Positions 1-46,921 of a stretch of DNA of 46,921 nt are shown here, piece by piece. Under the pieces are notes generated by a model, which saw nothing but the letters and a program-made list of their open reading frames with translations, was not told the origin of the DNA and did not search any database. The position numbers were made by a program, and so were the translations under genes. Within the stretch, counting starts at the first letter, position 1, and each line of letters begins with the position of its first letter. This DNA comes from a virus, in the IMG/VR virus record IMGVR_UViG_3300044699_000008, positions 1 to 46,921 of that record. One strand, 5' to 3'.

Positions 1-593
1 GATTCAACGGAGCCTGAATCGGATTTGCAGCAGGCTGTGAGCGTGAGATCTGTTGCAGACTCATGCCGGAAGATGGAATAGATGAGATCATTCGCATCGT
101 CAAGCAATGGCATTCCAACGCCTGAGACAGCCGTGGTGGCAAATTCGCCATCAGCAAAATCGGCATCAATCGTATCGTTGCAACGGCACCGATAAATGCG
201 TACGTGAATGTCTCCACCGGAGTCCGAAATGACTTTGCCGTCGATTCGGAAATACGGACGCGCCTGAGTTGCTTTCTTGCGAAGTTCGATTTCCCTATTT
301 GGGCTTGCACCACGTTCGACAACTTCGCCTCCCGTGAAAATCGACCAGATCTTTGTTTTCATGCCACCGGCTTCCAGATCCCAATCGACCTGTGCGCCTT
401 GGCCGCGAGTAGTGATGAGCTTGTCATCGCCACGCAGTTCCGAGAATTCCTCAGCTTCCGAGAAACTCAGAGTTTGAATATACGGAAGATCGTAGCTTAC
501 CGTATCTAGAACCGTACCGGCAGCATCCACATATGGCGTGATTTTGATATCTCGCACACCATAAGGAAGTGCATCTGTGACCGGAGCAGTCAT
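1..593 (-). CDS. Major tail tube protein, partial
   Basis: The frame is open from an ATG at 593 to the window edge, about 197 residues, so the 3' end is missing. The start reads MTAPVTDALPYGVRDI and is followed by an acidic strand-rich segment (FSEAEEFSELRGDDKLI) and TRGQGAQVDWDLEAGG, the style of actinophage tail tube proteins. The tube protein forms hexameric rings stacked into the siphovirus tail. Its place directly after the tail terminator and connector genes fits this role. The ATG overlaps the stop of the preceding gene (ATGA), suggesting coupled translation. The assignment rests on sequence style and gene order; a tail sheath is unlikely because no sheath-sized frame is seen. Confidence 0.75.
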   Translation of the reverse strand, partial: MTAPVTDALPYGVRDIKITPYVDAAGTVLDTVSYDLPYIQTLSFSEAEEFSELRGDDKLITTRGQGAQVDWDLEAGGMKTKIWSIFTGGEVVERGASPNREIELRKKATQARPYFRIDGKVISDSGGDIHVRIYRCRCNDTIDADFADGEFATTAVSGVGMPLLDDANDLIYSIFRHESATDLTLTACCKSDSGSVE

Positions 594-805
594 TTCGGAT
601 TTCCTCTCAGAGTGGGTTTTTTAAACCGTCTCGTTTCGATGAGTTTGACGGTTCCGTCTGCATTTAGTTTTCCGGTATCCCAACGATGAATTACTGTTTC
701 ATCGCCGCGATGATCTTTGCAGAAATTACTCGTACAAAAGATCTCAAGAATACCGTCCGGAGTTAATTCCCCGAACTTTTTATTCTTGCACCTTATCTCG
801 GCCAC
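590..805 (-). CDS. Small Cys-containing protein, Com-like
   Basis: A protein of 71 residues starting MAEIRCKNKKFGEL, with Cys at about 6, 24 and 29. The spacing (IRC-x3-KFGEL, then EIFC-x4-FC) resembles the zinc-binding start of Com-type phage translational regulators, but the second Cys of the first knuckle is missing, so zinc binding is uncertain. The C-terminus is basic. It lies between head-tail genes and the tail tube gene and its stop overlaps the tube start by ATGA. A role in control of translation or in tail assembly is inference. Confidence 0.6.
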   Translation of the reverse strand: MAEIRCKNKKFGELTPDGILEIFCTSNFCKDHRGDETVIHRWDTGKLNADGTVKLIETRRFKKPTLRGNPK

Positions 806-825
806 ATTCGGATTTTATTCGGTTG

Positions 826-1226
826 TTATTCAGTTGCGTTTCTTACTTCAATTACCTCGAAACGATTCGGATCATGTTCCAGAAGATATGCCAGTGCTTC
901 CTCCGACAATGCTTCTGCTGGAACCATAAATTTGTTTTTGAGAAAATCCATCGGACGAGAGGATGGTTTTCAATTCCCACATTGGCCCAGTCTTCGGGTC
1001 GCATTTCGATAACCGTGCCGCCATGAGTGGGCGTGGCCTTGACTACCTTGCCGCTGAACTTCTGGACCGGCTGGCGCTTCACCACGTCGCGCTCGTCGGG
1101 TATCTGGATGGGTGCTGCCGTAGCATCAAGATCAGATCCGCCTGTGAACGGAGCTTGGACCTGGACCGGCTTGGGTGCCGGATCGGGGATTTGACGCTTC
1201 TGAGCAGCGGTTTTCGTGGTCGCCAT
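826..1226 (-). CDS. Head-tail region protein, frameshifted
   Basis: The N-terminal 85 or so residues read in one frame (MATTKTAAQKRQIPDPAPKP at the start, then GTVIEMRPEDWANVGIENHP). At about 948 the frame breaks. One extra G in the GG run at 948-949 (minus strand) restores VRWDFLKNKFMVPAEALSEE and a continuous frame to the TAA at 826, giving about 133 residues. The N-terminus is proline-rich and probably disordered; the C-terminus is a helical acidic segment. Proteins of this layout sit between tail terminator and tail tube genes in actinophages, usually without a known function. Confidence 0.7.
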
Positions 1227-1243
1227 GATGGTGTGATCCTAAC

Positions 1244-1695
1244 TCATACAGGTTGGGTTTCGTGGCGATATAGCACACCAAAAACCGCATTCCTCGTTAT
1301 TGTTTTGAACCCCTCGTCTGCGAGGTTCCCTGACCTGCCAGCCGGATTGGCGACAGTCACCGTATATCCATCCAAACCTACAACGTGTTCCATTGCGGTG
1401 AGAATTTCATCTACACGGTTTAGGATTGTGTCAATTAAATCGTATTCTCTGGTTTCATCCCAAGGGATATGAATCCAGACAGTTAATGTTCGCGGAGCAC
1501 GCTGAATTCCATTTGCAGAAGCGGAATAGCTAGATGTGTAATTTGTGGGTTCTTCCCATTTGAGAACCATAAACGGACCAGAATGAACTGGACGTTCGTC
1601 TATGGAATGGGATTCAAAAATACGTCGCCAGTAATTCCCAGCGAAGACAATTGCGTGTCTGCTGCGAGAGTATCGAAAATCGCGCTTACGGTCAT
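1244..1695 (-). CDS. Tail terminator-like protein, frameshifted
   Basis: An ATG at 1695 begins MTVSAIFDTLAADTQLSSLG. The frame breaks at the T run at 1616-1620; one more T gives DVFFESHSIDERPVHSGPF and joins the frame MVLKWEEPTNYTSSYSA to the stop at 1244, about 150 residues in all. The second half (TLTVWIHIPWDETREYDLI, then ILNRVDEILTAME) has the alternating strand-helix pattern of tail terminator proteins, which cap the tail tube and join it to the head. The gene order (HK97 gp10-like before, tail tube after) supports this. The start overlaps the previous gene's stop by ATGA. Confidence 0.65.
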
Positions 1696-2053
1696 CGGTT
1701 CATGTGCTCCAATAATCCGTTTAGATCCTGCATTAGCTTTCGCCCGATAATGCGGATAGAGGAGTGATAATCGCATATTTGCCCGAATTACAAACCTCTA
1801 AGAATATGCCGTAATAAACCGAATACGCCAAATCAATTTCGTGAACGTCTCCGCTATTGTGGGGGATTGCCATTAACCCGCCACGGGCTGCTCCCGTTCT
1901 ATCTGTCCAGGGAGCATTTGTTTTCATATATCCGGTCCCCCACGCTGCTGTGCGATCAGTGACAACACTAATTGCATTATTAAGATCGCCCCGGAAATTA
2001 CGGAGATTACGTCGGAGCCGTCTATCGTCATAATCAATTGTCACTTTAGCCAT
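1692..2053 (-). CDS. HK97 gp10-like neck protein, frameshifted
   Basis: Starts MAKVTIDYDDRRLRRNLRNF. The segment AWGTGYMKTNAPWTDRTGAA followed by GGLMAIPH and a Tyr-rich YSVYYGIFLE is typical of the HK97 gp10-like family, which acts at the head-tail joint. At about 1760 a C is missing from a CC run; restoring it gives ITPSIRIIGRKLMQDLNGLL and a stop at 1692, about 120 residues. Without the correction the frame ends early at 1733. I chose the ATG at 2053 because it overlaps the upstream stop by a few bases. Confidence 0.75.
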
Positions 2054-2426
2054 AATCTGGCTCCGCACCGTGCGAAGTTCCGCCTACTTTTACCTCGTAA
2101 CCATTGTAGGGAAATACATATTCGACCACATAATGATTGCCCAGTCGGTCAAATGAATCCCCGATTTTAATCACAGCGTCATAATCGGCTACGATTATGA
2201 AATCGAAACGGCGCGTATGGCTTTCGTCGGTGGGAACAATCCCGCTTTCCGTTCCGTAAATTACTTTGACGATAATGGTTTCTCTGTCTGGCAGAGCCAC
2301 CATTTTCTTAGCGCCGCTATTCCACTGTTCCTCATGCGGAGTAAACGTGATCGCCGTAGGATCATCGTTAATAAACCAGCTTGTCATTTGCCGGTTGTGT
2401 TCTAACGAGAGAATGGACGTATCCAT
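2046..2426 (-). CDS. Head-closure (stopper) protein
   Basis: Intact, 126 residues, starting MDTSILSLEHNRQMTSWFIN. The body is rich in beta strands (TIIVKVIYGTESGIVPTDES, RFDFIIVADYDAVIKIGD) as in phage stopper proteins of the SPP1 gp16 or HK97 gp7 kind, which close the portal channel after packaging. The ATG is part of a TAATG overlap with the previous gene's stop, which decides the start. Its place between adaptor and gp10-like genes is the main support. Confidence 0.65.
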   Translation of the reverse strand: MDTSILSLEHNRQMTSWFINDDPTAITFTPHEEQWNSGAKKMVALPDRETIIVKVIYGTESGIVPTDESHTRRFDFIIVADYDAVIKIGDSFDRLGNHYVVEYVFPYNGYEVKVGGTSHGAEPDYG

Positions 2427-2760
2427 TAGACTCTCGTAGCGGTATGGAAAGCTATTCGTCCCGTCTTAGGTACAATTGGATCTGCTGCTTTGGCCTCTAG
2501 ATCGGCTTTCTGTTTCCACCAATCAGCCATTGCTTGTGCATTGGTATGGATTTGGGAAAGGGAACGCGAGGAACCGGATTCCTGCACGTCAATCATTCCA
2601 GAGGATTTCCCAGAAATCCCGACCAAACACCCTGAATAGTTTGGGTTGTGGTAAGCCCACTATCCAGCATCGCGCCAATAGTGGCGTCGTCAAAACCGTA
2701 AGCGTCAGATTCCTCTGGAATCTGCGTTTTGACTAGGGCAATTTCTTCGGGAGTTGCCAT
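2426..2760 (-). CDS. Head-tail adaptor-like protein, frameshifted
   Basis: An ATG at 2760 begins MATPEEIALVKTQIPEESDA and runs to GVWSG. The frame breaks near 2618-2624 beside a CCC run, after which GISGKSSGMIDVQESGSSRS continues to the stop at 2426. The joined product is about 111 residues and helical, with the motif QAMADWWKQKADLEA. This layout fits an HK97 gp6-like connector that sits under the portal. The stop overlaps the stopper start as TAATG. Confidence 0.65.
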
Positions 2761-2775
2761 TTCCCTCCCTCGTTT

Positions 2776-2952
2776 TTATTCTTCGTCTTCGACTTCGTTT
2801 GGCCTGGCTTCCTGCCAGATTTCATCCATTTCCGCAGAGCGTTCCGTTTGCTTATTCAAAAGCTCTGCGGATTTCTCGGCCATGATCACATTGGGATCTT
2901 CAGCCGGATCATACTCGTCAGCAGATTCCTCTGTCGGGCGTGGTTCAACCAT
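2776..2952 (-). CDS. Small acidic protein between capsid and connector genes
   Basis: A protein of 58 residues starting MVEPRPTEESADEYDPAEDP and ending VEDEE. It is strongly acidic, has a central helix (IMAEKSAELLNKQTERSAEM) and no known domain that I recognise. The ATG overlaps the preceding stop (TAATG), so it is translated with the capsid genes. It could be a small head or connector accessory protein. Confidence 0.65.
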   Translation of the reverse strand: MVEPRPTEESADEYDPAEDPNVIMAEKSAELLNKQTERSAEMDEIWQEARPNEVEDEE

Positions 2953-3377
2953 TAGCCGTGCCTCTTATCGTGTAGGTGAATTGCTAGAGCGTCTTGGAGA
3001 TCTGCCTTTTTCGCGTTGGATTCGTATTCGACCTTTTCCTTATCCAACCGGGCTTTCAGCTCCGCGACATTCAGGGATTCGACTTCCTCCACGATATCGT
3101 CATCAACGTCTCCCTCATCGGGAGTACCTTCGCTGAAATCAGAAAGAGGAATTACCCTTCCGGTATCCACGTCCAGAGTTCGACCCGGTAATGGAGCGCC
3201 ACCTACATCGTAGTCAGCGGAATCTCTCACATCGGTATCGAATTTCTGAATACCTTCTGGAGCACCTTCGGCGAATTGCCGGTCATTGGCAGCGATTTCA
3301 TCACCGCGACCGCGAGACTGAAGATATTCCTTATCCTCGTCAGAAAGCGGCTGACTGAAATCAATCAATCGTCCCAT
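2952..3377 (-). CDS. Capsid-adjacent protein with SAP/Rho-N-like C-terminus
   Basis: 141 residues, intact. The first 100 residues are acidic and low in complexity, with a segment PLPGRTLDVDTGRVIPLSDF. The last 45 (VAELKARLDKEKVEYESNAK followed by KADLQDALAIHLHDK) have the helix-extended-helix form of SAP/HeH and Rho N-terminal-like modules, which often bind nucleic acid. Proteins with such C-termini follow the major capsid gene in many actinophages; their role is not established. Its ATG overlaps the capsid stop as TAATG. Confidence 0.75.
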   Translation of the reverse strand: MGRLIDFSQPLSDEDKEYLQSRGRGDEIAANDRQFAEGAPEGIQKFDTDVRDSADYDVGGAPLPGRTLDVDTGRVIPLSDFSEGTPDEGDVDDDIVEEVESLNVAELKARLDKEKVEYESNAKKADLQDALAIHLHDKRHG

Positions 3378-4603
3378 TAGGAATGCCTTTCAGTTACGCG
3401 AGGAACCGGTCCCTTCTTGTACTTGTTCGGATTGTGTACGTCGGAGAGGCAGTGATTTGCATAATCGCACCACCACCACGCTGACGAACGCCAGTTCCAA
3501 AGGAACGCGCATAGAAGCCGTCAATCAGCGGATAACGCTGCTGATTTCCTGCCAGAATACGCAACCCCTGCATCTGGGGATTTGGATGCTCGCGGAACCC
3601 AACGGGATTGGCAAGCGAACCTGCGCCACCGGAACCCAACAGAACAGATATCCGGCAGGGATATAGCTTTCCTCAATGATGTTGATATTCCCGTAGGAAC
3701 CAATCACCGGGAGTCCCTGAATACCGAATCGGCTGATTGCCAAGCAATCCCTCTGCGTTCGGGAGAATGATGGCGGGCTGATTCGGTGCCTGAATGAAAT
3801 CGTAGGTTGCCGTGATGCCATTGGCGCTCACGACTCCCTTACGCCATTGCCGAATCTTATCCGTTTCCGCTTTGTTCGCCAGAAGCATGAATTCGGTTCC
3901 AGATTCCAAACCGTATCCGTGCTCTGCCACCAGATTGTAGAGGTCTTCTACGTCACTGGAATCAATTCCGGCATTACCGGAAGTGATGTAGTGGTTGTGG
4001 GAAGCTGCGAACGTGTTCCCCTTGAATGACGGAGGAACAAAGCCGTCTCCGTTGTCCCCATTGTAGAGTGGGTAAACATTGTAGGACGATTTCGGATATT
4101 GGCCCTACGGAGGCGATTGTCGAAAAGGGCTTCCATGACTTTCTTGAATAGAAGCCGCTTGTCTGCGCGGAGAATTTCATTGTGAATTGCCTGAATCTGG
4201 CGAGCGTCTGCATCTGCGAGGAACATCCACGTATATGCATTTCGCTTGTCGTAATGCCGCAGATCGTATCCCATTTGGAACATCTCAATGGAAGCTGAGC
4301 AGCTTGCGGCACGCCGTATTCAGTCGCTTCCTCGAAACTGATTTCCCCAACCTGCGGGACAGTTTCAACAGGAACGGTAACCGGGAACGTCAGAACCGAA
4401 ATCAGCCGGTCCATTGCCTCATTGTAAATGGCAGTGGAAGCGGCTACCTCATCCCAAAGTTCATTGAGGTCCGTACCGTCGGCAGTCTCCGTAATGAGAT
4501 CGCCAGAGGAAAGATATCCGGCTTGCTGCACTGGTTGCGTAGCGCCGTAAATCGGATAAACGGGAATCCCGTTTATCAACGGGAATTCAAGAACCTTTGT
4601 CAT
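3377..4603 (-). CDS. Major capsid protein (HK97 fold), several frameshifts
   Basis: Starts MTKVLEFPLINGIPVYPIYG. Frames must be joined at about 4288, 4078, 3725, 3640 and 3430, each explained by one lost base. The pieces give a product of about 400 residues: a central region with MFQMGYDLRHYDKRNAYTWM, then VYPLYNGDNGDGFVPPSFKG, GLESGTEFMLLANKAETDKI, GSYGNINIIEESYIPAGYLF, and the C-terminal part LANPVGFREHPNPQMQGLRI. A loop with a long-lived aromatic domain, then a P-domain ending that recognises neighbours, is typical of actinophage major capsid proteins. True C-terminus is NKYKKGPVPRVTERHS. Placed after decoration and scaffold genes, as expected. The order and length make this assignment firm even though no single frame is whole. 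Confidence 0.88.
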
Positions 4604-4622
4604 TTTGGAATTTCCCTTTCGA

Positions 4623-5054
4623 TTACGGTTCGACGTGAACGGCTAGGCGGGTCGCTTCTACCGTATAGCCGACGAGAACGCCAGCAGTAGCGGTTGCATC
4701 CACAGATCCATCCGCGTGGGCGTAATACTTTTGCCCAGCGACACCGGCAGCAACTACACCGGCAGCCGAAGTGGTCAGGAAATTCCCGATTTCCCCGTGA
4801 ACCATGATATCCACCGGAGTACCTGCATCCGGTGGATATAGCGGTTGGCCTTCTGGCGTGGTTCCGAGAGGAACAATTAACAGGCCAATTACGCCCGTCT
4901 GTCCCGCGCCCTTTACCACTGCGCCAGCGGAATTCAAACCTACTCCCCATACCTTATTGGCGTCAGCAGCAGGCCAATCCAACGCCAACGGTGCGCGGTG
5001 ACTGCCACCGTAGGGGTTGTTCTTCTCATAACGAGGCTTTGTCGCAAGAGCCAT
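4623..5054 (-). CDS. Capsid decoration protein
   Basis: Intact, 143 residues, starting MALATKPRYEKNNPYGGSHR. It is rich in Gly, Ala and Val in short beta strands (VKGAGQTGVIGLLIVPLGTT, GVVAAGVAGQKYYAHADGSV), as in actinophage head decoration proteins that bind the outer capsid and stabilise it. It directly precedes the major capsid gene in transcription, 19 bases apart, so both could be made at high level. Confidence 0.8.
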   Translation of the reverse strand: MALATKPRYEKNNPYGGSHRAPLALDWPAADANKVWGVGLNSAGAVVKGAGQTGVIGLLIVPLGTTPEGQPLYPPDAGTPVDIMVHGEIGNFLTTSAAGVVAAGVAGQKYYAHADGSVDATATAGVLVGYTVEATRLAVHVEP

Positions 5055-5150
5055 GATTGGCGATCCTCTCCCTACGTGGGTAGTTCCCGGTCAGCGTAGC
5101 ATTTTCATGCAGATCCCCGTGGGAAAATCAAGCGGTTCGGAGCAGGAATC

Positions 5151-5815
5151 TCACGCCTTTCCCTGTACGATCACGGGGTACTTTTTGATCAGTGCCGCAC
5201 GCTTGCTCAGCTTGGCATCTGCGCTGGTAGGGGGCGCAACCGGACCACCAGATGGTCGCTGTGGGCGGGGAGTCTGACCATCACCAGATGGTTTCGACTT
5301 GTCTTTTGACACCAGCCACGGGCATTGCGTTGCAATCCGCTTAATCTCGGATTCAATTCCTTTGACAGTTCCAGTAAGCGCATCTTCGTCTATATCGACC
5401 TCAAACGCTTCGCCGTTTAATTCGGCCATGACCTGCTTAATGGAATGCCATTCGTAATTCGACTGAGCGCCGATAGCATTCTCAACAACCTTTTGCCTCA
5501 AGATATTGAAAAGCTTTTCGTTTCTAGCGTTGGCTTTATCCAAATCAGTCTGAAGCTGTTCCTCTTTCGTTTGCTGTGCGCGGCGAGTCGATTCCTCTTT
5601 GGTCTTGTAACCGTCGCGCTCTGTGGTGACTTCGCCCAACTTCGTGGTGAGAGCCTGAACCTGAGATAGCAACTGCGTCAACGCATTTGGATCGTTTTGC
5701 AGCTTCGCAATCGGGTCTTCCTTGGGTTCCTCCGGTGGCGGGGTAGTCGCGGCAGGCTTGGGTTCCTCAATGACGGAACGGTAGCTGTGGGCTGATTGGG
5801 ATCTGGAGTGGTCAT
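5151..5815 (-). CDS. Capsid scaffold protein, N-terminal frameshift
   Basis: I place the start at the ATG at 5815 (MTTPDPNQPTATVP), preceded by an AGGAAA ribosome site. One lost base near 5770 moves it into the frame VIEEPKPAATTPPPEEPKED. The product is about 220 residues: a proline-rich disordered start, a long charged coiled coil (QLLSQVQALTTKLGEVTTER to LQTDLDKANARNEKLFNILR), an acidic part and a basic Pro-rich end. This is the usual build of scaffold proteins, which fill the procapsid and are removed during maturation. The intact frame runs upstream into the MuF gene, but only because of the frameshift. Confidence 0.8.
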
Positions 5816-5829
5816 GTCTCTCGTTTCCT

Positions 5830-6733
5830 TTAGGCGACCTCGTTAGTCCAGTCCGATAGTACCCCGCTTTGTACTTCTGTAGGAAGTCGTCAAATGGCTC
5901 TAAGACTGGCGTGACGAAACAACGGCAGTGCGGATGTGGTTTTTCAGGAACATTTCCAATTGGGAAGAATCGCACTCGTCTATAGATTTCGCATTTGCAG
6001 TGCTGTATAACGTGGGTGCTTGAGAGATTCCACTCCATTTCGTCAATCCACGGGCGATCTTCAGCTTGCGTAATAGCCGTAGCGTGAAAAGCGTTATTAA
6101 GCTCGGTTCTTCCAAGTCGTAAAGCAGCATACGACGTGCCACCGGGAGATCCTGGGAGGATATGCCCTTCAACGGCATCGGCCAAGTTCTTTGCGGAATC
6201 TCCGCGTAATATTGAGCTTGTAACCAACCTTTGTACCCATTGATTAGCCAGCGACCTAGACCTATAGACTCTGGCTGACAACGGTTTCTCTGATTTGGTA
6301 ACTCTCGATATTGCATGTGCTACTCCTAATTGCGCTGATCTTTCTGGCTTTCTATCCAGTCTTGGGTATTGCGCTTTGTAATAAATACCGCTTCCAGATA
6401 TTCGCGATCCATTTCGCTTAACCCGCCAGAGGCGATTGAGGCTGCGTCTTTATGCCCATCCTTAATGATGGGAATCATATCCCCGAAAATCTGTGCGTGG
6501 ACTACGCGGATTTCGTTCATGGCTAGGCGAATTTGAGCGGAGCGAACCCCGGCAGAGAAAGTACGATCCCTATCCAAACGGATAAGTTTGTTCCTAGCGT
6601 CCTCTGCACCCTGCGTCAGAATCAGTTTTATGATTCTGTCGTACTTTTCAGAGACAGATAAAAACTTGTTTAGCCACTTGCGCTTAAGCTGAGCGGCTAC
6701 GAGGCGATCATTGAAGGGCTGCGGGCGTGTCAC
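5830..6733 (-). CDS. MuF-like minor head protein, frameshifted
   Basis: N-terminus MTRPQPFNDRLVAAQLKRKW (start at 6733) is followed by a helical region with RLDRDRTFSAGVRSAQIRLA. A frameshift near 6338 leads into GVAHAISRVTKSEKPLSARV and then LGRTELNNAFHATAITQAED, CKCEIY and PEKPHPHCRCFVTPVLEPF, with further breaks near 5975 and 5857. The joined product is about 300 residues. The TEL/A-x-A and C-x-C ... HPHCRC pattern is that of the Phage_Mu_F family, minor head proteins bound near the portal. The stop at 5830 is just before the scaffold ribosome site. The start overlaps the JAB gene stop. Confidence 0.82.
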
Positions 6734-7151
6734 CTAGTCTTGCACCACTCCACTACCTCATGATTCGTGGCTATCCAGTACCGCCAACGTAAATCTGGAT
6801 TCGGCCAGCCATTAATATCCACTGGAGAGGGCCAAGGGATATTCGTTGGGTGACTGTGGAACACTCCGACCACAGAATCGTTGTTGATTTTGCATATGAT
6901 TTGTAAGGCTTCCTGAATATCCTCAATATCCATATAGAAATTGTAGTGCGGTTCTGTATGGAATTGGGGACGTACAAGATATCCTGATTTACGGTGATGA
7001 AACCGCAGACCTCATCGCGGTTGGCTCTGCAACCGGAAATCATATTCTCTATGATTTGAGGATCTAAGGGAGATTTCGGACTCTCCACTCTGCGAACCTT
7101 GTTTGGCGTAGTGCAATAGTTGAGCGGGATGGAAGAAATTATATTCCTCAT
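6730..7151 (-). CDS. JAB/MPN (JAMM) metalloprotease-like protein
   Basis: Two frames join near 6945. The N-terminal part reads MRNIISSIPLNYCTTPNKVR and carries ANRDEVCGFI, whose Glu matches the JAMM glutamate; the second part is EPHYNFYMDIEDIQEALQII followed by VVGVFHSHPTNIPWPSPVDI. This contains the full zinc motif H-x-H-x7-S-x2-D, so the site looks active. JAMM proteins are zinc isopeptidases or peptidases. About 138 residues, a single domain. Phage JAB domains are better known in tail-tip proteins fused to NlpC/P60; here it lies between the basic-protein cluster and MuF. Cleavage of head proteins is inference. Its ATG overlaps the previous stop (ATGA). Confidence 0.85.
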
Positions 7152-7955
7152 CTGCGTTTCTTTTTCTTTGCGGCTTTTCTCCGTTGTGGGCGTGGTTTTA
7201 CTCGCTTTGCGACCAGCAATCGTCGCCATGCGCCTATCGTATCTTTGAATTCCAGCGCGAGATTTGGATTGCATAGTTCTATGCGATCCACGGCGCACGA
7301 TTACTGTAGGTCCACCTTTGCGCGAAGTGCCCAATCGCGCCTGGCTTCCTGCGATATTCCCTCGCAAAGCCGGATTTTTTGTCAATCCGTGGGCGGATAG
7401 AAAGCTATGCGCTTTACCGGCTACTTTATGCCGCCTAGATCCAACAGGAATTATCTTCGCTTTACGTCCAGCAATAGCTTTGTCAACTGCGGTATGCTTA
7501 TTGGTGGATTCAATTCGCCCATATCCACCGACCACAATTCGCTTGCTCGTACCTGGGATAATCGTCCCAGCATTTACGCCAATTGTAGAGCTTCGCTTAT
7601 TCACTCTGGCATACGGAATGGTATTTCGTCGCAGACCAGATATCCCGACTCCACGCCCAGCACGCCTGGCATGTGGAGTAGTAACCGAAGCCGGAATGTG
7701 TTTCTTTCCGGCAGCCTTAATTCTACGTCTAGTGGATGAGACTGCTATTGCACCGGCTTTATGCCCTGCTGCTGCTGCGGCTCCACCAGGACCACCCCAT
7801 AATGCACCGCCAATTGCCGCGTTTCCAACGGATTTCGCGTGCTTTTTGGCTTTGGCTCCCGCACTTAGCTTGCGCTTTTTTGCAGATGCCGCTGTTGCTT
7901 TCGCTAAAGCGGCTCTGCGAGCGGGAGTGAAAACGTACTTACGGGCTTTCGCCAC
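7148..7955 (-). CDS. Lys/Arg-rich protein A with TPARRAAL module
   Basis: GTG start (MAKARKYVFTPARRAALAKA). The first 30 residues carry the module shared with three downstream-in-coordinate neighbours. Then follows a glycine/alanine zipper (NAAIGGALWGGPGGAAAAAG) that could enter or cross a membrane, then about 170 residues of basic, Gly/Thr-rich sequence. The frame is broken near 7205; the true end is probably KPRPQRRKAAKKKKRR with a TGA overlapping the JAB start. About 268 residues with a predicted very high pI. No family recognised; DNA condensation in the head, or a protein ejected with DNA, are possibilities. The GTG sits inside the preceding gene. Confidence 0.72.
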
Positions 7956-8070
7956 GATTATCGCTTTCTGGTTCCTCTGGCGGTTTTAGTGCTTCCTTTC
8001 TTTCGTCCTCCCCTTTGGCGAACGGTGCCGCCTTTTTGCCTCCAAACGATCCCTTACCTTTTGCAGCCAT
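7939..8070 (-). CDS. Small charged protein
   Basis: A protein of 43 residues beginning MAAKGKGSFGGKKAAPFAKG, basic at the start and acidic at the end (KPPEEPESDNRGESP). It overlaps the start of the next gene by 17 bases. Too short for a domain call; the GKGSFGGKKAAPF segment is a Gly/Lys tail seen in small phage head-region proteins. Function unknown. Confidence 0.6.
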   Translation of the reverse strand: MAAKGKGSFGGKKAAPFAKGEDERKEALKPPEEPESDNRGESP

Positions 8071-8082
8071 GTCTTTTCGCTT

Positions 8083-8241
8083 TCATCTCCAGATTGCGTG
8101 GATGACGTCATTGTAGTGATCCTTACTTTCGTCGTGAGTCATTTCTGTGCATTGCCACCGCTCATCACCAATTTTTATCCAGTGTCCACACTGAGTTGGC
8201 GTATCCACCGGAACATTATTGTGGTGAAGATGGAAATGCAT
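8083..8241 (-). CDS. Small His/Trp-rich protein
   Basis: A frame of 52 residues from the ATG at 8241: MHFHLHHNNVPVDTPTQCGH, then WIKIGDERWQCTEMTHDE. Two Cys and several His could bind a metal. Codon use and the lack of overlap with another gene support it, but a competing frame with a short RCKCISIF product starts slightly upstream, so the N-terminus is uncertain. No function can be inferred. Confidence 0.5.
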   Translation of the reverse strand: MHFHLHHNNVPVDTPTQCGHWIKIGDERWQCTEMTHDESKDHYNDVIHAIWR

Positions 8242-8248
8242 TTACATC

Positions 8249-8691
8249 TCATCTGCCTTTCTTTCTCTTTCTCCCTGCCTTACTAAATCTGGCAGATTTC
8301 TCTGCGACGAAAGTAGCTCTGCGAGAATGCGGATTCTTTCCCTGTAGCTTGGATATAGCACGATGTTTCAAAGGCTGTTGCCGTGTTCTCTTGATTGCCT
8401 TATTGACCTGCTTATTGTGTTTGGATAGTTTCTTTGCGTATTTGACGTTATGCTTACTTGCCCTTCGGGCTTTCCGCATAGCGCCACCGAAAGTTTTACT
8501 GGGAGTATTCGTTGCCAATCCGTACGTTTCCCACTTGGAGTTACGTATTCGGTAATTCCTCTACGCTTACTCCGACGAGATTGGAGTTTCTTTCGATTCT
8601 TGGCGTGAAATTGACCCTTGCGTTTGCGAGCGGAAGCCAATTGCGCTTTCCGTAAAGCGGCACGCCTGGCTGGCGTCATGCGAAAAGCCAT
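8249..8691 (-). CDS. Lys/Arg-rich protein B with TPARRAAL module, frameshifted
   Basis: Starts MAFRMTPARRAALRKAQLAS, the same module as proteins A, C and D. The frame breaks near 8527: one extra A in an AAA run turns PSGKRT into PSGKTYGLATNTPSKTFGG and continues to KSARFSKAGRKRKKGR at 8249, about 147 residues. The second half repeats the theme (AMRKARRASKHNVKYAKKL), so it may hold a decayed second copy of the module. Nearly every third residue is basic. Its ATG overlaps the stop of protein C (TAATG). Function unknown, nucleic-acid binding likely. Confidence 0.75.
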
Positions 8692-9059
8692 TATGCGGCT
8701 CGCTTTCTCGCTCGTTGTCGCTTCACATTATGCTGGACTAAAGGTCTAACCCTTTTACCGTGGGTAATTCGGGCTGCCTTATTCTCCGCTCCACGTAAAC
8801 CTTTCTTTCTCACAGATTTACGCACTCCCCTATTTACGGTAGCTCTTTCGCTACCGTGATAGGACACTCCCGCTAGACCCGTGCCAATAGCTACGCCGGT
8901 CAACACCGCAACTTTGACTCGTCTACGATTACGTTGCTTTCGCGCATAGTTACGGGATTGAGGGCGGGAACCCCGTGCCTTGCGTTTTCTTGCGGAAGCC
9001 TGTTGAGCTTTACGCAACGCAGCACGTCTAGCGGGAGTGAGACGATAAGCGCGAGCCAT
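8691..9059 (-). CDS. Lys/Arg-rich protein C with TPARRAAL module
   Basis: 122 residues from the ATG at 9059 (MARAYRLTPARRAALRKAQQ), which follows the previous stop by one base. After the module come basic stretches and one hydrophobic Gly-rich segment at about residues 47-66 (VAVLTGVAIGTGLAGVSY) that could be a membrane helix, then a further basic tail ending RQRARKRAA. A 15-residue longer form is possible but would overlap protein D more. Combination of a polycation and a membrane-like helix is shared with protein A. Function unknown. Confidence 0.75.
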   Translation of the reverse strand: MARAYRLTPARRAALRKAQQASARKRKARGSRPQSRNYARKQRNRRRVKVAVLTGVAIGTGLAGVSYHGSERATVNRGVRKSVRKKGLRGAENKAARITHGKRVRPLVQHNVKRQRARKRAA

Positions 9060-9060
9060 T

Positions 9061-9429
9061 TCAACGGCGCTTTCTCGCTTTGCGCCTCTTATGAACTGCG
9101 CCACGGGCTTTCGATCCGAGATATACGGCAGGGCTTGCCGTATAAACAGTAAGTGCCTTTTGAGTCTTACTGGTTTTCTTGGACCGCATTACCGTATTGA
9201 TATTCTTGTGATAGCTTCCCGGTCCCCTAGCCATTGCTTTACCAGTAGAAGCCTTAAAAGCTTTTCTCCTAGCTTGTGTACGCAAAGACTTATTCGCCTT
9301 GCGCTTTGGTCCGGTAGTCCTGGCCCTCGTTGCTACCTTGCCACGAAATCCCTTACGGCGTTTCCTAGCCGAAGCGATTTGCGCTTTTCTGAGCGCAGCC
9401 CTTCGGGCTGGTGTCATCCGATAAGCCAT
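9061..9429 (-). CDS. Lys/Arg-rich protein D with TPARRAAL module
   Basis: Intact, 122 residues, starting MAYRMTPARRAALRKAQIAS. The module is followed by a long stretch in which Lys and Arg make up well over a third of residues, with ASTGKAMARGPGSYHKNIN and TVYTASPAVYLG as the only less basic parts. It is the first of the four paralogues to be transcribed. High positive charge and small size suggest binding of packaged DNA or RNA, as protamine-like proteins do; this is inference. Confidence 0.78.
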   Translation of the reverse strand: MAYRMTPARRAALRKAQIASARKRRKGFRGKVATRARTTGPKRKANKSLRTQARRKAFKASTGKAMARGPGSYHKNINTVMRSKKTSKTQKALTVYTASPAVYLGSKARGAVHKRRKARKRR

Positions 9430-9447
9430 GACAGTTTTACCTTTCTA

Positions 9448-9603
9448 TTAATACCACCGTGCTCGACCACCAACGGGGCGACCAGCAGATCCGAGAATCC
9501 AAAAGATCGCTCCAATGACGATGAGAATTACCCCTATCGTTGTGAGAATACTGATTCCCAATACGAGTCCGAGAATCAAAAGGACTAAGCCTAGAACAAT
9601 CAT
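9448..9603 (-). CDS. Small membrane protein, DUF6131-like
   Basis: 51 residues: MIVLGLVLLILGLVLGISIL, a short turn, then TIGVILIVIGAIFWILGS and a basic tail GRPVGGRARWY. Two membrane helices and the GRxVGGRxxxY end match small hydrophobic actinobacterial proteins of the DUF6131 type. It overlaps the preceding one-helix peptide by ATGA. Function of the family is unknown; a holin-like or envelope role is possible because both are tiny membrane proteins, but nothing else of lysis is nearby. Confidence 0.78.
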   Translation of the reverse strand: MIVLGLVLLILGLVLGISILTTIGVILIVIGAIFWILGSAGRPVGGRARWY

Positions 9604-9695
9604 CGCGGATACCTCCGCGCTAGGACCAGGCCCGTCATGATTACGTCGATGATGAGCAAAACCAAAAGAATCCAGTGCAGAGTATCGCCTACCAT
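9600..9695 (-). CDS. 31-residue single-helix membrane peptide
   Basis: MVGDTLHWILLVLLIIDVIM followed by TGLVLARRYPR: one membrane helix with a basic end, N-terminus probably outside. The ATG overlaps the preceding stop (TAATG) and its own stop overlaps the DUF6131-like gene (ATGA), which argues that it is a real translated frame and coupled to both neighbours. It could form a complex with the DUF6131-like protein. Confidence 0.65.
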   Translation of the reverse strand: MVGDTLHWILLVLLIIDVIMTGLVLARRYPR

Positions 9696-9886
9696 TATTT
9701 TCTACCTCTCGTTCTCTTTCCCCGACCCTTTTTCTTAGGCAATCTTCTATACCTAACTTTCGGTCCACCAGGCGTCTTGTGTGCCCAACGGTGAGCAAAA
9801 GTCTGTTTCGTAGCGAAAGCCCAACGCCATTGTGCCTTGCTACGAAACGGTGCTTTTCCTCCCTTATGCCCCTTTCTCTTTGGCAA
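9695..9886 (-). CDS. Basic protein with SKAQxRWAFA motif
   Basis: 63 residues starting at a TTG (MPKRKGHKGGKAPFRSKAQW) six bases after a GGAG ribosome site, which decides the start. The motif FRSKAQWRWAFA, then WAHKTPGG and YRRLPKKK, is found in a widespread class of tiny phage proteins encoded near head genes (typically MPFKSKAQ.R..FA...A..WA..T). The end is KKKGRGKRTRGRK. Function not known; the charge suggests contact with DNA. Confidence 0.72.
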   Translation of the reverse strand: MPKRKGHKGGKAPFRSKAQWRWAFATKQTFAHRWAHKTPGGPKVRYRRLPKKKGRGKRTRGRK

Positions 9887-9889
9887 TTG

Positions 9890-10108
9890 TTACTCCGGTG
9901 GCAAATCCCCTGGAAGTGTGTTGTCCACTACTGGCTCTGCGGGAGGCGTATGCAATCCCTTGAGATTGTTCAAATCCTCCATGATCGGAGCCAGATCTGC
10001 TGCCGGAAGATTCAAATCATTGAGCTTCTGCTCAATTGCCGCAGTCGATTCGTCCAAAGACTGGTCGATTGCGTCCAGATCTTCCTGAAGTACCTTCACA
10101 TAACCCAT
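9890..10108 (-). CDS. Acidic coiled-coil protein, copy 1
   Basis: 72 residues, MGYVKVLQEDLDAIDQSLDE, then IEQKLNDLNLPAADLAPIME and an acidic Pro-rich tail. A helical hairpin seems likely. It is a clear relative of the next gene upstream (10118-10285): both have a DxDAxxxxLD...IEQKxxxLxxPxxDLxPIxEDL plan. The two lie in tandem, so they arose by duplication. Function unknown; small helical proteins of this type could trim the portal or plug region. Confidence 0.7.
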   Translation of the reverse strand: MGYVKVLQEDLDAIDQSLDESTAAIEQKLNDLNLPAADLAPIMEDLNNLKGLHTPPAEPVVDNTLPGDLPPE

Positions 10109-10117
10109 TACATTTCC

Positions 10118-10285
10118 TTACTCGATTGGTTTCCCTAGATTTTGAACGTTTTGTAGATCCTCTTTAATTGGTGATAGATCCCCTTCCGGTATTGCCAATG
10201 CGTCTATCTTCTGTTCTATCCGTTCCAATGTCTTCGGAACGTCAAGCAATGCGTCGATATCGTGGAAAAGCTGCATTAACCCCAT
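10118..10285 (-). CDS. Coiled-coil protein, copy 2
   Basis: 55 residues: MGLMQLFHDIDALLDVPKTL, IEQKIDALAIPEGDLSPIKE, ending NLGKPIE. Parallel in sequence to the 72-residue neighbour (same spacing of DIDALL, IEQK and DLSPIKEDL). The ATG overlaps the stop of the preceding basic gene (TAATG). Function unknown. Confidence 0.68.
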   Translation of the reverse strand: MGLMQLFHDIDALLDVPKTLERIEQKIDALAIPEGDLSPIKEDLQNVQNLGKPIE

Positions 10286-10419
10286 TATTTCCTACCTGCC
10301 CTAATTCGACGGGAAGGGATACCCGGCGTTACTGCTTTGATTCGGTTACCTCGCTTCCCGGCAATTACTTGCGTTCTGATTTTGAATCGCCTAAATACTT
10401 TACTTCCAAAGCTAGCCAT
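10285..10419 (-). CDS. Small basic protein after portal gene
   Basis: 44 residues, MASFGSKVFRRFKIRTQVIA and then a run rich in Arg, Lys and Gly ending RIRAGRK. Linked by TAATG overlaps to the portal before and the coiled-coil gene after, so it belongs to the head operon. Another polycation of this cluster, though without the TPARRAAL module. Confidence 0.62.
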   Translation of the reverse strand: MASFGSKVFRRFKIRTQVIAGKRGNRIKAVTPGIPSRRIRAGRK

Positions 10420-12070
10420 TAGGTCACTCCCAAATCGACGGTTTGGGGTTGCCCATTGCTCTCGGGAGCGCCCAAACCATCACCTTCCGGTGGGAATTCC
10501 TCTTGTGGGGTTTCCCCGCCAGCAGCGGCAAATGGGTCCATAGCGGCAGCCTTAGAGGCTGCCTGAGCCAATAGCATTTCGCTATCTGTTGGGTATTTAT
10601 TGGATCGCCGTTTTCATCTGCCTGCGGTACTTCCAGCCCAATTCAGACAGGGAATCAATTGCCATCGTCAAAAGGATCAAATCGGAAGTGTAAAGCAGAA
10701 GCGTTTCCTGAACCATTGCATCCCGATTAACCGGCATCGGATCATCGAAGATGCACGTAACCATGACACCGTTGGGCTGAATACTTTCATAAGCAGGAAG
10801 CCACATATTTACGATATCGTGGAACATCTGATCTAGGACTTGAATAAATTCAAGCTCTTTTTCTTCATTCTGTGCAATGAGCGGCATAAGCTGTAGTTTA
10901 AGAGATATGCCGGATTCTGCGACCGCCACATCAACCCTGCCAATTGCAACTGCTGGTGTTCCTGAACTTTCACTTAACCCCTTTTCATCCATAAATGTCA
11001 TATGGTCTACATAGGGAGATACGTCAGTTACTCCAGTAACCCTATCGAAATACTGATCTGTGCCTACTTCGACAACCTGTCCTGGTCCCACATTCCAATC
11101 TGCGACCACACCAGGGTTATTGGGATCTTGTGGCGGGATGCATTAGTCTTATACATTCCCAAACCCTGCATAACCAGGTTAAATCTTCGTCGGAAAGCGA
11201 TTGGTTAATGCCGAAGATGAGGGTTTCCAAGCCGACCAATTGCGACATTCCCCACGAACTGTTTTGCGGCGCTGAATTTCGCCACTTATAGACCGGGAGT
11301 TGGGAGATTGGATCGGGTAAGTCTTCAATTTCACGATCATTTTCGGGATGGCGTACTTGCTCCATATCTTCTGGCTTGAGAACGCGATCATCCCATTTAC
11401 TGATCGTCCAGTGAGTGATCTCCGAAGTGACTTTCCCCGTAAAAGAGCCATCCGCCTCATTTTGTGTTTTCCTGAATGTAGTTCGCTTAACGATTTTCTT
11501 ATCGGTATCCGGTTCCCTAAAGTCTGGAACTGTTTCGATAATGTGGCAACCAACTACGCGAGTGGCGTCATTAGGGTCATCAATCAAGAACAATTGGCGT
11601 GGATCTAGTTCATGAATTGCTATCCGCTTTGTTTCTTCCTTATTCGGATCTGCCGTGATATAGAAAACGGCATCGCCACGAACTAATCCCCATCGTTTGT
11701 TAGAAGCAAACTTGGACCGCAATTCCTCGCGCTTAAACCAGTTCTGGAAATAGGTTTCGATAACCTGTCTGCTTCCCTCGTCGGGAGCGGCTTTCGGGTC
11801 ATCCTCGCTAACAGATTCGACAAAGTAATCGAATCCTTTACCAAGGAATCGGTTTGTGGCTTCGACAATCTTTTTACCAGATGGCATATAGATTGGAAGG
11901 GAATCCTCACCGCGCAATACAATCTTGAGAGAGGCATGGTTATTCCAATACAGATCTTCGTAGAGGTTATATGCCATGATTCGCTTCTGATCCATTTCAG
12001 AAACGATATTGCCGTCTGCTGCTCCAAAGAACGGCTCACCGATCTCATACTGTCGGGCGCTGAAGGGCAT
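10419..12070 (-). CDS. Portal protein, frameshifted
   Basis: Starts MPFSARQYEIGEPFFGAADG after a GGGAG ribosome site. The N-terminal 290 residues are intact, with RGDAVFYITADPNKEETKRI, HELDPRQLFLIDDP and THWTISKWDDRVLK; frames change near 11190, 10615 and 10590, the last beside a CC run. Later parts include VSPYVDHMTFMDEKGLSESS, QMFHDIVNMWLPAYESIQPN and the disordered acidic end EFPPEGDGLGAPESNGQP. Total about 545 residues, usual for siphovirus portals. The dodecameric portal is the DNA channel at one vertex and the docking site for terminase. Position between terminase and MuF/scaffold genes fits. Confidence 0.88.
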
Positions 12071-12100
12071 CGCTGACTCCCTTGGTTGGCTCTGATCGTA

Positions 12101-13791
12101 CTAGGTAGAGCGCCACCCTCCACGGGTTTTGGGCAGTGTGACGCTACGAATTCCAGACGGTTCCAGATGAGACGGCACTGAGCCGCCCCAAGCACTCGCG
12201 GTGTCCACGTAGCGGCGTCGGCTACCCATTGAACGGAGGAATCGCGCATGACTCACTCTCGGACCACCACCATATTGAGTAGCCATATCGTGATACTTTC
12301 CTGCCAACAATCGGCCTAATGCTTCGGGAGTGTGATCATCCTTTTTCATCGGCAGATCTTGACGCTTTGTGCTTTGTTCCTCTTTCTTTTCTGGATACGC
12401 ATAGTCTGCGAATTCTTAGCGCAATACGTGCATGAGGTATTGAATAGCAATTGAGGTCTACGCAAATCCTGTACGGGAGGATCAGACTTCCATCGTTCCT
12501 GATTCGCTACCGTATCGCTTACCTTATTGCGTAAAGCTAAACGAATCAGATCCAATCTGTTATTCAGTTCCCCGCCTGTATGTGGCTTAGCTCTAATTCG
12601 CTTTCCGTATCTATTGAATATTGTCGTAAGCACCTTTGTATCCCCTGGCGATGCAGGGTCGGGATAGAATTCATGGCATTCGTCAGGACATAATCCGCGG
12701 CGTAATACCTCATGGGCGAATTCATCAGGGGCGAGGTTCTCCATATAAAGTTCTTCAAGAACGTTGATTTCGCCCACGGTCCAATTTGGATAAGTAGCCA
12801 GACATTTGGATTAGCGAATCCATAGTCCACAGCTGCGACCGTTTCCCACGATGGGTCAAATGTGAGCCTGCGAACATGGACCTCATCATCAAATTCCTTG
12901 AATACCTTTCCAACGAAGTCTGTGAATTCAGCCGCGATTTCTTGCTGGAAAGCGGGATTGTGAGGTCATTGGCTAACTGCGCTATCTCATAATCTATTGT
13001 GAGTTTGTATTCCCTAATGATTTCAAATGCGGTAGCAGATCTGTTTTGATCCATCATATGAACTAATGTCTTCACATCGAAATCATTCGTAGGCGTTTTG
13101 TAAACGTAGTTATTACGCCATGCTGGTCCCCGATACCCAAACCATTCTGGATTAGATTCGGGTAATGCTTTCATGAATAGTTTGTGAAACAATTCTTGCC
13201 TTGCGGAGTGGTCTGAATAACGCCCATCCCGTGAAGTCAGACAGCGTAGGACGAATCATCTCCAGCCATATGCGCTCTTTCTGCCTGGCAGCCTCGCACA
13301 TGATTACGCCGATAGACCCTCACCAACCAATCTATCTGGATACTGCGTTGATTTCGCAGTGAATATGAAAGCACCATCCCATAGGGAAACTGTCATATCC
13401 CAGTAGCAAGCGAGTAATAAGTACCCGGTTTATCGAAAGGCATTTCCTAAGCGTTTACACTGATTGTAAAAGACTCGGAATTCCTTTTCACTATCTGAAT
13501 AGGCAGGGCCAACCGCCCAGAATTCTTCTACGCTTTCCACTCTGATTTAAGGGTAGTCGCTAATCCCTTGGTACATGAAAGCTTCTGGTATTAGCTCATT
13601 ACCACCAATGCGAGACTTACCGAATCGACGCCCAGCGCATAAACGCTTTGAATCTAGCTTCCGCTTCGCATACGCGACATTGCCCTTGATGCGGATTGAA
13701 GATTAAAGGGGATCTTGGGGGATCGGCATTGTTCATCCCCATCGCCCAAATCAAAATTAAATACGTCCCATTTATTTAGTGCTAACGTCAT
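12101..13791 (-). CDS. terL: Terminase large subunit, many frameshifts
   Basis: At least eight frame changes must be joined between the ATG at 13791 (MTLALNKWDVFNFDLGDGDE) and the TAG at 12101; the product is about 560 residues. Readable motifs: Walker A AGRRFGKSRIGGNE, Walker B GVIMCEAA, the coupling motif TTPQGKN, and the RNase H-like nuclease start VAAVDYGFANPNVWLLIQIG with later GELNNRLDLIRLAL and PMKKDDHTPEALGRLLAGKY. These show a packaging ATPase plus nuclease that cuts concatemers and drives DNA into the head. In one frame the last 82 residues look like a separate gene, but PMKKDDHxPEALGR is the usual terminase ending. Confidence 0.9.
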
Positions 13792-13933
13792 GATTCAAAC
13801 CGTAGTTATTCTCTGCTGCTTCACGACTAGAGAATCCCTCGCTTGATGCATCAATGACTTTCCAATTGGCAGCCCTAACCCGCCAACGCCATTCGCCGTT
13901 TTCTGTTGTGTAATACTCTGGAATTGCGCTCAT
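13772..13933 (-). CDS. DUF1508 (YegP-like) protein
   Basis: 53 residues, MSAIPEYYTTENGEWRWRVR, AANWKVIDASSEGFSSREAA, ENNYG. The YTxxxGEWRWRxxAANxxxIxxSSEGFSS pattern is that of one DUF1508/YegP repeat, a small beta-beta-alpha fold of unknown role. A GTG nine bases upstream (13942) with a nearer GGAG site is an alternative start. It overlaps the terminase start by about 20 bases. Confidence 0.78.
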   Translation of the reverse strand: MSAIPEYYTTENGEWRWRVRAANWKVIDASSEGFSSREAAENNYGLNHDVSTK

Positions 13934-14059
13934 TCGTACCACAGATCCTCTCCCGCTGTTGTGGTGATTATGGTCAGGGAATTGCCAATCACCACAATCA
14001 ACGGCCTGTGCATTTCCTATCGTAACCCAGATGGGAAACGAAACTGAATTGCACAATGC

Positions 14060-14316
14060 TTAGGGAGCGCCCAAAGTGGAATCGAGATCCGTTGGATTGA
14101 AAGTTCCGGCTGGCACATTGGTAGAGCCGCTGGCTTTCTTTCCGAAAACGGTAGGTGCTTTCACATTGGGACCGAAAGCCTTTTAGTTGCTTTCGTAGTC
14201 GGCTGATTTGCGGCCAACTGTGCAAAAGCTCGCCGGTCTGATTCATCCACTACGCGGGGAATTGGGCGGGTTGCTCCCTTGCCGTCGTACATCTTGTGCA
14301 TGTTGGGCTTTGGCAT
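14060..14316 (-). CDS. Small packaging-region protein, frameshifted
   Basis: Starts MPKPNMHKMYDGKGATRPIP at 14316; the frame changes near 14181 (base lost in AAAAGG) into KAFGPNVKAPTVFGKKASGS and ends TFNPTDLDSTLGAP at 14060. About 85 residues, low complexity, basic in the middle. It lies between the small and large terminase genes. No domain recognised. Confidence 0.6.
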
Positions 14317-14332
14317 AGCACTACCTTCCTGG

Positions 14333-14413
14333 TCAGTCCTCTATGTCACTGTACTCGTTACGCTGCGCTCGCAAGGCTAAACGCGCCTTGAGATGAGCCG
14401 GGTTCTTCCTCAT
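14333..14413 (-). CDS. Possible 26-residue peptide
   Basis: MRKNPAHLKARLALRAQRNE followed by YSDIED, after a GGAGAGG ribosome-like site. Another frame begins slightly upstream with a GTG (VKLPALTEHGEDEEEPG), so this may be the end of one frameshifted gene. Weak support. Confidence 0.35.
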   Translation of the reverse strand: MRKNPAHLKARLALRAQRNEYSDIED

Positions 14414-14450
14414 CCTCTCCGTGCTCTGTGAGAGCCGGTAATTTCACTCT

Positions 14451-14892
14451 CTATTGGACCGACGTAATCCTGTCGAAAACTCTTTCAAACGGCTTAGCAG
14501 AGACTTCGATTTCCATACTGGATTTCACACCTAACCCGCCACGATCCAGTGCGTCTCGGATCGCAGCGAGCCTCACCGCCTTCTGGTATGGAAGTGTCGG
14601 CTGCCATCTCCAAAAGAAAGCGAGCGTTCTTTTCAGTCGCTTCCTCTAGTCTTTGTTTCGCTCTCATCTTGACTTGCGGAGCGCGACCACCGTGGGTTTG
14701 ACAAACAGATGTGCCGTTCATCGCAGCGTGTTTGCATTGCTTCCCGTTACGCCTATGCGCTACGCATCTCTTAATCCCAGAATCTTTGCGAACCTCCCAC
14801 CATGATTCTGAGTATTTAACGATGCGTTGATTTGATGTTAGGTCTTCCTCGTCTACAGGCCCAACATTATCCAAAGAGAAATCAATACTCAC
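14451..14892 (-). CDS. terS: Terminase small subunit, frameshifted
   Basis: GTG start, MSIDFSLDNVGPVDEEDLTS. A zinc-finger-like segment lies at about residues 43-69 (RCVAHRRNGKQCKHAAMNGT, then CQTHGGRAPQVK), followed by helices (AKQRLEEATEKNARFLLEM). Near 14575 the frame changes into KAVRLAAIRDALDRGGLGVK and ends SAKPFERVFDRITSVQ at 14451, about 147 residues. The C-x2-H...C...C-x2-HGG-x-APQV pattern followed by a helical oligomerisation part is seen in small terminases of mycobacteriophage-like viruses. It recognises the packaging site and feeds DNA to the large subunit. Confidence 0.75.
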
Positions 14893-15277
14893 TATCTTGC
14901 CAATTCCCTCTGAGTTTTACCTTCCTAATTAAGCTTCCCGAATCACTCCAGTACGAATCGGATGCTGCGGAGGATTCCCTGAAGGACGTTGCGCCGGTTT
15001 CTTGCACAAGCTTGGTGCGGGTCCAAATGCATCTGGATTCCCCTCCACAAAGAACAAATCGTTCTCGCCTTCCTGCAATGCCCCACCGGATGCCGCGTCC
15101 GTATAATCTGTACGGCGATCCGCTGTCCATTCTCATCCATTCCATGTTCTTGTCTTCTAGAGTCGCGAACGGGAGTTTCCGAAAAGTTTGATAATCGGAA
15201 TCTGGATGCGGCACCATTCCAGATCCGTGATCGAATTCGCTTCGCCCAACTTTGGTGTTGCGTAGTGGCTGGCTCAT
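14882..15277 (-). CDS. Unknown protein before small terminase
   Basis: Starts MSQPLRNTKVGRSEFDHGSG and reads on as FRKLPFATLEDKNMEWMRMD and YRLYGRGIRWGIAGRRERFV. 131 residues if the frame is intact. The last 45 residues (ESSAASDSYWSDSGSLI...) are low in complexity and may be a frameshift product, since an alternative frame offers GILRSIRFVLE. No family recognised. It overlaps the small terminase start by 11 bases. Confidence 0.5.
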   Translation of the reverse strand: MSQPLRNTKVGRSEFDHGSGMVPHPDSDYQTFRKLPFATLEDKNMEWMRMDSGSPYRLYGRGIRWGIAGRRERFVLCGGESRCIWTRTKLVQETGATSFRESSAASDSYWSDSGSLIRKVKLRGNWQDSEY

Positions 15278-15291
15278 GGCCTGATCCTACC

Positions 15292-15510
15292 TCACCTAGC
15301 CCGCCAGAGCGGAGGAAGCTCATGGTCTGTGGCTGCCTGGATGAGAGCCGTGCCGACTGCTCTCGCGATACTTGGCGTTCCAACTTCCTCGCCATCCAAA
15401 TAGATTTCAACAAAACCGTCATTGTATTTACGAATGACAACACGGTTTGATACTTCAGATTTAATTTCTTCATAGTTTTTCTTGTCCAGATCGAATTTGA
15501 ATTCTTCCAT
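15292..15510 (-). CDS. Small acidic protein, first gene of the late block
   Basis: 72 residues: MEEFKFDLDKKNYEEIKSEV, VVIRKYNDGFVEIYLDGEEV, GTPSIARAVGTALIQAATDH. A beta-rich centre and a C-terminal helix. It is the first gene after the AT-rich gap at 15511-15817, so it is probably the first gene of the packaging/head transcript. Function unknown. Confidence 0.75.
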   Translation of the reverse strand: MEEFKFDLDKKNYEEIKSEVSNRVVIRKYNDGFVEIYLDGEEVGTPSIARAVGTALIQAATDHELPPLWRAR

Positions 15511-15817
15511 TGGAATCTTTCCTTAGCCTTGCTAGCTTAGCAACTTGTGGTTTCCTGAAAACCTGCCCTGACCTGCGATTTCCTCGTTTTAGTCATTAGT
15601 AACTTGTCTTTTCGTTCGGTGCCTACATGTAAACACTTTCGCGTACACACGTACTACTACATGTAGTACATCCTATTACCTCTCCTACATATATAAACCT
15701 CCAATTTTTAATTACTAGTAGTTACTAAGTTACTAAATATGTCTCTGACCTGCACTGTTTCAAGATCAAACCACCTCCCGAGCAATGACTAACAAGTTAC
15801 TACTCATTGCTTTCAGT
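15511..15817 (-). promoter_or_regulatory. AT-rich gap with AGTTACTA iterons; candidate origin or late promoter
   Basis: No gene in either strand across about 307 bases. The octamer AGTTACTA occurs in tandem at 15720-15727 and 15728-15735, again at 15795-15802, and inverted (TAGTAACTT) at 15597-15605. The flanking copies extend into an inverted pair, with AGTCAT/ATGACT on the outside. The middle is AT-rich, with a TATATAAA-like run near 15690 and a perfect 14-base palindrome at 15655-15668. It lies between the end of the primase-helicase gene and the late genes. Iterons beside a primase gene suggest an origin; regulator sites for the late promoter are an equal possibility. Confidence 0.5.
15655..15668. 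repeat. 14-base perfect palindrome
   Basis: TACTACATGTAGTA reads the same on both strands; a related TACATGTA core also occurs at 15624-15631. Paired palindromic cores 30 bases apart look like operator sites for a dimeric regulator. Confidence 0.55.
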
Positions 15818-18462
15818 TCAAGTTGGCTTGAATGGGATCACATTCGTCTCCATAAATGCCCTGATCTTTATCCCAACGAAATACCAATCTTGTTTTTCAT
15901 TGACTGTGATCCTTCCTCGCTTCAATCCTAATTCAACAACCTTCAACATAAACGTTCGTCTACTGGGAATCTGATCGGGCCTGAAGTTTTCTTGACTCCA
16001 CAGCGTCAAATGCTGTGTATAGAGACACTGGCTTCACACACCATTCAGGCAGGAATTTCCAATCAGATATTTTCTTGGATTCCATATGCTCATGCTTCTC
16101 TATGCATTCCTCCAAGAATGCTCCAATGTCCGTGAGATTGGAATTGAAAGCGTTCGTAGCTTCCTTTGTCTTTGTGGAGGATGGAAGCTTTTTCATTTCT
16201 CTATACATTATGTAGCCCTCAACCACCCACTTCAATACGGCTTCAGGGCACACAGTTCTTACGACAAATGCAGCTTCCTTATCAATATCCTGTGGAACTA
16301 CCACAAACGGAAATGACGTGCATTCTATTAAACAATGCTTTGTCTGCACCAGAGATTGGGAGGGAATCCGTTAGTAGACAGGATCACTACGAATTGAGGA
16401 ACACCAATCATTTTCTCCATAGAGAATTTAATATCAGTTCCTACTTTATCCGTACGCCAGAGACACGCTTGATCATGGCAGCACTCAGCTTGTCTTCCTT
16501 ATCGAATTCAGAAGCGATAGCCATGCGAGCATTGATACATGCTGCCAATGTCGGATTGAATGTCTTAGTTTGGAATACAGAATGATCCACGCTCACCTGC
16601 AATAATCACCTAACGCAGCTTCCATCGTGTTTCACCATCGTTGACTTTCCAGTATTTGGATCACCCATAAGAATGATCACAATCTTTTCTGGATTACCAC
16701 CGGGTAAGCAATGACCTAATGCAATCTGAGCTACTTTCCGTTCCTCCACATCAGGCAGGAAGGTGTCTAAATACTCATCCCATTTGTCTTGTGCAAACTT
16801 AGATGGTTCTTTCCAAGCAATGTGAGTATTCATAGTGATGTTAATCTTCTGGCTTGGCGGGTCTGAGATTGACCTTAGTGCCATTTAATTCCAACCACAC
16901 CATTTGTGCAGGCAATGAGATTGGGATTCTTATCTAGATCGTTGATAGATATCTGAATACGTGTTTTTTGATCTAGCGTTGCGAATGGCGTCATTGGCAT
17001 TTCTGTTCTGTCCAGACTTATTCGCAAACTCAGCCCACGGTTTCCAGTTGGCTTTAGCTATCTTGATTTCATTGGGAACAGCCGCAGCGTTGCCAAAGCT
17101 TGGTAGTCCTGCCGCTTTAGCCTTGGCTATCTCTGTCTCCACAATTGCCCAAAGAGAATCAGCATACGCTTGCTGACGCGCCTTGACCTGTTGCCACATT
17201 CGTCGGATTTCCTTGATCGCCATCGCGATCTCTAATCCAGTGTGGGCCGATTCCTTTTTCTTCATCCCCTTCATCCCAGATAATCCAACCGTAACCATCG
17301 ACATAGCGAATAGTCGGACCATTTTCATCTCGTAAAGAAATCTACGAAATGTTCGCCATTGCCATCATCGTTCATTTCATATTCTTGAACGGGCTTGAGG
17401 GCTACTGAAGCTCCACAGCAACTCGGGATCGTCAGGAAACTACCCCAACCGCTCCAATAGCGATCTTTTCCTCAATGCTGGCTTGATCTTTCTTAGGGCA
17501 TTTGTGCGAGAGCGCCAGATTTCACTATTTAGAGTGGAATTGGTTCTGTCTTTGCCGCCACGATCAATTACGTCTTGCTTCCAAAACATTCCATTTCGTT
17601 TACGGCTACCATCACGCCATAGTGGCCTTCAGCCGCAAGATTCAAAAGGTTCCAATGCGCTGCGACTAATCGACTATGCGAATTAGAATCCTCTGCAATC
17701 TGTTTCTTTCTTTGCAAGTTCCAGCTTTTCCTGCATCCGATAGCAAAGCTCTGTTGGCTTGCCAAATGTATCCATAGCCCAATCAACTAATTCATCTGGA
17801 GAGGATTCCAGATCAATTTTTTTGCGTCTACGGTGAATTCAGTTCGACCCAGCAGAAATATAGTCAACCCAAGATCAGGAAGAATAGCTAGATCCATCGG
17901 GCCAGGGAATGTTTCCAGTCCCGTTTCCGTCCAGCGGGTCATCTAGGACCATACCAGAGGTAAATTCCCCCGGCAGGATGGATTGCTAGGCCAGACTATG
18001 GCATATCTGTATCCGATATATATGAGGTTCAATGTCTTTAGCAGCCTTGCCACTGAACCGCCAATCCTTTAGGAATACGGAAATACCGAATACCGCTCTT
18101 TCCATCGGATCTTGGTCGGAGGAAGTGAACGTCTTGGGTAAAATCCCAAGTCTACCCTCCAATTCCTGTAGCTGATCCCAACCCTTTTTCTCTTTGCCGC
18201 CAGATTCATAATGGGTCAACATCTATACCAACTACTTCCCATTCTGTTCCAAGTATCGGACCAAGCTAAGACAGATATTCCCATTCTGCCATTCTTTTTC
18301 CGTCATCCATTTCTTAAGATGGGCAGCCGTCGGATACTCAAGATTCTGTTTACCAAGTCATCTTATCCGTGGAGATTCTTTTGATTTTTCCGGAAGTGGA
18401 AGTGTACCGCCCCAGCCCTTTCCACGATACTTGGCTACAGAATCTTTAAATGGAGACGCCAT
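15818..18462 (-). CDS. Bifunctional primase-polymerase / SF3-type helicase, many frameshifts
   Basis: Start at 18462: MASPFKDSVAKYRGKGWGGT LPLPEKSKESPR in two runs. Downstream pieces in changing frames give the PrimPol core (VGIDVDHYESGGK with the Asp-x-Asp metal pair, ELEGRLGILPKTFTSSD, FRIPKGLAVQW, PHIYIGYRYAIVWP), then VDWAMDTFGKPTEL and SRLVAAHWNLLNLAAEGHYG, a linker with VRYVDGYGW and a helicase part with Walker A ILMGDPNTGKSTMV near 16640, VLKWVVEGYIMYREMKKLPS and DIGAFLEECIEKH. It ends AFMETNVIPFKPT. About 870 residues. Such proteins make primers and unwind DNA at phage forks. More than eight breaks prevent an exact protein. Confidence 0.82.
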
Positions 18463-18500
18463 TGTATTCTCTTTCTATTCTGTTCGTAATGCTCTGGCCC

Positions 18501-18529
18501 AAAGTAGCTCATCTTGTGGTGTCAATCAA
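18501..18529 (-). promoter_or_regulatory. Promoter-like element before primase-helicase gene
   Basis: On the minus strand TTGATT (18529-18524), 17 bases, then TACTTT (18506-18501), about 40 bases before the primase ATG at 18462. The boxes are moderate matches to TTGACA/TATAAT with ideal spacing. Confidence 0.4.
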
Positions 18530-18531
18530 GA

Positions 18532-18732
18532 TCAGACCACTAGGGGTTGTGTATTTAGTTGGCTGCGATCCCTGGTGTTGTACGAGAGGGATGACGCTCC
18601 GGTCACGATGGCGGGCAAGGCATCGCTCCCAGACCTCTCTACCAACAAACGGTCGCACTGATCTGGCGGAAGCAAGTCAGACCCGGCGCACTCGGGCCTA
18701 GCTGGCACTCCACCAGGGATCGCAGTGCTCAT
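18532..18732 (-). CDS. Possible small protein, weak
   Basis: An open frame of 66 residues from the second of two ATGs: MSTAIPGGVPARPECAGSDL, LPPDQCDRLLVERSGSDALP. No clear ribosome site, no recognised family and more GC-rich than its neighbours. It fills the only gap between the DUF-type small genes and the primase. It may instead be untranslated leader DNA. Confidence 0.35.
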   Translation of the reverse strand: MSTAIPGGVPARPECAGSDLLPPDQCDRLLVERSGSDALPAIVTGASSLSYNTRDRSQLNTQPLVV

Positions 18733-18771
18733 CATCCCACAGTCACCGGGATAGCGCAGCAGTTTGGTGGC

Positions 18772-19065
18772 TCATGATTCCCCTTGTGCCGCAGGGGAAT
18801 TCGCGTCATCGACATATTCCGGTGTTCGCGGTCTGTTCAGCGAGTCTTCCTCATGCTTACGAGGACAGCGATGCTTTTCTATCGCCGTTTGGGCTACTGG
18901 ATATTCCAGATTTGTCCAGCCGGATTGAGTAAAGAACTTGTCGATTTCTTTCTTAGTCCCGGTGAGCAGCAACGTATTTGGGCAGTCAGTTGGCTCCCAC
19001 TTGTTCCCACCCTTGTAATACCAACTGTCGCAAGTGAATCGAACGGTATAGACAATATGCCTCAT
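18772..19065 (-). CDS. Hypothetical Cys-containing protein
   Basis: 97 residues. MRHIVYTVRFTCDSWYYKGG, with Cys at about 12, 28 and 67, and TNLEYPVAQTAIEKHRCPRK. A beta strand, a Cys, a Trp-Tyr, a second Cys, then a helix and a CP-x-K end are often seen in actinophage zinc-knuckle proteins, though only three Cys and one His remain here. The ATG overlaps the previous stop (ATGA). The last 25 residues are polar and disordered. Confidence 0.7.
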   Translation of the reverse strand: MRHIVYTVRFTCDSWYYKGGNKWEPTDCPNTLLLTGTKKEIDKFFTQSGWTNLEYPVAQTAIEKHRCPRKHEEDSLNRPRTPEYVDDANSPAAQGES

Positions 19066-19313
19066 GATTGAAGTTTCCTAGGTGGTGTCGAGTTAGAAGC
19101 GACTTCGTGATAGGGCAGGAATTCACTACCATCTAATTCGCTATCTCCCTGACTGGGATGAATGCCCAGCATTTTCATAAACTCAATAGCTTCCTTGCTA
19201 TCGGTCGCCCAATGACAGACTGTCTTACGAGCAGCCTGCTTGGTTTCCTCATCCACAACATACTTGCCAACCATATTGACAGCACTAACATTCAGGCTGT
19301 TACCGTTCCCCAT
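19062..19313 (-). CDS. Conserved-looking small protein
   Basis: 83 residues from the ATG at 19313 that forms TGATG with the preceding stop: MGNGNSLNVSAVNMVGKYVV, ATDSKEAIEFMKMLGIHPSQ. The AxDxxEAxxFMxMLGI helix is a plan I associate with small actinophage proteins of unknown function. A TTG start four codons earlier is possible but overlaps the neighbour. Confidence 0.7.
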   Translation of the reverse strand: MGNGNSLNVSAVNMVGKYVVDEETKQAARKTVCHWATDSKEAIEFMKMLGIHPSQGDSELDGSEFLPYHEVASNSTPPRKLQS

Positions 19314-19735
19314 CAATCTTTCCAATACCCATATTCACGATGATTTTCCTCATCCCGATCTCCATTCAAGAACCATAGCCAAAACTTTCCGTTATCCATT
19401 TGATAACGGATCACGTCGTAATCTATCGAAAGCTGTTCTGTAGTGTTGTAGGACCAACCTGGATAGAAATACTTACAGCCATTGTGCCCGTGCGATTTAC
19501 ATTCGCATTGCGCTAGGCTGTTTAGCATCTCAGTAGCGAACCACATTTCTGGAGGAAATGGACAGCCATCCCCACTACGGTCCCACGCTTTCTTACTGAA
19601 ACCGATTTCATTGCCACAGCTTCCATCTGGATTCATGGCAAAGTATCGCGTTCCAATAAAGATTGGCTCCACTACGTCTGCGCTGTATCGAAAAGTACGT
19701 TCCCGCCTATGCACTGCCAATTTGTTTCCTCCCAT
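19313..19735 (-). CDS. Hypothetical protein, Cys/Trp/Tyr-rich
   Basis: 140 residues, MGGNKLAVHRRERTFRYSAD, then GTRYFAMNPDGSCGNEIGFS, CECKSHGHNGCKYFYPGWSY and YDVIRYQMDNGKFWLWFLNG. The C-x-C-x5-GC-x4 segment could bind zinc. Beta-rich, intact, coupled to the next gene by TGATG. No family recognised. Confidence 0.7.
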   Translation of the reverse strand: MGGNKLAVHRRERTFRYSADVVEPIFIGTRYFAMNPDGSCGNEIGFSKKAWDRSGDGCPFPPEMWFATEMLNSLAQCECKSHGHNGCKYFYPGWSYNTTEQLSIDYDVIRYQMDNGKFWLWFLNGDRDEENHREYGYWKD

Positions 19736-20039
19736 CCAATTCTTTCTGCTTAGACTTTGGTGGCGTCCAGAACTTGAATAGAGATTCCCACGCTTCTGGA
19801 TACGTCTTAGCCCGAATCATGACGTATTCGTACACTTTCGCCGTGAGATACATATCGTAATCTGGTTCCCGCGTACGAAAATTCTGAAAAATCTCATCTG
19901 GATAGCGTAAGATTTCCTCTAGCTTCACATACGAAAGCTTATTGCTCGCAAGCAGAATTACCTCTGGCCCGTCATCCAATTCGTAATATCCACCGACCAC
20001 CACGAAATCTGGAATACTCAGCGCATTACCAGTAGACAT
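19707..20039 (-). CDS. Hypothetical protein
   Basis: 110 residues, MSTGNALSIPDFVVVGGYYE, LSYVKLEEILRYPDEIFQNF, YLTAKVYEYVMIRAKTYPEA. An alpha/beta protein of unknown family, ending in a basic tail. It overlaps both neighbours by 14-29 bases, as is common in this block. Confidence 0.68.
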   Translation of the reverse strand: MSTGNALSIPDFVVVGGYYELDDGPEVILLASNKLSYVKLEEILRYPDEIFQNFRTREPDYDMYLTAKVYEYVMIRAKTYPEAWESLFKFWTPPKSKQKELDGRKQIGSA

Positions 20040-20175
20040 GGCAATTCCCGCAGTACCGCTCCCTTATGTCATTGGGATTGTATGAAGTCATCCCACAGTC
20101 AGGACAGGTAATCGAAGGGTATTGTGGCTTAGGCTTCCGATCTGGAATCTTACGGTTGTAAATATTCTCAGCCAT
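20026..20175 (-). CDS. Zinc-ribbon protein
   Basis: 49 residues from the ATG at 20175 (TAATG with the preceding stop): MAENIYNRKIPDRKPKPQYP, SITCPDCGMTSYNPNDIRER, YCGNCHVYW. The C-x2-C ... C-x2-C ribbon with SYNPNDI between is a common actinophage form and probably binds one zinc ion. Such proteins may adapt transcription or translation, but no activity is known. Confidence 0.8.
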   Translation of the reverse strand: MAENIYNRKIPDRKPKPQYPSITCPDCGMTSYNPNDIRERYCGNCHVYW

Positions 20176-20417
20176 TACACTTTCTCTCCCGCTATTGAAA
20201 GATTGGCATAGAAATACCCACACCAAAAATGCGCGAACGTTTTCTGTTCGTCATTCAGTCTTTTCGATTGATGAATCTCTCCCTGTGCCCTAGCTACAGC
20301 ATCCGGTTCATTCACGTCGAATTCCACGATCTTTTCTTCAGTGTATCTGTGAATGACAAATACCTGAGAGCCTTCGTTTTGGACAAGCCAGTCGCCATCT
20401 GGAGGTAATTGTGCCAT
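20175..20417 (-). CDS. Hypothetical protein, FAHFWCGYF motif
   Basis: 80 residues: MAQLPPDGDWLVQNEGSQVF, VIHRYTEEKIVEFDVNEPDA and FAHFWCGYFYANL. I recognise the FxHFWCGYFYA helix as recurrent in actinophage small proteins of unknown function. The ATG overlaps the previous stop (TGATG). Confidence 0.7.
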   Translation of the reverse strand: MAQLPPDGDWLVQNEGSQVFVIHRYTEEKIVEFDVNEPDAVARAQGEIHQSKRLNDEQKTFAHFWCGYFYANLSIAGEKV

Positions 20418-20554
20418 CAGTTATTCCTAGCGATTTTCTGCTGCTGCTCTTTCTTGATTACGGTATCTTTCACCGCTGCTCCCACCATGAAGCAAATCAA
20501 TGTCCACAGCGAAAACAGAACACACGCGAGTATCACTCCCCACCAGGGAACCAT
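20417..20554 (-). CDS. Single-helix membrane protein
   Basis: 45 residues: MVPWWGVILACVLFSLWTLI followed by CFMVGAAVKD and a charged tail. One membrane helix, N-terminus outside by charge. Coupled by TAATG and TGATG overlaps to both neighbours. Function unknown. Confidence 0.68.
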   Translation of the reverse strand: MVPWWGVILACVLFSLWTLICFMVGAAVKDTVIKKEQQQKIARNN

Positions 20555-20712
20555 TAGGCTACTTCCCTTCCATGAACTGTAACCACCAGTTCAGGTTGTC
20601 GATTTACTGCTGGAATGAAATCCAGACAGTCGCATGACTTAACACGGCACTCGCCATTATCGTCATGCTTTGCGAGCGTATCGCCACACTCGCATCGTTC
20701 AAATCGGTTCAT
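20554..20712 (-). CDS. Zinc-knuckle protein
   Basis: 52 residues from the ATG at 20712 (ATGA overlap): MNRFERCECGDTLAKHDDNG, ECRVKSCDCLDFIPAVNRQP. Four to five Cys plus a His in the form C-x-CG ... H ... C-x4-C-x-C, likely to hold zinc. A start eight codons upstream is less likely because it would overlap the neighbour. Confidence 0.72.
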   Translation of the reverse strand: MNRFERCECGDTLAKHDDNGECRVKSCDCLDFIPAVNRQPELVVTVHGREVA

Positions 20713-21053
20713 TCCTGTATCCATTCGTGATTGCACTCACGGCACTGGCGGGTTATGCGACCGCGCCTGCCTCCGAGAATCCAGTGAACCGCAAAGAATC
20801 CACACTTTGGACAATCGACCGTAGCCGTAAAGTCCCTTCTCTTAATTTCTCTATCCAAGATCTCCATTTCGATTTCCTTCTGTGCTTTCCGGCGTGAGAT
20901 GCCAGAACTAACCATGCGAGATGCAATTGCATTTCCGTATTTCCTTTGTATTTTCGTTTCGTATTCTTTTTGTCTCTTTATCGGGCTAGTAACACTGCTG
21001 ATCGTCAGACCAAGTGAAACTAGGAATAAAATCCCTATCGCCAGATAAACCAT
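20709..21053 (-). CDS. Membrane-anchored zinc-ribbon protein
   Basis: About 114 residues. An N-terminal membrane helix (VYLAIGILFLVSLGLTISSV), a charged helical stalk (KAQKEIEMEILDREIKRRDF) and a C-terminal ribbon (VDCPKCGFFAVHWILGG then QCRECNHEWIQE). So a cytosolic zinc ribbon held at the membrane. The ATG at 21053 forms TGATG with the preceding stop. Function unknown. Confidence 0.72.
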   Translation of the reverse strand: MVYLAIGILFLVSLGLTISSVTSPIKRQKEYETKIQRKYGNAIASRMVSSGISRRKAQKEIEMEILDREIKRRDFTATVDCPKCGFFAVHWILGGRRGRITRQCRECNHEWIQE

Positions 21054-21319
21054 CACATGCTTTCATTTTTGTGTTCTCTAACGGCTAATCCTCTCGTCTT
21101 GTAACCTCCATATACATTTTTATCGCAGAAAGCGATAAGCCATAGTTGTCTACCCGCTTCGGAGTCTGTTAACCCCTCTCTGCGGGCATACGCTTGGATT
21201 GCTTTACGAAGTGACGGCTCAGTGTAGGTTTTGTTATGAGCCACCCTATTCTCCGTTAAGTCAATCACTGGCAGAGGATCTAGATCCTCAAATACCGGCG
21301 CTTTGTCCGTTTCGTACAC
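21053..21319 (-). CDS. Hypothetical protein
   Basis: 88 residues from a GTG: MYETDKAPVFEDLDPLPVID, then PSLRKAIQAYARREGLTDSE, AGRQLWLIAFCDKNVYGGYK. The second half is helical and resembles a short ribbon-helix-helix or similar DNA-binding helix pair, but this is not certain. First gene after an 80-base gap (21320-21400) in which I see no gene. Confidence 0.65.
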   Translation of the reverse strand: MYETDKAPVFEDLDPLPVIDLTENRVAHNKTYTEPSLRKAIQAYARREGLTDSEAGRQLWLIAFCDKNVYGGYKTRGLAVREHKNESM

Positions 21320-21400
21320 CTTTTGTCTACTTTCTGTTGGCTAGTCATCCTAGCCCTAATTCTAGCCCTCACCGACCATTCTGGCTAGGTGTAACGAGGC

Positions 21401-22081
21401 TCACAACCCCTCTACACGCTCCCCTTGCTGGCGTTTCTTATTTCTCTTATTAATGTACGGGGGAACTGCCGGATCATCGAATAAATGAGGCCAAGCAAAA
21501 TAACGGCGTTCTGTTTCCATAACTGTATTTCCCCTGCGCTGTCTCAGGAAGTAATAGGCATGTCTCATCGCATCCCGTGCATGATTTCCGGAATGGCGAT
21601 CATACAATTTCCAATTCCTAAGCCTTTCGTCAGTACAGGTAGTTTTGACATTGGATCTGTCCTGAATGGAAATCCGTTCCAATCCAGCACCAATGACAAT
21701 CGGGTCAGCCCGCCACAGGCCGAATGAGAATGCAGCGGTCAGGCGTACTGGTGAGAGCAATTCCCGTGTCTTATCGGCTTTCTTGAAATCCAGAATGAAA
21801 TCTTCGATGACGATTGCAGACTTCGGCCAGCGAGCGGTAACCAAACCCAACATGTTCTGAACGCCATCGTTTTCGCCGTTGGCGTTAATGCTATGCCAAC
21901 CGATTTCGCCTTTCCTAGCGCCACAGTCGATTTCACCATATTCCTTGAGGACAATGTAGTCCTGTAGCGGTCCCTCTGGTCCCAATCCGGTTAATGCTTG
22001 TGGTTCAACCCCAAGGGCACACCATCCGGTAGTGCCCCCAGGGTCAAAGGCGACAACAATCGCCAGATCTTTATCCTGCAT
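21401..22081 (-). CDS. RuvC-like Holliday-junction resolvase
   Basis: 226 residues. The RNase H-like fold has VVAFDPGGTTGWCALGV near the N-terminus (first catalytic Asp at about 13), IVIEDFILDFKK (Glu near 93) and SGNHARDAMRHAYYFLRQ (Asp near 170), the full acidic triad. Such phage enzymes cut four-way junctions and branched intermediates so that terminase can package. The end is basic. It overlaps the next gene by 11 bases. Other RNase H-fold nucleases are possible, but DPGGTTGW plus HARDAxRHAY is the usual actinophage resolvase form. Confidence 0.82.
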   Translation of the reverse strand: MQDKDLAIVVAFDPGGTTGWCALGVEPQALTGLGPEGPLQDYIVLKEYGEIDCGARKGEIGWHSINANGENDGVQNMLGLVTARWPKSAIVIEDFILDFKKADKTRELLSPVRLTAAFSFGLWRADPIVIGAGLERISIQDRSNVKTTCTDERLRNWKLYDRHSGNHARDAMRHAYYFLRQRRGNTVMETERRYFAWPHLFDDPAVPPYINKRNKKRQQGERVEGL

Positions 22082-22487
22082 CGCGTTTCTTGTTCTTGTA
22101 GTACAGACCAGAAACCCATTTGCGTGGATTGGTGATGGGATTGGGTTCAGCCAGCTTTTCGAGAATGCGGGCTTCAGCTTCCTTTTCCCCTCCCTTGATT
22201 TCGATAAACCAAGGCAGGATTATGTCAGTAAAGTCGGGATCTTCGATATCAAATCCCATTCCGTACTGATCCCAATCCACAGCCACATGAAGCTCTGGCT
22301 TGACAAGTGGATTCGGTTTGGGTTGCTGTTCCGCTTTCTGCTCTCTCTTGGCTGCATTGTGTTCCTCCACCAACACATTCACAGCCTTAATCAGCAGATT
22401 GCGAAAGAAACTGGCAGGATTCGGTTTCCCTGACAGCTTGACACCGATATCCCAAAGGGCATCGGGTATATCAATTGTGTGACTCAT
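22071..22487 (-). CDS. Hypothetical protein
   Basis: 138 residues, MSHTIDIPDALWDIGVKLSG, then KPNPASFFRNLLIKAVNVLV (helices), a Lys/Gln/Pro-rich linker, and EARILEKLAEPNPITNPRKW. The first 40 residues look like a short dimerisation or DNA-binding helix bundle. Overlaps the resolvase, so it may share its role in DNA processing. Function unknown. Confidence 0.68.
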   Translation of the reverse strand: MSHTIDIPDALWDIGVKLSGKPNPASFFRNLLIKAVNVLVEEHNAAKREQKAEQQPKPNPLVKPELHVAVDWDQYGMGFDIEDPDFTDIILPWFIEIKGGEKEAEARILEKLAEPNPITNPRKWVSGLYYKNKKRDAG

Positions 22488-23083
22488 TCTGTTTCTTTCT
22501 CGTAGAAGTGGATTACTTCAGCGTCAGTGACTTCCTCAAATTCACCAACGTATTCCGGCATGTATTCGAGATAGGCAAATCTCCAATTCACTGCCGAAAG
22601 TACAGCCTCCCCAATTGCTTTCGCCTGATCAGCGTTCAATTGGAAGCAGGCAGACCCATTCGGGCCTATGATATCGACCACCCACTCGCCTGCACGGCTC
22701 CCATGCTTGACTCCCCAGTCTTCGGGGATGGGCGAGTCGGCCATGATTAGGGTGGCGACAACCACGGAGCCGGATTCAGTCCAGTACCACTGCAATCTGT
22801 CTTCGTGCTTCACCATCTTTTCTGGTTTCATAAGCGAAGTGGGAACCGAAAAGCTATGGACTGCTTGATCTTCCACTGGCATAGAAAAATGCCGGAAAGC
22901 TTGTTCAGCCTGTCGCTTTTCGATGGATTTCTTTAGCCCTTCGCCGAACTTTTGCAACATGCTTCCGAAATCCTTTATGTCTGCCTGGCGGGTTGCCTGT
23001 CCCCTCTCCACGCGCCTACCCTTGGCGGCATTAGGCGTGGGAGTTCCCTTGGGAGCGTTAGGATTCCGCTTCTGTCTCGCCAT
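22484..23083 (-). CDS. Hypothetical protein with basic N-terminus
   Basis: 199 residues, intact. The start MARQKRNPNAPKGTPTPNAA is basic and disordered; then a helix (DFGSMLQKFGEGLKKSIEKR) and a beta-rich domain (RLQWYWTESGSVVVATLIMA, AGEWVVDIIGPNGSACFQLN). It might be a nucleic acid-binding protein near the resolvase. No family recognised. Confidence 0.68.
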   Translation of the reverse strand: MARQKRNPNAPKGTPTPNAAKGRRVERGQATRQADIKDFGSMLQKFGEGLKKSIEKRQAEQAFRHFSMPVEDQAVHSFSVPTSLMKPEKMVKHEDRLQWYWTESGSVVVATLIMADSPIPEDWGVKHGSRAGEWVVDIIGPNGSACFQLNADQAKAIGEAVLSAVNWRFAYLEYMPEYVGEFEEVTDAEVIHFYEKETE

Positions 23084-23165
23084 CTTCCATCTCCATTTCT
23101 CGTAGCATTTCTAGACCTTGCTTGGCAAGATCCACCATATCCTCTGTTGTCGTAGGTTTAGGCAT
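23058..23165 (-). CDS. Very small helical acidic protein
   Basis: 35 residues: MPKPTTTEDMVDLAKQGLEM, LREMEMEDGETEAES. An amphipathic helix and an acidic tail; overlaps both neighbours by a few bases, which fits the tight packing here. Function unknown. Confidence 0.6.
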   Translation of the reverse strand: MPKPTTTEDMVDLAKQGLEMLREMEMEDGETEAES

Positions 23166-23472
23166 CTTGTTTGAAACTCCATGAATCTATTGTTTGCATG
23201 ATTGCCTCAAAATGAGGCTTGAGCTTGTCTCGTAGTTCGTTATTCTGTTTCAGAGAAACAGTTTTGATTAGTCCGGTAAAAGCATCCTCTCTGGCCGAAG
23301 TGATTAGTTCTTGGTCTGTAAAGCCTTCTACTTTGTTCATTGTTTCCCTTGCTAGTTGACCGTGCAAAATACATTCTGGATTGATGATGACAACCAGCAT
23401 CAATTTTGGATTGTCCCAACAAGTACAGTCTGGATTCTCGTCCTTATGGAATCGCGACATGTATTCAGGCAT
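23158..23472 (-). CDS. Hypothetical protein, CTCW motif
   Basis: 104 residues: MPEYMSRFHKDENPDCTCWD, then MLVVIINPECILHGQLARET and a helical C-terminus (LITSAREDAFTGLIKTVSLK). The C-x-C ... C-x2-H set could bind zinc, as in related small actinophage proteins. An ATG four codons in (23460) is an equal candidate start. Confidence 0.68.
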   Translation of the reverse strand: MPEYMSRFHKDENPDCTCWDNPKLMLVVIINPECILHGQLARETMNKVEGFTDQELITSAREDAFTGLIKTVSLKQNNELRDKLKPHFEAIMQTIDSWSFKQDA

Positions 23473-23659
23473 GAGTAGCCATACTCATCATGTATTGAAA
23501 CGTTGCGTCATAATGCGTCTGACACATGTCAATTGGATGATCGGCTTTGTTATTCCCCATGCCCTTACTGCCTCGCGGGGGGACTCGCCAAAATTCCAAA
23601 TGATAAAGTGCCGGAACCACATCTTTCGGCGGGCACAAATCACACATCGTTATTCTCAT
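23465..23659 (-). CDS. Zinc-knuckle protein after DnaE gene
   Basis: 64 residues from an ATG that overlaps the polymerase stop (ATGA): MRITMCDLCPPKDVVPALYH, then MCQTHYDATFQYMMSMATHA. The MCDLC ... CxxHY pairing suggests one zinc. Translationally coupled to the polymerase but of unknown role. Confidence 0.7.
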   Translation of the reverse strand: MRITMCDLCPPKDVVPALYHLEFWRVPPRGSKGMGNNKADHPIDMCQTHYDATFQYMMSMATHA

Positions 23660-26600
23660 TCTGGCTCCAATATCCATAGAGAATTGACGAGAATGGAACC
23701 ATCCAGAACCCGCCAGGTGCGGCCAAACGCGACAACCAAATGATGATCTGGTTTGATTTTGTTTAGGATTGGCTCCAATCTCTCGTAGTCTTTTCTACCC
23801 ACTCGCAAAGCCACTTCCCCTATTTCGTCATAGGCGAAGATCACGGCTTTCTTGGTCATATGCGAGTCAGTGATTCGCTCGCGGATCTCTGCGTAGCTCT
23901 CGCCCGTCTTGCGGTGCTGAATCTCTAGCTCGTCGCGGTAGTCGATGTTGGACGCAAAACCTACCCACGCAACGTTATTCGACTCAGTAGGCAAATCGTC
24001 TGAGGGACAATAAGTTTCGGGTATTTCCGGCAATCCGGTCCCGTTGAATTCGCCATCCATCAACTGCCTGCGGAATTCCGCTAGCTGATCCTCAGTGTGA
24101 CTGATACCCAACGGATCTCGCTTGTTAGCGAAAGCCACTATGCCCTCAATGGTTTTCGGTCCCACACCCTTGACCCGTCGAAGATCATCCCAGTTGCCCA
24201 TGACAGCGGTTTCCTGCACAGACTTGTAAATGTCTTTGGCAGTCAGTTCCCCGATACCTGGAACCTGTTGGTAGCCAGGGTAAATCGTCTGGCGATACAC
24301 ACTCCAATTGGCTTTGGAGATACCAAGATACAGCTTGCCGATCTTCATATCGTGTGCGAGCGCATCCTGCAAAAGTGCTGTGCGCCTTGGCAAATCGTCT
24401 TTCCCGTCACCGTTCTTGGCGAGACTCGCGCAAAAGAATTCGATTGGGTAGTGGATCTTGAGCCACATTGACCACCAAGCGATTACGGAATAGCTGTATG
24501 CATGGCTGGTATTAAACGCATATCCAGCCGCAGTAGTAATAGCGCCCCACACTCGCAACGCAGCATCTTCGTCAACCCCAATCGCCGCGCATCCATCCCG
24601 AAATTGCTCCCAGAGAGCGGCAAACTGGTGCTCTCCCAGCTTTTTGCCAATGATCTTCCGCACTTTAAGCACAGTAGGAACATCGAATCCGGCGAGGTCA
24701 CGGAGAATCCACATGATTTGCTCTTGGTAAACGATCTGTCCGTAAGTCCATTCCACATGGCGATCAAAGCCAGTCTCATGTATTCTCTCCCAATCCTTTT
24801 CGCCGTTCTTCACAGCGATATAGTTCTCAGTCTGTCCACCGTACTTCGGGCCTGGACGGCTCAAAGCGTTAACGTCGGCAAGGTGCCTGAATTCCGTTGG
24901 GTTGACCCGCTTTAAGATATTGCGCGTCGTAATCCCTTCAAACTGAAAGATTCCCGTAACGTCATCGTTGGCGAAGCGTTCCATCATCGAAGCGAACAGA
25001 ACCGGATCTGTTTTGGCATCGAAGGGAATTCGATACAGATCTTCTACAGTCAGCCCGGTTAGCTCCAAGCATCGCCCGATCATGCCCATTGTGGTCAACC
25101 CCAAAAAGTCTGCCTTGAGCATCCCCAAGTATTCGGCATCCCTTTTGTCATAAGGGATTACGGTGGTTTTCTTTTTGCTTCGGCCTGTACCTTGCTCGCG
25201 AGTGTAGAGAGCGCACACATCCGAAATCGGGGAAGTCTTGTCGGACACCACGAATCCGGCAGCATGGACTCCCAGAGTGAATTCGTTTCCCTCTAGTTCC
25301 GCAGCCAACCGAATCGGATCATTGTGCTGCACAAGCAATTTCGAGATTTCAGGGTTCTCGCCATAGGTCAGGACAACATCGGTAATCGTATCGTCCACGC
25401 GATCATCTGTTTCAACCCGGTCTGTGATTCGATCACCAATCGGCTTGAAAGTCTTGAGCGGCAAGGCATATGCCTTAGCCATCGCGTTAAGTGCTTTCTT
25501 GCCACGGTATTTCACATGGTTGCCTACAGCAGCAACACAATCGGGACCATAGATCGCAATCGCATCGCTTACGGTTTCCAAGCGTCTATCGTCATCGAAA
25601 TCTAGATCTATATCTGGATAGTCTGTCCTCGTCGGGTCAATGAACCGCTCGAAAATCATCCGGTTGAAAACAGGATGCAACGGGTCAATCTCAGTGATAC
25701 GCAACAGATAACAGACCAGGGAGCTAGCAGCAGACCCGCGAGCCGGTCCAATCGCCGTGCCACGATTCTTGGCACGCGATACCAGATCGGAAACCATCAG
25801 GAAGTAATCGTAAAAGTCTTTGTCCCCAATGACTTTCATCTCATGCTGAAGCCGTGCGTTGTATTCCTTTGCCTTGCTGCCTAATTCGGGATGCTGATTG
25901 CAGCGGTATATCCAGCCCTCGCGCAACCTCTCCCACATGTACCGCTTGACCATAGCCTGGCGGTGCTCACTGCGCTCATGATTGACTAGATTTTCCTGGT
26001 ATTTGACGCCTGGAAAGCGGAGCGGTTTCGCTTTCGGCAATTCGACCGTACAGATTTCTGCCAGTCTAGTTGTGCTTGAGATTGCTTGCGCCGCTTGATC
26101 TTTCGTAAGACCAGTTCCGATAAGGTCATCGAAAATTTCCTTGTCTGTGAGTGGATAGCTCAGGATAATGTTGTGTTCAAAATCCGCGTCTGCTGTGGCA
26201 GCAGTACCGCCGCGATGAGCCGCGTGGAGCGCACGTTGCATTTCGTTTTGGTTTGGATAGGGATAATGCACATCAGCAGTAGCAATAAGCGGTATTCCCG
26301 TGTCTCCACTGATTTGGGCGAACACAGGATTGAGTTTACAAGTGCGATCAAGCCCAGGGAATCGCTGAACCTCCAAGTAGAATCGCCCATCAAAAGTATC
26401 TGCGAATCGCATAACTCTAGCTCTTGTGGTTGCAAGATCTTTGTCGGTGAAGCTGTCTCGTTTATCACCGAGAAACTTTCCACCGAGCAAGCTACATGAT
26501 ATGAAGCTGTCGGCACATCCACTAAGAACTGCAATGCCTGCATTATTCTTTACCAGACTTTCCCAAGAGACAGTAGGGAATTGGTAGAAATCCCTGTAGC

Positions 26601-26907
26601 TCTGTGTAACGATTCGATTGAGATTACGATAGCCTTCCTCATTCATTGCGTACAAACCCAAATGGGTTTTCCGCTGTGTCTTGCGTACCCCAGTCGGAGA
26701 GAAATACGCCTCAATCCCAAATATAGGCTTTATCTTCGCCTTTCGGCACTCCTTTTCCAGCGCCGCATGACTGCTCACGTTGCCGTGCTCCGACACCGCG
26801 AGCGCGGTCATGCCTAGCTCAGCGACCCGTGAGACGTGCTGTGGCATGGTCCCGAAGCCATCGCCATAGCTGGTGGTGGTGTGAGTGTGGAAAGAAACGA
26901 ATTCCAT
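23656..26907 (-). CDS. dnaE: DNA polymerase III alpha-like replicative polymerase (DnaE-type)
   Basis: 1083 residues with no frame break. An N-terminal PHP domain starts FHTHTTTSYGDGFG; all nine usual metal ligands can be matched (H7, H9, D16, H41, E66, H82, C131, D212, H214), so it probably proofreads. The polymerase core has GPARGSAASSL (387-397) and the catalytic PDIDLDFDD (431-439), then palm/fingers (TTMGMIGRCLELTGLTVEDL), and a helix-hairpin-helix region (GVGPKTIEGIVAFANKRDPL). It lacks an obvious beta-clamp peptide and a separate proofreading exonuclease lies nowhere in the window. It copies the phage genome, probably with the PrimPol-helicase. Shorter than bacterial DnaE by about 80-100 residues. 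Confidence 0.93.
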   Translation of the reverse strand: MEFVSFHTHTTTSYGDGFGTMPQHVSRVAELGMTALAVSEHGNVSSHAALEKECRKAKIKPIFGIEAYFSPTGVRKTQRKTHLGLYAMNEEGYRNLNRIVTQSYRDFYQFPTVSWESLVKNNAGIAVLSGCADSFISCSLLGGKFLGDKRDSFTDKDLATTRARVMRFADTFDGRFYLEVQRFPGLDRTCKLNPVFAQISGDTGIPLIATADVHYPYPNQNEMQRALHAAHRGGTAATADADFEHNIILSYPLTDKEIFDDLIGTGLTKDQAAQAISSTTRLAEICTVELPKAKPLRFPGVKYQENLVNHERSEHRQAMVKRYMWERLREGWIYRCNQHPELGSKAKEYNARLQHEMKVIGDKDFYDYFLMVSDLVSRAKNRGTAIGPARGSAASSLVCYLLRITEIDPLHPVFNRMIFERFIDPTRTDYPDIDLDFDDDRRLETVSDAIAIYGPDCVAAVGNHVKYRGKKALNAMAKAYALPLKTFKPIGDRITDRVETDDRVDDTITDVVLTYGENPEISKLLVQHNDPIRLAAELEGNEFTLGVHAAGFVVSDKTSPISDVCALYTREQGTGRSKKKTTVIPYDKRDAEYLGMLKADFLGLTTMGMIGRCLELTGLTVEDLYRIPFDAKTDPVLFASMMERFANDDVTGIFQFEGITTRNILKRVNPTEFRHLADVNALSRPGPKYGGQTENYIAVKNGEKDWERIHETGFDRHVEWTYGQIVYQEQIMWILRDLAGFDVPTVLKVRKIIGKKLGEHQFAALWEQFRDGCAAIGVDEDAALRVWGAITTAAGYAFNTSHAYSYSVIAWWSMWLKIHYPIEFFCASLAKNGDGKDDLPRRTALLQDALAHDMKIGKLYLGISKANWSVYRQTIYPGYQQVPGIGELTAKDIYKSVQETAVMGNWDDLRRVKGVGPKTIEGIVAFANKRDPLGISHTEDQLAEFRRQLMDGEFNGTGLPEIPETYCPSDDLPTESNNVAWVGFASNIDYRDELEIQHRKTGESYAEIRERITDSHMTKKAVIFAYDEIGEVALRVGRKDYERLEPILNKIKPDHHLVVAFGRTWRVLDGSILVNSLWILEPE

Positions 26908-27047
26908 TACTTTTTCCTGAGCTTTTCGATCACTTTTTGTTTGGCATAGTTGATACAGCCATCACAATACTTTTCCAATTGCCCAGGATAAAAATAAATA
27001 CAGCGATGCTGTAGCCCTGCTCTTTGGAGCTTACATTCTGTGTTCAT
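26907..27047 (-). CDS. Small Cys4 protein before DnaE
   Basis: 46 residues: MNTECKLQRAGLQHRCIYFY, PGQLEKYCDGCINYAKQKVI. Four Cys in a C-x10-C-x11-C-x2-C arrangement (zinc likely) followed by a basic helix. Its stop forms TAATG with the polymerase ATG, so it is coupled to DnaE translation. Confidence 0.68.
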   Translation of the reverse strand: MNTECKLQRAGLQHRCIYFYPGQLEKYCDGCINYAKQKVIEKLRKK

Positions 27048-27226
27048 TGCTTGGGCCTATTCCTTAGAAACAGCATCACCGTGAATTCGGGAATCTTCCA
27101 TATGCGATCTTCAATCTCATAGGAAAGCCCGTGAAAATTCACAAGATCGCCTTTAAGCGGAAGATTCTCCGTATCGTAGGTGGCTGTATGTCCATCTGGA
27201 TCTTTCAAAGTAACGCGGATACTCAT
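27044..27226 (-). CDS. Small beta-rich protein
   Basis: 60 residues: MSIRVTLKDPDGHTATYDTE, GDLVNFHGLSYEIEDRIWKI. A short beta barrel seems likely. ATGA overlap with the next gene. Function unknown. Confidence 0.68.
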   Translation of the reverse strand: MSIRVTLKDPDGHTATYDTENLPLKGDLVNFHGLSYEIEDRIWKIPEFTVMLFLRNRPKQ

Positions 27227-27423
27227 GTCTGTTTCTCCATTGTTGGGTAGGGAGCGAAATTCGGATTGATTCTAACGTACAACCCGTTCTTTATGCCCAA
27301 CTTTCCGCACCAACAGCATCTTTCTAGCTCCCGAAATTCCTCTTTAATCCTGGTGGGATTCGCGTTCTTTGGAAAGATTTCGTCAAAGCAATCGTCACAC
27401 ATAGGCTGAGTCCAGTTACTCAT
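27223..27423 (-). CDS. Zinc-ribbon protein
   Basis: 66 residues from the ATG at 27423: MSNWTQPMCDDCFDEIFPKN, then RCCWCGKLGIKNGLYVRINP and NFAPYP. Two C-x2-C pairs (CDDC and CWCG) about 25 apart. The CxWCGxxxxxGxYVR...APYP plan is frequent in actinophage small proteins. Confidence 0.75.
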   Translation of the reverse strand: MSNWTQPMCDDCFDEIFPKNANPTRIKEEFRELERCCWCGKLGIKNGLYVRINPNFAPYPTMEKQT

Positions 27424-27670
27424 TCTCAAGCCCCTCAAACCTTTTAATCTGTTCTTTGAACAGCTTGACGATATCTTTACGATCAGCGCCATTACTAATG
27501 TAATTGCAGCGACCCTCATCGCTTCCATACGGGAACATTAATAGAACGAATCCAATACTGCGCTCTGAGTCGGAGCCGTTGAACGCCATATCAATTGCTC
27601 GCGCTATATCGTTCATCTGCCTGACAAACCCCGGCTCAATTGGAGCGTCACCCAATTGTTCACTAGCCAT
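27416..27670 (-). CDS. Hypothetical helical protein
   Basis: 84 residues: MASEQLGDAPIEPGFVRQMN, SERSIGFVLLMFPYGSDEGR, DIVKLFKEQIKRFEGL. The GFVLLMFPYG strand then NYISNGxDRKDIVKLFKEQ helix is a recurring plan in actinophage proteins of unknown function. Confidence 0.72.
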   Translation of the reverse strand: MASEQLGDAPIEPGFVRQMNDIARAIDMAFNGSDSERSIGFVLLMFPYGSDEGRCNYISNGADRKDIVKLFKEQIKRFEGLENE

Positions 27671-27818
27671 TTTTCACGTCCTCATAGGCAGTCAGTTTAT
27701 CCCACCAGTAATCACCATTAGTTTCACCTGGCTTCATACCGATACCCAATAACATTTGGACACAGAACTGGCGTAATTCTTGCACTTCTAGTGCAAGTTC
27801 CTCGTTTGTTTTGCTCAT
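27663..27818 (-). CDS. Small helical protein
   Basis: 51 residues: MSKTNEELALEVQELRQFCV, QMLLGIGMKPGETNGDYWWD. An N-terminal coiled coil, then an aromatic end. Overlaps both neighbours by a few bases. Function unknown. Confidence 0.65.
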   Translation of the reverse strand: MSKTNEELALEVQELRQFCVQMLLGIGMKPGETNGDYWWDKLTAYEDVKNG

Positions 27819-28003
27819 ACTACTCTCCCCATTGATCTATCTATCTGCTGATAGATGGTTAACCCGCCATCGCCTTTATTTCCCCAACCGTAGGTAGAAC
27901 CAATAGGGTATTCGTAGTAGTGGTCATTCAGCCAGTAATAAGTACCGTCATGAATGTGTTTGGTTTTACCTTTTCCGCATCTGCGACATGGCTTGAAAGT
28001 CAT
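27815..28003 (-). CDS. Small protein with CRRCGKG knuckle
   Basis: 62 residues from the ATG at 28003 (ATGA overlap): MTFKPCRRCGKGKTKHIHDG, TYYWLNDHYYEYPIGSTYGW. One C-x2-C plus His-x-His could bind metal. Function unknown. Confidence 0.68.
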   Translation of the reverse strand: MTFKPCRRCGKGKTKHIHDGTYYWLNDHYYEYPIGSTYGWGNKGDGGLTIYQQIDRSMGRVV

Positions 28004-28380
28004 TTGATATTCTCGATATCCCAGGTCCAGCCATACCACCGGCAAACTCGCGCCTTGACGTAATCCTCTAGCCAGCAATCTAATTGGGCATGAGGAACCT
28101 CGTCAGCGAATTGCACTGAGAATTCCGTAGTCTCAGATCTACGGGGCATAAAGATAAGGATTCTGAAGTAGTTCAGTTCGCCCTCTGACCACATTAGGGA
28201 GGGCCGAATAGCAGGATCTTTCTCAACTTCGTCACATTGCCGACAACCGATATCCCACGAAACGAGGAAATTCAAAACCTCATCCAGAGCCTCTACGTGA
28301 TGGACTAGCTCATCTAAGGTTTCAAACTTTTCCGAATACGTAGGATAATCGGTTGACGGATACATTTCTGCGTCAGGCAC
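28000..28380 (-). CDS. Hypothetical protein
   Basis: 126 residues from a GTG at 28380 (VPDAEMYPSTDYPTYSEKFE) that forms TAGTG with the stop of the basic gene and has a GAGG site. A helical Glu-rich start, then VSWDIGCRQCDEVEKDP and a beta-rich end (YFRILIFMPRRSETTEFSVQ). No family recognised. The ATG five codons later is an alternative. Confidence 0.65.
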   Translation of the reverse strand: MPDAEMYPSTDYPTYSEKFETLDELVHHVEALDEVLNFLVSWDIGCRQCDEVEKDPAIRPSLMWSEGELNYFRILIFMPRRSETTEFSVQFADEVPHAQLDCWLEDYVKARVCRWYGWTWDIENIK

Positions 28381-28583
28381 TATTTCCTCTTTCTCGCTCT
28401 GCTCTTTCTGCGTCGGCCTGCCGCTGCCATTGCCTGGAAACGTTTCTTTCCATATTTCTTGCGGCCAGCCGCAGCAGCGATAGCAGCACCACGCTTTCCG
28501 CCGCCTGCGCTTTTCGCAACAGCACGAAATCTCGCACCGGAGCCTAGCTTGGCTTTGCGTCCACCCTTCCGCTTTGCGGCCAT
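28380..28583 (-). CDS. Strongly basic small protein, GRKKYGKKRF motif
   Basis: 67 residues: MAAKRKGGRKAKLGSGARFR, AVAKSAGGGKRGAAIAAAAG, RKKYGKKRFQAMAAAGRRRK. The plan G-x-RF-x... AAAxGRKKYGKKRFQxMAAxGRRR is found in many actinophage proteins of unknown role. Its stop forms TAGTG with the next gene. It resembles the basic head-cluster proteins in charge but not in sequence. Confidence 0.75.
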   Translation of the reverse strand: MAAKRKGGRKAKLGSGARFRAVAKSAGGGKRGAAIAAAAGRKKYGKKRFQAMAAAGRRRKSRARKRK

Positions 28584-28600
28584 TTTCCCATTCCTTTCTC

Positions 28601-29003
28601 TTATCCCCTAAACATCTGGGGAATCCCGTACGCACTCATCCTAGCAGCTAGCTCCCTCATGCGCTGCGCCATTTCCAGCCCGTTGCGTGGCGGGTTATCC
28701 AGATTACTTTGCAATTCCTGCCCGAAATTACGAATGGTCTGCCGCAGAGTTCCCTGATTTCCTGAGCAGCTTTGATCGGGAAAGGAGATCCTGTTTTGGT
28801 ATTCTCTGCGATCTGTTTCCAGAGCAATCGCCGGCCAATGCGATCTGCCTATTTCCTTGTCCTTCAATCCAATCCCTCGTCTCACGGTGGGCTGCCCAGC
28901 ACCATTGAGGATCTAGGTGTTTCTAGGTTTCGCCGCGAGCCAGCATCTGCGTATCACTTTGTCTTCGGTAGCCATAGGGTAATGGTGCTGATCTGTCTTT
29001 CAT
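28601..29003 (-). CDS. Hypothetical protein, broken frame with internal TAG
   Basis: From the ATG at 29003 (MKDRSAPLPYGYRRQSDTQM) the frame reads to a TAG near 28937, continues in the same frame as HLDPQWCWAAHRETRDWIEG, then changes frame near 28850 and again near 28745 to reach SNLDNPPRNGLEMAQRMREL and stop at 28601. About 130 residues if joined. The aromatic HxDPQWCWAAHRETRDWI part looks real. Either sequencing error or true decay explains the stop; I cannot tell. Confidence 0.5.
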
Positions 29004-29053
29004 CGTCAAACGGATGATGGCAATTCGTCCTGGCGAAGCCAATGTACTAATTC

Positions 29054-29176
29054 TCACGGCGCTATATGTTCACCCTGGTATCGGCCTTCCTTAATGACAG
29101 TTTCCAATTGCTCTCGTAGATAGACCGGTCATATTTCAGGTCAAAAAGCTCTTGACTGTAAAACGTTGATTCTCAT
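29054..29176 (-). CDS. Possible small protein, frameshifted
   Basis: ATG at 29176 (MRINVLQS), then FDLKYDRSIY and LREQLETVIKEGRYQGEHIA across two frame changes, ending at 29054, about 42 residues. The last part reads as a clean charged helix. The start overlaps the preceding stop (ATGA). Confidence 0.42.
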
Positions 29177-29597
29177 TTAAGATCCTTTTTCTTTCTCCCG
29201 TTTTTGTTCTTTCTCCCAGAAGCCACTTGAGCACCGCTAGCTCCATCTGCTGATTCCATCCGCAGCTTGCCCACCCTACCAGTGCCCAGCCGGTTATACA
29301 GCACGGTCCATGAGCACCAGAAGCGGCCACTTAGCACCAGCCCACCCGTCATGATTTGCACCAATTTGGCGATTAGCTTTCAGCAAAGCAACACGGATGG
29401 CGAAAGCGTATTGGGTGCGTCTATCGATCCTTTAGTTTTTGCTCTCCACGGCATGAAGCGCAGTAAGACGTAATCTGTTCCACAGTAGGAATATTTCCGG
29501 CTTTTCCCTGGACTGATTTGGACTTCCATCCAACATCATGCCAAGACGCGTATATTGGCCGCAGCCTATTCCGTCTGTCGAAATTTTCATCAGTCAT
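29173..29597 (-). CDS. Frameshifted protein with CxxC
   Basis: From the ATG at 29597: MTDENFDRRNRLRPIYASWH, DVGWKSKSVQGKAGNIPTVE, ITSYCASCRGEQKL (58 residues to a stop at 29421). Another frame continues plausibly as TQYAFAIRVALLKANRQIGA, NHDGWAGAKWPLLVLMDRAV, and yet another as MELAVLKWLLGERTKTGERK. A single protein of about 130 residues broken twice is the simplest reading. The CASC pair could bind zinc. No family recognised. Confidence 0.42.
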
Positions 29598-29693
29598 TAG
29601 TCTATCCTAAGTCACCATTGCAAACAGAGCCAGCCATGTTTTGGTCCAAAAAAAAGACCATAGGGCAGTCCACTAGCTGCAAAGCATTTTCCC
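29598..29693. other. Gap with no gene
   Basis: I see no gene in these 96 bases. An A8 run lies at 29648-29655 (T8 on the minus strand), preceded on that strand by only weak dyad symmetry, so a terminator is possible but not convincing. Confidence 0.4.
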
Positions 29694-30301
29694 TCATTTT
29701 TTGGGGAACTCGGCGTGGTGAGAAACTAACCATGTAAACAAACCACGCCGGTTCCAGTCACCCCTCCCCCCCCCCACCCACCCCACCCCCCCTCCTACCC
29801 CCCGCCAACTTGAGCATGATACCGCTCAGTCGTTGTGAACTGGTGGTGACATGATCAGCTTGGCCCGTGCAATTGTGAACCCACAGACTTTCTGATGCTG
29901 GTTTCGCCAGGCTTGTTTCCCTGACCAGTAGTGGAGTGATATTGTTTCCGACCTGAAAACAAATGGTATTTCCATTGGAATTGCCACCAACGGAAACCGT
30001 ACCATCCGTCAGCGATCAGAGTAATTGCCGTGGGGCATTATCCAGTTCGGCACTGGTCGTTTGCACGGGGTCCCGACAGCGAAGACTGCCCATACGCTGG
30101 ATTGCCAGAAAGAAGCATTTCAGTTCTGACCTCGTTGTCGCTCCGCTACCGATTTCGAAACTTTGTCCATCGCCATTGAGATCAGACAGACAGCCCGAGA
30201 GCGGAGGAAAGAGGCAGTGTACCTCGCGCCGCAAACGTCAGCACATCCCCACCCCGCCTGCGAGCACCGGGACTCTGCAAACAACTTTGGAAAGCCTTCA
30301 T
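29694..30301 (-). CDS. Accessory protein, frameshifted, Gly-rich C-terminus
   Basis: Starts MKAFQSCLQSPG at 30301 right after a perfect AGGAGG ribosome site (30306-30311) with ATGA overlap, so a gene surely starts here. Later pieces in other frames read LSDLNGDGQSFEIGSGATTR, SLTDGTVSVGGNSNGNTICF, QVGNNITPLLVRETSLAKPA and SESLWVHNCTGQADHVTTSS, then a Gly/Arg run encoded by the G-rich tract, and stop at 29694. The strand-rich Thr/Gly/Asn text looks like an extracellular or fibre-type beta protein. At least three frame changes are needed, so the protein is not exact. Function unknown. Confidence 0.45.
29705..29755. repeat. 14-bp hairpin near end of accessory gene
   Basis: GGAAC, one unpaired T, CGGCGTGGT (29705-29719) pairs with ACCACGCCGGTTCC (29742-29755), a 22-base loop between. 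No T run follows on either strand, so it is not a classical terminator. It lies next to the G-rich tract. Confidence 0.6.
29761..29806 (-). repeat. G-rich tract with six or more G runs
   Basis: On the minus strand runs of 6, 7, 4, 3, 10 and 4 G are separated by one to five bases, enough for a G-quadruplex. On the plus strand it is almost pure C. It may be real or inflated by sequencing, but is unlike anything else in the window except the tracts at 30384-30392, 31264-31277 and 31457-31469. Confidence 0.6.
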
Positions 30302-30501
30302 TGGGTCCTCCTTTCATTCGTAATCCAATTCCATCTACTGTTGCAAAGGTTTTCTGGTAGCGGTGACTCATCCAAGCAGCCCCGGGGGGGGGCCCACCGA
30401 ACGATTTTGTCTCCAGAACTAGCATACCGCCAGGGTTCGCCTTCGTCAAATTTTTGTGTAGATCGCAAGCAGTTTCCGTGGACCGTTGGTTGCCGCGTCA
30501 T
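30298..30501 (-). CDS. Small accessory protein
   Basis: 67 residues from the ATG at 30501: MTRQPTVHGNCLRSTQKFDE, GEPWRYASSGDKIVRWAPPR, then SRWNWITNERRTQ. A run of nine G at 30384-30392 lies within it (Pro-Pro in this frame), so a length error there would change the C-terminus. The stop overlaps the next ATG. Function unknown. Confidence 0.45.
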   Translation of the reverse strand: MTRQPTVHGNCLRSTQKFDEGEPWRYASSGDKIVRWAPPRGCLDESPLPENLCNSRWNWITNERRTQ

Positions 30502-30519
30502 CGGTTTTTCGGACTCAAC

Positions 30520-31023
30520 CTATTGGTGGTTTGTAGTCGTCATTTCGTCTCTGTTGCGAACGAATCCGTGATGGTTACACCTTGAGCCCACGTCCGAGTT
30601 GGATATCTGCTTACGGAACTTCCACACCTTGACTACACTGACGTTGTTCGTCGTGTCATGCGAATCGTTTGAACGCATTACGCTACCCGTGTTGATCAGG
30701 TTTGGTTGCTGAAGGGTTCTCGCATTCAGGAAATCGAGTTCCCGCGATAGGAGCTTGTTCCCATTGAGATCCGAAATGGATGTTGGCCCGAAAAGATCTT
30801 GGACTCCGTTCAGGTTCCACTTGGGTTTGCCGTTTGTCCACCTTGACATTCGCAAGAGAATGTCGCGTCTGCCGCACCCGGCTGCCCATTGGCCATCACC
30901 GGGATGCCAATTGTCATTGGTGGGCACATTGGCGCTGCCAGCTCCGGCGACATTGCCGCAAGGGCTCCCCATACCGATTCCGACAAATCTGAACTGATAG
31001 CTTGCTTTTCTGTCAACTGGCAT
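30520..31023 (-). CDS. Accessory protein, Asn/Thr/Gly-rich
   Basis: An ATG at 31023, ten bases after AGAGGA, begins MPVDRKASYQFRFVGIGMGS, PCGNVAGAGSANVPTNDNWH, then SISDLNGNKLLSRELDFLNA and NTGSVMRSNDSHDTTNNVSV. 167 residues if intact. The SDLNGN text recurs in the next gene (SDLNGD), so the two may be parts of one protein or duplicates. It is preceded by a leader of unusual hairpins at 31084-31161. Function unknown; a secreted or virion beta protein is possible, but there is no signal peptide. Confidence 0.5.
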   Translation of the reverse strand: MPVDRKASYQFRFVGIGMGSPCGNVAGAGSANVPTNDNWHPGDGQWAAGCGRRDILLRMSRWTNGKPKWNLNGVQDLFGPTSISDLNGNKLLSRELDFLNARTLQQPNLINTGSVMRSNDSHDTTNNVSVVKVWKFRKQISNSDVGSRCNHHGFVRNRDEMTTTNHQ

Positions 31024-31083
31024 TGTTTCTGTTTTCCTCTCATTTTGAGTCTCACAACGGGTAATTGTTGCGGAGGGTTTGTT

Positions 31084-31161
31084 TGGAATTGTCAACAATT
31101 CCCAAGTCTTTAGGGAATTGGGGGAGCCAGGAGCGTCAAGGCGGGGTCCACCTCCCCCAAT
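31084..31161 (-). promoter_or_regulatory. Leader with mutually exclusive hairpins
   Basis: GGAATTG (31084-31090) can pair with CAATTCC (31095-31101); CAATTCCC (31095-31102) can pair instead with GGGAATTG (31112-31119); and AATTGGGGGAG (31115-31125) can pair with CTCCCCCAATT (31151-31161, 11 perfect pairs). The three stems share segments, so only some can form at once. This is the layout of an attenuator or riboswitch expression platform. It lies about 60 bases before the ATG at 31023 and after the ssDNA-binding-like gene. Confidence 0.6.
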
Positions 31162-31231
31162 TTCCGCTCTCTAAGCCGTTTCCTCTGAATCTTCCGATTC
31201 TTAGCAGCGCAAAATCGACTCATGTCATTCC

Positions 31232-31857
31232 TCATCCGCAGATCAACTTCCCGTGGCAACTTTCCCCCCCCCCCCCCTCCACCGGCTTCATCTGGGCAAT
31301 TTTCGGAACCAGTTCCACCGGCAACCCAATAGCCACGTCTGAACCTGAGGCACGGGGTAGAACCTCTCCCAATGTAACGGTGGCGCAGAGTGACTTTTCA
31401 CAAGGGATTTCTCCCTTGGGGGAATTTGATTTCATCCATTTGCCGCATTCGCTTTTGGGGGGGGGGGGGCGGGTGACCCTGAAGTAGTCCACGTCGAAAT
31501 CCTCTTCGGACGCAATCCTTTTCCATCGCGATAGAAAGCCTTTTTGATCGCGGTGAATTCAGCTTCCGATCCATCAGTCAGTGAGCGAAGCCACTGGTTG
31601 ACGAATTGCAAACCGGAGTCGATGAGATTGACGTTGCCAAAAGCCGGATAGCCTTTGTACGTCCCTCATCAGTGATTCGCAGAGTAGCTGGACGAGAGTC
31701 TTCCCTGCATTGGCGGAACCGGCTTTGATCTGTCCCAGCTTCGCCATTTTGAGTTTCCCACCGTAATACCTACCGGGGGAAGCGGTCCCTCCCATACTGG
31801 GAAACCTTCCGCTGCACCTTCATTGGTGCCGTCGATACCGAATTCAAACTTCGCCAT
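31232..31857 (-). CDS. ssDNA-binding-like protein, frameshifted
   Basis: Starts MAKFEFGIDGTNEGAAEGFP, VWEGPLPPVGTYGGKLKMAK, IKAGSANAGKTLVQLL. Frames join near 31755, 31690, 31640 and 31510 to give TYKGYPAFGNVNLIDSGLQF, VNQWLRSLTDGSEAEFTAIK and the last part WMKSNSPKGEIPCEKSLCAT with VLPRASGSDV. The start plan (GPLPPxGTYxxxLKxxxLxxIKxGxNAGK) and FVNQxLxxLTDGS are those of an actinophage protein placed beside Sak4-type ATPases, thought to bind single-stranded DNA. Poly-C and poly-G tracts inside it give Pro4 and Gly4. Its C-terminus is uncertain. Confidence 0.62.
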
Positions 31858-31889
31858 AATATTATCCTTCTGATTGATTGATTGGCGAA

Positions 31890-32117
31890 TTACGCTTCTA
31901 CAGAAGCGATTTCAAGCGATTCGTCCTTCCTTCCTCTGAACGCACTGGTGTCGGCTGGTTGACCATGCGTTGAATCGCTGCCCTGGTCTAGCCTAGCTGT
32001 CGCGGCCTTTGGTGGCAAGGCTTTCTTGGAGGCAGTTTTTGGCGACTTGTGGTGTTGGGGCAGCAGGGATTTGGTAACCTGTAATCTTTTGCCGCAACTT
32101 TTGCAAAGACAATCCAT
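31890..32117 (-). CDS. Small Cys protein with disordered tail
   Basis: 75 residues: MDCLCKSCGKRLQVTKSLLP, then QHHKSPKTASKKALPPKAAT and an Asp/Ser-rich end. The C-x-C-x2-CG start suggests half a zinc ribbon. It lies between the Sak4-like and ssDNA-binding-like genes; a single-stranded DNA or protein partner is possible. Confidence 0.62.
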   Translation of the reverse strand: MDCLCKSCGKRLQVTKSLLPQHHKSPKTASKKALPPKAATARLDQGSDSTHGQPADTSAFRGRKDESLEIASVEA

Positions 32118-32147
32118 CGTGCTCGGCGCGAGAGTTTCGTCCTGTCC

Positions 32148-32894
32148 TTACCTTTTATTGAGCCTACCGGACCAGTAAACGGTTCTCTGTCGCTTCCGAA
32201 CTGTCTTCAGATTCTCTGGATTATCCGGCGTGGGATCTGGAACCTGTTGTTCCACAACCTCTACCTTCAGATAACCGTAGGAAGTCATCAGCGCGACGAT
32301 TTTCATCGCCATGCCGTAGCCCTTTCCCTGGATATCTGGAACCAGAAATTCTTCGCCATCTGCGTCAGTTTCCTTGCGGGCCAACGCCGTAAATACCACG
32401 TTCACTTTGAGATCGTTGAACGCTCTCACCATCTTTTCCAAGATGATGTATTCCCTTTGCCAGTCTTGGATTTGGGGAACTTCGGTATCCTGACCTTTGT
32501 TCGTTTTCTCCTGAGCAGTTCGTTGCAAGATGTATTGCCTTGCCATGTACTGCATTTCGGTAATGGAGTCGATAGCTAGCCAGTCGTAAGGGATCTTTCC
32601 CCCTTTGGACTCGATATCGTAGCAGTATTCGTAAACGTCAATCAGGTCTTCCCACTTACGAATCGGCCACTTATCGGCTTTCGATCCCATCCGCAAAGCG
32701 GATAGCGTTCCTGAATCCTCTGGTGCTAGAAAAAGCACCTTCCGATCTGAACCCGCCAGCACGGTTTTTCCGGCTCCTGAGTCGCCATAGATCAGCATGT
32801 TGATCGACGGCGCATCATCGGCCAATGAAACAATTCTTGACTCTGGCACTGTAACCCTTTCGGAGTGTACGTATTTCGGCTTTTCCTGTTCCAT
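32148..32894 (-). CDS. Sak4-like RecA-fold ATPase
   Basis: 248 residues, intact. Walker A LIYGDSGAGKTVLAG (37-44 for GDSGAGKT) and Walker B YDWLAIDSIT (about 103-112), then a helical middle and VNVVFTALARKETDADGEEF, LVPDIQGKGYGMAMKIVALM. The size and motifs match phage Sak4 single-strand annealing/recombination ATPases related to RecA. It would act with the ssDNA-binding-like protein and the Cas4-like nuclease nearby to process and pair DNA ends. The end is basic (TVRKRQRTVYWSGRLNKR). Confidence 0.85.
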   Translation of the reverse strand: MEQEKPKYVHSERVTVPESRIVSLADDAPSINMLIYGDSGAGKTVLAGSDRKVLFLAPEDSGTLSALRMGSKADKWPIRKWEDLIDVYEYCYDIESKGGKIPYDWLAIDSITEMQYMARQYILQRTAQEKTNKGQDTEVPQIQDWQREYIILEKMVRAFNDLKVNVVFTALARKETDADGEEFLVPDIQGKGYGMAMKIVALMTSYGYLKVEVVEQQVPDPTPDNPENLKTVRKRQRTVYWSGRLNKR

Positions 32895-33110
32895 TTAGAA
32901 TGGACTCTCTTTTCTTATGTCGGGCGAAAGTTCTTCTATCGCTTGGACTTTCGCTATCAAATCATCTACTCCCTTCAACAGAATGTCTCTGTCTCGCGCT
33001 GAGATTCTGTGTGGTTCTCCGTTCGTTCCCGGCAAGTTGTATTGTCGAATTACCCTGCGCCGGAACGCATTTAGTTCCTCCATCCCTGTAATCTTAATCG
33101 AATTTGCCAT
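32895..33110 (-). CDS. Small helical protein
   Basis: 71 residues: MANSIKITGMEELNAFRRRV, DRDILLKGVDDLIAKVQAIE. Helical with a charged centre. Ends exactly at the Sak4 start. Function unknown. Confidence 0.68.
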   Translation of the reverse strand: MANSIKITGMEELNAFRRRVIRQYNLPGTNGEPHRISARDRDILLKGVDDLIAKVQAIEELSPDIRKESPF

Positions 33111-33339
33111 GTTCTACTTGCTTTCTGGCCCATTCGGTAACCGCTCTCAGAGCGGTTATCTCTCCGATCAGGGACGAGCATGAGAGAGTTAGGGTTTCAA
33201 ATTGTTCATCGCTCATGGTCTTGCCCTTTTCAGCCAAAAGCGTTTGTTCCCTGTCCAATTCGTCTCTGGCTTTCTTAGCCAACGTCTGACAGAAATCCAC
33301 CAAACCTTGTCTACCAATCAATCCGGTATAGCTACTCAT
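33094..33339 (-). CDS. Small helical protein
   Basis: 81 residues: MSSYTGLIGRQGLVDFCQTL, AKKARDELDREQTLLAEKGK, LIGEITALRAVTEWARKQVE. An antiparallel helical bundle is likely. It overlaps both neighbours and lies between the nuclease and the Sak4-like ATPase, so it may help in recombination. Confidence 0.68.
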   Translation of the reverse strand: MSSYTGLIGRQGLVDFCQTLAKKARDELDREQTLLAEKGKTMSDEQFETLTLSCSSLIGEITALRAVTEWARKQVEHGKFD

Positions 33340-34445
33340 TCCCCCACCTTTGGATTCGGAGCGCCCTCGCGGTGATCGGCATACGGATCTTCGACTTTGA
33401 ACACGTCTTTAATGAATTGGTCTGTGTCACCGCCGTTTTCGTCCACGTCGCACAATTCTTTCAAATCGCACCAGGCACAATGCAAATCGGGATTCTTTGT
33501 CACTCCGATTACGCCAGCCCTAATCGCGGCCATCTGCTCTGCATCGTCAGCGATTCGCGAAAGTTGGTGTAGCCGTGCAGCTTTCGACCTACGCACATCT
33601 TCACGCCAAAACAGTTCCAGCGGTTGACGTTTGGAAACAGAACCGTCTTGATTGAGAGCCTGTCCCTGCGAATTCGTCCGTCTAGGATCGGGTTTCGATT
33701 TCCGTAGGTAGTTGTAAATCATGCCAACGATAGCCTCATCCGGCGCGATCAATCCTGCTTTGCGTAGGAAAGCTGTGCCCAGAGAGATATACGTTCCAGC
33801 CTGATCGTCTTTGGTTAGGTGTTCGCCAGATTCTTTGCGATCAGTTGTCTTGTGGTCAACCAATTTAACGTGACCGTCTGTATGATCCCTGATCGCCACG
33901 TCAAAGGTTCCGAATACCTCTGTGATATTCGGCGGATGAATGCCTAGGCGTGCCATCCAGCCCGACTGCAAACCCGCGTGCATGTCCACCTGACGAGCGT
34001 TAAGGGGGATCTTGGCGCGGAACCGCTGCTCAGGGTTCAGAACCTCCCAGGCGTCATCCATGCCGTATTTCGCGAGGTAGCCCGCCAGCATCAATTCGCC
34101 AAGATCCTCCGCATTCGTCCATTCCCGTTCCATTTCGGGACTGAAATACTGCGAGGTAGCCATGCCTACAAAAGCGTCTTTACACAATCTGTGCCAGGTT
34201 GCAATGGGATCTTTACCGCGAGTGAATCCGCGTTTCTTTCCAGTTGCATTATCCGGTGGCTGCAACCATTCTGCTAATGCCTGGTGAATTAGCCCACCGA
34301 ACCAGCGTGCATCTTGGCGTGGCATGGCGGGTACTAGACCCATATTCCAACGCCAATTCCATTTGCATTGGCATGTTTTGAAATCACGGCGCTCTGAATT
34401 CCGCATCATTGGAAGCGGGCGGAATTGATGTAGTGATCCGGTCAT
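33336..34445 (-). CDS. Cas4-like RecB-family exonuclease with Fe-S cluster
   Basis: 369 residues from the ATG at 34445 (ATGA overlap with the preceding stop). One N-terminal Cys (C25 or C27 in FKTCQCKWNW) and a C-terminal C-x2-C-x5-C (323, 326, 332) give the four ligands of a 4Fe-4S cluster. Catalytic motifs: GTFDVAIRD and KLVDHKTTDRK, the PD-(D/E)XK core. So a Cas4/AddB-type nuclease that trims DNA ends for recombination. It is in a Sak4-SSB-nuclease block. No Cas1 or CRISPR repeat is present, so a role in CRISPR adaptation is unlikely. Confidence 0.88.
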   Translation of the reverse strand: MTGSLHQFRPLPMMRNSERRDFKTCQCKWNWRWNMGLVPAMPRQDARWFGGLIHQALAEWLQPPDNATGKKRGFTRGKDPIATWHRLCKDAFVGMATSQYFSPEMEREWTNAEDLGELMLAGYLAKYGMDDAWEVLNPEQRFRAKIPLNARQVDMHAGLQSGWMARLGIHPPNITEVFGTFDVAIRDHTDGHVKLVDHKTTDRKESGEHLTKDDQAGTYISLGTAFLRKAGLIAPDEAIVGMIYNYLRKSKPDPRRTNSQGQALNQDGSVSKRQPLELFWREDVRRSKAARLHQLSRIADDAEQMAAIRAGVIGVTKNPDLHCAWCDLKELCDVDENGGDTDQFIKDVFKVEDPYADHREGAPNPKVGE

Positions 34446-34594
34446 TTGTGCCACGAACCTTTGATTTCGTCAGAGACGAACATATCGTTCGTTTTCATGT
34501 AGTCTCTGAAATCAGTAGCGTCCTCTTTAGACTCGAAATTGCCAAATACTACTGTGACCTGAAACCATTCTTTATTGTGATCGTCTGGCATCAT
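34442..34594 (-). CDS. Small protein before nuclease
   Basis: 50 residues: MMPDDHNKEWFQVTVVFGNF, ESKEDATDFRDYMKTNDMFV. A beta-alpha-beta fragment with a charged end. ATGA overlaps on both sides. Function unknown. Confidence 0.65.
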   Translation of the reverse strand: MMPDDHNKEWFQVTVVFGNFESKEDATDFRDYMKTNDMFVSDEIKGSWHK

Positions 34595-34701
34595 ACTAGA
34601 AACACATCCAATGGATTCGTACCAGGGATATGCTCACCGGGAACAGGTTGCCCAGTAGAAATGGCTTCTAACAACCACCAGGCGAATTCCTCTGGAGTCA
34701 T
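34591..34701 (-). CDS. Very small protein, TPEEFAWWL
   Basis: 36 residues: MTPEEFAWWLLEAISTGQPV, PGEHIPGTNPLDVFLV. The TPEEFAxWLxG helix plan is seen in small actinophage proteins. ATGA overlaps at both ends support real translation. Confidence 0.62.
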   Translation of the reverse strand: MTPEEFAWWLLEAISTGQPVPGEHIPGTNPLDVFLV

Positions 34702-34964
34702 ATGCATTCTTCCTTTACGGTATCGAAAGGAACCATGCCATCCGCGTTGTTTTCTGCATGATCGTCATCGGGACCATACATAAAATCCTCGAATTGCTGA
34801 ACGTGTTCAGGGCACAAATCGAAATCGCGTTCGCCATCTAAAGTTAGCGATCCCCAATCGGCTTCGGTTTGAACTATCTGCCCAACCTGAACATTGACCT
34901 GCTGCTTTTCACAGCCCTTTACGTCACATTGGATTGTGAGAACGGTTGAACTGGAACGGCTCAT
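34698..34964 (-). CDS. Small zinc-knuckle protein
   Basis: 88 residues: MSRSSSTVLTIQCDVKGCEK, then FDLCPEHVQQFEDFMYGPDD. CDVKGC ... LCPEH forms a C-x4-C ... C-x2-H site. The end is acidic. The plan (TIxCDxxGCxK...DLCxxH) is that of short actinophage Lsr2-like or helper zinc proteins. Function unknown. Confidence 0.7.
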   Translation of the reverse strand: MSRSSSTVLTIQCDVKGCEKQQVNVQVGQIVQTEADWGSLTLDGERDFDLCPEHVQQFEDFMYGPDDDHAENNADGMVPFDTVKEECI

Positions 34965-35113
34965 TTTACCTTCGCATTCGATTCAATAGCGACAATCTTT
35001 GCATCCCAACCGTATCCGGTTAGATGCTTACGCATATTGATTGCTTCCTGCTTTCCGTTCCATGCAGGCAAAAGCACCTTTGTCTTGTTTCTTACTGCCC
35101 GAACAAACCACAT
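34961..35113 (-). CDS. Small basic protein
   Basis: 50 residues: MWFVRAVRNKTKVLLPAWNG, KQEAINMRKHLTGYGWDAKI. Basic, with a Trp-rich beginning. ATGA overlap with the next gene. Function unknown. Confidence 0.62.
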   Translation of the reverse strand: MWFVRAVRNKTKVLLPAWNGKQEAINMRKHLTGYGWDAKIVAIESNAKVK

Positions 35114-35269
35114 TTTCTTTTGGCCTAGCCTTTCTTTTGAGTGCCCTTCACTCTGAAGCTAACCCGGTCCAAGAAAGGAAATAACAAAACCGGGTTAGCA
35201 TCGGAATGAACTTTCAGTATGCCGGGGAATGCGTCGGCAATCCCCCGGCACCTGAAATCGGGAGCGGAA
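35114..35269. other. Gap with no gene but with hairpins
   Basis: No convincing gene. It contains the perfect inverted repeat at 35158-35199 and a second stem TGCCGGGG/CCCCGGCA near 35219-35251. Confidence 0.55.
35158..35199. repeat. 11-bp perfect inverted repeat
   Basis: GCTAACCCGGT (35158-35168) is the exact complement of ACCGGGTTAGC (35189-35199); the loop is 20 bases. On the minus strand it follows the gene at 35270-35788. There is no T run, so it is an RNA hairpin that may protect the end or slow the polymerase, not a classical terminator. Confidence 0.6.
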
Positions 35270-35788
35270 TTAGCTGCGCCGAATCCTTCGACCGCGCTTG
35301 CCGGAATCCTCAGATTCCGATTCGACAGCGGAAAGATCTTCGCCACTGGCTTCGGCAGCTTCGCGAATTGCCTTGGCCTTTGCCAGAAGGGCTTCCCGAC
35401 GCTCCTGAACTTCTGCAAGCTGCTTTGCCTTGCGATTCGCAGCTTTGAGTTCTTTCTTTTCGTCGGCGGAAAGACCCTGAAATTCCTTTTCCTCTTGCTT
35501 GCGCTCAGCCTCACGGGCCTTGCGAGCCTCTACCTGCTCTGGAGTATTGCGGAAATCCTCCGCGAGCAACTGAACTGCCTTGACCACTTCCGGCGTGATC
35601 TGGGGCAAGCCAGAGGCTTGGTAAGCCGGATGAGCGTTGATGAAATCAGCAAGATCCTGGTGGCGCTGAACCACCTTTCCCTGACTGAAATCACGATCAG
35701 ACTTCCGACCGCGCTTTGCAGATTCAGTCGTAACGGCTTCCTCTGCTTCGACCTCAACCCCTGCCGGGGCATCAATGGTGCTCGTCAT
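35270..35788 (-). CDS. Charged coiled-coil protein
   Basis: 172 residues from the ATG at 35788: MTSTIDAPAGVEVEAEEAVT, then RQHQDLADFINAHPAYQASG-like text (QRHQDLADFINAHPAYQASG), RNTPEQVEARKAREAERKQE and KELKAANRKAKQLAEVQERR, with a basic end. A small folded N-terminal domain plus a long single helix. A promoter-like element lies about 60 bases upstream, so it may start a transcript and be well expressed. Similar proteins occur in actinophages without known role. Confidence 0.72.
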   Translation of the reverse strand: MTSTIDAPAGVEVEAEEAVTTESAKRGRKSDRDFSQGKVVQRHQDLADFINAHPAYQASGLPQITPEVVKAVQLLAEDFRNTPEQVEARKAREAERKQEEKEFQGLSADEKKELKAANRKAKQLAEVQERREALLAKAKAIREAAEASGEDLSAVESESEDSGKRGRRIRRS

Positions 35789-35843
35789 ACTGACGTTCCT
35801 ACTTTCTGTGTGGTGGGCTTTCGCCCCGTTTTTGCCACTTCCC

Positions 35844-35872
35844 AATCTACGGGCCTAATTGCGCCCCGTCAA
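35844..35872 (-). promoter_or_regulatory. Promoter, TTGACG-17-TAGATT
   Basis: Minus strand: TTGACG (35872-35867), 17 bases, TAGATT (35849-35844). Five of six and four of six matches to consensus with ideal spacing, about 55 bases before the ATG at 35788. Confidence 0.6.
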
Positions 35873-35876
35873 GCCC

Positions 35877-35938
35877 TTTCCCAACATTTCTCCAACTTTG
35901 TTGGGAAAAGTTGCTTAGGGCACCCTAACTCGACAACT
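35877..35938. promoter_or_regulatory. Two dyads before promoter: candidate operators
   Basis: TTTCCCAACA (35877-35886) pairs with TGTTGGGAAA (35899-35908), loop 12. Next to it TTAGGG-CA-CCCTAA (35915-35928) is a 14-base dyad flanked by AGTTG (35909-35913) and CAACT (35934-35938). Placed just upstream of the -35 box, they look like regulator-binding sites or a terminator of the preceding transcript. Confidence 0.5.
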
Positions 35939-35953
35939 GTCTAGTTCTACTCA

Positions 35954-36121
35954 CTAAGCCTCCCACATGCGCTCCAGCCACTCGTCAATGTCCCGAAGCT
36001 CTTGCGCCTCTGCTGCTTTCCGGTCAGCCCTGGCCGACACCACGCAACATGACAGGCCAAAGCCACCAATCCCTACCACAATGATGCTCATGATTATGGT
36101 GGGAAGCAGCCAGGAAATCAT
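35954..36121 (-). CDS. Single-helix membrane protein
   Basis: 55 residues: MISWLLPTIIMSIIVVGIGG followed by FGLSCCVV and a charged helical tail (KAAEAQELRDIDEWLERM). One membrane helix then a cytosolic coiled coil. Its stop precedes the dyads and promoter. ATGA overlap with the neighbouring membrane gene suggests a joint complex. Confidence 0.7.
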   Translation of the reverse strand: MISWLLPTIIMSIIVVGIGGFGLSCCVVSARADRKAAEAQELRDIDEWLERMWEA

Positions 36122-36489
36122 TTCGGCCACGATTTCGGATACTTTTTGTGTATCTTTGGCCGATAGACTTTAGCCGGTGGACCGGCATCTTCTCTAGGCA
36201 ATGTGGTTCGCCTTGCGATTCTGGATTCTGTTGCCTCAGAAGACCTTTCCATTTCTTCTGCGATCAGATCAGGATTAGACAGAACCTCAAAAGCTCTGGT
36301 ATGAGACTCTTTTCGTTCCGCTTCAGCTTCGATGAGGGCAACAGCAGAGTTATAGGCTTCGGCCATTTCATCTATTGCCTGTTGGTTCCGTTTACCGATT
36401 TTCACCATCCCCCACCATGTTCCGATCAACCCACCAGCGAGGAACAAGTCGAATCCCCATTGGGCATACTCTAACCAATTGTAGTTCAT
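36118..36489 (-). CDS. Membrane protein with coiled coil
   Basis: 123 residues: MNYNWLEYAQWGFDLFLAGG, LIGTWWGMVKIGKRNQQAID, then a helical coil (EAEAERKESHTRAFEVLSNP) and a basic end. One membrane segment at residues 10-28. Coupled by ATGA to the SNF2 gene before and the small membrane gene after. Confidence 0.7.
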   Translation of the reverse strand: MNYNWLEYAQWGFDLFLAGGLIGTWWGMVKIGKRNQQAIDEMAEAYNSAVALIEAEAERKESHTRAFEVLSNPDLIAEEMERSSEATESRIARRTTLPREDAGPPAKVYRPKIHKKYPKSWPK

Positions 36490-38429
36490 GCTGCCTTTCT
36501 TTTCTCTTTGAGTTTACTCACCAGAGTCTTGGCATAGGTAACCCCTCGCTGGCTGTCCAGAATTGACGAAATCGCCTCCCCTCGTTCAACATTCAATTGC
36601 GCTATGGTTTCGTCAATCGTTCCCAAACTGGCTAGATTCCAGATGGTTACGTTGTGATTACGCGAGACACGGTGAGCGCGATCCTCTACCTGTTCCTGTT
36701 CGTCTGGGATGAAAGTCTGATCTGCGATCACTACATCATCGGCAGCGTCCAGCGTCAGCGAAACGCCACCGGCATGAGTGTTGAGCAGAATCACCATTTC
36801 GCCTGAGTCGCTTTGGAATTCGGCTTTGATCCTGGCACGCTCGCGGTCATTGGTTTTGCCGGTGAAAACGTAGTGCTTCACTTTCGCAGAATGAAGCTCA
36901 GAGCTTAACAGTTCGATGAACTGCGTAAACTGGCTTGCCACAATCGTTTTCGTTCCGGCGTCGATTCGATCCTGTAGGAAATCGACTATCCAGTCAATTT
37001 TGTTGGAAGGTGTTGCGGGACCAACAGATTCGGAATCGACTCGTTTCACAGAAGCATTAGCAACCTGTTTGCATCGGATCAATTCGGCGAAGACACCATT
37101 GACCGTTAGCTCGTCACCCATCGCATTCAGGGTTATGATCGCTTCCTTTTCGATTTCCTGATACTGCTTCGCCTGGCGGGTTGACATTGGAAGCCAAACC
37201 GCCACAGGTGATTTCGTATCCAAAGGATCTAGATGTGTTCCGCCATACGTTTTCGGCGGCAAATCCTTCTGAACCTCATTCTTGGTGCGGCGCACCATGA
37301 TTGGTTTCAGTTCGTTAAAGAAACGAGCTTCGTCTAGGATCTTGTCGCCCTTGACTACCGCTGGTCCGAATGGCGAATAGTTGTCCACCACACCATAATG
37401 CCGTTTGATCCATTTCCAGTAGCTCGTATATTTCTCTGGCGCAAGCCAATTCAGAGTACCCCACAGATTCTCTGTCTTCCCTCTGAATGGAGTACCCGAC
37501 ATAGCGATACGAATTCCGTTGGGAGCCAGCTTAAGTGCTCCGAGTCCTCGTCGCTGAGCCGATTGTTTCTTGAGATTTCCAGTTGCTCCAGCGAGCGTTT
37601 GATGGCTCTCATCGACAATGATTGCAGCCCATTCGATTTGGAACAGATCAGGGATACCCTCATTCACAACCCGAATGATCTTCTTGCCCTTGGCATCCCG
37701 AACATATCGGTTTGTCCCTTCTTCCAAATCAGCACGAATCCGAAGGTAGTTGGGACCGATTAGAACCCATTCCCTTTGGTTGCTGTTCTGTGTCCGAAGG
37801 TGTGCAGCTTGAATAGCTTTCCGTCGCGCTTCCGGCTTGATAGTCGAATTGATAACTGTCACAGACTCTTTCGGTCCTAGCCACTGTGCGATTTCTTCCG
37901 GCCAAGTGACGTTGACAGCGGTTCGCGGAGCAACCACTAGGATCGGTCCCCGAATATCCAATTCGATTACAGCAGCAAGGGTTTGGATCGTCTTACCCAA
38001 ACCAGGCTGATCGGCTAGCAAAACGTTTCGCTGTGCTACTAGGAAAGCTGCGCCGGGAATCTGCCACGGCTTGTCTCCCATCGCGGCTCTCAATGCTGGT
38101 CGCTGCACAGCCACCCTAGGCAGCATTGCCGACATGTCGGCAGTGATATCGTCGGGCCGAATGATGGCAGCGATACGGGCTTTCTCAGCCCTTGCCCAAT
38201 CAGCCAGACTTTTTTGGATATCCAATTTGGCTCCGAATGAATTCGCAACCAAACGGATATCTCTAGCTACCTCCATATCCAAAGGAAATAGCCAGCATTT
38301 GTTCTGAACATCCCAACGAGCGCCGGGAACCTTTTCTTTAACGGTTTCGACTACTCCCTTGTCATAAGGGAAGCGAAGCCAGATCCTCTGCTTATGAGCC
38401 AGCAGACCGATCTCCCATTTCTCTGTCAT
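36486..38429 (-). CDS. SNF2-family helicase/ATPase
   Basis: 647 residues from the ATG at 38429, which has an AAGGTG site (a TTG eight codons earlier is less likely). N-terminal HARP-like part (VPGARWDVQNKCWLFPLD), helicase motifs: NVLLADQPGLGKTIQTLAAV (Walker A near 141-147), IIVDESHQT (motif II), AMSGTPFRGKTENLWG (motif III), then TIVASQFTQFIELLSSELHS, LLNTHAGGVSLTLDAADDVV and QVEDRAHRVSRNHNVTIWNL (motif VI). A two-lobe SF2 translocase that moves on duplex DNA. In phages it may remodel forks or aid recombination. No frame break. Confidence 0.9.
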   Translation of the reverse strand: MTEKWEIGLLAHKQRIWLRFPYDKGVVETVKEKVPGARWDVQNKCWLFPLDMEVARDIRLVANSFGAKLDIQKSLADWARAEKARIAAIIRPDDITADMSAMLPRVAVQRPALRAAMGDKPWQIPGAAFLVAQRNVLLADQPGLGKTIQTLAAVIELDIRGPILVVAPRTAVNVTWPEEIAQWLGPKESVTVINSTIKPEARRKAIQAAHLRTQNSNQREWVLIGPNYLRIRADLEEGTNRYVRDAKGKKIIRVVNEGIPDLFQIEWAAIIVDESHQTLAGATGNLKKQSAQRRGLGALKLAPNGIRIAMSGTPFRGKTENLWGTLNWLAPEKYTSYWKWIKRHYGVVDNYSPFGPAVVKGDKILDEARFFNELKPIMVRRTKNEVQKDLPPKTYGGTHLDPLDTKSPVAVWLPMSTRQAKQYQEIEKEAIITLNAMGDELTVNGVFAELIRCKQVANASVKRVDSESVGPATPSNKIDWIVDFLQDRIDAGTKTIVASQFTQFIELLSSELHSAKVKHYVFTGKTNDRERARIKAEFQSDSGEMVILLNTHAGGVSLTLDAADDVVIADQTFIPDEQEQVEDRAHRVSRNHNVTIWNLASLGTIDETIAQLNVERGEAISSILDSQRGVTYAKTLVSKLKEKRKAA

Positions 38430-38439
38430 GACAGTCACC

Positions 38440-38991
38440 TTAGCTGACCGCAATTATGGCGTCAAGACAGACGGCATGAAAGCCATGCACGTCAATCCAT
38501 TCCAAAAAGCGGTTGCCATTCTTTTCGTAAACCCTGAAGTATTTGCTTCCGGTATTGTAGAAAGCATCCACTACGGCAGTACAAACAATCCCGTCTATCC
38601 TGCGAACCCAACTGATTTCTCTACCGATAACTTCCTTCAAAATAAGAAAAGCCGGATCGTCTTTTACCCACGGAACAGAACGGAATTCAACTAGATCCTC
38701 GCTAGGAACGGATTGCTTCAGTTTCCGAATCCCAGGCTTGCTTTCCAAAAGCTTTACGACGTTGTTTCGATATTGCGGATGAGACGGCTCATCACCATTA
38801 AAAGAGTACGTGGCGTCAGCGAGCCGGTTTCCTCTATATTGTACGTGCATCCGCTCCCGGTCCCTGACACAGTTCAGGTTCCAAACGATTTCGTCTACGT
38901 TTCCATCCAGAGGGATTTCTGGAATCAGTTGCGCTTTCCACTCGTTTTCTAAAGCGATATGCAAAAGGGTTTCTGACTTGTGCTCAATCAT
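38440..38991 (-). CDS. Hypothetical protein
   Basis: 183 residues: MIEHKSETLLHIALENEWKA, LQYRGNRLADATY-like text (MHVQYRGNRLADATYSFNGD), VGREISWVRRIDGIVCTAVV, FLEWIDVHGFHAVCLDAI. Mixed alpha/beta, intact; the REISWVRRIDGIVCTAVVDA part could be a catalytic core, but I do not recognise a family. Next to SNF2, so DNA metabolism is likely. Confidence 0.65.
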   Translation of the reverse strand: MIEHKSETLLHIALENEWKAQLIPEIPLDGNVDEIVWNLNCVRDRERMHVQYRGNRLADATYSFNGDEPSHPQYRNNVVKLLESKPGIRKLKQSVPSEDLVEFRSVPWVKDDPAFLILKEVIGREISWVRRIDGIVCTAVVDAFYNTGSKYFRVYEKNGNRFLEWIDVHGFHAVCLDAIIAVS

Positions 38992-39295
38992 TTCCTTTGG
39001 CGCTTTCCTTTTCTATTTCGTATAGCTTCCACATTGCAGCAGCACAGAGATGAACTAGGTCAGGTTTATCGAGAGTATCGCTAGCCAAGAAATTCAGTAG
39101 CTTCGCATAGGCAAAGACTTCTGGTTGCCCTTTGTCTAACGATTCCTCTACAGCATCCCATAGTAGTTCCAGTTGCCCATCCAGTCTTGCTACATCTTTC
39201 TGAATGGTTTCGTTTAGGTATTCCTCTAGAACTGCATCTGGCGGAACCGGATGCAATCCGATTACGTTACCCTTGCGTTTCTTCACCATTCCCAT
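38984..39295 (-). CDS. Hypothetical helical protein
   Basis: About 103 residues: MGMVKKRKGNVIGLHPVPPD, AVLEEYLNETIQKDVARLDG, then LELLWDAVEESLDKGQPEVF and LASDTLDKPDLVHLCAAAMW. Helical and acidic after a basic start. Start could also be at 39289. Overlaps its neighbours. Function unknown. Confidence 0.65.
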   Translation of the reverse strand: MGMVKKRKGNVIGLHPVPPDAVLEEYLNETIQKDVARLDGQLELLWDAVEESLDKGQPEVFAYAKLLNFLASDTLDKPDLVHLCAAAMWKLYEIEKESAKGND

Positions 39296-39530
39296 TTCCG
39301 TTATCAACAGACCCCAATATCTCTTGTGCTTTAGTAGAGGCAGCCTGCATGATTTCTCCCCAGTGATCTAAAATCGCGTGGGTTTGGTTTCTGGTGTCCA
39401 CGTATATAGCAACATCGCCGTGAACAGCAGCATGAGTGCTATTCAGATCCTCCGGTTCGCGAACCTGAGCAGCACGGGGATCTGAATAGTGGAGTGGACC
39501 GATTGCGGTTGACATGCGTTTCCTTTTCAT
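39267..39530 (-). CDS. Hypothetical protein
   Basis: 87 residues: MKRKRMSTAIGPLHYSDPRA, AIYVDTRNQTHAILDHWGEI, MQAASTKAQEILGSV. First protein gene after the noncoding RNA terminator, so it starts the DNA-metabolism block. An ATG five codons later is possible. Confidence 0.66.
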   Translation of the reverse strand: MKRKRMSTAIGPLHYSDPRAAQVREPEDLNSTHAAVHGDVAIYVDTRNQTHAILDHWGEIMQAASTKAQEILGSVDNGNGNGEETQG

Positions 39531-39670
39531 TGTGTGTCGGCATCGTCGGATAGACGATGCCCATGCCTATTGTACCATGCGAATAGGCTGGCCCATTAAG
39601 AGATCTCTAAGAATACGCGGGGAACATTATCCCTCCCTTTAAGTTCCCCCCCCTTACAAAACACGCGCAC

Positions 39671-39709
39671 AAATTAAAAAAGAACCGGATGAGAATACTC
39701 CGGTTCTTT
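39671..39709 (-). terminator. Strong rho-independent terminator
   Basis: On the minus strand AAAGAACCGG (39709-39700) pairs perfectly with CCGGTTCTTT (39688-39679), loop 11, followed by TTTTTTAATTT. It ends the transcript that carries the structured RNA and tRNA-Gln, and separates it from the protein genes at 39530 and below. Confidence 0.9.
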
Positions 39710-39984
39710 AGTGATCTTTCATTGGATTATCCCTGGCGAGGGTTCCCAACTTTTCCACAGGCTCCCACCTGTAATCACCACGCTCGGTTACTTTAAGGGT
39801 AACCAATCCTTTTCGCTTACCAACTACTCCACGGCTTTCAATTCAGCGAGTGGTGGCCGCCACTGCCTGCCTTACTTACCTATGAAATGGATTTCGCTTG
39901 CGGCTAGATCCATTCTTAGTTCCCCGAAGGGCTAAGAATTAGAACGCTTTCGTCAGTAAAGGGGAAAGACTTTTGCTTTTTGAA

Positions 39985-40056
39985 TCACAATGCAGGAATT
40001 GAACCTGCTACCTGTTGCTCCAGATGCAAACGCTCTGCCAATTGAGCTAATTGTGG
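39985..40056 (-). tRNA. tRNA-Gln (CTG anticodon)
   Basis: Minus strand. D arm TTAGCTCAATTGGCAGAGC, anticodon loop ATCTGGA with CTG (complement of 40021-40023), T arm GCAGG-TTCAATT-CCTGC. Acceptor ACAAT/ATTGT pairs; the outermost pair is a mismatch (or one base was lost), and the anticodon stem has one mismatch. No CCA is encoded. It sits inside the large structured RNA. Confidence 0.85.
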
Positions 40057-40520
40057 ATTTAGCTAGCGACGTGCTTCCCCGTGAAGTTTCGTATCCTTTT
40101 GAGATACAAAATGCTTCACGCCGCCCGTGCTTTCACCTGCCGGTTAATTGCACTCTAGTTTCAATTTACCTAGGCGTCCCCAGTGCGATTGATTTCGTGG
40201 ATTCTCGCGGTCCCCTGCCGGGTCTGACTTACGAATCCTTCCGCATCAAAATAGGTTTGCTTTGACGAGTGCTGCGCCGGATACGTTACCCATTGCTGTC
40301 TCCCAGTGTTACCCAGAGACACACTTTCTGCTCACCCATTCCTAACCCCGGTCGCCCCGAATTAGTTAAGAGTCTGGATTGCATAGTTTGCCAGCCGAAG
40401 CTGGTGGCGGGTAGCCAGCCCGCCTTTCCCCAGGTTGCCCTGGTTTATTGGCTATGCCCAAAGTCTTTGTAACAGTTCAGTTTTGAATGATCAGCCTAGC
40501 CGTAGTGGGCCAGGAAGACC

Positions 40521-40550
40521 AGAGTACGCGCACAACCCGCCAGCCGTCAA
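40521..40550 (-). promoter_or_regulatory. Promoter of the structured RNA
   Basis: Minus strand TTGACG (40550-40545), 18 bases, TACTCT (40526-40521). The -35 box is the same hexamer as at 35867-35872. The start would be near 40513, just before the long-range helix. It begins five bases after the stop of the exported-protein gene. Confidence 0.6.
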
Positions 40551-40555
40551 GGGGT

Positions 40556-40810
40556 TTACTGCGACGGCTTCCAGCACCCACCAGGCGTGACGCAAGGTGT
40601 GTAACCTCCCGGTCCCCATTTCCCCGGCTCATTATTAGGCGACCAGGATGGATTCGTATAGTTCCAGGGATTGCACGGGGAATACCAATGCTGTGGAATC
40701 GGAGTATTCGCACAATCCCAAAAGGAAGGGTCTGCGTTTGCGTCTGGGGAAATGGTGATGCCGGTTGCGATTACACAACCGGCCACCAATCCCATTAGGG
40801 ATTTATTCAT
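40556..40810 (-). CDS. Small exported Cys-rich protein
   Basis: 84 residues. A Sec signal peptide (MNKSLMGLVAGCVIATGITI, cleavage after ANA near residue 26) and a mature part of about 58 residues rich in Pro, Trp, Asn and Gly with four Cys (WDCANTP, SPCNPWNYTNPSW, YTPCVTPGGCW), probably two disulfides. Like small secreted mycobacterial proteins. A phage would export it from the infected cell or place it in the envelope; role unknown. It is the last gene before the structured-RNA promoter. Confidence 0.75.
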   Translation of the reverse strand: MNKSLMGLVAGCVIATGITISPDANADPSFWDCANTPIPQHWYSPCNPWNYTNPSWSPNNEPGKWGPGGYTPCVTPGGCWKPSQ

Positions 40811-41039
40811 CCTCCGTACTCTTTACCATCGAATCCCATTCCTCTACGGTTATTCCCGTCATGAGGAATTCTCGCTCATCTGCGTTTAGCTGCGGAAATA
40901 TATCCTGCATATGTTCCGTTCCAACGCCAGGATTCGCTGACCATGAGCGAGCCAGGCCAGCATCCAATTCCTCTTGAGTCAGAGGAATTTCCATCTCACC
41001 CATATTGCCGGTGAGGCGTGACTTTCTTTGTACCTTCAT
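40803..41039 (-). CDS. Small protein, LNADEREFLMTGIT motif
   Basis: 78 residues: MKVQRKSRLTGNMGEMEIPL, TQEELDAGLARSWSANPGVG, FPQLNADEREFLMTGITVEE. The MEIPLTxEEL ... FPxLxADEREFLMTGxTxEEWD plan is recurrent in small actinophage proteins (role unknown; often called a hypothetical protein of the early region). Confidence 0.75.
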   Translation of the reverse strand: MKVQRKSRLTGNMGEMEIPLTQEELDAGLARSWSANPGVGTEHMQDIFPQLNADEREFLMTGITVEEWDSMVKSTEDE

Positions 41040-41233
41040 TCGCTGAATTCCTCCGCGATCATTGGTCTGTAATTAGACCAGGGTTGATTTCCTTTGGCGA
41101 CCATATCGCGTAAACAGTAAGCGATATAGTTTACTTTGTAAAAGTCGCCAGCCTGTTGGGCAACTTGGATATCACCCAACGCTTTCCGAACTTGTCTCAT
41201 TTGGTTCATGTCCGGTTGATTGTTCCCGGCCAT
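41036..41233 (-). CDS. Small helical protein
   Basis: 65 residues from the ATG at 41233: MAGNNQPDMNQMRQVRKALG, DIQVAQQAGDFYKVNYIAYC, LRDMVAKGNQPWSNYRPMIA. Helical. Overlaps the next by ATGA and the previous gene's apparent end by 62 bases. Function unknown. Confidence 0.65.
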   Translation of the reverse strand: MAGNNQPDMNQMRQVRKALGDIQVAQQAGDFYKVNYIAYCLRDMVAKGNQPWSNYRPMIAEEFSE

Positions 41234-41393
41234 TTTCTTTCTTCCTTTCTTCTGCATAGAATTCTGTGATGACTTCCCTGACTTGATGAATCAAGGAATC
41301 GGTTACAGACTTTGGCAGTCTGCTTGGCATACTTGCCAGATGATCGCACCGAATATCTAGACGCGATATCATCATTTCCAATTTGGATGCCAT
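41172..41393 (-). CDS. Small helical protein, C-terminus doubtful
   Basis: MASKLEMMISRLDIRCDHLA, KSVTDSLIHQVREVITEFYA then a polar tail. 73 residues as read, but the last 20 overlap the next gene, which suggests a lost base near 41235 and a true end around EERKK. First gene after the dyad at 41428-41453. Confidence 0.58.
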   Translation of the reverse strand: MASKLEMMISRLDIRCDHLASMPSRLPKSVTDSLIHQVREVITEFYAEERKKENGREQSTGHEPNETSSESVG

Positions 41394-41427
41394 TGTTTTC
41401 CTTTCTATGTGGACGGTATGCCCAGAA

Positions 41428-41453
41428 TGCCTAGGGTTGATTATCCCTAGGCA
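41428..41453. repeat. 9-bp hairpin between small genes
   Basis: TGCCTAGGG (41428-41436) pairs with CCCTAGGCA (41445-41453), loop of 8. It lies in the 80-base gap after the winged-helix gene and could be a terminator without a T run, or an operator. Confidence 0.55.
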
Positions 41454-41474
41454 AACTGCACATTCGTACTGTGC

Positions 41475-41837
41475 TCATTCCTCTGGAGTGAGTGCCCTGT
41501 AGTAGCCACGCTGCACACGCTTAGCATAGCCCATTTTCTCCAGCACCAGTAACCGGGTATTGGCTGCCGGTGAACTGATACCGAATCCGCGAGCAACTGC
41601 GCTGACATGGATTCCGGCGCTGCAATCATTCTCGCAGAGGAATTCCCACGTACGATACTGAATTGCATTCAGGTTGCCGCTGCCGACTTTCGTCTGAGAC
41701 TGAACGGATATCTCCGAACGAATCTTAGAGGCAGTCTTTTTGGCGGTTCTATTCTGAACCGCTTCGATGAAATCCAGAACGGATTCACCCTCACCGTTAT
41801 TGAATTCCACGGTGATTTCCCCAACAGTTACTTTCAC
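41475..41837 (-). CDS. Winged-helix DNA-binding protein
   Basis: 120 residues: MKVTVGEITVEFNNGEGESV, a linker, then LNAIQYRTWEFLCENDCSAG, IHVSAVARGFGISSPAANTR, LLVLEKMGYAKRVQRGYYRA. The C-terminal 65 residues form a winged helix (helix, recognition helix SSPAANTRLLVLEKMG, basic wing). Probably a transcription regulator of the early genes; overlaps the next regulator by ATGA. Confidence 0.75.
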   Translation of the reverse strand: MKVTVGEITVEFNNGEGESVLDFIEAVQNRTAKKTASKIRSEISVQSQTKVGSGNLNAIQYRTWEFLCENDCSAGIHVSAVARGFGISSPAANTRLLVLEKMGYAKRVQRGYYRALTPEE

Positions 41838-42163
41838 TTTGCAACTGCCTTTCTCTTTGGACGCTGGCTATGCTTTTTACACCAGCGGGCTTGGTATCGA
41901 ATTGCTGTGATGGCCGAAACTGTACGGCCCAATTCGACAGCCATAGCGATATCGCTCAGTTCAGACGTTACCACCTTGCGAATTTCCTCATCGGTCCATC
42001 GCACGTAGCGATTGTGAGCCAGCTTGTTTGTCTTGCTGACCTCATTGTCACGCTGAATTGTCTTCAGTCGCTTTGGCTCTTTCTTGCGATCTTTCTCATA
42101 ATCTCTGTTAGAGATTATGTACTCCGTAACGATCACCTTTCCCGTTTCCTTTCTTGTTTCCAT
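41834..42163 (-). CDS. Myb/SANT-like DNA-binding protein
   Basis: 109 residues from the ATG at 42163: METRKETGKVIVTEYIISNR, then a basic linker and RWTDEEIRKVVTSELSDIAM, AVELGRTVSAITAIRYQARW, with a Lys/Arg end. RWTxEEx...IAxxLGRTxxAIxxxR is the helix-turn-helix of homeodomain/Myb-like phage proteins. Coupled to the winged-helix gene. Confidence 0.75.
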   Translation of the reverse strand: METRKETGKVIVTEYIISNRDYEKDRKKEPKRLKTIQRDNEVSKTNKLAHNRYVRWTDEEIRKVVTSELSDIAMAVELGRTVSAITAIRYQARWCKKHSQRPKRKAVAK

Positions 42164-42218
42164 TGCTTGTGCAACGGGAGGAAAGCCGGGACATTTTCTG
42201 CCCCGGCTTCCGTACTCG

Positions 42219-43484
42219 TTACGCAGATGCAACCAGAACCTTGTCGATTGCGTCGATGAATTTCACATCCGCCTTAGCGAACGTTCCATCCATGACCTTC
42301 AACATGTTCCCTTCGACGCGAGCCTGCAACTTGTTCCCGTCGAATGACTTCGCACCCTTGGTCACCGCGAAGTGGTGATTCCAGGTGTTGCCCAGTTGGA
42401 CAATGCCCAGCTTGGTTCCCTTCCACGGGGAAACCCGTGGGTCATTGTTCCACAGATCCTCCAACTGATCGCGCTTATTCATCGCGATTGTCAGAGCGTT
42501 TGTGGACACCTTGGGAATTTGAACCTCGCCCTGAATGGATTTCACGGTGACCAGCTTCTCTTTCAGCTCTGGAATGGGAACGATGATATCCATCCAGTCG
42601 ATGAAATTCTTTTCCGAAACCGGCTGCTTCGCCCATTCCTCAATGGCGGTATCGAATTCGGTTTTCGTCTGGTCAATCAAGCCCAGAGCTTCGCGAGCAC
42701 CCTTCAGCATTTCGCTGAAGTTCTTGGTACGGCGAACCTTAAACGATCCGGTTTTCTCACCGGACTGTGACAATGCGTATTGGTGCGTATTGTCGCAGAC
42801 CACATTGGTAACCGTGCGATCCCAGCGAGTCGCCACCGAACCATCGAAGCTGGTTGAACCCAGCAGATTGGGACGGTAGTCAATTCCGGTCAGCTTATTG
42901 TGGAACGTTTCGGGAACCGAAACCTCCAAGTAGCCAACCTTGCCCCACTTGAGAACACCAGCGCCAGTCACGACCAAATCGCCAGGTGATTCGTCCATGA
43001 TGTTCGCGGTGTTGTCGATCAGAACCTCCGCGAGTGAATCGGTTGCGAAGGTTGCGCTAGCAACATTCATCACCGTTTCGCTTGCGAATTCCATCCGGTC
43101 TTCCAGGTAGCATTCGATCAGCTTATCGCTGCGAATAACACCCTTGTATTCCGGAACCGTGAACTGAACCTGAACGGTTTCATCCTTGCCGGGAGTCTTG
43201 CTAGCAGGATGATCACCGGGAATGAAAAGCTCCACGGTGCATTTCATAACACCATCCAGAGCAGTCCAGCCGAAAAGATCCCTACGGATCATTCCGATTG
43301 GAATAGAACCGGCGTAATGCGAGGGACGCTGCCCATTGGCAATGCGCTCTGCTTCCATCGCGATATTCCGCCACCATGCAGCGGTACGCCAACCGATATC
43401 GTTACCTTTGTCATCGGTTTCGAGTCCCTTGACGCCACCGACAACGATGTTGTCGTGAAGGTACTCAGTTGTGTGAACGCTCAT
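42219..43484 (-). CDS. DUF932 (phage/plasmid-like) protein
   Basis: 421 residues, intact. MSVHTTEYLHDNIVVGGVKG begins the DUF932 plan; FDGSVATRWDRTVTNVVCDN, TGSFKVRRTKNFSEMLKGAR, EKNFIDWMDIIVPIPELKEK and NNDPRVSPWKGTKLGIVQLG follow, with NTWNHHFAVTKGAKSFDGNK at the end. This is the family of phage/plasmid proteins called TIGR03299. Its function is not firmly known; it is often among the most strongly expressed early genes. It has its own promoter at 43549-43577. Confidence 0.85.
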   Translation of the reverse strand: MSVHTTEYLHDNIVVGGVKGLETDDKGNDIGWRTAAWWRNIAMEAERIANGQRPSHYAGSIPIGMIRRDLFGWTALDGVMKCTVELFIPGDHPASKTPGKDETVQVQFTVPEYKGVIRSDKLIECYLEDRMEFASETVMNVASATFATDSLAEVLIDNTANIMDESPGDLVVTGAGVLKWGKVGYLEVSVPETFHNKLTGIDYRPNLLGSTSFDGSVATRWDRTVTNVVCDNTHQYALSQSGEKTGSFKVRRTKNFSEMLKGAREALGLIDQTKTEFDTAIEEWAKQPVSEKNFIDWMDIIVPIPELKEKLVTVKSIQGEVQIPKVSTNALTIAMNKRDQLEDLWNNDPRVSPWKGTKLGIVQLGNTWNHHFAVTKGAKSFDGNKLQARVEGNMLKVMDGTFAKADVKFIDAIDKVLVASA

Positions 43485-43548
43485 CTTACTTGTTCCTTTT
43501 CTTTGTTGGTGAGAACCGGACTCCCCGGCTCCCGTTCTTTCACTCTTG

Positions 43549-43577
43549 ACGCTACACCCTGTCTTGGGCTAGGTCAA
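43549..43577 (-). promoter_or_regulatory. Promoter before DUF932 gene
   Basis: Minus strand TTGACC (43577-43572), 17 bases, TAGCGT (43554-43549), about 60 bases before the DUF932 ATG. Confidence 0.5.
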
Positions 43578-43617
43578 GTAAGAAAACTGTGAGAGTTTCC
43601 CCTACGTTTTCTTTCGC

Positions 43618-43651
43618 GCCGTGACGGTTTGTCCCAGTTCCCCGCCACGGC
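43618..43651 (-). repeat. Hairpin leader element, copy 1
   Basis: GCCGTG (43618-43623) pairs with CACGGC (43646-43651). Its core GGTTTGTCCCAGTTCCCCG resembles that at 44494-44527, so a conserved leader motif is repeated. It lies in the 178-base gap 43485-43662 between the DUF932 gene and its neighbour, beside a promoter. Confidence 0.55.
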
Positions 43652-43662
43652 TGCCCCTTCCT

Positions 43663-43899
43663 CTATATATGCGCCGCTGCCGGGTGTGGCGCAGCGGAGC
43701 GAATCAAGGTCAGTTCCCTTTCCTCTGGAACCCCTTCGACTTGCACGCTGCCGACGTTTACGTCACCGATCATGAAAGGTAACGCTTCGCCTTTCTTTTG
43801 TATCCGCCTGCCACGCAGAAGACGAGCCATCCGCTGAATCTTTTGAATCGCTTCCTCTTGGGAAGCACCTTCAGCGGTGAGAGTTACAGCTACGGTCAT
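43663..43899 (-). CDS. Small protein with basic centre
   Basis: 78 residues: MTVAVTLTAEGASQEEAIQK, IQRMARLLRGRRIQKKGEAL, PFMIGDVNVGSVQVEGVPEE. Alpha/beta, with a basic helix that may bind nucleic acid. Function unknown. Followed by the hairpin leader and promoter of DUF932. Confidence 0.66.
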   Translation of the reverse strand: MTVAVTLTAEGASQEEAIQKIQRMARLLRGRRIQKKGEALPFMIGDVNVGSVQVEGVPEERELTLIRSAAPHPAAAHI

Positions 43900-43948
43900 C
43901 TTACTTTCCTATTCTCTTGTCGGAACCGACAAATCATGAGTGACTTGC

Positions 43949-43966
43949 CGGGGTAGTTCTACCCCG
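43949..43966. repeat. 8-bp hairpin in leader
   Basis: CGGGGTAG (43949-43956) and CTACCCCG (43959-43966) form a tight stem in the 128-base gap 43900-44027, upstream of the gene at 43899. Similar leader hairpins recur in this block. Confidence 0.55.
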
Positions 43967-44027
43967 CAGGGCTGTCATGATTGAGCAGATGGGAGGCTTG
44001 TGACCTCCCATCCGCCCAGGTCACGAC

Positions 44028-44450
44028 TCAGAACGGAGCATCCTCGTCATCCTCGTAATCCTCGTCAGAGGGTTCCGGCGATTCCTCAGACAACCGCTCA
44101 CAGCGGATAGCTTCGATTCCGAGAGCGATTTGATTTGCCGCAGCCCATTCGGCAACATGCTTGGGGAATTCGCCTTCCCAATCGAAACCGTCTGAATCGC
44201 GAAGCGATCCTAAATAGGCATCACCCTCATCGTGAAGCCAAGCGAGAACAGATTGCCCGGCTTTATTCACGTCAGCTTCCCCACCAGAGGGACCGTGAAC
44301 GTCATTGCCGACATACTCGAAATCGTCGGTAGTGATGACGTACATATACTGAACGCGAGGGAAACCCTCATCGGGATCATGGAGCGAACCGTCATTAGTG
44401 ACGGTAACCACTGCCTGATCATTTCCCGATTCGATCACATACTGAGCCAT
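44028..44450 (-). CDS. Hypothetical acidic protein
   Basis: 140 residues: MAQYVIESGNDQAVVTVTND, QYMYVITTDDFEYVGNDVHG, VLAWLHDEGDAYLGSLRDSD, ending in an acidic run PSDEDYEDDEDAPF. Beta-rich. Acidic ends on small phage proteins can mimic DNA, but no family is recognised. Confidence 0.7.
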   Translation of the reverse strand: MAQYVIESGNDQAVVTVTNDGSLHDPDEGFPRVQYMYVITTDDFEYVGNDVHGPSGGEADVNKAGQSVLAWLHDEGDAYLGSLRDSDGFDWEGEFPKHVAEWAAANQIALGIEAIRCERLSEESPEPSDEDYEDDEDAPF

Positions 44451-44493
44451 AAGCTCATCCTTTCTTTTGCGGAAACCAAATTGTTTCCGTCGG

Positions 44494-44527
44494 GCCTGGC
44501 GGGTTTGACCTAGTTCCCCCGCCAGGC
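44494..44527 (-). repeat. Hairpin leader element, copy 2
   Basis: GCCTGGCGGG (44494-44503) pairs perfectly with CCCGCCAGGC (44518-44527), 10 pairs. Loop and core are alike copy 1 at 43618-43651. A further stem GGAAAC/GTTTCC lies at 44471-44488. Located before the ribosome site of the gene at 44450. Confidence 0.6.
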
Positions 44528-44546
44528 ATCCTAGCTTATTCAGTTG

Positions 44547-44837
44547 TCAGGACAAATCGCCCTCAGCGAATTCATCCATTACCCTGGTGATGAGTGCCTT
44601 ATGGCTTGGGCAAGTGAATACGGCAGCCTTAGCGAATTGTACTGCCATATCCGACGAAGACTCACCATCGCTGATATCGGTAACAGCGATGGAAACAATT
44701 GTTGCCTTTGTCGGACTCGCATCCAACTGCGAACAGATTTCGCTAGCCGAAGTGAGTGCGCTTGCAGTTCCCGCGCCGAACAGAGAGCCGATTGCGATGG
44801 TTCCTGCCAGAATGGCAGAAGCAAATACTTTCCTCAT
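44547..44837 (-). CDS. Exported DUF732-like protein
   Basis: 96 residues from the ATG at 44837: a signal peptide MRKVFASAILAGTIAIGSLF (cleavage after ASA near residue 27) then EICSQLDASPTKATIVSIAV, and a C-terminal helix pair with AKAAVFTCPSHKALITRVMD. Two Cys 46 residues apart plus CPxH near the end fit DUF732, small secreted mycobacterial proteins. A longer frame upstream to 44963 is less likely as it lacks a signal. A phage-encoded secreted protein is unusual. Function unknown. Confidence 0.75.
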   Translation of the reverse strand: MRKVFASAILAGTIAIGSLFGAGTASALTSASEICSQLDASPTKATIVSIAVTDISDGESSSDMAVQFAKAAVFTCPSHKALITRVMDEFAEGDLS

Positions 44838-44880
44838 TTTGTTTCCTTTTCTTTGGTTGATTGGACTGAATTGTCCACCG

Positions 44881-44903
44881 GCACATTCTCCGTAGAGAAT
44901 GGC
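44881..44903. repeat. Intergenic UACG-type hairpin, copy C
   Basis: A 23-base direct repeat shared exactly with 45779-45801. Its core CATTCTC-CGTA-GAGAATG is a 7-bp hairpin (UACG loop on the minus strand), located before the DUF732-like gene's leader. Confidence 0.65.
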
Positions 44904-44913
44904 CGAGTACGAC

Positions 44914-45081
44914 TCAGTACGGTTCTTGCTTTGTGCCCATTGGCGGTGACCATACACCTTCATTAATCTTGAAGGTTACGTGGTCACCGTGCCAGGAAAT
45001 TCGCAGCAATCGGCAATCGCTGTGATACAGCGTCTCGCGAAGATCCTGCAATTGCTTTCCTTCGATTCGTACCATGTCCAT
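44914..45081 (-). CDS. Small protein
   Basis: 55 residues: MDMVRIEGKQLQDLRETLYH, SDCRLLRISWHGDHVTFKIN. Beta-rich. The ATG forms TGATG with the previous stop. Function unknown. Confidence 0.65.
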   Translation of the reverse strand: MDMVRIEGKQLQDLRETLYHSDCRLLRISWHGDHVTFKINEGVWSPPMGTKQEPY

Positions 45082-45374
45082 CAGAAGAACACCTTTCTTG
45101 TTTCGTCAGCGTCATCGCGCATCATGCGAATCGGCCCTTTGTTGTGATCGTAGTTACGATCTTCCTCCGGCAACCATTCCGAAGATTGCAGATTGAATCC
45201 CCGATAGTTATCGGTTTCGTGCAGGATGTGCTCCAGCAGAGCCGCAACACCCATCCGAAAATCGGCATTGATCCATTCGGCTTTGCCGTCGAAGCATCCA
45301 CCATTGGGAAGTGCCAACAATTCGTTGGCACGCTGGCGAACCTTATCGACTTCAATTGTCTTGCGCTTACTCAC
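45081..45374 (-). CDS. Small helical protein
   Basis: 97 residues from a GTG (MSKRKTIEVDKVRQRANELL): ALPNGGCFDGKAEWINADFR, MGVAALLEHILHETDNYRGF. The VDKVRxRANELLALPNG plan is common in actinophage early proteins. It overlaps the preceding stop by 8 bases, which decides the GTG over a longer frame. Confidence 0.68.
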   Translation of the reverse strand: MSKRKTIEVDKVRQRANELLALPNGGCFDGKAEWINADFRMGVAALLEHILHETDNYRGFNLQSSEWLPEEDRNYDHNKGPIRMMRDDADETRKVFF

Positions 45375-45741
45375 TTTCGTTTCCCCAATCCTCGAAATCG
45401 TGAACGGTTCTCTTGAACCGTTCCTGTGCTTCGCGCACAAAGGGATTGCGAGCGAAGTCATAGGTTGACGTGAAGTCATTAGTCACGTCGCCAATTTTGG
45501 AGATACGGACAATTCCAGAAGAATTGATATCCGCCCACCAAACTCCGACGATATCCTCATCGGCAGGATTGCCGTAGGCATCAATCACGTCAGAGAATTC
45601 CTCGCGAATGTTCGCCAGTTCTGACGGGTGATTGTGAACCCACCCAAAGAACCCTAGCGACCATTCCACGTCGCCATCCGATTGGGTAAACCAATCGTTA
45701 TTGAGCATTGCCCGAAACAATGCCTGCTGTGCAGTATCCAT
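45367..45741 (-). CDS. Hypothetical protein, Trp-rich
   Basis: 124 residues: MDTAQQALFRAMLNNDWFTQ, SDGDVEWSLGFFGWVHNHPS, DIVGVWWADINSSGIVRISK. Alpha/beta. Function unknown. Preceded by the hairpin repeat at 45779-45801. Confidence 0.7.
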   Translation of the reverse strand: MDTAQQALFRAMLNNDWFTQSDGDVEWSLGFFGWVHNHPSELANIREEFSDVIDAYGNPADEDIVGVWWADINSSGIVRISKIGDVTNDFTSTYDFARNPFVREAQERFKRTVHDFEDWGNESE

Positions 45742-45778
45742 TGTGATCCTTTCTCTTGTTTGGCCGGATTGCCATTCC

Positions 45779-45801
45779 GCACATTCTCCGTAGAGAATGG
45801 C
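45779..45801. repeat. Intergenic UACG-type hairpin, copy B
   Basis: Identical over 23 bases to 44881-44903. Followed by GCAAAGCTATCC (45803-45814), which also follows the hairpin at 46314-46335. Confidence 0.65.
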
Positions 45802-45816
45802 GGCAAAGCTATCCGA

Positions 45817-45873
45817 TCAGTTCACCCATTGCCTTAGTTCGTTCCGAACTAATTGGCGTTCAACTTTCTTCAT
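45817..45873 (-). CDS. Possible 18-residue peptide
   Basis: MKKVERQLVRNELRQWVN; the ATG overlaps the preceding stop (ATGA). So short that it may be chance. Confidence 0.3.
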   Translation of the reverse strand: MKKVERQLVRNELRQWVN

Positions 45874-46001
45874 TGACCGGCGTTCGATTTTCTTTTCTGC
45901 ACTGCTGCCCTGGCAAGTGCATCCGCGAGAGCTTCGATGGCAGAGCCATCCGCCTTGACCTCTGCGACACCGATCATTGGAGCGTGTTCCTGTACGAACA
46001 T
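45870..46001 (-). CDS. Small protein
   Basis: 43 residues: MFVQEHAPMIGVAEVKADGS, AIEALADALARAAVQKRKSN. A short strand then an amphipathic helix with a basic end. Good AAAGGGA-type ribosome site. Function unknown. Confidence 0.6.
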   Translation of the reverse strand: MFVQEHAPMIGVAEVKADGSAIEALADALARAAVQKRKSNAGQ

Positions 46002-46064
46002 GATTCCCTTTCTTTTGGCTACGGATAGTAGCCAGCTTTGCGAACCCCGCCACGCGGCCCTAGC

Positions 46065-46270
46065 TCATAAGATGGTAGCGAATTCGTGATAATTCTCCAC
46101 GTCGCTGCAATCGGAGCATTGCGGAGCAATCCACACCGAAGGACGTTCCCCATCGGGGAAAGAATCGAATCGTCCCTGATTAGAAAGTTCCCGCTTCGCC
46201 TGATCAATCGTGTCAAGCCGAACATGATATCGCTCGAATGGTGCGACCGTGAGTGAGCACAGATCTTCAT
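46065..46270 (-). CDS. Small protein, frameshifted near start
   Basis: ATG at 46270 (MKI) then, after one lost base near 46258, CSLTVAPFERYHVRLDTIDQ, AKRELSNQGRFDSFPDGERP, SVWIAPQCSDCSDVENYHEF to a stop at 46065; about 68 residues. The C-x2-C end may bind zinc. The uncorrected frame continues further but is less natural. Ribosome site AAAGGGG. Confidence 0.55.
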
Positions 46271-46313
46271 TTGATCCCCTTTCTTTGTTCTGGTCTGGAT
46301 GACCATTCCCCGC

Positions 46314-46335
46314 ACCATTCCCCGAAGGGAATGGT
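46314..46335. repeat. Intergenic UUCG-type hairpin, copy A
   Basis: ACCATTCCC-CGAA-GGGAATGGT, 9 pairs and a UUCG loop on the minus strand. GCAAAGCTATCC follows at 46341-46352, as after copy B. Together with copies B and C this is a repeated leader element. Confidence 0.65.
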
Positions 46336-46371
46336 GAAGGGCAAAGCTATCCAGGCTAGCCCAAGTATAGC

Positions 46372-46889
46372 TTACTTGGCGAGCGAGACGCGAACCGTTC
46401 CACGCTTGTCAGCCTTGGCAACGATCTTGAAATCTGCTCCGTAAACGGAGTAGACCTTGCCGTCAACCGGAGTCGAATCCGAAGCGCGACCAACTGGAGC
46501 CAGCTTGGAGCGATCACCTACGGTGAACTTACCCTTGACGAATCCATCGGCAGCCTTCGGCTTGACGGGATCTTTTGCCTTCGCGGGAGCTTTCTTCGGC
46601 TCAGGCTTCGCCTCAACTGCGACCTTCGCAGCATTCTTCGCGGCGAGGAATTCCTCGCGAGAATTGTGCAGGTAGGGCAGTGCCTTGAGATCTTCGATCA
46701 GTTGCTTGGCACCGTCGAAAGTCAACGCCTTCGGCGAACGGGTATCAAGATAGATTGCCCGCCATTGTCATCGCGCTTCGTGATATCGGCAATGGCGAGT
46801 CCCTTATAGAATCCACCTGTGGTGGAGATCTTTCATCTCCAGCAGCCGCGGATGTAATTCGCCATCGAAATCGTGAGTGTATTGGACAT
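46372..46889 (-). CDS. Small conserved-type protein, frameshifted N-terminus
   Basis: ATG at 46889 (MSNT), then in changing frames HDFDGELHPRLLEMKD, ISTTGGFYKGLAIADITKRD and AIYLDTRSPKALTFDGAKQL, followed by the intact part IEDLKALPYLHNSREEFLAA, a Lys/Ala/Pro linker and a C-terminal beta domain VKGKFTVGDRSKLAPVGRAS with GKVYSVYGADFKIVAKADKR. About 170 residues. The KOW/SH3-like tail may bind nucleic acid. Frame breaks near 46866, 46830 and 46758. Confidence 0.6.
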
Positions 46890-46921
46890 GGTAATTCCCT
46901 TCGTTGTTTGTGTTTGGTCTG

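Follow-up and report, generated by a model that had tools for sequence, protein, structure and literature searches.

The locus considered here lies on the minus strand of a virus record of 46.9 kb and 49% G+C (IMG/VR record IMGVR_UViG_3300044699_000008; the window, i.e., the whole stretch of DNA that was analyzed, comprises its positions 1 to 46,921), and poses the question of what is encoded by a region at 39.67-40.51 kb that appears to be free of protein genes. A first-pass annotation, made from the DNA letters of this single record, had proposed a giant ornate noncoding RNA resembling GOLLD or ROOL, or even a new class, with its own promoter and terminator and an embedded tRNA.

Identification of a GOLLD RNA

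We scanned the window with cmscan against Rfam 15 and rescanned 39560-40800 permissively, up to E = 1. The window yielded a match to the complete GOLLD model (RF02032; E 5.6e-63, 76 bits over the gathering score of 150) and, nested inside it, a tRNA; the permissive scan of 39560-40800 brought up nothing further. Thus, the earlier characterization as GOLLD- or ROOL-like is correct and can now be narrowed to GOLLD itself, whereas ROOL, OLE, tmRNA and RNase P RNA, the other four families named for comparison, went unmatched in 39560-40800 at E values up to 1, and the full-length RF02032 match rules out a new class: this is clearly a new member of an existing one. The plan of the class is also present, with a conserved 3′ domain, a variable linker and a less conserved 5′ domain, in a phage setting with a tRNA gene; GOLLD RNAs occur in phages or prophages and often have tRNA genes with them. 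The conserved RNA spans 40467 to about 39676, or about 790 nt, and a GOLLD is typically about 800 nt long.

The absence of a protein gene was likewise borne out: there is no ORF of at least 60 aa on the RNA strand in 39671-40477, and neither the antisense ORFs (74, 91 and 67 aa) nor those in the upstream flank (78 and 84 aa) matched anything in Pfam or PHROGs. In line with a structured RNA, the folding z-score is -3.8 for the predicted transcript (Table 1). The alternative that this is not a GOLLD, being instead another giant RNA (ROOL, OLE, tmRNA-like or a new class) or an unrecognized protein gene, has a negligible probability: even at E values up to 1 GOLLD and tRNA are the sole Rfam 15 matches, the ORFs lack family matches and the helices described below are preserved by compensatory changes. 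Hence, from its sequence, the RNA is almost certainly a GOLLD of the actinophage/mycobacteriophage branch.

Table 1. Features of the GOLLD locus in window coordinates.
Feature	Coordinates	Strand	Basis
Predicted GOLLD transcript, ~840 nt	39671..40513	-	Terminator, promoter-like site, fold z-score; 5′ end inferred from promoter-like site
GOLLD 3′ domain and linker, RF02032 model 1-416	39686..40126	-	226.4 bits; covariation
GOLLD 5′ domain, homologous to mycobacteriophage GOLLDs	40127..40467	-	Alignments, covariation
5′ multiloop, three hairpins	40381..40457	-	15/20 pairs with both-sided changes
tRNA-Gln(CTG) in GOLLD linker	39984..40056	-	ARAGORN; RF00005 55.2 bits
Intrinsic terminator: last GOLLD hairpin (loop GUAUUCUCA) extended to 11 bp, then U6	39676..39709	-	Stem count; hairpin covaries (helix 12)
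Promoter-like TTGACG-18-TACTCT	40521..40550	-	Sequence; pattern count against shuffles

Conserved structure of the two domains

When the Rfam structure of the 3′ domain was applied to 37 members, 82% of the cells were paired, as against 58% in shuffles, and 58 of the 64 pairs showed changes on both sides. Two hairpins that had been proposed from the window alone (40080-40120 and 39912-39939) are elements of this structure and both covary. A GGATT/AATCC helix suggested to close the domain (39805-39809 with 39724-39728) fared otherwise, in that its pairing is random-like (62.7% versus 61.6% in shuffled columns) and clashes with the helices of the Rfam structure. That structure also has a two-hairpin arm, whose second hairpin is absent from the window RNA, and therefore some cage contacts of this RNA may differ. 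The remaining hairpin of that arm has a palindromic GGCC/CGCG loop in 17 of 25 members, against 9.8 in shuffled loops, a count taken over related members, in some of which the hairpin is poorly delimited; for these reasons we regard the palindrome as suggestive of a kissing contact and did not adopt it as a sign of one.

Since the Rfam model covers the 3′ half only, the 5′ domain was aligned with those of 16 related GOLLDs (17 sequences). Full-length alignments place the homology with mycobacteriophage-type GOLLDs from near 40467 through to the 3′ end. RNAalifold predicted 64 pairs over the 5′ domain and the first 3′ hairpin, 42 of which show both-sided changes in one sequence or more. Strong covariation is seen in the 5′ multiloop (Table 1): 97.9% of its cells are paired, a figure biased upward by deriving the structure from the same alignment, and one that no shuffle reaches and slid controls (31-42%) fall far below. 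Its compensatory changes do not depend on the alignment-derived structure alone, and the first-pass annotation had named a three-hairpin cloverleaf here from one sequence. The long-range helix proposed along with it (40489-40502 with 39901-39910) does not hold: its 5′ arm falls outside the conserved RNA, on the upstream side, and a local GOLLD hairpin already includes its 3′ arm.

Predicted transcript ends

At the 3′ end, the anticipated terminator hairpin was found, with a stem of 9-11 bp followed by U6. The same long hairpin with U6 is seen in only one other member, the sister RNA L280 (IMGVR_UViG_3300037420_001376, the phage genome G001), with different stem letters; by the same crude rule, the last-hairpin stem of every other member measured has 2-8 bp. 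Because the long stem with U6 is confined to these two RNAs, we conclude that a terminator has grown onto the last structural hairpin of the GOLLD.

Upstream, TTGACG-18-TACTCT does occur where a promoter had been predicted (-35 at 40545-40550, -10 at 40521-40526). A scan for sigma-70 promoters did not list it, and the enrichment of the pattern TTGACN-TANNNT, which this site fits, is suggestive (five sites on the minus strand, this one included, versus 1.8 in shuffles, with 5 of 200 shuffles reaching five). Transcription from a putative promoter of its own to its own terminator is plausible from these motifs.

Relatives, phage lineage and apparent mobility

Mycobacteriophage GOLLDs were gathered by BLAST and those of viral contigs by conserved-motif patterns, with the Rfam model as a check, such that frequencies describe this sample of GOLLDs only. 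The last motif alone contributed 76 records, all of which match the family and 72 of which exceed the cut-off. On the 3′-domain tree, built from a single RNA about 400 nt long with the linker included in the alignment, the window RNA is sister to L280 (support 0.99) in a clade that includes the mycobacteriophage GOLLDs. Matches of other kinds were set aside: BLAST matches in Stenotrophomonas phages are mostly annotated tRNA-Trp rather than GOLLD; a match in a Cedecea plasmid covers the tRNA sequence only; and those of a loose pattern scan of genome contigs were chance-like and went unused, except for L141, which served as the center of a class-wide search. That search found a GOLLD in one of 395 genomes, below the cut-off (G158:C68:44655-45107, or L284; 144.5 bits, with a linker tRNA of anticodon TCA), and therefore host chromosomes tell little.

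The sampling turned up several further configurations. Two GOLLD RNAs, each scoring above 310 bits, occur in a single viral record (G433:C1:19736-20149 and 36280-36673). Divergent GOLLDs just under the Rfam cut-off are found in two records, 517 and 340 kb long (G478:C1:321798-322267, with tRNA-Gly in the linker, and G469:C1:167267-167682). In another viral record (L228 10134-10572), about 7 kb separate the GOLLD from a tmRNA (permuted type best, 143 bits), and cluster M phages also have a tmRNA near theirs. In the cluster M phages PegLeg, SlimJimmy, Reindeer, Aziz and Bricole, small hypothetical-protein genes are annotated on the RNA strand within the GOLLD 5′ domain (L154 1356-1499, L153 2356-2499, L157 1343-1486, L159 1363-1491 and L160 1335-1478); these look like spurious gene calls.

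The virus belongs with phages of actinobacteria, its helicase and DNA polymerase being 63% and 60% identical to those of the Konstantine-group mycobacteriophages. Konstantine and Patience share synteny with the window in the genes flanking the GOLLD region, and at the corresponding site they have small genes and no GOLLD match; no GOLLD was seen either in the stretches scanned of three relatives found through their helicase (L022, L027 and L029). The sister GOLLD of the related phage G001 has a different genome position and is on the other strand from the genes, and in L010 the GOLLD sits between the helicase and exonuclease genes. Given these other positions and orientation, and the lack of a match at the corresponding site of Konstantine and Patience, GOLLD appears to change place in this lineage like a movable transcription unit. 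GOLLDs of related actinophages lie at L345 4036-4526 and L010 4042-4502.

The tRNA in the linker

The embedded tRNA was confirmed by ARAGORN, which calls it tRNA-Gln with anticodon CTG, and by cmscan; it is the sole tRNA found in the 47-kb record, which may be incomplete. That tRNAs occur in the GOLLD linker has already been published (PMC12286853, PMC6582537). In our sample, ARAGORN finds one in 17 of 110 members, and RF00005 adds those of L189, L202 and L223 and a truncated one in L203. The ARAGORN isotypes are Gln(CTG), Gln(TTG), Pro(AGG), His(ATG), Met(CAT), Ser(TGA), Ser(GGA), Asn(GTT) and Gly(TCC), besides one tRNA with a TCA anticodon and copies whose anticodon has two bases. On the midpoint-rooted tree, the linker-tRNA cases fall in the clade of the window RNA (25 nonredundant members, support 0.97); in the other 41 members ARAGORN finds none. 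The tRNA-bearing linkers are 81-108 nt long. From their sequences, the cluster M linkers look like tRNA remnants, with one anticodon arm and one T arm. The GOLLD literature covered holds no description of linker isotype turnover that we could find; Weinberg 2009 and Morgado 2020 lie outside that coverage, and therefore we do not claim the turnover as new. Turnover and remnants in the slot of this actinophage-rich clade are less documented than the linker tRNA itself.

Under one explanation, the GOLLD would be a carrier from which RNase P and 3′ processing release tRNA-Gln for decoding CAG, leaving the GOLLD body as a by-product or as a remainder with a function of its own. The regular anticodon and the 55.2-bit model score of the tRNA fit this, as does the preponderance of CAG over CAA for Gln in the large genes (102 versus 67). 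However, most GOLLDs lack a linker tRNA, several related linkers hold two-base-anticodon copies that could hardly decode, and the GOLLD fold is itself strongly selected. We accordingly judge a carrier of this kind to be quite unlikely.

Probable cage assembly and possible role

The GOLLD env-38 forms a hollow cage of 14 copies, as seen by cryo-EM, in which the cap is built from the 5′ domains, the ring from the 3′ domains, and the linker lies inside; GOLLD expression rises at lysis (PMC12286853). By homology, the window RNA probably assembles in the same manner, and the joint claim, that it is a GOLLD and forms a cage, is likewise probable. A dedicated promoter would give rise to a transcript of about 840 nt with a cap-forming 5′ domain and a ring-forming 3′ domain, and copies of this RNA would come together as a hollow cage. 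The linker would then point into the cage, so that the tRNA would sit inside. During lytic growth, the role we consider most likely for such a cage would be to hold or display the tRNA, tRNA-like cargo or other translation components. That this particular tRNA acts as functional cargo or a decoy is offered only tentatively. A pseudo-tRNA inside the GOLLD of M. aubagnense gave no detectable expression (PMC6582537), a finding that argues against decoding as a general role.

A rival account with some chance of being correct, slightly above that of cargo or decoy, sees the tRNA as a neutral insert, placed in the only tolerant part of an RNA that works without it. Indeed, the cage structure shows a disordered linker (PMC12286853), the clade includes linkers without a tRNA (L272, L156, L232 and L193) and those of cluster M resemble decaying tRNAs; nevertheless, one clade repeatedly shows many isotypes in the slot, the other shows none, and the scores of linker tRNAs are similar to those of tRNAs in arrays. 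At the other extreme, the linker of the actinophage-rich branch might be a dedicated tRNA slot, repeatedly filled with tRNA genes of changing isotypes at the loop that faces the inside of the cage, in which a tRNA-like fold outlasts the working anticodon, the cage existing to carry a tRNA or tRNA-like decoy. We consider this rather doubtful; if true, such a decoy could act, for example, against host tRNA-cutting enzymes.

This member bears on the function of GOLLD cages: it lies outside a tRNA array in a 47-kb record, with an intact linker tRNA and a clear terminator. Together with relatives whose linker tRNAs are different, broken or absent, it forms a natural series on whether the cage needs a tRNA, and the lineage has laboratory relatives in the Konstantine-type phages, which grow on Mycobacterium smegmatis.

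Comparison with known systems

The window RNA shares with the GOLLD env-38 (RF02032, PMC12286853) a full 3′ domain, the two-domain plan, a variable linker, a phage setting and a predicted length of about 800 nt. It differs in carrying tRNA-Gln in the linker, in lacking the second hairpin of the two-hairpin arm, in the extension of its last hairpin into a terminator and in its mycobacteriophage-type 5′ domain. GOLLDs of cluster M phages and M. abscessus prophages (e.g., PegLeg L154 and prophiGD54-2 L003) align with it over the full length, including the 5′ domain, and those of the M. abscessus prophages also have a linker tRNA; however, both groups are located within arrays of tRNAs and have no terminator tail. 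L280 is the closest counterpart, with a sister 3′ domain, the long terminator hairpin and a linker tRNA, but that tRNA is Pro(AGG) rather than Gln, and the RNA has another genome position and an orientation opposite to the genes. Finally, ROOL RNA is likewise giant, phage-associated and cage-forming (PMC12286853), but it differs in sequence and structure and has no Rfam match in the window.
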